Shown here: positions 1-42,262 of the stretch, piece by piece
Position numbering within the stretch: the first letter of the stretch is position 1
Layout of the letters: each line of letters starts with the position of its first letter
Source of the DNA: Candidatus Omnitrophota bacterium
GTDB taxonomy: Bacteria; Omnitrophota; Gorgyraeia; 1-14-0-20-64-10
Reading direction: 5' to 3'
DNA: 42,262 bases
Assembly (NCBI GenBank): GCA_023248155.1
Contig: JAHFFE010000002.1
Span: 1-42,262 of the forward strand
Position numbers and translations under genes: made by a program
Notes under the pieces: model-generated
Seen by the model: the letters and a program-made list of their open reading frames with translations, nothing else
Databases searched by the model: none
What the model was told of the DNA's origin: nothing

Positions 1-1
1 C

Positions 2-796
2 CTCGGTATTGTCGAAGGGCTGACCGAATTTCTGCCGGTTTCCTCGACGGGGCATTTGATCATTGTTTCCCATTGGCTGGGCCTGAGCGGTTTGGGCATC
101 AACACTTTCGACATCATCATTCAGGCCGGCGCGATTGCCGCAGTCCTGGGCCTCTATCGTAATCAGATTCGCGCGATGGGCCGCGGTCTTTTGAATAAAG
201 ACGAAGACGGCAAACAGCTGCTGATCCGGCTGGCGATCAGTTTTTTACCGTCCGGAATTTTGGGTGTGGCCGCCCACTCGTTCATTAAAAAACATCTGTT
301 TGGCACCTGGCCGGTGGTTCTGGCATTGGCGGCCGGCGGCGTTTTAATGATCGCCGTCGACCGGTGGATCAAATGCAAACCGTCCGATCCATCAATTCGT
401 CCCGGCGATGCGCGCGTGCTGACCTCGCTGACGCTGAAAGAAGCGCTGGTGATCGGTCTGGCGCAATGTTTGGCGTTGTGGCCGGGAACTTCCCGTTCGA
501 TGGTGACGATCGTAGCCGGTCTTTTACTGGGGTTGCCCGGTCCGGTGGCGGCCGAATACAGTTTTTTGCTGGCGCTCCCGACACTGGGCGCCGCCACTTT
601 CTTTGATCTGGCGCAGGACGGAACGGTTTTATTCCAGGAAGTGCCGCTGCTTTCAATTTTGATCGGCTTTGCCGCCGCAGGGCTGGTCGCATTCGTGGCG
701 ATGCAGCAGCTAATCCGGTATTTAAATCAGCATGGGCTGGCGCTGTTCGGGAAATACAGGATCGTCGTGGCGCTTCTGGTCTGGATTACCGGCTGA
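2..796 (+). CDS. uppP: Undecaprenyl-diphosphatase UppP/BacA, 5'-truncated by window edge
   Basis: Frame open from the first bases (LGIVEGLTEFLPVSSTGHLI) and contains LWPGTSRSMVTI, both typical UppP motifs; multi-TM protein. Confidence 0.93.
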   Translation, partial: LGIVEGLTEFLPVSSTGHLIIVSHWLGLSGLGINTFDIIIQAGAIAAVLGLYRNQIRAMGRGLLNKDEDGKQLLIRLAISFLPSGILGVAAHSFIKKHLFGTWPVVLALAAGGVLMIAVDRWIKCKPSDPSIRPGDARVLTSLTLKEALVIGLAQCLALWPGTSRSMVTIVAGLLLGLPGPVAAEYSFLLALPTLGAATFFDLAQDGTVLFQEVPLLSILIGFAAAGLVAFVAMQQLIRYLNQHGLALFGKYRIVVALLVWITG

Positions 797-804
797 AATA
801 ACAG

Positions 805-833
805 TTGACACGCGCGGGGCAGGCTGTTAAAAT
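805..833 (+). promoter_or_regulatory. Sigma70-type promoter upstream of the csp leader
   Basis: TTGACA (805-810), 17-bp spacer, TAAAAT (828-833). Confidence 0.75.
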
Positions 834-839
834 CTTACT

Positions 840-936
840 AGTTGTGAATATGAAGTGGAAGTACAGAACCTTGATCAATATGTTGGTTAAACGACTGTGG
901 CTCCATAACTAAATGGAAGCTGTGGTCGTTTTTTTA
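840..936 (+). ncRNA. Predicted short leader RNA / sRNA (~97 nt) between promoter and intrinsic terminator, upstream of csp
   Basis: Near-consensus promoter at 805-833 followed by a strong hairpin plus U7 ending about 935; no large ORF inside. Confidence 0.5.
890..935 (+). terminator. Intrinsic terminator/attenuator in the csp 5' leader
   Basis: AACGACTGTGGCTCCAT (890-906) / loop AACTAA / ATGGAAGCTGTGGTCGTT (913-930): 17 pairs including G-U wobbles with one bulged A, then T-run 929-935. Confidence 0.75.
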
Positions 937-1007
937 TTGTCCAGGGTCTCTGAGTAAATATGCAAGAGTAACAAATCAATAAGAAAGAAGAAAAAAAGGT
1001 GACTGAT

Positions 1008-1208
1008 ATGGCTAAGGGTACAGTGAAGTGGTTTAGTGATCAGAAGGGCTATGGCTTTATTACTCCGGAGAACGGTAAGGACGTGTTCGTCCATTATTCC
1101 GCGATCCAGGGCGATGGGTTTAAGTCTCTGCGCGAGGGTGAGGCGGTTGAGTTCGACATTACCTCCGGCCCGAAGGGCGAGCAGGCCTCCAACGTTCGGA
1201 AAGCGTAA
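1008..1208 (+). CDS. cspA: Cold-shock protein, CspA family (ATG at 1008; in-frame GTG at 999)
   Basis: [53 protein letters not shown]1/RNP2 motifs; AAGGTG Shine-Dalgarno-like sequence. Confidence 0.96.
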
Positions 1209-1243
1209 AGTTTCGCAAGAAACATTAAGTTCCGATCTACAAC

Positions 1244-1280
1244 GGGCCCAGGGGATTCGTTCCCTGGGCCCTGTTTTTTT
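1244..1280 (+). terminator. Intrinsic terminator downstream of csp
   Basis: Perfect 10-bp stem GGGCCCAGGG (1244-1253) / CCCTGGGCCC (1262-1271), then TGTTTTTTT. Confidence 0.85.
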
Positions 1281-1626
1281 GGAGAAGGATATTGAAGAAC
1301 AGTTCGTCCGCGCCTCCGGCCCCGGCGGACAGAATGTAAATAAAGTTTCCACGGCCGTGGTGCTGAAGCACCGGCCCACCGGTATTGAGGTGCGCGTGGA
1401 GAAGGAACGATCGCAGGCCCTCAACCGGATTCTGGCTCGGCGTTTGCTGCTGAAAAAACTGGAAGAAATCCAGCGTCAGCGATTGCTCGACAAACAGAAA
1501 AAGCGCCATCAGCAGCGTGCCCGCCGCCGGCGCCGCTCGACCTCCGCCCAGCAGCGGCTTTTAGATCAGAAAAAGAAGCACTCCACCAAAAAAAACCTGC
1601 GCCGGAAACCCAATCTGGACGATTAA
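1279..1626 (+). CDS. Class I release-factor (RF-1/GGQ) domain protein, ArfB/YaeJ-like peptidyl-tRNA hydrolase; start uncertain (TTG 1279 used)
   Basis: DIEEQFVRASGPGGQNVNKVSTAVVLKHRPTGIEVRVEKERSQALNR with basic C-terminal tail; no ATG/GTG in frame between the csp stop and the GGQ motif. Confidence 0.75.
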   Translation: MEKDIEEQFVRASGPGGQNVNKVSTAVVLKHRPTGIEVRVEKERSQALNRILARRLLLKKLEEIQRQRLLDKQKKRHQQRARRRRRSTSAQQRLLDQKKKHSTKKNLRRKPNLDD

Positions 1627-1642
1627 ATCCAGTCTATTTTTT
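1615..1642 (+). terminator. Weak possible terminator at the 3' end of the GGQ gene
   Basis: CTGGA (1615-1619) / TCCAG (1628-1632) followed by TCTATTTTTT; stem only 5 bp. Confidence 0.3.
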
Positions 1643-1689
1643 CCCGCCGCAAAATCGTATCATAGTAGCAGGAGGTTCGCTGCCCCATC

Positions 1690-3480
1690 ATGTTTAAAAT
1701 CGCCTTAGATAAGATGACGCGCCGTTGCGTGGAACTAGGTCTTTTACAGGGATTGTTGTTGTTTGGAATGCAGAAAGCGATCGAGCATTCGTTCTGGCCA
1801 CTTAACCGGCCAACTGTACTGGTGCCTCTTTATCTGCTGATTTTGGTTATTCCTCCGATCGCGGCGCTTTTATCCGAGCAATTTGAGCGGAGGCTGACCT
1901 GGAAATACATCGCCGGTCTGACGGTAGTTTTGGCCGGAATGGCGCTTTATACGGTTCGGACCGAATCCTGGGCGTTTGATCTTATGCGTGGATCTTCCGG
2001 CGAACCGATCTTGCTCATCTGTCTGGCTATTTCCGCAACGTTGCTTTGTTACATCAGCATCGCGTTCGCGCAAGCCCGCTTGGCCGCCGGCGGACCGGGA
2101 TTTTCGTACAAGCATCTGTTCGAATATTCCTGGAACAATATTGTTTCTATGCAAATCTCAGTACTTTTCTGCTGGATTTTCTGGATGCTGCTGGGGCTTT
2201 TGGGCAGTTTGTTCGCGGTGCTCGGGATCCAGTTTTTTGTGAAGCTCTACATCAAACCGGCGTTTTTTTATCCGGTCACGACGGGCGCGCTGGCGTACGG
2301 CCTTTCGTTCAGCCGGATGCATGGAACGCTGGTGCTGGGCCAGCGCAACACGCTGCTCCTGGTTTTTAAGAATCTGCTGCCGATAGCGGCCGCCATCGCG
2401 CTGTTGTTTCTATCGGCGCTGCCGTTTACGGGGCTGCAGCCGATTTGGAAAACCGGCCATGCCACGGTGCTGCTGGTCAATTTGCAGGTCTGCCTGATTT
2501 TCTTTTTTAATGCCGTTTACCAGGATGGCTCTGCGGCCGAGCGGCCGTATAATCAATGGATTCGACGTCTTGTACTGCTCGGAATTTTAACGCTTCCGAT
2601 TTACTCAACGATCAGCGTTTATTCGCTCGGTTTGCGCATCGTTCAGCACGGATGGACTGTCAGCCGCGTGCTGGCCTCGTTAATTGTCGCTGTGGCGGGG
2701 CTTTATTCTCTTGGTTATGGCTGGACTGTGCTGCGCCGGCAGGCGGCCTGGATGCAGGGGATTGAGGGCGTGAATATCCGCGTAGCCGCTGTGATTATGG
2801 CGGTGGCGGTTTTGCTGCATACGCCGCTGCTGGATCCACGGTTGATTGCCGCCCGAAGCCAGGTATCCCGGCTCACTTCCGGTAAAGTAGCGCCTGAGAA
2901 ATTCGATTTTGATTATCTCCGCTTTCATCTTGGGAAACCCGGTCAGCATGCGTTGAAACGATTGTCCAAACTGGAAAAGCATCCTGCGGCTGAGCAAATC
3001 CGCAAACTGGCACAGGCTGCTCTCGAGAAAAAAGACTATGTGCGATACGGCAAGCCGCATAATGGTCCGGAGTTGAATGCCAAACAATTTGCCGCGAAAA
3101 TCCGCTGGTTCCCTGTGGGCCATCCGGCCGATGCCGGCGTGGCGCAGTTTTTATTTGAGCGAAGAGAAGAGCATCCTTACCGGAATCTGTTTTCCGGATC
3201 GAACGAAAACGGCACTGTTTTAATGGCCGATTTAACCGGCGATGCACAGGAAGAAGCGATCGTTTTTATTCCGTATCAGCAGGCGCCCGTTTTAGTAAAG
3301 GGAAAAGAGGGTTGGGCAGAGCGGGCGGTTTTGGAGGGTGAATATATGGATCCAAACGCATTGCAAACATTGCGCGAGAAAATAGAAGCAGGCGACTATC
3401 AGGTACGTCCCGCTTCCTGGAAAGAAATCAGTATCGGCGGCAAGATTTTTTATGCCATGAATAGGGATAAAAATAAATGA
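1690..3480 (+). CDS. Multi-pass membrane protein, DUF4153-like
   Basis: 596 aa with many hydrophobic helices then a soluble C-terminal region; AGGAGG upstream; family assigned from general pattern only. Confidence 0.7.
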   Translation: MFKIALDKMTRRCVELGLLQGLLLFGMQKAIEHSFWPLNRPTVLVPLYLLILVIPPIAALLSEQFERRLTWKYIAGLTVVLAGMALYTVRTESWAFDLMRGSSGEPILLICLAISATLLCYISIAFAQARLAAGGPGFSYKHLFEYSWNNIVSMQISVLFCWIFWMLLGLLGSLFAVLGIQFFVKLYIKPAFFYPVTTGALAYGLSFSRMHGTLVLGQRNTLLLVFKNLLPIAAAIALLFLSALPFTGLQPIWKTGHATVLLVNLQVCLIFFFNAVYQDGSAAERPYNQWIRRLVLLGILTLPIYSTISVYSLGLRIVQHGWTVSRVLASLIVAVAGLYSLGYGWTVLRRQAAWMQGIEGVNIRVAAVIMAVAVLLHTPLLDPRLIAARSQVSRLTSGKVAPEKFDFDYLRFHLGKPGQHALKRLSKLEKHPAAEQIRKLAQAALEKKDYVRYGKPHNGPELNAKQFAAKIRWFPVGHPADAGVAQFLFERREEHPYRNLFSGSNENGTVLMADLTGDAQEEAIVFIPYQQAPVLVKGKEGWAERAVLEGEYMDPNALQTLREKIEAGDYQVRPASWKEISIGGKIFYAMNRDKNK

Positions 3481-4097
3481 ATCAACCCAATCGTTTTTTT
3501 CTGGTTTTTGCAGTGACGGGCTTGACGCTGGCAATGTCCGGATGCGCCGGGTCGATGAAGCGGTATACATTCCCGGCGAATTGGCCGGTGGGTTTGCGCG
3601 AGCCGCAGGTGGCGCCGGCCGCTGAGTTAAGAAGCCCGTCGGTCGAAGTCAACCTGCTGATTCTTGATGATCAGGACCTGATTCGTCCGGTGGAAACCGA
3701 CGCCAGCCGCCCGACGGTGGAAGTTCTTTCGCAGCTCCTGAAAAAACAGCTGGAAGCATCCGGTGTGAATGTGGTCGACGCCAACGGCGACTATATTCTT
3801 TCCGGCATCATTCCGCGGCTCGGTTACACCGAGCAGAGCGGTTTTCCTCGCCGGTTTATCTACACCTCTGATTTGTCGTATCAGCTGGTGAAGCGCGACA
3901 GCGGGCAGATGGTTCTCGACGGGCATCTGCAGCAGGAAACCGAGCAGTCGGTGCTGATCAATACGATGACCCGTTTGCCGGCCGATCCGGAAGCGCCGGA
4001 ACGGATTTTAATCGATAAATGTGTCACACCCACCTGGGAAACGGTCGCCGGCGCCGTAAGCGCGCATTTCCAGAAACAGGCGGGCCTCAATGATTGA
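3477..4097 (+). CDS. Predicted outer-membrane-type lipoprotein
   Basis: Signal peptide with lipobox-like LAMSGC; start overlaps upstream stop (ATGA). Confidence 0.7.
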   Translation: MNQPNRFFLVFAVTGLTLAMSGCAGSMKRYTFPANWPVGLREPQVAPAAELRSPSVEVNLLILDDQDLIRPVETDASRPTVEVLSQLLKKQLEASGVNVVDANGDYILSGIIPRLGYTEQSGFPRRFIYTSDLSYQLVKRDSGQMVLDGHLQQETEQSVLINTMTRLPADPEAPERILIDKCVTPTWETVAGAVSAHFQKQAGLND

Positions 4098-5148
4098 AAA
4101 GCTGTATCACCTGACGACCCACCCGTGGTGGCAGTACCTCCAGCCGATGCTGGTGGGACTGGCTGTTTTTCTGTCAGCCTTTCTGGTTCGCCGGGTTTTA
4201 TTGCGCCGTCTTCAGCGCTGGGCTGAGAAAACCGTATGGGAATGGGACGACATCGTCATTGAGGCAATTAAAAATCCGTCATTCTACTGGTGTTTGATCG
4301 CCGGGTTATATGCGGTGGTGGTGGCGCTGCCGATGCAGCCGGGCTGGGAACAGCTGGCCGGAAAACTGTTTACGATTCTTTGGTTGATTTCGTTGACGAT
4401 ATTGACGCTGCGCGTGGCCGACCAGATGATCCGCCGTTATGGCATGAAAATCGGCGGCACGCTTCCGCTGACCAGCCTCGGTCAAAATTTGGCAAAAGCG
4501 GCGATTTTTACCATGGGCGCGCTGATGATCCTCAACAGTCTGGGGGTCTCGATCACGCCGATCCTGACGGCGCTGGGCGTGGGCGGTCTGGCCGTGGCGC
4601 TGGCGCTGCAGGATACGCTGGCCAATCTTTTCGCCGGTATTTATGTGTCGCTGGCGCGGCAGATTCGTGTCGGAGATTACATCAAGCTGGATTCCGGTGA
4701 AGAAGGGCATATCACTGACATCGGCTGGCGCAGCACCCGAATCATGACGTTGGGAAGCAATGGGATTGTTATTCCCAATACCAAAATAGCGCAGGCGATC
4801 GTTACGAATTTTGATCTTCCGTATCAGGATATGGCTGTGTTGGTGGAGGTGCGCGTCAATTACGGCAGTGATCTGGAAAAGGTGGAAAAGATTACCGCTG
4901 AAGTGGGGCGGGCTGTGATGAAGGAAGTGACCGGCGGAGTTGAAAGTTTTGAACCGTTTATCCGGTACCATACCTTCGCCGATTTCAGCGTTAATTTTAC
5001 CGTGATTTTGCGGGCTAAAACTTTTGTGGATCAATACCTGATCAAGCATGAATTTATCAAGCGGCTGCACCTGAGCTATGCGCAGGAGGGAATTCGGATT
5101 CAGCTCCCAACGCAGATGGTTGTTCAGGAACCGCCGCCTGCTCGATGA
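4090..5148 (+). CDS. Mechanosensitive ion channel, MscS family
   Basis: TALGVGGLAVALALQDTLANLFAGIYVSLARQIRVGDYIKLDSGEEGHITDIGWRSTRI is the MscS pore/beta-domain signature. Confidence 0.93.
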   Translation: MIEKLYHLTTHPWWQYLQPMLVGLAVFLSAFLVRRVLLRRLQRWAEKTVWEWDDIVIEAIKNPSFYWCLIAGLYAVVVALPMQPGWEQLAGKLFTILWLISLTILTLRVADQMIRRYGMKIGGTLPLTSLGQNLAKAAIFTMGALMILNSLGVSITPILTALGVGGLAVALALQDTLANLFAGIYVSLARQIRVGDYIKLDSGEEGHITDIGWRSTRIMTLGSNGIVIPNTKIAQAIVTNFDLPYQDMAVLVEVRVNYGSDLEKVEKITAEVGRAVMKEVTGGVESFEPFIRYHTFADFSVNFTVILRAKTFVDQYLIKHEFIKRLHLSYAQEGIRIQLPTQMVVQEPPPAR

Positions 5149-5987
5149 TCCGCACTGTTTTTGTTCTTTATAAACGGCCGCCGGTTTTTCCGGGCGGCGC
5201 GCGTCCCGCGTGGGTCCGGGGGGATGAATTGCACGCGAAAGATTCGGCGCGCGTTCACCGCGAAGCGCTCAAAAACATTCTTCGTTTCCTGGACGGCCAG
5301 CCGGTTCGCGTACGCAGCTCCGACCGCGTCAATAAAACTGCGATTGCCGGCAGCGATCTGCTCATTTCCGTCGGGGGAGACGGCACGTTTCTGGAACTGG
5401 CCCGCGCCGCAAATTCCCAATGGATACTGGGCGTCAATTCAGATCCGGCGCGCAGCGTCGGCAGTTTTTGTCCGGTTTCCGCGGTATCGTTCGCGCGGTT
5501 TTTTAAACAGACACGAATGGGCCGGCGGAAAATTTTACCGCTTTACCGGATGGGGGTTGTCCTGAACGGCCGGCGGATCCCGATCCCGGTGCTCAACGAT
5601 CTGTTGATTACCGATCAGCGTCCGGCGGCGATGAGTCTTTACCGGCTGGAAATCGGCCGGCATAAAGAAGAACAGCGTTCGTCCGGGCTTTGGATCGCAA
5701 CGGCGGCCGGCTCAACAGGGGCTGTCCGTTCAGCGGGCGGCCGGGTTTTGCCGCGCGGTTCGCGCCAGATTCAGTACCGGCCGCGCGAGCTTTATTGCCA
5801 GGGACAGTCTGCGTCGGCCCACCGGTTGACCGGCCAGGTGTTGGCAGCCGGAAAGACAATCCGCGTCGGGTCGTTGATGCGCAATGGATTACTCTGTTTC
5901 GACGGAGATCATCTGCAGTTCCCGTTCCGGTACGGCGACCGGATTGAAGTGATGGGCGGGCAATCCCCGCTGAAATGTCTGATCTAA
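5145..5987 (+). CDS. nadK: NAD kinase
   Basis: LISVGGDGTFLELARA, GVNSDPARSVG; ATGA overlap with mscS. Confidence 0.88.
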   Translation: MIRTVFVLYKRPPVFPGGARPAWVRGDELHAKDSARVHREALKNILRFLDGQPVRVRSSDRVNKTAIAGSDLLISVGGDGTFLELARAANSQWILGVNSDPARSVGSFCPVSAVSFARFFKQTRMGRRKILPLYRMGVVLNGRRIPIPVLNDLLITDQRPAAMSLYRLEIGRHKEEQRSSGLWIATAAGSTGAVRSAGGRVLPRGSRQIQYRPRELYCQGQSASAHRLTGQVLAAGKTIRVGSLMRNGLLCFDGDHLQFPFRYGDRIEVMGGQSPLKCLI

Positions 5988-7033
5988 TGATGCGTACTGA
6001 TTCCGTTTTTTTGAAAGCCTGCCGCCGAGAGCCGGTTCCATACACGCCGGTTTGGATTATGCGCCAGGCCGGCCGCTATATGAAATCGTACCGCGACATC
6101 CGCAGCAAGGTGTCGTTCATGGAGTTGTGCAAGAACAAAGAGCTCGCTTCCGAAGTGACGGTTCGCGCCGCAGAACAGCTGGGCGTCGACGCCGCGATTA
6201 TTTTCTCGGACATTCTTTTAATCGCCGAACCGATGGGCCTGAAGCTGGAGTACGATACGCCGCAGGGGCCGGCAATCCGCGGCGGAATCTCGACGAAGGA
6301 ACAGGTTGACCGGATTCCGGAAGTTCGTCCCGAGGAAACACTGGCATTTGTCGCCGACGCGGTTCGCCTGACGCGTGCCCGCCTAAAACCGGACCTTCCT
6401 CTGATCGGATTTTGCGGAGCGCCATTTACGCTCGGCGCTTATTTGATTGAAGGCGGCGGATCGAAGCAGTTTGTTCGCACGAAGCAATGGATTAAGGATG
6501 ATGCCGGTGCCTGGCATGCGCTGATGGAAAAACTGGTTCGCGGACTGGCCGGCTATTTGAAAATGCAGGTGGCCGCCGGCGCCGATGCGCTGCAGATTTT
6601 CGACAGCTGGGCCGGCTGTTTATCACCCCAGGAATACCGCGATTACGCGCTGCCGCACAGCCAGGCGTTGATCCGCGCCGTCGGAAATAAAGTGCCGATC
6701 ATTTATTTTGGAACCGGCACCGCTCCGTTTTTAAAAGAGTTCGCTTCGGCCGGCGCCGATGTGATCGGCGTTGATTCGCAGATCGGACTGAACGCCGCCT
6801 GGGATATTATCGGGCCGCAGAAAGCGATCCAGGGAAATCTCGATCCGCAGATACTTTTTTCCACGCCGGAATTGATCGAACAAGAAGTGAAGAAAATTCT
6901 GGATCAGGCTGACGGACGCCCCGGCCATATTTTCAATCTGGGGCATGGCATTTTGCCGGCGACGCCGGAAGAAAATGCATCGGCACTCGTGGAGATCGTG
7001 CATCGGCTCAGTAGAACCGCTTCTGGAAAATAA
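5975..7033 (+). CDS. hemE: Uroporphyrinogen decarboxylase
   Basis: PVWIMRQAGRYM, IIFSDILLIAEPMG, GFCGAPFTLGAYLIEGGGS, FDSWAG. Confidence 0.97.
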   Translation: MSDLMMRTDSVFLKACRREPVPYTPVWIMRQAGRYMKSYRDIRSKVSFMELCKNKELASEVTVRAAEQLGVDAAIIFSDILLIAEPMGLKLEYDTPQGPAIRGGISTKEQVDRIPEVRPEETLAFVADAVRLTRARLKPDLPLIGFCGAPFTLGAYLIEGGGSKQFVRTKQWIKDDAGAWHALMEKLVRGLAGYLKMQVAAGADALQIFDSWAGCLSPQEYRDYALPHSQALIRAVGNKVPIIYFGTGTAPFLKEFASAGADVIGVDSQIGLNAAWDIIGPQKAIQGNLDPQILFSTPELIEQEVKKILDQADGRPGHIFNLGHGILPATPEENASALVEIVHRLSRTASGK

Positions 7034-8448
7034 TGAAAAAGGTCGTTATTGTCGGCGGCGGCATTGCGGGGTTATCGACGGCCTGGTTTTTGTCCGAAGC
7101 TGCGAAAGCGCGCGGAATTCAAATCGGCATTACGCTCGTCGAGCGCGAGAACCGGCTGGGCGGGTTGATTCAAACGATCCACCGCGATGGCTGTTTGATG
7201 GAGGCAGGCCCCGATGCTTTTTTGTCGGAGAAGCCGGCCGCTGCCGACCTTTGCCGGAGCATCGGATTGGAGACGGAACTGATCCCGACGAATCCTGAAT
7301 TCCGGCGCAGCTTTTTTGTTTGGGGAAAGAAACTGCATCCGGTTCCCGAAGGATTTTATCTGCTGGCCCCGACGTCGTGGAGAGCGCTGTGGTGGACGCC
7401 GCTGTTGACCTGGCGCGGCAAACTGCGCGCAGCGATGGAGTGGGTGATTCCGGCGGACTGGTCCGGCACCGATTGCAGCGTGGCCGATTTTGTGCGGCGC
7501 AGGTTTGGAGCGGAACTGTTGGAAAGGATCGCCCAGCCGATGGTGGGCGGGATCTATACGGCCGATTTGGAAAAACTGAGCGTTCAGGCGGCGCTTCCTA
7601 AATTTTACGCGATGGAACAGCAGGCTGGGTCGGTTTGCCGCGCGCTGTTTCGCAAGGCGAAAACGGAACAAGCTGATAAAGCCAGCGGTCCACGGTACAG
7701 TTTGTTTCTTTCGCTGCGGGGCGGAATGGAGCAGTTGATTGAGCGGTTGAGCGGCGTACTCCAATGCGTTGAGTCCCTGCTCGGCAGTGGTATTGAGCGG
7801 CTGGAATTCTCGGCAGCCGGCTGGAAAGCGACGCTGGCGGATCAACGAACGATTAATGCCGACGCGGTTTGTCTGGCAATTCCGGCGAATGCCGCCGCTG
7901 TTCTTGTCCGGCCGTTTTCCGCCGATTTGGCCGGTCTGCTGGCCGGTATTCCATATGAGTCGGTGGTGACGATGAATCTGGTTTACCGCAAAGAAGATGT
8001 TCCGGCCAAATTAAACGGGCTTGGTTTCGTGGTGCCGGTGGCGGAGGGGAACGATCTGGTCGGCTGTTCCTTTTCCAGCATGAAATTTGAAGGGCGCGCT
8101 CCGCAGGAACAGTATTTGCTGCGGGCATTCATCGGCGGCGCATTCGATCCGAAAGCGGCGGAGCGCGGCGATGCCGATTTGAGCCGATCCGTGAAGCGGT
8201 GGCTCCAGAAATTGCTGGGGATTACCGCTGAACCGCAGCAGATTACCATTCATCGATTGCGGGGGAGTATGCCACAATATACGGTAGGTCATCGTGAGCG
8301 TGTCGAAAAGATCAAGCGGGAACAGGCGAAAATTCCGGGTTTTTTTCTAACCGGAAATTCATACGATGGCGTCGGAATTCCCGATACGATTGAGCATGCG
8401 CGGAAAACCGCACAGCAGATCATGGAATATTTGGAAAAAGCGGCGTGA
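7033..8448 (+). CDS. hemG: Oxygen-dependent protoporphyrinogen/coproporphyrinogen oxidase
   Basis: VVIVGGGIAGLSTAWFL FAD motif; ENRLGGLIQT; GSMPQYTVGH; FFLTGNSYDGVGIPDTI. Confidence 0.93.
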   Translation: MKKVVIVGGGIAGLSTAWFLSEAAKARGIQIGITLVERENRLGGLIQTIHRDGCLMEAGPDAFLSEKPAAADLCRSIGLETELIPTNPEFRRSFFVWGKKLHPVPEGFYLLAPTSWRALWWTPLLTWRGKLRAAMEWVIPADWSGTDCSVADFVRRRFGAELLERIAQPMVGGIYTADLEKLSVQAALPKFYAMEQQAGSVCRALFRKAKTEQADKASGPRYSLFLSLRGGMEQLIERLSGVLQCVESLLGSGIERLEFSAAGWKATLADQRTINADAVCLAIPANAAAVLVRPFSADLAGLLAGIPYESVVTMNLVYRKEDVPAKLNGLGFVVPVAEGNDLVGCSFSSMKFEGRAPQEQYLLRAFIGGAFDPKAAERGDADLSRSVKRWLQKLLGITAEPQQITIHRLRGSMPQYTVGHRERVEKIKREQAKIPGFFLTGNSYDGVGIPDTIEHARKTAQQIMEYLEKAA

Positions 8449-9371
8449 CATTCGATCATTTGCTGGTGATCGGGTTCGGCGGACCGACGAAACCCGATGA
8501 AATTATGCCGTTTTTGCGGCGCGTGGTGGAAGGAACCCGCGTACCGGAAGAACGACTGAAGGTAGTAGAGCATCATTATCAGGAAACGGGCGGTTTTTCA
8601 CCGTATAACGCCTGCGCGCAGCGGTTGTTGGATGCGCTGAAAACAGCATTGGATGCGCGGGGGCTGGCGGTTCCGGCGTTTATCGGCATGAAGAACTGGC
8701 ACCCGCTGTTGGAAGAAACGCTGGCGCAGATTAAATCGGCCGGATACCGGCGCGGATTGGCATTGGTCTTGGCGCCGCACCGCTGCGACGCCAGTTTCGG
8801 GAAATATCAACGGGCGGTAGAATCGGCCCGGCAAATGGTTGGCGCGGCGGAATTGATCTCGTACGACTATATCGGCCCATGGTTTGATCAGCCGGGGTTC
8901 ATTGAAGCGCAGGCCGACCAGGTGCGCGCGGTCTGGGATCCGGCGACTGACCCGAGACTGATTAAAACGGGGCTGTTATTTTCGGCGCATTCCATTCCGC
9001 AGGAAATGGCGCGGCACTCGGACTACGAACTGGAGATTGCCGTTTCGGCAACCGGCGTGGCCACTGCGCTCGGTGTTCCGGAATGGAAACAGGTTTATCA
9101 GTCGCGCAGCGGCTCTCCGTCGCAGCCGTGGCTGGAGCCGGATATTCTGCGGGTGCTGGAAGAAATGTCGTCTCACGGAAAAAAACGGGTCGTCGTGGTT
9201 CCGGTCGGATTCTTATTCAACCATACCGAAGTAATGTATGATTTGGATATCGAAGCAAAACAAAAAGCCAACGCGCTGGGTCTGGATTTTCGGCGGGCTT
9301 CTACGGTGATGGACAACCCGCGGTTTGTGCAGATGCTGGCGGATCAGGTGGAGAAGCGATGGAGAACGTAA
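8445..9371 (+). CDS. hemH: Ferrochelatase (GTG start)
   Basis: [62 protein letters not shown]. Confidence 0.93.
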
Positions 9372-10279
9372 AAACAATGAACCCCGTAGTGCTGCAAACT
9401 GAAATTAAGGAAGCGAAATTATTCCGCCGCGGAAAGGTGCGCGATGTCTACGATCTGGGCGAGCATCTGCTGATCGTCGCGACCGACCGGATTTCGGCGT
9501 TTGACGTGATTATTCCGACCGGCATCCCCAGCAAGGGCGCCGTGCTGACGGCGCTGTCGGCGTTCTGGTTCGATAAAATTGGATCGCTGATCCCATCCCA
9601 TTTTATTTCCTGCGATATTGACGATATTCTGGCCCGTTACCCGCAATTAAAACCGCATCGCGCATCGTTGGCCGGCCGCTCGATGCTGGTTAAGAAGGGG
9701 AATGTGGTTCCGATCGAATGCGTGGTGCGCGGCTATCTGTCCGGCTCGGGCTGGAAGGAATATCAGAAGAACGGGGCCGTCTGCGGTGTAAAACTGCCGG
9801 CCGGATTGCGTGAATCGGAACAGCTGCCGGAACCGATTTTTACGCCGGCCACGAAAGAAGAAACCGGCCACGACATCAACATCAGCGAGGCGGAAATGGC
9901 CGCGCGCGTGGGCGCCGAGTTGACGCGCAAACTGCGCGAAGCCAGCATCGCGATCTATTCGCTGGCGCGTGATTTCGCGCGCACGAAGGGAATTATTATC
10001 GCCGATACGAAATTTGAATTCGGCATCGCCGACGGCAAGCCGATGCTGATTGATGAGGTATTGACGCCCGACTCGTCCCGCTTCTGGCCGATCGAGGGCT
10101 ATGCGCCGGGCGGAGCGCCGCCCAGTTTCGACAAGCAGTTCGTGCGCGATTATCTGGAATCAATCCACTGGGACAAGAACCCGCCCGCGCCCGAATTGCC
10201 TGAGGCGATTGTCAAAAAAACGAGCGAGAAATATCTGGAAGCACTTAAAAAATTATCCGGTAAAGGTCTCGAAGGATAG
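9359..10279 (+). CDS. purC: Phosphoribosylaminoimidazolesuccinocarboxamide (SAICAR) synthase
   Basis: [61 protein letters not shown]. Confidence 0.97.
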
Positions 10280-10292
10280 GAGAATTTCAACG

Positions 10293-10790
10293 ATGAGTAA
10301 AATTTGTGTTGGGATTTTGATGGGAAGCGCCTCCGATTGGAGCAAAATGGAGAAAGCGGCCGAAGTGCTTAAAGAGTTTGGCGTAGAATTTGAAATGAAA
10401 GTGCTTTCAGCGCATCGCCTGCCCGATAAGGTGGGCGATTACGCGCGCGAGGCCGAGGGCCGCGGTCTGAAGATATTGATCGCCGGCGCCGGCGTTGCCG
10501 CGCATTTGGCCGGCGCGCTGGCCGCGCATCAGACGCTGCCGGTGATTGGAGTCCCCTTAAGCGGCGGCGCGCTCAACGGCGTGGACGCATTGTACGCGAC
10601 AGTGCAGATGCCCAAAGGCGTTCCCGTGGCGACAGTGGCTGTGGATGGCGCCGCCAATGCCGGATTTCTGGCTGTGCAGATATTGGCGCTTTCCGACGAG
10701 CCGCTCCGCAAAAAATTGAAAGCATACAAGGCGGCCGAACGGACAAAGCTGGAAGCGGCTTCCGCCCAGCCCCCGAAAGGAAACAGTTAG
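10293..10790 (+). CDS. purE: 5-(carboxyamino)imidazole ribonucleotide mutase
   Basis: [67 protein letters not shown]-type RBS before ATG 10293. Confidence 0.97.
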
Positions 10791-10793
10791 CCG

Positions 10794-12479
10794 ATGCCTG
10801 GTATTCACCGGAGTATTGCCTATTTTTCGATGGAAATAGCCGTTGAGCCGGCGATGCCCACCTACAGCGGCGGTCTGGGTGTTTTGGCCGGCGACACGAT
10901 CCGTACCGCCGTCGATATGAATGTTCCGATGGTGGCCGTGACGCTACTGCATCGCAAAGGTTACTTTACGCAGAAAATCGACGCGTCGGGGTGGCAGCAG
11001 GAGGAACCGGTCGAATGGCAGGCGGAAAAATTCCTGCAGGAATTGCCGCAGCGCGCTTCGGTTGAACTGGAAGGGCGTTTCATTTATCTGCGTGCCTGGC
11101 GCTACCGGATCCGATCGGCCGGAGGTTTTTCAGTGCCCGTTTATTTTTTGGATACCGATATCCCGGAGAATTCGCCCGAAGACCGCGCGCTGACACACTA
11201 CCTTTACGGCGGCGACAACCATTACCGTCTTTGTCAGGAAGCGGTGTTCGGCATCGGCGGCGTCCGCATGCTGCACCTGCTCGGGTATGAAGGGATTAAA
11301 CGCTATCATATGAATGAGGGGCACGCCGCGCTGCTGACGCTCGACCTGCTGGCCAGCGAAGCCCGCAAGGCGGAACGGTCCGCATTCACGCAGGAAGATG
11401 TCAATAATGTCCGCTGGAAATGCGTGTTCACGACCCATACGCCGATTTCGGCCGGACATGACCGGTTTCCGGCAGACCTGGTAGAGCGCGTACTGCGCTA
11501 CCCTGAAATCAAGACGATGCCCGAACTGTTTTTTGTCGACGGGAAGCTTGATATGACGCACATGGCGATGAGCCTGAGCAATTATGTCAACGGCGTGGCC
11601 AAAAAACATGGCGAGGTTTCTTCACAGATGTTTTCGCGGCCGATTGATTCGATTACCAACGGCGTGCATTTACCCACCTGGACGTCGCCGCCGATGCAAA
11701 AACTGTTCGACAAATATATTCCGGACTGGCGGAAAGATAATCTCGGTCTGCGGAATGCGCTGACGATACCCAAAGAAGAATTATGGCGCACGCACCAGGA
11801 AGCCAAACAACTGTTGTTCGACCGCATTCAGGCTGAAACGGCTGTTTCAATGAATCCCGATACGCTTACGATCGGATTCGCGCGGCGCGCGACCGGTTAC
11901 AAACGGGCCTGGCTTCTGCTGAATGATCCGGCGCGGCTCAAAGCGATGGCGGCCCGGCATGGCGGTCTTCAGATTGTTTACGGCGGGAAAGCGCATCCGC
12001 ATGACGAGGAAGGCAAACAGATCATCCAGAAAATCATTCAGTCGGCCGGTACGCTGGCCCCGGAAGTTAAAATTGTTTACCTGCCGAATTACGGGATGGA
12101 GCTCAGAAAATTGATTACGTCCGGCGTCGACCTTTGGCTGATTACGCCGCAGCCGCCGCTGGAGGCATCGGGAACCAGCGGCATGAAAGCCGCGATCAAC
12201 GGCGTTCCGTCGCTGAGCATTCTTGACGGCTGGTGGATAGAAGGACATTTGGAAGGGACCACCGGATGGTCGATCGGCGAGCCGGAAACACCGGGTGACC
12301 GGACGCAGGCCGATCTGCAGTCGCTGTACGGCAAGCTCGACGAAACGATTCTGCCGCTGTTTTATAATGACCGACCTGCTTTCGTTGAGGTGATGCGTCA
12401 TGCGATTGCGCTGAACGGCTCTTTTTTTAATACGCAGCGGATGATGTACGAATATGTGCTCAAGGCTTATTTCCGATAA
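10794..12479 (+). CDS. glgP: Alpha-glucan phosphorylase (short form, GlgP)
   Basis: IAYFSMEIAVEPAMPTYSGGLGVLAGD; YHMNEGHAAL; TTHTPISAGHDRF; PPLEASGTSGMKAAINGV. Confidence 0.94.
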   Translation: MPGIHRSIAYFSMEIAVEPAMPTYSGGLGVLAGDTIRTAVDMNVPMVAVTLLHRKGYFTQKIDASGWQQEEPVEWQAEKFLQELPQRASVELEGRFIYLRAWRYRIRSAGGFSVPVYFLDTDIPENSPEDRALTHYLYGGDNHYRLCQEAVFGIGGVRMLHLLGYEGIKRYHMNEGHAALLTLDLLASEARKAERSAFTQEDVNNVRWKCVFTTHTPISAGHDRFPADLVERVLRYPEIKTMPELFFVDGKLDMTHMAMSLSNYVNGVAKKHGEVSSQMFSRPIDSITNGVHLPTWTSPPMQKLFDKYIPDWRKDNLGLRNALTIPKEELWRTHQEAKQLLFDRIQAETAVSMNPDTLTIGFARRATGYKRAWLLLNDPARLKAMAARHGGLQIVYGGKAHPHDEEGKQIIQKIIQSAGTLAPEVKIVYLPNYGMELRKLITSGVDLWLITPQPPLEASGTSGMKAAINGVPSLSILDGWWIEGHLEGTTGWSIGEPETPGDRTQADLQSLYGKLDETILPLFYNDRPAFVEVMRHAIALNGSFFNTQRMMYEYVLKAYFR

Positions 12480-12481
12480 GC

Positions 12482-13135
12482 GTGAAAAAGAAGCTCATTA
12501 TTTACGATCTGGACGGAACGCTGGTCGACACGCGCGAAGATATTGCCCTGTCGGCCAATTTTATGCGCGGCCAGCTGGGCCTGCCGCAACTTCCGGCTGA
12601 GACGGTCTGCGCCTACGTTGGGCTGGGCCTGGCGCGGCTGGTGGAAAGTTCCCTGCAGAGCTCAGATCCGGAACTGCTTGAGCAGGGAGCCCGGATTTAC
12701 CGCGCGCATTACGCCGAACATTTATTGGACAAGTCGCGGCTTTATCCGGATGTGATCGAACTGCTCGATTATTTTCAGGACCGCGCGCAGGTGGTGATTA
12801 CGAACAAGCCGGAGCCCTATTCGTCGCGCATTTTAAAAGAACTCGGAGTGTCCGGCCGTTTTCTGGATATTGTCGCCGGGGATGAGGTCTATCCGAAAAA
12901 ACCGTCGCCGGAATCGACGCGCGCGATGATGCATCGCTTCTCGGCGGTTCCCGGCGAAGCGATTTTTATCGGCGATAGTCCGGTGGATGTGCAGACGGGG
13001 TTGGCCGCCGGCATTGAAATCGTCGGCGTGGCGCAGGGATTTGTCCCAAAAGAAGAATTGGAAAAAGCGGGGCCCCATTATCTGGTAGACCATTTTAAGG
13101 AGCTGCTGCGCATTGCGAAAAAAAACGGCTGGTAA
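12482..13135 (+). CDS. HAD-superfamily hydrolase, phosphoglycolate phosphatase-like
   Basis: IIYDLDGTLVDTREDIA; FIGDSPVDVQTGLAAG; GTG start. Confidence 0.88.
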   Translation: MKKKLIIYDLDGTLVDTREDIALSANFMRGQLGLPQLPAETVCAYVGLGLARLVESSLQSSDPELLEQGARIYRAHYAEHLLDKSRLYPDVIELLDYFQDRAQVVITNKPEPYSSRILKELGVSGRFLDIVAGDEVYPKKPSPESTRAMMHRFSAVPGEAIFIGDSPVDVQTGLAAGIEIVGVAQGFVPKEELEKAGPHYLVDHFKELLRIAKKNGW

Positions 13136-14177
13136 TCCAAAAACACCGCGCTTTTATACCACGCAAACACCGGTGGTTGATGCCCAGATTAAAAAGATCG
13201 CCGCGATATTTTCCGATCCGCAACAGCAGAAGCTGATCGCCGAAATGATGACCTCGGCCTACCGGTTCGGGCAGGACAATGCCTCGATGATCGACATGAA
13301 GATCGTCAACAACGCTGTCAAGGAACTTCGTTACGCATTCCACAAATTTCAGCCGTACCGGCATTTGCGCAAGGTGGTGGTGTTCGGTTCTGCGCGCACG
13401 CCGCCGGGACGCCCGTCCTATGAGGCGGCCAAGCGTTTCGGCCGGCAGATGGCGAGGGCCGACTGGATGGTGATCACGGGTGCTGCCAGCGGCATTATGC
13501 GCGCCGGACACGAGGGAGCCGGCCGGCAGGCCAGCTTCGGCGTCAATATCCGGCTTCCATTCGAACAGGGATCGAACCCGGTCATTGCGCTCGACGACAA
13601 GCTGATCACCTGCAAATATTTTTTCACGCGCAAATTGTTATTCCTCAAGGAATCGCACGCGACGGCGCTGTTTGCCGGCGGGTTTGGCACACTGGACGAG
13701 GGATTTGAATGCCTGACGCTGGTACAGACCGGCAAGGCCGATCCGCGCCCGATCGTTTTTGTCGATAATCCCGATGGAAAATTCTGGAAGCCGTTGATCA
13801 AGTTTTTTGACGAGCGGTTGATCCGGGAGGGCATGGTTTCTCCGTCCGATCAGGCGCTTTACCGCGTGGTCCGCTCGCCCGAGGAAGCCGCCGAATTCGT
13901 GACCGGTTTTTACCGCATCTATCATTCCATGCGCTATGTGGGCGAGCGTCTGGTGTTGCGCCTTTACTCAGCGCTTCCGGCCGCGGCGGTCAAGATGCTT
14001 TCAAGAGAATTCAAAGACGTTCTTCTTCCGAGAGGGGAAATCGTTCAGAGCGAGGCGCTCGACGAGGAGCAGGATGAAGCGGAACTGTCTGATTTGCCGC
14101 GCCTGGTGCTGCCGTTTGACCGCAGGACCTACGGCCGCCTTTACCAATTAATTTACCGGATCAATGCGCTGGGTTAA
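13113..14177 (+). CDS. LOG-family (TIGR00730/lysine-decarboxylase-like) nucleotide-processing protein with N- and C-terminal extensions
   Basis: VVFGSARTPPGRPSYEAAKRFG; VITGAASGIMRAGHEGA; FAGGFGTLDEGFE (PGGxGTxxE-type motif). Confidence 0.85.
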   Translation: MRKKTAGNPKTPRFYTTQTPVVDAQIKKIAAIFSDPQQQKLIAEMMTSAYRFGQDNASMIDMKIVNNAVKELRYAFHKFQPYRHLRKVVVFGSARTPPGRPSYEAAKRFGRQMARADWMVITGAASGIMRAGHEGAGRQASFGVNIRLPFEQGSNPVIALDDKLITCKYFFTRKLLFLKESHATALFAGGFGTLDEGFECLTLVQTGKADPRPIVFVDNPDGKFWKPLIKFFDERLIREGMVSPSDQALYRVVRSPEEAAEFVTGFYRIYHSMRYVGERLVLRLYSALPAAAVKMLSREFKDVLLPRGEIVQSEALDEEQDEAELSDLPRLVLPFDRRTYGRLYQLIYRINALG

Positions 14178-14721
14178 ATTTTCTAAAATCGCCGCTTTTT
14201 TCGTCTGTGCGGTACTTATAGGAGCTTCTGCCATGGCCAGCGAAACGCTGTACGGTTTTACGATGAAAACAATCGACGGGAAAGAGCAGTCCCTGGCCGA
14301 TTACAAAGGCAAGGTCATTTTAATCGTGAATGTCGCTTCGCGCTGCGGCTTCACGCCGCAGTACAAAGGGCTCGAGGCGCTCTATCAGAAATACAAAGAC
14401 CGCGGTTTGGTGGTGCTGGGGTTTCCGGCCAATAACTTCGGCGGGCAGGAGCCCGGCAGCAACGAACAGATTCAGCAGTTTTGTTCGCTCAATTACGGAG
14501 TGACTTTTCCGATGTTCGCGAAAATCAGCGTGAAAGGGGCCGACATCCACCCGTTGTACAAATACCTCACCGAGTCTTCCGAAGCTCCCGGCGCGATCGC
14601 TTGGAATTTCAATAAATTTTTGGTGGACCGGACCGGACGAGCGGTGGTTCATTGGGGTTCGATGACCGCTCCGGATTCCAAAGAACTAAATCAGAAAGTG
14701 GAAACTGTTTTATCGTCGTGA
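14164..14721 (+). CDS. Glutathione peroxidase family, Cys type, with predicted signal peptide
   Basis: VNVASRCGFTPQYKGLEALYQKY; GFPANNFGGQEPGSNEQI; WNFNKFLVDR; hydrophobic N-terminus IAAFFVCAVLIGASAMA. Confidence 0.93.
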   Translation: MRWVKFSKIAAFFVCAVLIGASAMASETLYGFTMKTIDGKEQSLADYKGKVILIVNVASRCGFTPQYKGLEALYQKYKDRGLVVLGFPANNFGGQEPGSNEQIQQFCSLNYGVTFPMFAKISVKGADIHPLYKYLTESSEAPGAIAWNFNKFLVDRTGRAVVHWGSMTAPDSKELNQKVETVLSS

Positions 14722-15551
14722 ATGATATTGAGCAATGGTGTGGCCGATTACAGCCGCCGTTTTCTCAATGGGACCCCGCGCTTCTGGGTTCTGAATTTAT
14801 TTTTGAACGGGCGGCCACCCGGCGGATCTGGCGCGCGGCCGGTTACCGGCATGGCATTGCCGCTTATCTGAATTTCTTTCTTCTGCGGGAAATCATCCTG
14901 ACGCATGACGCGGCCCGCCCGTCCCGCTTTTTTTCGCTCTACGCGATGGCGCATGCCTCCTATAAAACATTTCAGTTTATGCAGGAGATGACTCATTCCG
15001 GTTTTAAAGCTACCGGCGGGATTGCCAATGAAACGGTGCGCGCCTGGATCCGCCGCGTGGATGAACAGCACAGCCAGCTGGAGATTCCGGAGTGGGTCAT
15101 GACCTACATTGGATTTAATCTGCTGGAAATGGCCGAGAAAGAGGCGGGCGTTTCAGAGCCCAGGGAAAAACAACTGCATTTGACCTACATGAGCAAAGCG
15201 TACCGGCTGATGGGGATCGCGTTTTCGGACGATCGCGATTTAATGGAACGGTTTTCACGGGAGGTTGAGCAACAGCATGCCGGAGATTCCCCCAATTTGC
15301 GCAGGCATCTGAAACAGTTTCTTTTACTGGGTGAGGTGGTCGGCGTTTCGTCCTCGTACGAAAAAATCGCGCCGCTGCTTCCCGATAAAACGCGCGAAGT
15401 TTTTCGGACTATTTATCCGGAGGTCCGGCCGGGGTTTCTGCCGCGCTGCGCGGCCCGCACGGCCTGTTTCCTGCTGACGGCGGCGGGAAGTTTCTGGCGA
15501 TTCTCGAAATTCGGGTTCAGCCGGCCGACTTCGGAAAATCTCGCTCAATAA
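14718..15551 (+). CDS. Uncharacterised helical protein
   Basis: GTG at 14718 overlaps the gpx stop (GTGA); intact 278-codon ORF; no family recognised with confidence. Confidence 0.65.
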   Translation: MNDIEQWCGRLQPPFSQWDPALLGSEFIFERAATRRIWRAAGYRHGIAAYLNFFLLREIILTHDAARPSRFFSLYAMAHASYKTFQFMQEMTHSGFKATGGIANETVRAWIRRVDEQHSQLEIPEWVMTYIGFNLLEMAEKEAGVSEPREKQLHLTYMSKAYRLMGIAFSDDRDLMERFSREVEQQHAGDSPNLRRHLKQFLLLGEVVGVSSSYEKIAPLLPDKTREVFRTIYPEVRPGFLPRCAARTACFLLTAAGSFWRFSKFGFSRPTSENLAQ

Positions 15552-16206
15552 CTGCAGTCAGCGCTTCGCCCATTTTCCGGTAGCCGGTAATATCGGGATG
15601 AAGTCCGTCGGGCGTCGAAACCAGCGTGCCCGGCCGGTCCGGATTTTCAACTGCCTCGAACAGGTCGCAGAACGAAATACCGTTGCTGGTGCTGTAGGAA
15701 GCGATCCATTCGTTGACCTGGCGCATGCGCGTTTCCACCTCGGCCGACATCCGGTTGTAGGGAATAATCGTACAGGCAACCACGCGAATCTGTGCCGCGG
15801 CCGCGCGCGCGTAAATCGCTTTCAGATTTTTAATCACGGTTTCCGGGCGGTAGCCCTGATACAGATCGTTGACTCCGGCCAATACCACGACGATCTGCGG
15901 GTGATGTTTCAGAACGCTGGAATCAAACCGCGCCAGAATCTCGTCGCTGCGCTGGCCGTTGATGCCCTGGTTGATCACGGTCCATTCGGGGTGGGCCTGC
16001 ATCATCCAGTAGGCGTACTGGCTTTCGGGGTTGCCGGAACCGTCCGGAGGAGCTTCCAGAGGGGATTGAAATTGAGGTGTTCCGGCCGTCGTGGAATCTC
16101 CCAAAGCGACAATGGTCAGCGCCGGCTTGGCGTCGGAAATTTTCGTCAGGCAAACCAGCATAATTACCGCGATCGTCCTAAGCATGTTCTGTCGCAGGCG
16201 CGTCAT
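15517..16206 (-). CDS. SGNH/GDSL-family hydrolase with signal peptide
   Basis: VALGDSTTAGTP, INGQRSDE, LAGVNDLYQG, DGLHPDITGY = blocks I, II, III and V. Confidence 0.9.
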   Translation of the reverse strand: MTRLRQNMLRTIAVIMLVCLTKISDAKPALTIVALGDSTTAGTPQFQSPLEAPPDGSGNPESQYAYWMMQAHPEWTVINQGINGQRSDEILARFDSSVLKHHPQIVVVLAGVNDLYQGYRPETVIKNLKAIYARAAAAQIRVVACTIIPYNRMSAEVETRMRQVNEWIASYSTSNGISFCDLFEAVENPDRPGTLVSTPDGLHPDITGYRKMGEALTAVIERDFPKSAG

Positions 16207-19200
16207 GAGCAGTCACCGGTTCTATGATGTTCAAATCGAGAAAACAACGAATAAGCCGCCGGCACTACGAACAAGGTTAACAGCGTTGAAAGGATCATAC
16301 CACCAATGACGGTCACTGCCATCGGAATCCGGCTTTCGGCGCCGGGACCGATTGCCATCGCCGGCGGGATGGCCGCGGCGATCGTGGAGATCGAAGTCAT
16401 CATGATCGGACGCAGGCGAATCGGGCAGGCTTCGAGCAGCGCTTCTTTCACGCTTTTGCCGTCCTCCCGCAGCTGGTTGGTGAATTCTACCAGAAGGATG
16501 GAATTCTTTTTCACCAGACCCATTAACAAAATAATGCCGATGTAGCTGTAGATGTTCAGTGATTGATTGGTCATCCAAAGCCCAAGAAAAGCACCCGTGA
16601 CGCTAAACGGAAGCGCCAGTAAAACGGTCACCGGATGCAGGTAGCTGTTGTACTGGGAAGCGAGGATCATATAGGCGACGGCGATTCCCAGCCAGATTGC
16701 AAACAGCAGCGACTGCATCGATTCTTTGAATGCCTGTGATGAACCGCCGAACGACAGGTGATATCCGTCGGGCAAAACCTGCCGCGCGATCCGCTCGGCT
16801 TCAATCAGCGCCTTGTCCTGTGATTTTCCGGCCGCCACATTCGCAAACAGCGTGATCGCCCGTTCGCGATTTTTGCGCGTGATCGAAAGGTACGAGGGCC
16901 GTTCATCAATGGTGACGACATCTTTCAGCTGGACCAGTTCGCCGCGGTTGTTCCAGACCCAGAGATTTTCAATATCCTGCGCCTGGCCCCGCTGGGAAGG
17001 GATCAGCCGGATCCGGATGTCGTACCGCCGTCCATTGCGCGTATATTTTCCAACGCGATCGCCGCCAATTAATGCATTGATCGTCCGGCCGATGGTTTCG
17101 ACGCTGACGCCGCGTTCGGCGGCTGCCTGACGATTCGGAAAAACGCGCACTTCCGAGACGCCTTTCAAATAATCAGTATCCACATCGACGAGCAGCGGAC
17201 TTTGGCTCATAATCTCCCTGATTTTTTCGGAATAGTCGGCCAGTTTTTCCCATTCGGGTCCTTGCACGGTCAGTTCGATCGGGAATCCGCGCTGTGCCGA
17301 AAGACCACTCAGCGATAGGTCCTGAATCATCGCGCGCGTATCAGGGATTTTGTTCAGTTCTTTGCGGAAAGCCGCCATCAGATCCTGCTGGCTGCGTGGT
17401 TTTCCGTCGGGGCCGGCGGGTGGCCGGTCATGCGGCTGCTTGAATGTGACGAACAGCATACCGGTGTTCACTTCGCCGCCGCCGAAACCGCCAATCGATC
17501 CAAAATACCGGAGCAATTCCGGTTGTTTCATGGCGAAATCTTCGGCTTTCCTGAACCGCTCATTCGTAAAATCAATCGAAGAACCGGTCGGAGTCTGCAG
17601 GCGGCAGAGAAACATGCTCTGGTCCTGGGGCGGCACGAACTCTTTGCGCAGCTGCGGCGTGATCAGAAAAATCGACGCCAGGAACAGCGCGGCCGCAGCC
17701 AGCAGCACCAGCATCCGGTGCCGCAGACAGAACGGTAATGTCGATTGATAGACGCGGGCCATCCAACGGAATCCGGCATCGGTCCAGCGGCTGACAATGT
17801 TATGGTGTTGCCCGACCTGCAAAAACTGCGCACAGCGCATTGGGGCCAGCGTGAGCGCTTCCAGCAATGAGAGCGCGACGGCGACTGAAATCGTGACGCC
17901 GAATTCAAAAAAGAATTTTCCGATGACACCCTGCATGAATGCCACCGGCAGAAAAATCGCGATAATGGCCAGCGTGGCGGCGAATGCCGCGAATGTAATC
18001 TGCCGGGCGCCTACGCGCGCCGCCTCAACGCGGCCCAGGCCCTGTTCCTGATAGCGCACGATGTTTTCCATCACCATGATCGCATCGTCGACGACAATGC
18101 CGATCGCCAGCGAAAGGCCCAGCAGCGTAAAGGTGTTCAGCGTGAAATGGAAAAAATACATCAAGATGAAAGTTCCGACGATTGACGTAGGGATCGCCAT
18201 CAAAATATTAAATGTCGCGCTCCAGGAACCCAGAAAAAGCCAGCAGACCAGCGAAGTCAGCACGGCCGAAAGCATCAGCGTAAATGTCAGCTCTCGGATC
18301 GAGTCTTCAATGAATTGCGTGCGGTTGAAGTTGACGCCCATCTCGATCCCTTTGGGCAGCTGTTTTTTGACTTCCTCCAGTTTTTTCATGATGCGGTGGG
18401 CCACTTCCACCTCGTTGGCGCCGCGCTGTTTTTTGATACCCAGTCCGACGGCCGGCTTGCCCATGATCCGCGCGATGCGGCGCGTGTCGGCCAGACCGTC
18501 TTCGATCGAGGCGACTTCTTTGAGGTAGATCGGTTTGTAGACCGGCTGCCCGCCGCGGTGTGCGATGATTAGGTTGCCAAACTCTTCGGGCGTGGAGGCT
18601 TCTCCCATTGCGCGGACATTGGATTCTTTCGTGCTGGTTTCAATCCGGCCGGCCGGCAGCTCGGCATGCTCGGTCTGAATCGCCCGCATTACGTCATCAA
18701 CGGTCAGCTGCAGCGCTTCCAGTTTTTTCGCATCAATCCAGACGCGCAGGTTCCGGTCGAGCGATCCGCCCAGTGTTACTTCACCCACGCCTCCTACTGT
18801 CTGAAATTTGTCTTTCAGCGTGTTTTGCGCGTAATCCATCAAGTCGCGCAGCGGCATTGACTCGCTGGCTACGCCCAACCAGAGGATCGGGTTGTCCTGC
18901 GGATTTACTTTCGTGACGATCGGCGGGTCCAGTTCTTTCGGCAGTTGCTTCTGGGCCTGCGCGATTTTGGTTTGCACTTCCTGGACCGCCACATCGATCT
19001 CGCGGCCCAATTCGAATTCCAGCGTGATGTTGGCCGAGCCTTGCCGCGAGGTAGAGGTAATGTCGCGGATGCCTTGCACCGAACTGACGGCATCTTCCAC
19101 GACATCGACCACATCCGATTCCATCACTTCGGGCGCAGCGCCTTCCCAGGTCAGCTGCACGTTCACGACCGGAAACTCCACATCAGGCATTTGGCTGACG

Positions 19201-19298
19201 CCCATGCCGTGGAAACCGATCAAGCCGAATAAAATCAATCCGATCATCAGCATCCAGGCGAACACCGGGTTTTTGATCGAAAGATCGGAAAGTGTCAT
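16203..19298 (-). CDS. RND (AcrB/HAE1-type) efflux permease
   Basis: 1031 aa; MTLSDLSIKNPVFAWMLMIGLILFGLIGF; GIVVDDAIMVMENI; FTNERFRKAEDF; typical RND architecture. Confidence 0.95.
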   Translation of the reverse strand: MTLSDLSIKNPVFAWMLMIGLILFGLIGFHGMGVSQMPDVEFPVVNVQLTWEGAAPEVMESDVVDVVEDAVSSVQGIRDITSTSRQGSANITLEFELGREIDVAVQEVQTKIAQAQKQLPKELDPPIVTKVNPQDNPILWLGVASESMPLRDLMDYAQNTLKDKFQTVGGVGEVTLGGSLDRNLRVWIDAKKLEALQLTVDDVMRAIQTEHAELPAGRIETSTKESNVRAMGEASTPEEFGNLIIAHRGGQPVYKPIYLKEVASIEDGLADTRRIARIMGKPAVGLGIKKQRGANEVEVAHRIMKKLEEVKKQLPKGIEMGVNFNRTQFIEDSIRELTFTLMLSAVLTSLVCWLFLGSWSATFNILMAIPTSIVGTFILMYFFHFTLNTFTLLGLSLAIGIVVDDAIMVMENIVRYQEQGLGRVEAARVGARQITFAAFAATLAIIAIFLPVAFMQGVIGKFFFEFGVTISVAVALSLLEALTLAPMRCAQFLQVGQHHNIVSRWTDAGFRWMARVYQSTLPFCLRHRMLVLLAAAALFLASIFLITPQLRKEFVPPQDQSMFLCRLQTPTGSSIDFTNERFRKAEDFAMKQPELLRYFGSIGGFGGGEVNTGMLFVTFKQPHDRPPAGPDGKPRSQQDLMAAFRKELNKIPDTRAMIQDLSLSGLSAQRGFPIELTVQGPEWEKLADYSEKIREIMSQSPLLVDVDTDYLKGVSEVRVFPNRQAAAERGVSVETIGRTINALIGGDRVGKYTRNGRRYDIRIRLIPSQRGQAQDIENLWVWNNRGELVQLKDVVTIDERPSYLSITRKNRERAITLFANVAAGKSQDKALIEAERIARQVLPDGYHLSFGGSSQAFKESMQSLLFAIWLGIAVAYMILASQYNSYLHPVTVLLALPFSVTGAFLGLWMTNQSLNIYSYIGIILLMGLVKKNSILLVEFTNQLREDGKSVKEALLEACPIRLRPIMMTSISTIAAAIPPAMAIGPGAESRIPMAVTVIGGMILSTLLTLFVVPAAYSLFSRFEHHRTGDCS

Positions 19299-20569
19299 GC
19301 CGGTTTTTCCTCCAGCGAATAGCCGGCTGCCGTTTGCAGTTTCCAGTAAAGGCGCCGTGCCTCGTACGCCATCTGCGTCACTTCACGGCGCGAATCCTGC
19401 AGTGTTTGCAGCGCGGCCAGCACTTCCAGGTTGTTCACCAGATTTAAGCGGTATTCCTTAACCTCATATTGATAGGTTTCATCGGTTGATTCGAGCGCTT
19501 CTCTCAGCGCGCGCAGGCGGCGCAGCGCTCCTTCATACTGCGCATGCGAATCCAGGATCTCGTGCAGGGCGGTCCTCCGCGCCTGCCTCAGCGTAATCTC
19601 GGCCTGGCGCAGTTCCGAAGCCGCTTCTTTGTTGGCGCCTAAAGCGCTGCCGCCCTGAAAAATCGGAACTTTCACATTTAGCGAAGCATCCCATTTGACA
19701 TCCTCTGCGGCGCCGGATCGTTCAACGTAATAATTACCGTCGGCGTTTACGGTCGGGAAATATTGCGCGCGCGCGACCGTTTTTTGCTGCTGCGCGATTT
19801 GGACTGCTTCTTCGGCTGCTTTCACGTCGGGCCGAAGATTGGCCCGCGAAAGATAGTTTTCTTGCGCCGGAACGGCCGGCAGGTTAGGGCCGGGATTTTG
19901 CAGTTCACCGATCGCATCCAAGCCGGTTAAAAACTGCAGCAGCTGCGCGACGACCGTTTCCTGATTTTGAACCGTTTCCCATTCGGCTTCCACGCGGTGC
20001 AGTTGCGCTTGCGCGGCCACGACCTCACTGACGCGCGAGCGGCCCAGATTTTCGCGCTGTTGAAGTTCCCGAAGCCGTTCTTTTAAGGTTTCCCGGATCG
20101 TATTGAGGATGTCCAGTTGTTCCTGCTGTTCCAGCAGCAGGTAGAATGCGTCCGAAACATCGACCAGCAGCAATTGTTCAGCCCGTTTTTTCTCCTGTTC
20201 CAACTGTTTCTTTTCAAGGCGGGATCCTTTGAGCGCTGCGAATTCCTTGAATCCTGAAAACAGCGGCTGACTGAAACTGAATTTCCGTTCGGGAAGGCTT
20301 TTGCGCGTGAAAGGGGAATTACCGCTTCCATCTTGCCGTTTGTCGATCGAGGAAAACGAAACGCGCGGTAATAGGCTCGAGAACGCTTGCAGCAAGCGCC
20401 CTTCGGTTTCCGTGATTCGCTCCGACCGCAGCGCGACTTCCTCGCTTTGCTTAATAGCCATCCGGTAGCAGTCCTCCAGCGTCAGCGGCTTTGTCGGTTC
20501 CGCGGCAGCGCTTGAGCCGATCATCAGCAGCGCGATCAATCCGGCCGCTATTTTTGATGGGCTGCGCAT
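19295..20569 (-). CDS. TolC-family outer membrane efflux protein
   Basis: LTLEDCYRMAIKQSEEV; LRPDVKAAEEAVQIAQQQKTVARAQYFPTVN; long coiled-coil repeats. Confidence 0.92.
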   Translation of the reverse strand: MRSPSKIAAGLIALLMIGSSAAAEPTKPLTLEDCYRMAIKQSEEVALRSERITETEGRLLQAFSSLLPRVSFSSIDKRQDGSGNSPFTRKSLPERKFSFSQPLFSGFKEFAALKGSRLEKKQLEQEKKRAEQLLLVDVSDAFYLLLEQQEQLDILNTIRETLKERLRELQQRENLGRSRVSEVVAAQAQLHRVEAEWETVQNQETVVAQLLQFLTGLDAIGELQNPGPNLPAVPAQENYLSRANLRPDVKAAEEAVQIAQQQKTVARAQYFPTVNADGNYYVERSGAAEDVKWDASLNVKVPIFQGGSALGANKEAASELRQAEITLRQARRTALHEILDSHAQYEGALRRLRALREALESTDETYQYEVKEYRLNLVNNLEVLAALQTLQDSRREVTQMAYEARRLYWKLQTAAGYSLEEKPA

Positions 20570-21009
20570 CAGCGGGCCTCCCGCGAAAGGATCGCGGCCA
20601 CTTTTTCGAGCGTGGCGATATACTGCTTTCGTTCCAGCGCTGATAAATGCCCAAAAACGCGCATCAGCTGTTTTTTCTTTTCGTTCCAGACCGATTCGAA
20701 CAGCTGGCGTCCCTTGGGGGTGATTTCCAGGCGGATCATCCGCCGGTCGTTCCGGTCGTCGATGCGGCGTACCCAGCTTTGGGCCACCAGCCGGTCCGTC
20801 AGTCCTGTGGCTGCCGGGCGCGAAATTTTTAGGAAACGGGCCAATTCATTGGTGGGGCAGCCGTGATGCTCGGCAATATATTCCAGCGCCCAGAGCTGCG
20901 GCAGCGTGATTTTTCCGCGCGATAAAGGGTTCGATTCGCGTCGCGCAAATCCGCGCATCAGCTGCGGCAGCAGCACAATCATTCGTTGTCCGAACGGCTC
21001 GATATTCAT
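20569..21009 (-). CDS. MarR-family transcriptional regulator
   Basis: ITLPQLWALEYIAEHHGCPTNELARFLKISRPAATGLTDRLVAQSWVRRIDDRNDRRMIRLEITPKG: winged-helix MarR signature. Confidence 0.94.
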   Translation of the reverse strand: MNIEPFGQRMIVLLPQLMRGFARRESNPLSRGKITLPQLWALEYIAEHHGCPTNELARFLKISRPAATGLTDRLVAQSWVRRIDDRNDRRMIRLEITPKGRQLFESVWNEKKKQLMRVFGHLSALERKQYIATLEKVAAILSREAR

Positions 21010-21036
21010 CTGTTTTTTTTGGGTAGATAGTTTACC

Positions 21037-21046
21037 TAGTTAACTA
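21037..21046. promoter_or_regulatory. Candidate MarR operator
   Basis: Perfect 10-bp palindrome TAGTTAACTA just downstream of the marR -10. Confidence 0.6.
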
Positions 21047-21058
21047 TTAATCAATAGA

Positions 21059-21088
21059 ACTATAGCATTTGTTCGGCCGGGTCGTCAA
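21059..21088 (-). promoter_or_regulatory. Promoter of the marR-tolC-RND-SGNH operon
   Basis: Minus strand TTGACG (21088-21083), 18-bp spacer, TATAGT (21064-21059). Confidence 0.65.
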
Positions 21089-21093
21089 GTCGC

Positions 21094-21123
21094 TTGAATC
21101 AAGGGCCTTTCCCCGGCTATCAT
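21094..21123 (+). promoter_or_regulatory. Promoter of the Yip1-like/otsA/otsB operon
   Basis: TTGAAT (21094-21099), 18-bp spacer, TATCAT (21118-21123). Confidence 0.5.
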
Positions 21124-21139
21124 AGAAGGGATGGCACCC

Positions 21140-21664
21140 ATGAAGACAGACTCCCTTGTTGGCCGCATGGCCGGTGTTGCCCGCCTTCAGCCGGAGGTTT
21201 ACCGGCGGATTTTGTCGGATCCTTCGGCAGACCGGCAGGCGCTGCTCGTGGTTATTTTATCCGGTCTCTGCGCCGGGCTGGGCATCCTGGATCAGGTCGG
21301 CCCGGAAGGGGTTTTGATTGGAACGCTGCTGCTGGTTGTGCTCTGGTATTTTCTTGCCTGGTTTGTGCGCTGGCTCGGCCCCAAATTTTTTTCAGAACCA
21401 GAAATGACAATTCCCGGTCAGAAAGCGCTTCTTCGCGTGCTCGGTTTTGTGAATGCTCCCGGTATTCTGCGCATTCTTGCGGTATTCCTCAACATTGCGC
21501 CCGTCATTTATGTCATTGTGATCACCTGGATTTTGGCTTCCACGGTGCTGGCGGTTCGACTCGCGTTCGGCTATGAAAAAATCTGGCATGCCGTCGTCGT
21601 TACATTATTGGGCTGGTTCGCACAAGTGCTGATCATGCAGGCGCTTTTTGTGATGGGCGGCTGA
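21140..21664 (+). CDS. Yip1-like multi-pass membrane protein (alternative ATG at 21131)
   Basis: About five hydrophobic segments; GAAGGG 9 nt before ATG 21140; Yip1 assignment by general pattern. Confidence 0.65.
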   Translation: MKTDSLVGRMAGVARLQPEVYRRILSDPSADRQALLVVILSGLCAGLGILDQVGPEGVLIGTLLLVVLWYFLAWFVRWLGPKFFSEPEMTIPGQKALLRVLGFVNAPGILRILAVFLNIAPVIYVIVITWILASTVLAVRLAFGYEKIWHAVVVTLLGWFAQVLIMQALFVMGG

Positions 21665-21665
21665 G

Positions 21666-23402
21666 ATGACCGGTTTTCAGTGGGTTCTGGCTTCTGCGCT
21701 CGGTTTTTTGATCGCGCTGGTATGGGTTCGTCGCGTACTGAGGCGTCTGGTTGTCTGGATCAAGCGCCTGCGCTCCGGGGAACTTATTCCGGCCCCGGTT
21801 CCTCTTTGGAGTTTTTTCTGGCCGGTGGCGAATGAAGCGGCCAAGATGGGCAAAGATCTTTATGAAGCGCGCCGAATTGCCGAGCAGGAGGCCCACTTGC
21901 GCTGGAAGGGCCAGTCCCGCTGGACCCCGGAACGCCTGAAAAATCATGTACAGGTTCTTCTGCATGGCCGCCCGTTTGTTTTAATCGCCAACCGGGAACC
22001 GTATACCCATGTGCGCGATGGCGGAAAGATCCGTTGCATCATGCCGGCCAGCGGATTGGTGACTGCTGTGGAGCCGATCCTGCGCGCCTGCGGCGGCACC
22101 TGGGTTGCCACTGCCTCCGGCGATGCCGACCGGGAAACAGCCGACGCGCACGGCCGGCTGGCGGTTCCGCCCGATGATCCGGCCTACACGCTGCGGCGGC
22201 TTTGGCTGACCGAAGAAGAAGAAGAAGGCTACTACTACGGTTTTTCAAACGAAGGGCTCTGGCCGCTCTGCCACATTGCCCATACGCGTCCCATCTTTCG
22301 CATCGAGGATTGGCAGCAGTATAAAAAGGTGAACCAGAAATTCGCACGGGCCACGCTCGACGAACTGGCCGGCACCAAAAACCCGTTCGTGCTGATTCAG
22401 GACTATCATTACGCGCTGCTTCCGAAAATGATCCGCGACGAGCGGCCCGACGCGCGCATTGCGCTGTTCTGGCATATTCCGTGGACCAGTCCGGAGGCGT
22501 TTGCGATCTGCCCCTGGGCGCGAGAAATTTTGCAGGGAATGCTGGGTGCCGATCTGATGGGGTTTCACATTCAGTCGCACTGCAATAATTTTCTGGAAAC
22601 GGCTGAGCGCTTGCTTGAGGCGCGCATCGACTGGGATCAATTTGCCGTTAACCGGTCCGGCAGTAAAACCGTTGTGAAACCGTTTCCGATCAGCATTGCC
22701 GAAAGTACGCTGCGCGGCCGCGGCGAGGAACAAACTCCGGCCTCTGCGCGCGAAGAGGTGTTTAAGCAGCTGGGCATGAACGTCCAGTGGATGGGCGTGG
22801 GCGTCGACCGGATCGACTACACCAAAGGGATTGCCGAGCGGTTCCGCGCGATCGAGCGGTTTCTGGAGAAATATCCGGAATTCCAGCGGAAGTTTTCATT
22901 CGTCGAGTTGGGAGCCCCCAGCCGGACCGGCATCAAGCGATACAACGATCTGGGTCAGGAGCTGCAGGATGAGGCGGACCGCATCAACGCGCGGTTTCAG
23001 AAGTCCGGATGGAAACCGATTATCTTTTTGAAAGATCAGCACAGTCAGCAGACGATCACCCGTTTTTACAAGGCGGCCAACATCTGTCTGGTCACGTCGC
23101 TGCATGATGGAATGAATTTAGTCGCCAAGGAATTTGTCGCCACGCGCACCGACCGGCAGGGGGTTTTGATTTTAAGCCGTTTTGCCGGCGCATCACAGGA
23201 ACTGCGCGATGCGCTGCTGGTCAACCCGTATGATGTCGATGAGGGCGCCGAGGCGATTTACCGCTCGTTGACAATGACGCCCGAAGAACAAAGTTCGCGA
23301 ATGTCCCGCATGCATACCATTCTTGAAGAACACAATGTCTACCGCTGGGCCGCTGACATCATGACGGAGCTTAACCGGATCCATCCGGACGATTCTTTTT
23401 AA
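21666..23402 (+). CDS. otsA: Trehalose-6-phosphate synthase (GT20) with N-terminal membrane-anchor extension
   Basis: VLIANREPY, WVATASGDADRE, VLIQDYHYALLPKMIR, GVDRIDYTKGIAERFRAIERFL, SLHDGMNLVAKEFVA; N-terminal TM WVLASALGFLIALVWV. Confidence 0.93.
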   Translation: MTGFQWVLASALGFLIALVWVRRVLRRLVVWIKRLRSGELIPAPVPLWSFFWPVANEAAKMGKDLYEARRIAEQEAHLRWKGQSRWTPERLKNHVQVLLHGRPFVLIANREPYTHVRDGGKIRCIMPASGLVTAVEPILRACGGTWVATASGDADRETADAHGRLAVPPDDPAYTLRRLWLTEEEEEGYYYGFSNEGLWPLCHIAHTRPIFRIEDWQQYKKVNQKFARATLDELAGTKNPFVLIQDYHYALLPKMIRDERPDARIALFWHIPWTSPEAFAICPWAREILQGMLGADLMGFHIQSHCNNFLETAERLLEARIDWDQFAVNRSGSKTVVKPFPISIAESTLRGRGEEQTPASAREEVFKQLGMNVQWMGVGVDRIDYTKGIAERFRAIERFLEKYPEFQRKFSFVELGAPSRTGIKRYNDLGQELQDEADRINARFQKSGWKPIIFLKDQHSQQTITRFYKAANICLVTSLHDGMNLVAKEFVATRTDRQGVLILSRFAGASQELRDALLVNPYDVDEGAEAIYRSLTMTPEEQSSRMSRMHTILEEHNVYRWAADIMTELNRIHPDDSF

Positions 23403-24178
23403 TGGCAGAACCGGGTTCTCGTATTCCGGTAATTCTGTTTCTTGATTTTGACGGGACGCTGGTGCCGATCCGCGAACATCCTTCGCTGGTTTCGATGCCG
23501 GTTTCCAGCCGCCGGTTCTTGCAGAAGCTTTCCCGCGTCCCGGGTGTTCGTCTGGCGGTTGTCAGCGGCCGCGCGCTTTCCGATTTAAAGAAACGAACCG
23601 GCGTAAGCGGCATCTGCTATGTCGGGAATCATGGCCTGCAGATGGAAGGGGCCGGCGTTCGCTATCTGTACCCGGCCGTCCGTCGAGGGAAAAGAGTCCT
23701 TTCAAAAATCGCCCGTGAAATTCGTGCGGCTGTCGACGGTATTCCGGGTGTCTGGCTGGAAGACAAGCAGTTTTCACTGTCGCTGCATTTTCGGCAGGGT
23801 TCGGCCGCCGGAAAGAAAAAAGCGCGGAAATTATTTTTTGAAACGGTCCGTCCGTTTGTCTCCGCCGGGAAGGTGAAGGCTACCCAAGGCAAAGAGGTGT
23901 TGGAAGTCCGGCTGCCGGTTGGTTGGAATAAAGGCCGGGCGGTTCAATGGCTGCTGAAGAAATGGAGTCCCGGTCGTTCTGTTCCGGCTTGCGTGATTGC
24001 CGCCGGGGATGACCGGACCGATGAAGATATGTTTCGCGCGATCTCGCCGGGAGGAATTTCCATTTTGGTGGGGGGGCCGGGTGTGGCCACTCGCGCGCGC
24101 TACCGCGTGAGTACTTCGGCCGGGCTGTACCGTTTTCTAAAAGAGCTTCAGCGCCAGCTTCTTCATTCCAGCCGTTAG
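23402..24178 (+). CDS. otsB: Trehalose-6-phosphate phosphatase
   Basis: LFLDFDGTLVPIREHP; AVVSGRALSDLKKR; GNHGLQMEG; AAGDDRTDEDMF. Confidence 0.94.
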   Translation: MAEPGSRIPVILFLDFDGTLVPIREHPSLVSMPVSSRRFLQKLSRVPGVRLAVVSGRALSDLKKRTGVSGICYVGNHGLQMEGAGVRYLYPAVRRGKRVLSKIAREIRAAVDGIPGVWLEDKQFSLSLHFRQGSAAGKKKARKLFFETVRPFVSAGKVKATQGKEVLEVRLPVGWNKGRAVQWLLKKWSPGRSVPACVIAAGDDRTDEDMFRAISPGGISILVGGPGVATRARYRVSTSAGLYRFLKELQRQLLHSSR

Positions 24179-25210
24179 AGGCAGTTTCTGCAGTTGATCA
24201 ATCTCCACCCAGCGTGTCTGCAAATAGCCGTTTAAACGAACGGTCGGGTTCTTGGCAGTACACCGGAATGCTTCAATTTCCAGATCGCGGTGCGACAGCA
24301 CTTGCCGCTGTGTTCCGGCCGGTGTCAGGCCGGTGACGCGAATCCCCAGCTTTTCCTGAAGCAGTTGCCGCAGAGAAGCCTGTTTCTCAGTGTTCTCTAA
24401 AAGGACTCCTCCCGGAAATTCCCATAAACCGGGCAGCAGATTTTCCATCGGCCGGCGCGCGACCAATACCGATCCGTTCTTTTCCAGGATTCCGCAGAGA
24501 TAGCGGATTGTTTTCCGTCCGGCCGGTTTTTTTGAAGGCGGGATTTTTTCCTGCCAGCCTTTGATGCGGGCGATGCAGTCGTCTGCGATCGGGCAATGCG
24601 GACAGTCCGGCTGCCTCGGCGTGCAGAGCGTGGAGCCCAGGTCCATCAGCGCCTGATTATAATCGCCGGCGTTGCGTTGTGGAACATGGCGGTCAGCCAG
24701 ATCCCAGAGTTGTTTTATCACGGATGTTTCGCGCGGATTTCGTGTGATGCCGAAGTAACGGCAGAAAACGCGGATCACGTTGCCGTCTACGACGGCGGCC
24801 GGCCGGTCATAGGCGATGCTGGCGATTGCTCCGGCGCTGTACCGGCCGATACCCGGCAGCTGCCGGAGACCTTCCACCGTGTCCGGGATTTTCCCGCCAT
24901 AGTGCGCCGTCACTTCGCGCGCCATGGCGTGCAGATTTCGCGCGCGCGAATAATAGCCGAGGCCCGACCAGGCGTCGAGCACCGCGGTGTCCGGAGCCTG
25001 CGCCAGCCGTTTTACCGTCGGGAATTTCTTCAAAAACCGATGGTAATAGGGAATGACCGTATTCACCTGGGTCTGCTGAAGCATCATTTCGGAAATCCAG
25101 ATCGCGTACGGATCTTTCGTGCCGCGCCAGGGCAGATTTTTCCGCGTTGTTTTCAGCCGGTACCAGCGCAGCAGCCGTTGTTGAAAAGAGGGCAGGCTCC
25201 CCTTGATCAT
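24137..25210 (-). CDS. mutY: A/G-specific adenine glycosylase
   Basis: LPWRGTKDPYAIWISEMMLQQTQVNTVIPYY; LPGIGRYSAGAIASIAY; Fe-S Cys motif CTPRQPDCPHCPIADDC; C-terminal NUDIX-like domain; ATGA overlap with upstream gene. Confidence 0.95.
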   Translation of the reverse strand: MIKGSLPSFQQRLLRWYRLKTTRKNLPWRGTKDPYAIWISEMMLQQTQVNTVIPYYHRFLKKFPTVKRLAQAPDTAVLDAWSGLGYYSRARNLHAMAREVTAHYGGKIPDTVEGLRQLPGIGRYSAGAIASIAYDRPAAVVDGNVIRVFCRYFGITRNPRETSVIKQLWDLADRHVPQRNAGDYNQALMDLGSTLCTPRQPDCPHCPIADDCIARIKGWQEKIPPSKKPAGRKTIRYLCGILEKNGSVLVARRPMENLLPGLWEFPGGVLLENTEKQASLRQLLQEKLGIRVTGLTPAGTQRQVLSHRDLEIEAFRCTAKNPTVRLNGYLQTRWVEIDQLQKLPLTAGMKKLALKLF

Positions 25211-25989
25211 GGTATTTTCGCCGTTGGTAGAGATAATAATCCCGGCAGCGTCTGCCATACGGACTCTTCCAGTCCCGGCAGTCCATAATTCGGGAACCGG
25301 CCCGCCTGGGCGGGCTGGTAAGTTCCAAACATCCGGTCCCAGAATGGAAAGATAAACCCGTAATTGGAATTGGTTTCCTCCGGTTGATCCGAGTGATGCA
25401 GCCGGTGGATGTCGGGCGTCACGATGATGCGGCCTAACAGCGAACCGGCCGTCGGCGGCAGCGCAATATTGCCGTGCTGAAAGATCAGGATCATTCCCAG
25501 AATTAATTCATAACAAATCCACTGGCGCAGTTCGACGCCCAACAGCGGAAGCACAATAATTTTTATCAACGAAGAGAACAAGACCTCTCCAAAATGAAAA
25601 CGGTACGCGGTTGTCGCGTCCAGTGTTCGTTCGCAGTGGTGAACCCGATGAAATTTCCAAAGAAACAGCGTTTTATGCATACAGCGGTGCCATGCATAGG
25701 CCCAAAGATCCAACAGCAGAAACGCGGCCAGCGTGCGCACCAGCGGCGGCCAGACAACCCAGTGCAGAATGCCGAACTGTTGCGCTTCGGCCCAGACAGC
25801 GGCGGCGCGGCTTAGGAACGCGATGCCATAAACCAGAATAAATCCGTTGAGAAGTCCCAGCCCCAGATTACAAGCAGCGTGGTTCAGGCGCGGCTGTCGT
25901 GCAGGTAAAGGAAAAAATGGAATGACCGATTCAGCCCAAAAACAGAGTGTTAAAACCAGAAGCTGGAACGGAAGGACCCAGCTTTCCAC
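25207..25989 (-). CDS. Sterol desaturase/fatty-acid hydroxylase superfamily membrane protein
   Basis: Histidine boxes HRCMH, HRVHH, HRLHH in a multi-TM protein. Confidence 0.88.
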   Translation of the reverse strand: MESWVLPFQLLVLTLCFWAESVIPFFPLPARQPRLNHAACNLGLGLLNGFILVYGIAFLSRAAAVWAEAQQFGILHWVVWPPLVRTLAAFLLLDLWAYAWHRCMHKTLFLWKFHRVHHCERTLDATTAYRFHFGEVLFSSLIKIIVLPLLGVELRQWICYELILGMILIFQHGNIALPPTAGSLLGRIIVTPDIHRLHHSDQPEETNSNYGFIFPFWDRMFGTYQPAQAGRFPNYGLPGLEESVWQTLPGLLSLPTAKIP

Positions 25990-25994
25990 GGCTC

Positions 25995-26378
25995 TTACCG
26001 TTCCTCGAGCCCCAGCACTCCGTAAGGACAGCTTTCAGCGGTATGGAGGTAGGTGCCGTCTTTGGCGGGCGGCAGAGGCGCCGTGAACAGTTCTCCGACT
26101 CCGCAGACTGCGCGCGATGCCGTTTCGCGTACTCCGCGGCCAACCCCTTTGATAACGCCGTTGTTTTGTTTTGCGGCGATGAAAGGCTGATGGAAAAGTT
26201 CTACCCAGCAAAAGGCCACATTTGAAAGTCCACGGATAAATTGTCCTGACAATTTGGTGACATAGTCATCGGAGGAAGCGGCCTGGCAGATCGACATCCC
26301 CCGGCAGTAGCCTTCGGCAGGGAGAGCCAGTACGCAGAGGCCGCCCAGCACGATCCAAAGCAGAATTTTTTTCTTCAT
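25995..26378 (-). CDS. Putative exosortase-associated protein, TIGR04073-like
   Basis: Signal peptide plus YVTKLSGQFIRGLSNVAFCWVELFHQPF and GVIKGVGRGVRETASRAVCGVGELFTAPLP; recognised by pattern only. Confidence 0.6.
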   Translation of the reverse strand: MKKKILLWIVLGGLCVLALPAEGYCRGMSICQAASSDDYVTKLSGQFIRGLSNVAFCWVELFHQPFIAAKQNNGVIKGVGRGVRETASRAVCGVGELFTAPLPPAKDGTYLHTAESCPYGVLGLEER

Positions 26379-26770
26379 TCCGCGCTCATGACCGTAACCC
26401 GCTGTACGCGGCGCTGCTCGTCCTGCTTCTCGGAAGCCGGCGCGTTGATCTGGCGGATTAATGAGCGGTCTTCGTCGGACATTCGCGTGAAAGAGATCCC
26501 CACCTGGTATTGGCCGTCGCCGGTGCGCGGGATTGAATGAACCACGCGGCCGATGATCGACATGGTGCCGGCTGTTCGCTGAGGAAGCGGCAGTGACGAG
26601 CGCTGGAATTTCATATCCAGCACGACACCCCACGGAATCGCCTTGTTGCTGATCAAGCCGAGGCCGTATTCGCTGATGTCGTACAGAAAAGCATGGATCG
26701 ATGCGGCGTCGAATGGAACTGACGGCGCCGATGCGTCCGGCTGAATTTCTACCTGAACGGGAATCGACAT
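26375..26770 (-). CDS. PilZ-like domain protein
   Basis: ISEYGLGLISNKAIPWGVVLDMKFQ... VGISFTRMSDEDRSLIRQI, characteristic of PilZ; ATGA overlap with downstream gene. Confidence 0.65.
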   Translation of the reverse strand: MSIPVQVEIQPDASAPSVPFDAASIHAFLYDISEYGLGLISNKAIPWGVVLDMKFQRSSLPLPQRTAGTMSIIGRVVHSIPRTGDGQYQVGISFTRMSDEDRSLIRQINAPASEKQDEQRRVQRVTVMSAE

Positions 26771-26824
26771 AACAATTATGATTCTACATCTAAAGACGCT
26801 GGAGTGGGATAAAATAAGGGCGGT

Positions 26825-28765
26825 ATGGAGAAGCCAACACCCCCTAAAACAATTGAAGATCTTTTGCGCGAAGAGAGGCTGTTCCAGCCTTCTGAGGAGT
26901 TCCAGAACAAGGCCAACAGCGCCAATCCCGCTGTTTATGAAGAAGCGGCGAAGGACCGGTTCAAATTTTGGGAAGAATGGGCCGGCCAGCTTCACTGGTT
27001 TCGCAAGTGGGACAAGACGCTGGAATGGGAACTGCCGGATGCGCGCTGGTTTGTCGGCGGAAAAACCAACATTGCCTACAACTGCCTCGACCGCCACCTT
27101 CCGAAACGGGCCCAGAAACCGGCGATCCTTTGGGAAGGGGAACCGGGCGATCAAAAAACTTTAACCTACGAACAACTTTTCCAGGAAGTCGGCCGTTTTT
27201 CCAACGCGCTTAAAAAACTGGGCGTTTGCACCGGCGACCGCGTCACGCTGTATATGCCGATGGTTCCGGAACTGGCCATCGCGATGCTGGCTTGCGCGCG
27301 TATCGGCGCGGCGCACAGCGTGGTGTTCGGCGGATTTAGTCCCGAAGCGCTGCGCGGCCGGATTGACGATTCGCAATCGAAGATAGTGATCACCGCCGAC
27401 GGCGGCTGGCGGCGCGGCGCTGCGATTCCGCTGAAACAGAATGTGGACGAAGCGATTTCCGGCGACTCTCCTGTGAAATCAGTGGTGGTTGTCCGGCGTA
27501 CCGGCCAAGCCGTTTTAATGAAACCAGGCCGCGATTTCTGGTGGCATGAACAGGTGGCCGGTCAGAGTCCTCGCTGCGAAGCGGAGCCGGTTGATTCCGA
27601 ACAGATGCTCTACTTGCTGTACACCAGCGGCACCACCGGGAAACCAAAAGGGATCGTTCATACGACCGGCGGATATATGGTCGGCTGTTATGCCACGGCC
27701 CGCTGGATTTTTGATTTGAAAGAAGACGATATCTATTGGTGCACGGCCGACATCGGATGGGTGACCGGCCATTCGTATGTGGTGTACGGCCCGCTGCTCA
27801 ACGGCGCGACCATTGTGATGTACGAAGGGGCTCCGAACCATCCGGAGAACGATCGGTTCTGGGCGATCATCGAAAAATACAAGGTTACCGTTTTTTATAC
27901 CGCTCCGACGGCGATCAGGACCTTTATGAAATGGGGCGAATCGTTCCCGCAAAAACATAACCTCTCGAGTTTGCGGCTGCTCGGGTCGGTTGGCGAACCG
28001 ATCAATCCGGAAGCCTGGATCTGGTACCGTCAAATTATCGGCGCGGGGAAATGTCCGATTGTCGATACCTGGTGGCAGACCGAGACCGGACATATCATGA
28101 TTGCGCCGCTGCCTGGCATCACGGCCCTGAAGCCCGGTTCAGCCACGAAACCGTTTCCCGGTATTGATGCCGATGTGGTGGACGAGCAGGGCAATCCGGC
28201 CAACTCCGGTTATCTGGTGATCAAATCACCGTGGCCGGGCATGCTGCGCGGCATCTACGGTGATCCGGAACGGTACCGATCCGTTTACTGGTCGAAATAT
28301 CCGCAATGGTACTTTACCGGAGACGGCTGCAAGAAAGATGCCGACGGTTATTTCTGGGTGCTGGGCCGCGTCGATGATGTGCTTAAAGTCAGCGGGCACC
28401 GGCTCTCGACGATGGAAATTGAAAGCGCGCTGGTCGATTATACCGATGTGGCCGAGGCGGCTGTGATCGGCCGCCAGGACCCGATCAAGGAAAATGCCGT
28501 CGTCGCTTTTGTGACCGTGAAAAACGGCGTTTCGGCCACGCCGGAACTGGGGAAAATACTCAAAGACCATGTTGTCAAAAAGATCGGTTCATTGGCCCGT
28601 CCGGACACAATTCTGTTTACGTCCGAGCTTCCGAAAACGCGTTCAGGAAAGATTATGCGACGGCTTCTGCGTGACATTGCCGAGGGCAGAGTACTGGGAG
28701 ATGCTACAACGCTGGCTGATCCGGCCGTTGTCGAATCACTGAAGAAAAACTACTCCGAGGACTGA
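26825..28765 (+). CDS. acs: Acetyl-coenzyme A synthetase
   Basis: [75 protein letters not shown]. Confidence 0.98.
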
Positions 28766-29019
28766 AGCGTAACCTCGAGTTCCGTGGTTTGCCACCAGAG
28801 CCAGCGGCCCAGAGGTCCCAGCCAGCTGATTTTTGAAAACGGAACTTTACTGACTGCGCGGTAGCGGGTCGCGCATCCGAGGCAGTGGCAGGGAATTCCC
28901 ATCGATTGCAGCGGTCCCTGCGTTGTCCGGTTGTTTACCAGCGTCATCGTCACCAGCCGCTGTCCGCACTGGGGGCAGAACCGTCCCGTTTTGTAAAATT
29001 GAAACAGCGAGTAAGCCAT
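28750..29019 (-). CDS. Small two-CxxC zinc-ribbon-like protein
   Basis: CPQCG...CHCLGC; start overlaps stop of the upstream DCC gene. Confidence 0.6.
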
Positions 29020-29366
29020 TAGTGTTGTTTCTTTCGCGAAGCCGCAATTCTTTCGTAAATCCAATTAGACAACGGCCCGGAGCCGGGCATCTTTTTCAAA
29101 AACCAGCCGAGCCATTTCCAGCGCGGCAACTGTTCAAGAAGATCAGGAAATGCCTTGGCCCCGCTGAGCACTTTTCCGTCGGGAAAAACCAGGTGGAACG
29201 AATTCTCCAATTCGGAGCGCGTCATATTTGGCACCAGCGACGGGATGCGCGGATCGTCGAAACCGACCGGTTCAATGCGATGGCGCGTGTCCCAGCGCCG
29301 GATCCGTTGCTGGAATCCGACACAGAGCGGGCACTGGTTGTCATACAGCAGATAAAAAGAGCTCAT
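29019..29366 (-). CDS. DCC-family (DUF393) thiol-disulfide oxidoreductase-like protein
   Basis: FYLLYDNQCPLCVGFQQRI (DxxCPxC), then LVFPDGKVLSGAKAF. Confidence 0.85.
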   Translation of the reverse strand: MSSFYLLYDNQCPLCVGFQQRIRRWDTRHRIEPVGFDDPRIPSLVPNMTRSELENSFHLVFPDGKVLSGAKAFPDLLEQLPRWKWLGWFLKKMPGSGPLSNWIYERIAASRKKQH

Positions 29367-30732
29367 AAGGAAAAATATTGCCTCGGTTTAAAATTCCGCC
29401 TGGATCAACCAGTTTTTTGATGCGCGCCATCTCTTTTAATCCGTTAGCGCCGACCATCATTTCCAGATAAGGGATCCGCAGTTTGCCGATGCCATGCTCG
29501 GCGGAAACGGTCCCGCCCAGTTCAACCGCTTTTTTTGCCAGCGTTGCGTAAAGTTTCGTGGACTGATCAAACTGCTCTTTGTTTTTCGGAAGCAGGTTGG
29601 CATGCAGATGATTTTCTCCGATATGCCCCCAAAGGGCATAATCGATTCCGGACGCCAGTAATTCAGTGCGGTAAAAATCAAACATTGCGCGGGCTGATTC
29701 ATCCGGCACCGCGAAATCGGTGCCCAGTTTTCGGAACCCATTCTCGGCGGCTTGTTTGTTGACGCGCACCGGCAGTTGGTACCGGTACTGTTGAAACGCC
29801 TGATGATCTTCCGGCTCCGAAGAGATTAATTCTTCGGAAACGATTGCACCGTGCGCCCGGGCCAGCGCGAGCCATTGTTGTGCCAGCGCCGCTTCGGTTT
29901 TTTTTGTCGTTTCCTGTTCGAACAGCAGCGCTGCGCCGGGCTGATCGCCCAGTATTTTTAATGAATTTCCGTCGAAAAACTCCAGCGTCCGCGGCTGGAG
30001 CGTTTTCTTTGCAGCCACAGAAAAATCAAAACAGTCCGTTTCCGATTTAAAGAAAAGCATTCCGCTTATCACCGCTTCCGGTTGCCGCCGGATTTCCAGC
30101 TCCAGCTCCGTAAAAACGCCCAACGTTCCTTCGGAGCCGATGAACAGGTCAATCAAATCCATTTGCGGCGCCCAGAAATAGCCGGCCGCATTTTTTGTTT
30201 TTGGCTGGCAATAGGTCGGCAACGGAAATGAAACCGGTTTTACCGATGTGGTTTTCATCGACAAGATTCCGTTTTGCGCGAAATGCTTGGAGCGCGTGAT
30301 TTCGATCGGCGTTGCATCGGCCAGTAAAAGTTTTACGCGGCGGATCCAGGCGCGCGTCGGCCCGTACGCCAGCGACCGCGGCCCTGATGCGTTCGTTGCG
30401 GCCGTTCCACCGATGGAGGCCGCTTTCTCTCCGGGATCGGGCGGGTAGAAATAGCCGTACATATCCAATACGGCTTCCAGCGCTTTTAAAGTGACTCCTG
30501 GCTCCACAGTCACGCTGCCTGAATTTCTTTCGTCATCCCACAGAACGGGTCCGATCTGGTTGAACCGTTCCGTGGAGAGGATGATTCCAGAGTCAGCTGT
30601 GCAGGCGCCGGTGAGTCCGGTTTTCGCGCCGGCCACGGTGACCGGCGTTTTGGCGCGGTTTGCTTCTTTGAGAATCTGCGCCACTTCCTGTTCGGAAGAA
30701 GGCGTTTCGATCCGCGGCAGGGAATCGGTCAT
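29341..30732 (-). CDS. FAD-binding oxidoreductase, GlcD/D-lactate dehydrogenase type
   Basis: PVTVAGAKTGLTGACT; PPDPGEKAASIGGTAATNASGPRSLAYG; HIGENHLHANLLP; GTVSAEHGIGKLR. Confidence 0.93.
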   Translation of the reverse strand: MTDSLPRIETPSSEQEVAQILKEANRAKTPVTVAGAKTGLTGACTADSGIILSTERFNQIGPVLWDDERNSGSVTVEPGVTLKALEAVLDMYGYFYPPDPGEKAASIGGTAATNASGPRSLAYGPTRAWIRRVKLLLADATPIEITRSKHFAQNGILSMKTTSVKPVSFPLPTYCQPKTKNAAGYFWAPQMDLIDLFIGSEGTLGVFTELELEIRRQPEAVISGMLFFKSETDCFDFSVAAKKTLQPRTLEFFDGNSLKILGDQPGAALLFEQETTKKTEAALAQQWLALARAHGAIVSEELISSEPEDHQAFQQYRYQLPVRVNKQAAENGFRKLGTDFAVPDESARAMFDFYRTELLASGIDYALWGHIGENHLHANLLPKNKEQFDQSTKLYATLAKKAVELGGTVSAEHGIGKLRIPYLEMMVGANGLKEMARIKKLVDPGGILNRGNIFPYELFLSAV

Positions 30733-30737
30733 CGGAG

Positions 30738-31616
30738 CTACTCTGTTTTTAGGCGGAGATTTGTCAGGATTTTCCGGACTGAAGCGTCGCGGTTGAGCGC
30801 GTAGAAATGAAGGCCCGGCACGCCGGATTTCAACAGTTCGGAGCATTGCCGCGTTGCCAGCTCAACACCGTATTCGGCCGCACCGGCATCATCGGTCTCA
30901 TATTTTTCAAGATTTTTGGCCACATCGGCGGGGATCGTCGATCCGCAGAGCGCCGTAAACCGGCGGATCTGCGCGGCCGAGAGGATCGGCAAAATGCCAG
31001 GGATGACCGGCACGGAAATTCCGGCTTTGCGGACAAAATCCAGAAACTCGAAAAAGAACCGGTTATCCAGGAATAACTGCGTGAAAATCACGCAGGCGCC
31101 GGCATCGACCTTTTTTTTCAGATAGGCGATATCATCGGCGCGGTTTCCTTTTGCATCCGGATGAATTTCAGGAAAGCCGCTGACGCCGATTGAAAACCAG
31201 GGATCTTTTCCTGCTTCTTCCACCAGTTGATAGGAGGAATCGAATCCGTCGGGATGCGGCTTGAAATTGGGCTGATCCTGCGGCGGATCGCCGCGAAGCG
31301 CCAGCAGATTGTAAATGCCGGATGCCTTGATTTTTTGCAGGTTGGCGGTGGTTTCTTCGCGCGATTGACCGACAATGTTGAGGTGGCACATCACCTCGAC
31401 GCCGGAGCTTTCCTTGAGTTTCCGGCAAAGATCAATGGTCAGATCACGCGTACTGCCGCCGGCGCCGAATGTGACTGAAAAGAATACAGGATTTACCGCT
31501 TTCAGCCGCTCGACGGTTTCAAAAAGCTTTGAAATTCCCTCGGGTGTTTTCGGAGGAAACAGCTCGATCGAAATGTCCGGCTTTTGCCTGGATTGATAGA
31601 GCCGGTCAAGCCGCAT
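30738..31616 (-). CDS. metF: Methylenetetrahydrofolate reductase (start uncertain; ORF open to 31664)
   Basis: ISIELFPPKTPEG; FFSVTFGAGGSTRDLTIDL; LLALRGDPP; DAGACVIFTQLFLDN; VPGLHFYALNR. Confidence 0.95.
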   Translation of the reverse strand: MRLDRLYQSRQKPDISIELFPPKTPEGISKLFETVERLKAVNPVFFSVTFGAGGSTRDLTIDLCRKLKESSGVEVMCHLNIVGQSREETTANLQKIKASGIYNLLALRGDPPQDQPNFKPHPDGFDSSYQLVEEAGKDPWFSIGVSGFPEIHPDAKGNRADDIAYLKKKVDAGACVIFTQLFLDNRFFFEFLDFVRKAGISVPVIPGILPILSAAQIRRFTALCGSTIPADVAKNLEKYETDDAGAAEYGVELATRQCSELLKSGVPGLHFYALNRDASVRKILTNLRLKTE

Positions 31617-31878
31617 GAGAACCGGTTCTACCGGTGCGATTTTTTTTGCGGACCGAGCGGACAATGTAAAAGATGAAACCGCCGATCAGCACATAGGGAA
31701 GGGCCAGCAGAAGGCAGAGCGAAACGGAAAAACCGTTCATCAGCTTGGAAGCGCCGGCCGCCGTCGACTGATTCGAGGCCACTTCACGGCACATTGGGCA
31801 GGCGGTAGCGGTTCCCGCTCCGATTAATAATAAGAACAGAAATGCTATAACTACGGGTGGTATAAGATATTTTTTCAT
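31606..31878 (-). CDS. Small membrane protein with CPMC motif
   Basis: Signal/TM N-terminus, CPMCREVA, second TM; tightly packed in the oxidase operon. Confidence 0.6.
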   Translation of the reverse strand: MKKYLIPPVVIAFLFLLLIGAGTATACPMCREVASNQSTAAGASKLMNGFSVSLCLLLALPYVLIGGFIFYIVRSVRKKNRTGRTGSHAA

Positions 31879-32300
31879 TTCCAGGTCATCCGGTACAGCA
31901 TCCAGTAGACTACCACACCTGTGACTGAAACATACAGCCAGATGGGCAGCGTCCAGCGCGCGATTTTGCGGTGGGCTTCAACCCGGTCTTTCAGTCCCAA
32001 AGTAAGCGTGCGGATCGCCATCGGCGCCACGAAAATCGCCAGCAGCGTATGCGTTGCGAGAATTGCCAGATAAATCGCGCGAATCGGTCCGGTTGCGGGG
32101 AATCGCGTACTGCCGTGAAACCAGTGATAAGTCAGGTAGCTTGTCAGGAACAGAACCGAACAGCCAAACGCCGCGATCATACAGCGCTTATGCGCTTCGA
32201 TCTGTTTTCGGCGCACAAACCAGAACCCGGCCGTCAGCAACAGCGCGCTGGCGCTGTTGAGGCAGGCGTTAACCGCGGGCAGCCAGGAGAGCGGAGGCAT
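31875..32300 (-). CDS. DUF420-like membrane protein
   Basis: Four-TM protein with HKRCMIAAF and HTLLAIFVAPMAIRTL, encoded in a cytochrome oxidase operon. Confidence 0.8.
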   Translation of the reverse strand: MPPLSWLPAVNACLNSASALLLTAGFWFVRRKQIEAHKRCMIAAFGCSVLFLTSYLTYHWFHGSTRFPATGPIRAIYLAILATHTLLAIFVAPMAIRTLTLGLKDRVEAHRKIARWTLPIWLYVSVTGVVVYWMLYRMTWK

Positions 32301-32874
32301 CGGTCACTAACTGGCGCATCGCCGTTTCTTCAGAAGAGTCGTAATAACCATAAAGCGTTCCGGTTTTATCGACCAGCACGAACCGGATGCTGTGGATTAC
32401 CGGCTCAGCTGGATCGGTTCCCTCGGCATAGCTGAGGCGGAACCCTTTTTTGGTTAGCCGGCCGATTTCCATTTCCGGTCCGGTCAAGAAATGCCAGCGC
32501 TTGAAATCGGCTCCCCATTGGCTGCCGTATTTCTTCAGTACGGACGGGGTGTCCCGCGCCGGGTCGACGCTGAATGAAACCAATTCGATTTCAGCCGGCA
32601 GAGTTGCCTGCAGTCGCGCCATTTTTTGCGTCATCTGCGGGCAGGTGCCCGCACACGACGTGAAAATAAAATCGGCGATCCAGATTTTTCCGCTCAGTTG
32701 CGCGCTCGAAAATGGTTTTCCTTCCTGATCGGTCAGTTTGAACTCCGGAATTTTCACGCGGGGCGCTGTGGGAACCGGTGCCGGAGTTTTCTCATGCGCC
32801 TGCGTCCGGACCAGATAAACAGGTGGCAACAAGAGTGCGGCTGAAAGGAGAATCCACCAGACCCGGTTTTTCAT
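32269..32874 (-). CDS. SCO1/SenC-family copper chaperone
   Basis: FIFTSCAGTCPQMTQKMARLQ (CxxxCP) and SFSVDPARDTPSVLKKYG. Confidence 0.92.
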   Translation of the reverse strand: MKNRVWWILLSAALLLPPVYLVRTQAHEKTPAPVPTAPRVKIPEFKLTDQEGKPFSSAQLSGKIWIADFIFTSCAGTCPQMTQKMARLQATLPAEIELVSFSVDPARDTPSVLKKYGSQWGADFKRWHFLTGPEMEIGRLTKKGFRLSYAEGTDPAEPVIHSIRFVLVDKTGTLYGYYDSSEETAMRQLVTDASALLAARG

Positions 32875-32903
32875 GCGAAGGGAAACCTGCTTGTTCTGCT
32901 TGG

Positions 32904-33188
32904 TTAAGAAAAAACAGCCAGGCCGATCAGCATCATCGCGACGGCCAGCGCAATCAGGAAGAATGGGAAAATCACAACAATCCAGAGCGGAAGCGCTTTT
33001 TCACCGTCGAGGTGCATGTAGTACCACGAAACTAGGCCGGCCTTGATCAGAGAGACCAGCATGATTAGGCCGATAATGGCGGTTTTGGAAATCGGCAGAT
33101 GTGAAAAGAAAGTGCTGACGGCCAGCAGTCCGATTAGCGCCGCCCAGATCACGCCGTATTTTTTATAACTGACCGCCTTGCTCGTCAT
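32904..33188 (-). CDS. Cytochrome c oxidase subunit IV-type protein
   Basis: Three-TM small protein following coxC; VSLIKAGLVSWYYMHLDGEK. Confidence 0.85.
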   Translation of the reverse strand: MTSKAVSYKKYGVIWAALIGLLAVSTFFSHLPISKTAIIGLIMLVSLIKAGLVSWYYMHLDGEKALPLWIVVIFPFFLIALAVAMMLIGLAVFS

Positions 33189-33205
33189 AGCGCGATGCTC
33201 CTTCC

Positions 33206-33781
33206 TTAAATCAGATAAACCAGCGGGAACAGGAAAATCCAGACTAAGTCCACGAAGTGCCAGTAGAGTCCGGAGATTTCGACCAAATGGCTTTTGCGCG
33301 CCCAGAATCCGTCGCGGAATGTCAGCCAGAGCACCCAGACATTCGTTAGAATTCCGATGATCACATGGAGCCCATGCACGCCGGTCAGCGTGAAGTAGCA
33401 GTCCCAGAACAGGCCGGTGCCGGGCAAATGCCCATGCTCAAATTTGAGGTGGTATTCGTACCCTTTTACGCAGAGAAACGCTGTTCCGAGAATGATCGTC
33501 GCCAGCAGGAACAGGCGCAATTGCGACAAATCCTTTTTATGGACGGCTGCCACGCCAAGCGCCATCGTCATTGAACTGGAAAGCAGAATAAAAGTGTTGA
33601 TCGCGGCCGCGGCGACATTCAGTTCTTCGCTGGGGTTGGGCCAGCTGACGCCGGCGCGCAACACGATGTAGGCGCCCAGCAGTCCCGCGAAAAACATTAC
33701 TTCGGACGCCAGGAAAAGCCACATCGCCAGTTTCCCGGTCGGAATGCCGGTCGCGTTATGTTCGATGGAATGAGTTGTCAT
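33206..33781 (-). CDS. coxC: Cytochrome c oxidase subunit III
   Basis: KLAMWLFLASEVMFFAGLLGAYIVLR; FTLTGVHGLHVIIG; GLYWHFVDLVWIFLFPLVYL. Confidence 0.97.
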   Translation of the reverse strand: MTTHSIEHNATGIPTGKLAMWLFLASEVMFFAGLLGAYIVLRAGVSWPNPSEELNVAAAAINTFILLSSSMTMALGVAAVHKKDLSQLRLFLLATIILGTAFLCVKGYEYHLKFEHGHLPGTGLFWDCYFTLTGVHGLHVIIGILTNVWVLWLTFRDGFWARKSHLVEISGLYWHFVDLVWIFLFPLVYLI

Positions 33782-33790
33782 AGTTCTATT

Positions 33791-34654
33791 TTATAACAAG
33801 AGCCGATCCAAAGTCATCGTAATCAGAATCACCGGAAGATAGAGAATGGAGCTGATAAATAATTGGCGTGCCGCCTGTTCGGTGCGCGTGCGCGCCGCGT
33901 GAACTCCGGCCGCCAGGAAGAGAAGCCCGGCTGCCAGTGCCACGCCAAAATAGATCCAGCTGCAAAACCCATAAGCCGCCGGCAGAAGACTGACCGGAAC
34001 CAGCGCCGCGCAGTACACAATGATCTGGCGGCCCGTCGCGGCGCCGTTTAAATCGATAACCGGCAGCATTTTAAACCCGGCGCGCGCGTAATCGTCGCGA
34101 TGAATCCAGGCGATCGCCAGGAAATGCGGCAGCTGCCAGATGAAAATAATCCAGAATAAAAACCAGGCCCCGATGCCGATGCTGCCGCGCGCCGCGGCCC
34201 AGCCGATTAACGGCGGAATAGCGCCCGGGATCGCGCCGGCCAGCGTGCAGAACGCCGTTGTTTTTTTCAGCGGCGTGTAGATAAACAGGTAACTGACCAG
34301 CGTCAGCGCCGCCAGCGTTCCTGCCAGCGCATTGCATCCGAAAGTCAAAATTAAAAGTCCGGCTGTCGCGGCGATCACTCCAAACGCCATCGCGTTCGGT
34401 TCCTGAACCCGGCCCGACGGGATTGGGCGCTGTTTCGTCCGTTCCATTTGCCGGTCCGGGTCCTGTTCCATCACCTGGTTGAGAATTCCGCAGCCGGCCC
34501 CCACCAGCGCCGTTCCCAAAAGCACAAACCAGAATTCCCTGCGGTTCCACTGATGCGGCGTTCCGAGCAAAAATCCGATCAGCGCGGTGATCAGCGCCAG
34601 CAAAGTCAGCCGGGGTTTGGTCAGTTCAAGGTAGGCGAGAAACTGCGCGGCCAT
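33791..34654 (-). CDS. ctaB: Protoheme IX farnesyltransferase
   Basis: YLELTKPRLTLLALITALIGFLLG; NQVMEQDPDRQMERTKQRPIPSGRV; start ATG at 34654 inferred. Confidence 0.95.
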   Translation of the reverse strand: MAAQFLAYLELTKPRLTLLALITALIGFLLGTPHQWNRREFWFVLLGTALVGAGCGILNQVMEQDPDRQMERTKQRPIPSGRVQEPNAMAFGVIAATAGLLILTFGCNALAGTLAALTLVSYLFIYTPLKKTTAFCTLAGAIPGAIPPLIGWAAARGSIGIGAWFLFWIIFIWQLPHFLAIAWIHRDDYARAGFKMLPVIDLNGAATGRQIIVYCAALVPVSLLPAAYGFCSWIYFGVALAAGLLFLAAGVHAARTRTEQAARQLFISSILYLPVILITMTLDRLLL

Positions 34655-34668
34655 GGGGGAATTGGAGA

Positions 34669-35526
34669 TCAGGAGGGCCGGACTAAACGCCAATAAATGG
34701 CGATTAATAGTTTCCAGCTGCTGGCCAGCAGCAGCGCGCCAAACGCCACATGCGCCGTGGCGACCAGCGGGTGGGCCCGCGTCACTAAGATGACCAGTCC
34801 GATTCCAATCTGGCCCAGCAACACCCACGCAATCAGCGTGGCCGGTTTTCGGAAAAGAGATTGAGATCGCAGCACGCCGAGGACTTCTCCGGTTGTTTTA
34901 CCGGCCGCGATGAAAACGGCAACCGCGCCAAACAGGTGGGCGATTATCAACAGCGGAATCCAGCCGATATGCCGGATTGAGGCGCCGAGGATTAACTGGC
35001 CGTAAAGCGTCATCAGCGTAATCAACGTCCATTGAAAAAGAATAATGGGTGAATAGTGCGTTGTCGAGGAGGGTTCCGGTTCTTCATGCCAGGCAGGGGA
35101 GAGTACCATCGTCAGCACGGCCAGCGTCGAGAAAAATGTTTGTCCCAGCACGGCATGCACGATCGAAATTTGAGCCGGCAGTTTCAGAAGGACGGTTATG
35201 CCGCCCAGTATTCCTTGAAGGACGACCATGCCGAACGAAGCGAGCGCCAGCCATCGGACTTGTTTACGCGGCTCCACGCGCAAGATCCAAATCAGTTGGA
35301 TTAGCGTCAGCAGCCCGACTCCGGCGGCGATGACGCGGTGGCTGTGTTCGAATCGGACGCCGCCGACCATCGGCGGGAACAACGTGCCGAACGAGAGCGG
35401 CCAGTCGGGAACGGACAGGCCGGAATCGGTGGAAGTGACCAGCGCTCCGGCGATGATCAGGATAAATCCGCAGAGCGTTGTGGCCAGCGAGAAACGATAA
35501 AGCGCTTTATTGGAAGCAGAGGACAT
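34669..35526 (-). CDS. ctaA: Heme A synthase (COX15/CtaA)
   Basis: LVTSTDSGLSVPDWPLSFG; EHSHRVIAAGVGLLTL; GGITVLLKLPAQISIVHAVLGQ. Confidence 0.95.
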   Translation of the reverse strand: MSSASNKALYRFSLATTLCGFILIIAGALVTSTDSGLSVPDWPLSFGTLFPPMVGGVRFEHSHRVIAAGVGLLTLIQLIWILRVEPRKQVRWLALASFGMVVLQGILGGITVLLKLPAQISIVHAVLGQTFFSTLAVLTMVLSPAWHEEPEPSSTTHYSPIILFQWTLITLMTLYGQLILGASIRHIGWIPLLIIAHLFGAVAVFIAAGKTTGEVLGVLRSQSLFRKPATLIAWVLLGQIGIGLVILVTRAHPLVATAHVAFGALLLASSWKLLIAIYWRLVRPS

Positions 35527-37265
35527 TAGTGCCCTCCTTTTCCGCCACCCTTTTCCGTTTGAAGGATAAAATCTTTTTTGGCTCCCGGCACCGAAAATTC
35601 ATACGGATCCGAGTGGACCGTGACCGGTTCCGGGAAATTGCCGTGGGGAGGAGGGGACGTGGTGACCCATTCCAGCGTGGTTGCTTCCCACGGATTATTA
35701 CCGGCCTTTTTGCCTTTGACCATGCTGGTGAAGAAATTAAAAATCAGAATCAACTGTGAAAGCATCAGGCAAAAGGCCGAAATGCTCATGAACCGGTTTA
35801 AGTCGGTGAAATGGACCAGGCCCGCGTACTGCGTGTAATCGTAAATGCGGCGAGGCATGCCGCCGATGCCCAGCGCGAACATCGGGAACATGACGCCGTT
35901 GAAGAAAATGAATGTCAGGAGAAAGTGCAATTTGCCCAGCCGTTCGTTCAGCATCCGGCCGAACATTTTCGGGTACCAGAACGTGATGCCGGCGAACGCG
36001 CCGAACAGCGACCCGCCGAACAGCACATAGTGCAAATGTCCGACGACAAAATAGGTATCGTGGAAATACATGTCCACCGGCGTTGAGGCCAGATAGATGC
36101 CGGTCAGCCCGCCGATTAAAAACATCGAGATAAATCCGAGCGCGTGCAGCATCGGCGTGGTTAACCGCAGCGAACCTTTCCAGAGCGTGCCGAGCCAGCT
36201 GAAAATTTTTACGCCGGTCGGAACCGCGATCAGCATCGTTGAAACCATGAATGTGGTGCCCAGCGCCGGGTTCATGCCGGTCTGGAACATATGGTGCGCC
36301 CATACCAGAAAACCAACGGCGCCGATCGAGACCGACGAATAAGCGATTACTTTGTAGCCGAACAACGGTTTGCGCGCGAACGTCGGCAGAATGTCCGACA
36401 CAAAACCCATCGCCGGCAGGATCATGATGTAAACGGCCGGGTGCGAATAGAACCAGAACAGATGCTGCCAGAGAATCGGCTGGCCGCCCGCGTGCGTCAG
36501 CGTTTCTCCGCTGACGATCAGGTTGGCCGGCAGGAAAAAACTGGTTCCCAGCGTGCGGTCCAGCAGCAGCAGGATCATCGCCGAGGCCAGCACCGGCGTG
36601 GCCAGCAGCGTCAGGACGGCCGTCGTGAACAGCGCCCAGATCGAGATCGGCATCCGGTGAAAGCTCATCCCCGGCGCGCGCAGGTTGATGATGGTGGCCA
36701 CATAGTTGACGGCGCCGGCGATCGATGAGAAACCGAGCACGATCACGCCGATCACCCAGAGTGTTTGTCCGGCGCCTGAAGTTTGGGTCAGCGCCGAGAG
36801 CGGCGGGTAAGCGGTCCATCCGGAAGCGGCCGCACTTCCTTCCACAAAGAAACCGGCCAGCACAATGACGGCTGCCGGAACAAAAAGCCAGTAGGAGAGC
36901 ATGTTCAGCCGCGGGAACGCCATGTCGCCGGCGCCGATCTTCAGTGGAATCAAATAGTTGCCGAACGCGCCGACCAGCAGCGGAATCACGCCGAAGAAAA
37001 TCATGATCGAACCGTGCATCGTGAACAGCACATTGTAAAATTCAGGGACCAGCACGCCGCCCGGGTATCCGTCCGGCGCGATTTTTTCCATGAACGACAG
37101 CGGCTGACCCGGCCAGCCAAGCTGCCAGCGGATCAGCATCGCCAGCAGGCCGCCGACCACCATGAACAGCAGGGAACTGATCAGGAACTGAATGCCGATC
37201 ACTTTATGATCGGTCGAGAAAACATATTTCGTCCAGAAACTTTGTTTGTGTGCGGGTGCGCTCAT
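35526..37265 (-). CDS. coxA: Cytochrome c oxidase subunit I
   Basis: STDHKVIGIQFL; LTMHGSIMIFFGVIPLL; WQHLFWFYSHPAVYIMILPAMG; DTYFVVGHLHYVLFGGSLFG. Confidence 0.98.
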   Translation of the reverse strand: MSAPAHKQSFWTKYVFSTDHKVIGIQFLISSLLFMVVGGLLAMLIRWQLGWPGQPLSFMEKIAPDGYPGGVLVPEFYNVLFTMHGSIMIFFGVIPLLVGAFGNYLIPLKIGAGDMAFPRLNMLSYWLFVPAAVIVLAGFFVEGSAAASGWTAYPPLSALTQTSGAGQTLWVIGVIVLGFSSIAGAVNYVATIINLRAPGMSFHRMPISIWALFTTAVLTLLATPVLASAMILLLLDRTLGTSFFLPANLIVSGETLTHAGGQPILWQHLFWFYSHPAVYIMILPAMGFVSDILPTFARKPLFGYKVIAYSSVSIGAVGFLVWAHHMFQTGMNPALGTTFMVSTMLIAVPTGVKIFSWLGTLWKGSLRLTTPMLHALGFISMFLIGGLTGIYLASTPVDMYFHDTYFVVGHLHYVLFGGSLFGAFAGITFWYPKMFGRMLNERLGKLHFLLTFIFFNGVMFPMFALGIGGMPRRIYDYTQYAGLVHFTDLNRFMSISAFCLMLSQLILIFNFFTSMVKGKKAGNNPWEATTLEWVTTSPPPHGNFPEPVTVHSDPYEFSVPGAKKDFILQTEKGGGKGGH

Positions 37266-37924
37266 TCGGTTGCCTTCGTTTCGACCAGCCATTTCTCAAA
37301 ATCAGCCATCGGTTCCGTAGTCACAAAACCTTTCATGCGGTAATGGCCCAGTCCGCACAGTTCTGCGCAGCGAATCTCAAACTCACCCGCCTTCACCGCT
37401 TCCAGCCAGATAGTGATGTTCAGGCCGGGAACGGCGTCCTGCTTCATGCGGAATTCCGGAACGAAGAAACTGTGGATGACATCTTTGGAGCTGACGATCA
37501 GCTTGACCGGCGTTCCGACCGGCATATGCAGCTGGTTGATCGTGCTGATGTCGTCGGGCGTGTCGTACTGTCCGTCGGGGCCGGGGTACAGCACATTCCA
37601 GGCGAACTGTTCGGCCGTCAGTTTCAATTCAACGGACGTTGCCGGCATCTGCTTGGGGAAACGGACCTGCGCCCAGACTTTTTGGCTGGCGATCGTGAGC
37701 CCCAGCAGAATGATCGCCGGGATTACGGTCCAGACCACTTCCAGCACCGTGTTGCCGTGAACATAGCTGGCTTTATGGCCGGGCCGCGCGCGGTATTTCA
37801 GAACAAAAAACAGCAGAACGCCCTGCACCAGGAAAAAGAAAAACCCGGTGATCCAGACAATAGCCCAAAAAAGCTGGTCTACTTTCGGGCCGATCGTCGA
37901 TACGCTTTCAGGCATCCATCCCAT
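37262..37924 (-). CDS. coxB: Cytochrome c oxidase subunit II, without fused cytochrome c domain
   Basis: CuA site EIRCAELCGLGHYRMKG; HSFFVPEFRMKQDAVPG; ends LVETKATE with no CxxCH. Confidence 0.97.
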   Translation of the reverse strand: MGWMPESVSTIGPKVDQLFWAIVWITGFFFFLVQGVLLFFVLKYRARPGHKASYVHGNTVLEVVWTVIPAIILLGLTIASQKVWAQVRFPKQMPATSVELKLTAEQFAWNVLYPGPDGQYDTPDDISTINQLHMPVGTPVKLIVSSKDVIHSFFVPEFRMKQDAVPGLNITIWLEAVKAGEFEIRCAELCGLGHYRMKGFVTTEPMADFEKWLVETKATE

Positions 37925-37948
37925 GCGCGGCAGTCCGTTCCTTTTTTA

Positions 37949-38656
37949 TTACAGGCTGAAGCTGACCGACTTCATCTCGCCGTCGGCGACGGTGACTTCC
38001 TGAGACTTGGTTCCCAGTTTTTCCTGCCAGACTTTCACCGTATATTTCCCGGCCGGAACTCCCTTGATCGAGAACGAACCATCCGGTCCGGTTACCGCGA
38101 AGAATGGGTGCGAGAAAATGTTGCCCCAGGCCATCATCCAGGGGTGCACATTGCACTTAATCGGGATTCCGACTTCCGCTTGATCAAACACTTTGGCGCT
38201 TTTCATTCCCTTGGTCGGTTGCGCCAGATTAAACTTCTTGTTCATTTTCGCCTGGCAGTTCACGTTGTGCAGCGTTCCGTCGTTGTTGATGATCTCAACT
38301 TTTTGTCCGACCTGCGCCGCGAAGACATGCGGTTCATACATACAGCCGACTTGCACCAGCTGCACCGCGTTGGCCGGGGCCGGGTAGCTGCCGGTCACGC
38401 CGTCGAGATAAACAACCGCGTATTGCAGATTTCCGCCGTTGGCGACGACATCCTGCTTGACGACCGTATCCTTGTGCTGACTCAGGCAGACCGGATCGGC
38501 GGCCATCTTGATTTTTTCACAAACAGGAGCAGCCGAGGAGAGCATCACTTTTCCGCTGATTTCCGCGCCGCCGGCGGCGGCCGCCGGTTTGGCTCCCGCG
38601 CCTGAGAACGCCACCACCGATAACGCCAACAAAGAAACAACCGTAATTTTTTTCAT
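37949..38656 (-). CDS. Exported cupredoxin-like protein with carboxypeptidase-regulatory-like C-terminus
   Basis: Signal peptide; VEIINNDGTLHNVN ... IKCNVHPWMMAW (candidate Cu ligands); GSFSIKGVPAGKYTVKVWQEKLG. Confidence 0.8.
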   Translation of the reverse strand: MKKITVVSLLALSVVAFSGAGAKPAAAAGGAEISGKVMLSSAAPVCEKIKMAADPVCLSQHKDTVVKQDVVANGGNLQYAVVYLDGVTGSYPAPANAVQLVQVGCMYEPHVFAAQVGQKVEIINNDGTLHNVNCQAKMNKKFNLAQPTKGMKSAKVFDQAEVGIPIKCNVHPWMMAWGNIFSHPFFAVTGPDGSFSIKGVPAGKYTVKVWQEKLGTKSQEVTVADGEMKSVSFSL

Positions 38657-38672
38657 GGGTAATACTCCTTGT

Positions 38673-40028
38673 TCAGTTGAGTACGAGATCGATCCAGGAC
38701 GAGTTCGACCGGTGCCGGCCCTGTTCATTACTGCTGCCTTCCCAGGCCATAAACCCGATTCCGACCCGTCCGTTCTTCATAAGTGATACGCCTTTTTCAA
38801 ACTCCGGCTGCAACGGCCGCCGGATCATTAAAGTCCATTCTCCGTCGGCATAACTTGCCGAGGTCGGGCGGCTGCCGTTCCATTTTTCAGGTGCCGCCAG
38901 CGAGAGTCCCGCGGTTTCTTTCGCTTCCGGCCAGCCGGCTGCCCAATAGATCAAGTCAAGTTCAGGCGATCCGGTCGAAGGCCAGCCGCGCAGTGATCCG
39001 CCGGCCCATTTCGCGCGCGCATCGGCCATCAACGCGACGGCCAGCGCGTCGGGCGTTCCTTCTTTCGTTTCATTCAGATCGTGCCACTGTAATCGCAGCA
39101 GCACTGTCTTTCCGTCGTGCAGTGCCTGCGCTGAAACCGCGATGATCCTCGCCGGGACCAGTTCGCCATTCACATAATAGTTGCTGGCCATCCGCAGATC
39201 GGTCCGCTCGGCCCTCTGCCAGAGCGGGTCATCGGCCGATTCCGGCAGCGCATCAACAGCGGCGGCATTCAGCGTGCGGCTCCAGTTCGATTTGACTTGC
39301 AGCGAATGGACATAATAAGCCAGATTCCAGGCATCTTCCGTTTTCACCGCATCGGCGTAGGAAGGCATCGGCGTTCCATCAATCCCGGCGATCAGCCGCG
39401 TTACGATGTCGCGCGGTTCCGACCCGCCGCGGTAATTCCAGCCATAGGTCAGATCGGCCGAGCGGATCGGATTATTCCACTGATCCACCAACGTCGGGGC
39501 CGAAGGTCCGTCGGCGCGGCCGGCGGCGCCGTGGCAGGCGTTGCAGCCCAGCTGCGTGTACAGTTCCTTGCCTTTGGTCATGTCCGCTTTAAATTCGCCG
39601 GGATCTCTTCCCATATTCAGAACTTCCGTTTTTTGATCAGGCGTAAAAACCGACGGGGCCAAACTCTTGATGTAATAGACCAGCTGCCAGCGCGATTCCT
39701 CGGGCAATTTATCGAAGTTGGGCATCCGCGAGCCGGGAAGTCCTTCGGAGATTGTTTTGTAGAGATTTTCGTCGGTTGGGATCGTTCCGCTGGCCGTGGT
39801 GCGGAATTTGTAAACGCCGTCGGTCAGTACGCGCGGGCGCGGCAGCATTTTGCTGGCGTCGCGGCCATCCCCGGCGCCGCCGGCGCCGTGGCAGCGCGCG
39901 CAATTTTCCTCGAAAAGCCGGGCCCCTTCGGCTAAATCCACCGCCGGTTTCTCAGCCAGCGCGGATGCAGACGGTACGAATGAAAGCAGAATTGCCAAAC
40001 TGACAACCAACGAACGATTATTTACCAT
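38673..40028 (-). CDS. Diheme c-type cytochrome with C-terminal ethylbenzene-dehydrogenase-like (EB_dh) heme-binding domain
   Basis: Signal peptide; CARCH and CNACH; GLPGSRMPNF and GTPMPSYAD; C-terminal DDPLWQRAERTDLRM...VLLRLQWHDLNETK; RBS GAGGAAGGG. Confidence 0.85.
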   Translation of the reverse strand: MVNNRSLVVSLAILLSFVPSASALAEKPAVDLAEGARLFEENCARCHGAGGAGDGRDASKMLPRPRVLTDGVYKFRTTASGTIPTDENLYKTISEGLPGSRMPNFDKLPEESRWQLVYYIKSLAPSVFTPDQKTEVLNMGRDPGEFKADMTKGKELYTQLGCNACHGAAGRADGPSAPTLVDQWNNPIRSADLTYGWNYRGGSEPRDIVTRLIAGIDGTPMPSYADAVKTEDAWNLAYYVHSLQVKSNWSRTLNAAAVDALPESADDPLWQRAERTDLRMASNYYVNGELVPARIIAVSAQALHDGKTVLLRLQWHDLNETKEGTPDALAVALMADARAKWAGGSLRGWPSTGSPELDLIYWAAGWPEAKETAGLSLAAPEKWNGSRPTSASYADGEWTLMIRRPLQPEFEKGVSLMKNGRVGIGFMAWEGSSNEQGRHRSNSSWIDLVLN

Positions 40029-40064
40029 ACGAATTAGACCCTTCCTCTATTATATAAAGGACTT

Positions 40065-40093
40065 ATTCTAGCCGATTTGGCAGGGTGTTTCAA
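40065..40093 (-). promoter_or_regulatory. Promoter of the cytochrome oxidase operon
   Basis: Minus strand TTGAAA (40093-40088), 17-bp spacer, TAGAAT (40070-40065). Confidence 0.7.
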
Positions 40094-40100
40094 GACCGGG

Positions 40101-40126
40101 GCTTACTTGTAGGTCAGGTAAGGGGA
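40101..40126. repeat. 26-bp direct repeat, left copy (duplicate of metH 3' terminus)
   Basis: GCTTACTTGTAGGTCAGGTAAGGGGA, identical to 40746-40771. Confidence 0.98.
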
Positions 40127-40132
40127 TCTTGT

Positions 40133-40402
40133 TTAAGCGATCTTAAGTCGGCCTGTTACATACTTGTGCAGTACGCTGGCTATCAATGTCTGGTATGGAA
40201 GCCCCTCCTGAATCGCTTTGGTTTGAATGGCCTGCAGATCGTTTTCCGACAGCCGAATATTGATCCGGCTGTTTTTCCGCAGAGTCATTCGAGCGCTTTG
40301 AATATAGCGCTGCAATTCTTTTCCGGTTGAATGCGCCGAGCGCCACTCTCCTCGCTCAACCGAATTTTTCAAGGCAGCTTCTTCTTTGTCAAGTTTTCGC
40401 AT
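40133..40402 (-). CDS. BrnA/CopG-like (ribbon-helix-helix) antitoxin
   Basis: RINIRLSENDLQAIQTKAIQEGLPYQTLIASVLHKYVTGRL is the CopG-type antitoxin pattern; downstream of a BrnT-like toxin. Confidence 0.85.
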   Translation of the reverse strand: MRKLDKEEAALKNSVERGEWRSAHSTGKELQRYIQSARMTLRKNSRINIRLSENDLQAIQTKAIQEGLPYQTLIASVLHKYVTGRLKIA

Positions 40403-40418
40403 GGTAAGTCCCCCCCCG

Positions 40419-40694
40419 TTAATTCAGTCGCAGATATTTTTTGGTTAATTTTCGGCTGGGAATAATGGTTTTAAGAAACAACTCATCTCCCTGGTCCACA
40501 AATGGAACGATATAGGCATATCCGCGAATCTCAACCACAAAGATTTTCTGGTGGCCGTACCTCTCCTTGCTGGGATGATCGAGAATGTCGAGCAACCCAC
40601 TCTGTTCAATGGCCGCAAGAACTTCTTCGAAAGAAACCCCTCGTTCTCGAACGAGCTGGTTGTTTTTGGACAAATCCCATCGATAAGGTGCCAC
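40419..40694 (-). CDS. BrnT-like toxin (GTG start)
   Basis: YRWDLSKNNQLVRERGVSFEEVLAAIE...ILDHPSKERYGHQKIFVVEIRGYAYIVPFVDQGDELFLKTIIPSRKLTKKY, the BrnT/DUF4258-type pattern. Confidence 0.82.
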   Translation of the reverse strand: MAPYRWDLSKNNQLVRERGVSFEEVLAAIEQSGLLDILDHPSKERYGHQKIFVVEIRGYAYIVPFVDQGDELFLKTIIPSRKLTKKYLRLN

Positions 40695-40716
40695 AATGGA
40701 AAGATATCACATTGTG
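40692..40716. promoter_or_regulatory. Candidate autoregulatory operator of the TA pair
   Basis: Inverted repeat CACAATG (40692-40698) / 11 bp / CATTGTG (40710-40716) spanning the -10 and start codon. Confidence 0.65.
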
Positions 40717-40729
40717 TGCCTATTGTCAA
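40701..40729 (-). promoter_or_regulatory. Promoter of the toxin-antitoxin operon
   Basis: Minus strand TTGACA (40729-40724), 17-bp spacer, TATCTT (40706-40701). Confidence 0.7.
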
Positions 40730-40745
40730 TCTTTCGGGAAGGAGA

Positions 40746-40771
40746 GCTTACTTGTAGGTCAGGTAAGGGGA
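40746..40771. repeat. 26-bp direct repeat, right copy (metH last seven codons, stop and 2 nt)
   Basis: GCTTACTTGTAGGTCAGGTAAGGGGA; complement encodes SPYLTYK-stop of metH. Confidence 0.98.
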
Positions 40772-42262
40772 GAGCCACTTTTCGACCGCGTCGACCGGCA
40801 TTCCTTTCCGGCGCGCGTAGTCGTCGACCTGGTCTTTCTGCAGTTTCCCGACCGGGAAATATTTCGATTCCGGATTGGCGAAATAAAACCCGGATACCGA
40901 AGAGGCCGGCATCATCGCGAAGCTGTCGGTCAGTTTTACGCCGGCATTTTTCTCGGCCGAAAGCAGGTCAAACAGCGTCCGTTTTTCGGTATGCTCGGGG
41001 CAGGCCGGGTAGCCGGGCGCCGGGCGGATGCCGCGGTATTTATAGCGGATTAGATCCTCATTGCTTAATTGTTCCTTCGGCGCGTAGCTCCAGAATTCTT
41101 TGCGCGTTTTTTCGTGCAGGTGTTCGGCGAACGCCTCGGCCAGCCGGTCGGCCAGCGCCTTGATCATAATCGAGTTATAATCATCACCGGCTTTCTCGAA
41201 CGCGCGGACCGGTTCATCAATGCCGATGCCAGCTGTCGATACAAAAAAACCCATGTAATCGGCCCGGCCGCTTTCTTTGGGCGCGATAAAATCGCTCAAA
41301 CACAAGTTCGGCTGTCCGTCTGTTTTCTCCGACTGCTGACGCAGCATCCGGAACACAGCCAGCGGTTTGGCCCGTTTCTCATCGGCATACACCTCGACGT
41401 CATCGCCGACGCTGTTGGCCGGGAATAACCCCACCGTGGCGCGCGCGGTCAGCCATTTCTTTTGAATGATCGTATCGAGCATCTGCTGCGCGTCATCGTA
41501 CAATTTGCGCGCTTCTATGCCGACATGTTTGTCGTCGAGAATGTCGGGGAACCGGCCGCGCAGCTCCCACGTGTGGAAAAAAGGAGACCAGTCGATATAG
41601 CGGCGCAGCGTTGCCAGCGGATAATTTTCCAGCACGGTCAGTCCCGGCTTTGCCGGAGGAGTGATTTGCACGGTCGCCCAATCGATTTTTAACCGGTTAG
41701 CGCGCGCCTGTTCCAGCGAAACATAAGCCACCTTGGAAGTTTTTGAGGCATGTTCCTCGCGGATTACCGAGTATTCTTCTTTTTTCTCTTCAATGTATGA
41801 TTGGCGCGCATCGTCGCTGAGCAGGCGGCCGACTACGCCAGTGCTGCGCGACGCATCGGTTACATGGATCACCGGGCCGCCGTACGACGGGTCGATTTTC
41901 ACAGCCGTATGAATGGCTGAGGTGGTCGCTCCGCCGATCAGCAGAGGAGTGGTCAGCTTGCGCCGCTGCATCTCGGCCGCCACATAGATCATTTCATCCA
42001 GCGACGGCGTTATCAGGCCGCTTAAACCAATCACATCGACCTCGTGTTTGGCCGCCTCCTCAAGAATTTTTTCCAGCGGCACCATAACGCCCAGATCGAT
42101 CACCTCGTAGTTGTTGCAGCCCAGCACCACGCCGACGATATTTTTGCCGATGTCATGCACGTCGCCTTTCACGGTCGCCAGAAGGATTTTTCCGGCGGTC
42201 CGCCGGTCACCCGATGCGGCTTTTTCTTTTTCCATCGCCGGCGTCAGATAGTTCACCGCTTT
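40748..42262 (-). CDS. metH: Methionine synthase (B12-dependent), cobalamin-binding and AdoMet-activation domains; 5' part outside window
   Basis: VKGDVHDIGKNIVGVVLGCNNYEVIDLGVMVP; GLSGLITPSLDEM; RGIRPAPGYPACPEHTEK; FYFANPESKYFPVGKLQKDQVDDYA. Confidence 0.97.
   Translation of the reverse strand, partial: KAVNYLTPAMEKEKAASGDRRTAGKILLATVKGDVHDIGKNIVGVVLGCNNYEVIDLGVMVPLEKILEEAAKHEVDVIGLSGLITPSLDEMIYVAAEMQRRKLTTPLLIGGATTSAIHTAVKIDPSYGGPVIHVTDASRSTGVVGRLLSDDARQSYIEEKKEEYSVIREEHASKTSKVAYVSLEQARANRLKIDWATVQITPPAKPGLTVLENYPLATLRRYIDWSPFFHTWELRGRFPDILDDKHVGIEARKLYDDAQQMLDTIIQKKWLTARATVGLFPANSVGDDVEVYADEKRAKPLAVFRMLRQQSEKTDGQPNLCLSDFIAPKESGRADYMGFFVSTAGIGIDEPVRAFEKAGDDYNSIMIKALADRLAEAFAEHLHEKTRKEFWSYAPKEQLSNEDLIRYKYRGIRPAPGYPACPEHTEKRTLFDLLSAEKNAGVKLTDSFAMMPASSVSGFYFANPESKYFPVGKLQKDQVDDYARRKGMPVDAVEKWLSPYLTYK

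Follow-up and report, generated by a model that had tools for sequence, protein, structure and literature searches.

The stretch of DNA analysed here (the window, 42,262 nucleotides) belongs to the phylum Omnitrophota, and the named relatives of the cold-shock protein encoded near its beginning are overwhelmingly Omnitrophota MAGs. The gene, csp, codes for a CspA-family protein of 66 amino acids and is the only csp found in the window's genome; according to the sequences of relatives, its start codon is ATG 1008 and not GTG 999. The gene upstream is, judging from its sequence, presumably uppP (bacA). Downstream of csp, a strong terminator at 1244-1271 is followed by a gene at 1279-1626, which we take from its sequence to encode a release-factor-like protein with a GGQ motif (ArfB-like). 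The following features are located in and before csp:

805-833, + strand: sigma-70-type promoter, TTGACA-17-TAAAAT, with an equivalent in nearly all relatives
840-846, + strand: 5' strand of helix P1, AGTTGTG, which can form pairs with the loop of the terminator, as an antiterminator or pseudoknot strand
864-880, + strand: 5' strand of helix P3, the closing helix around the terminator
890-930, + strand: terminator hairpin (arms 890-906 and 913-930, loop 907-912), conserved in relatives
904-910, + strand: 3' strand of P1, CATAACT, in and beside the terminator loop
929-935, + strand: terminator U-tract, U7 (seven T), also seen in the leaders of relatives
935-952, + strand: 3' strand of P3, formable only in readthrough transcripts
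996-1001, + strand: ribosome binding site of csp, AAGGTG
1008-1208, + strand: csp

A sequence-only reading of this region had proposed a near-consensus promoter and, behind it, a hairpin with seven U residues ahead of csp, and both elements were recovered. The promoter consists of a -35 region TTGACA (805-810), a 17-nt spacer and a -10 region TAAAAT (828-833) with a preceding TG, which amounts to 11 of 12 matches, and transcription presumably starts near 840. It is the sole promoter-like site in a scan of positions 1-2400, where 1.6 such sites are expected by chance, so that the site alone is not rarer than expected. The hairpin comprises 16-17 pairs, among them several G-U pairs, and one bulged A; it is absent from the program's terminator scan, which permits no bulge. 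The minimum-energy fold of 840-940 (-22.5 kcal/mol) contains the hairpin, with z = -1.55 and 14 of 200 shuffled sequences equally stable. The arrangement expected of an attenuator, with promoter, terminator and controlled gene in that order, is present in the window, and since promoter and fold are unremarkable alone, the weight of the case lies on the comparison with relatives.

In relatives, a recurrent order is found: a strong promoter, 30-60 nt, a terminator hairpin with U-tract, 50-130 nt, a ribosome binding site, and csp. Of 64 csp loci selected in Omnitrophota for their protein similarity, 41 carry promoter plus terminator, compared to 0.17 expected per dinucleotide-shuffled set. Lack of the hairpin upstream of csp homologues had been named beforehand as evidence against the proposal; a conserved hairpin was found there. 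Copies of csp without the leader also occur, either directly 3' of another gene (L010, L013) or as an additional copy preceded by a promoter alone (L040). None of 109 relative loci has a uppP homologue ahead of csp; csp and leader persist while the upstream gene changes, and the leader therefore belongs to csp. Some loci show peculiarities of their own: L020 has two tandem csp genes about 420 nt apart (around 1082 and 1501), each with a promoter-terminator leader, and in a leader subgroup (L066, L071, L106) the terminator is followed by a further hairpin (CCCGTTAG...CTAACGGG) ahead of the ribosome site. Two Nitrospirae csp loci (L113, L116) also show promoter, terminator and csp, the leader segment UUGUAGGG being complementary to the terminator arm CCCUGCGG, and the layout may accordingly reach beyond Omnitrophota.

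The common form of the leader is described by the covariance model R1, which was built from 16 compact leaders that align well and matches 218 of the 384 genomes of the class (best E value 7e-21) as well as several Omnitrophota genomes outside it. All 100 matches that were fetched lie directly upstream of csp, one of them reaching the contig end after ATGGCA. In this form a closing helix, S1 (TAGTAAATA with TATTTACTA), encloses the terminator. In the 16-leader alignment, 98% of the cells of S1 and terminator are paired, with compensatory changes above those of shuffles, and this pairing is repeated in 100 leaders in an alignment that is itself fitted to R1. The segment just after S1, AAGG.GATTAG with variants such as AGGCGAGT, pairs as 5' strand with CTAA.CCTT (ATTCGCCT), which spans the junction of terminator loop and 3' arm, the pairing extending four bases into that arm; at least six such pairs are found in 94 of 96 common-form leaders. 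Six pairs in the core register are reached by 77% of the leaders, versus 19% when the 5' segments are shuffled and 55% when they are swapped, and the pairing is better than with swapped partners (p = 4.5e-5), a gain missing for control-region pairs; all of these statistics and p values ignore shared ancestry. When any 5' segment was allowed to form its best duplex with loop plus 3' arm, the signal was weak (mean z -0.46), and this general test is superseded by the register-specific ones. Since the start of the leader would sequester half of the terminator's 3' arm, we regard it as a putative antiterminator. The strand that pairs with the 5' end may also act on translation: pairing of the start-codon region (GTAGTAAATAATGG against TTATTTACTA) is formable in 77 of 100 common-form leaders, with covariation not beyond that of swaps in the 100 leaders, so that sequestration of the csp start codon as a translational layer is a possibility. 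In the A2 leaders, the 5' sequence recurs in the region of the csp start (TAGTAAATAATGG), where pairing with TTATTTACTA would be possible.

R1 has no match in the window or its genome, as the leader of the window's order is a diverged family form, which is also kept in seven relatives. The family model R2 matches the window and these seven relatives and nothing else in the class, and all eight had gone into its construction. Helix P1 of this family joins UGAGUAAG at the 5' end to CUUACUCA in the terminator loop. In the window, P1 comprises seven pairs between AGUUGUG (840-846) and CAUAACU (904-910), with p = 0.09 alone, and a combined p = 8e-8 was obtained over 14 family leaders, again ignoring shared ancestry. 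P1 is replaced by AAGUAAG:CUUACUU in two genomes and by AGUUUGAG:CUCAAACU in a paralogue, and its changes include one in which both partners of a pair are exchanged (GC to AU) and one in which the replacement sits in a shifted register. The closing helix P3 joins a leader strand (864-880) to the U-tract and the sequence following it (935-952); with p = 0.017 it is better supported in the window than the antiterminator pairing, and the combined p = 2e-6 over 10 leaders likewise ignores shared ancestry. Calculated energies favour the terminator at every temperature from 5 to 45 °C. The window's own leader gives the terminator-blocked state no stability beyond that seen with shuffled leaders (p = 0.84), and the energetic test of the antiterminator in the window's subgroup was not significant (p = 0.13). 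In the related leader L007, the alternative fold is extended, and a gap of only 3.6 kcal/mol separates it from the more stable terminator at 37 °C. The window has a longer terminator stem, and its alternative fold does no better than those of shuffled sequences; the switch may thus have lost strength in this genome and, with a P1 of only seven pairs, readthrough may here be constitutive and low rather than switched.

What the comparison supports directly is that the layout is conserved and linked to csp, that the terminator and the closing helices covary, and that the common form has a putative antiterminator helix in constant register. We consider it probable that these elements constitute a cis-acting transcription attenuator in the csp 5' leader. 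RNA polymerase would start near 840 and make about 50 nt of leader, and the hairpin at 890-930 together with the U-tract would stop most transcripts at about 935, yielding an RNA of about 95 nt as a by-product. In a fraction of passes, the leader start would capture the terminator loop and the adjoining part of the 3' arm, the terminator would be left incomplete and csp would be transcribed. After readthrough past the terminator, the closing helix (P3 in the window, S1 in the common form) would form and shape the leader into one domain, with the ribosome binding site left free. From the sequence comparison we infer that termination takes place in vivo and is switched by the pairing, and from the identity of the controlled gene, csp, that the input is low temperature and/or Csp itself; in the former case, the weak, A-U-rich antiterminator would be favoured in the cold.

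A variant of the attenuator, to which we give a rather low probability, is a pseudoknot in which the 5' end pairs with the loop while the terminator remains intact, so that the pairing tunes the speed of the terminator or serves as a protein site. The P1 pairs of the window's family lie mostly in the loop and are topologically compatible with the terminator stem, but the common-form pairing takes in four bases at the start of the 3' arm, and the small energy gap of the extended alternative in L007 also argues against an intact terminator. Somewhat less likely still is a constitutive partial terminator, where the hairpin sets a fixed proportion between the short RNA and the csp mRNA and is not switched, the extra helices serving only to stabilise that mRNA at its 5' end. 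The weak alternative pairing in the window and a closing helix that forms only after readthrough, as expected of a stability element, are in line with this explanation, as is the long 5' hairpin of Staphylococcus aureus cspA, whose processing by RNase III goes with higher stability and translation (PMC3386247); the explanation gives no role, however, to the pairing between leader start and terminator 3' arm, which keeps its register across the class. The sequence-only reading had left the choice between a leader attenuator and a stand-alone sRNA, and of these the attenuator is favoured by the 100 of 100 fetched matches preceding csp and by the changing upstream gene. An sRNA of about 95 nt whose gene lies upstream of csp by chance would account for the separate promoter and terminator and for the discrete short RNA they predict, but we judge it very improbable, as the leader never occurs away from csp in the fetched R1 matches, the window's genome has a single leader match, upstream of csp, and the conserved helices involve sequence downstream of the terminator, including the covarying post-terminator helix. 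Ribosome-mediated attenuation by the 20-codon open reading frame at 852-914, whose stop codon lies in the terminator loop of the window, was rejected as hardly credible, because inspection showed no corresponding ATG open reading frame in the relatives' leaders and no ribosome binding site.

Textbooks present cold-shock genes as controlled through translation and mRNA stability. In a little-studied, mostly uncultured phylum, the conserved csp leader with its covarying terminator and putative antiterminator would place control at transcription elongation, with output of this RNA-helper protein probably dialled down or up by the stopping or passing of the polymerase, and the leader could serve as a test bed for the action of Csp on its own terminator. 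Farther-reaching is the proposal of a phylum-wide cold-responsive attenuator, an RNA thermometer acting on transcription termination with feedback of Csp on its own terminator, which would take the place of the translational cspA thermosensor known from other bacteria; we put it forward tentatively and regard it as doubtful.

The csp leader is an RNA family absent from Rfam 15, and no family of that release gives a gathering-level match in the window. The cspA thermoregulator RF01766 scores 56.4 bits, below its gathering score of 78, and this match is carried by the csp coding region, with 103 leading model positions missing and the leader unaligned; membership was rejected for these reasons. 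The model includes coding region, and two deltaproteobacterial csp loci also match it, L095 with 97.7 bits (above threshold) and L088 with 65. Like the leader of the window, the Escherichia coli-type cspA leader of RF01766 is structured, belongs to a CspA-family gene and presumably adjusts the synthesis of Csp, but it controls translation by refolding and has no intrinsic terminator, whereas the window leader has one.

Intrinsic-terminator attenuators precede many bacterial genes, for example in the rpsL, rnk and greA leaders (PMC2965389), and have the same succession of promoter, terminator, alternative antiterminator and regulated gene; their helices and sequences differ from those of the csp leader, and the main text of that survey does not mention a csp leader. 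Premature termination in or before csp genes, as proposed here, is known for E. coli cspB and cspG, where it is Rho-dependent (PMC7815308), whereas the window has a hairpin and a U-tract. In S. aureus, the csp leader also contains a long hairpin, but this acts through mRNA processing by RNase III, and the accessible part of PMC3386247 describes no terminator. Csp proteins themselves alter terminator readthrough, which would allow a feedback loop in the csp leader: E. coli CspD lowers termination at intrinsic terminators (PMC9765468) and Bacillus subtilis CspB and CspD mostly favour it (PMC8307031). These opposite effects support a link between Csp and terminators but no particular sign of it. 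Both cases concern action in trans on other genes, whereas the leader described here sits before csp itself, and a Csp-responsive terminator in that position is not described in the accessible parts of these two articles. In the open-access papers searched, where csp control is translational, by RNase III or Rho-dependent, no intrinsic-terminator attenuator of csp was found.
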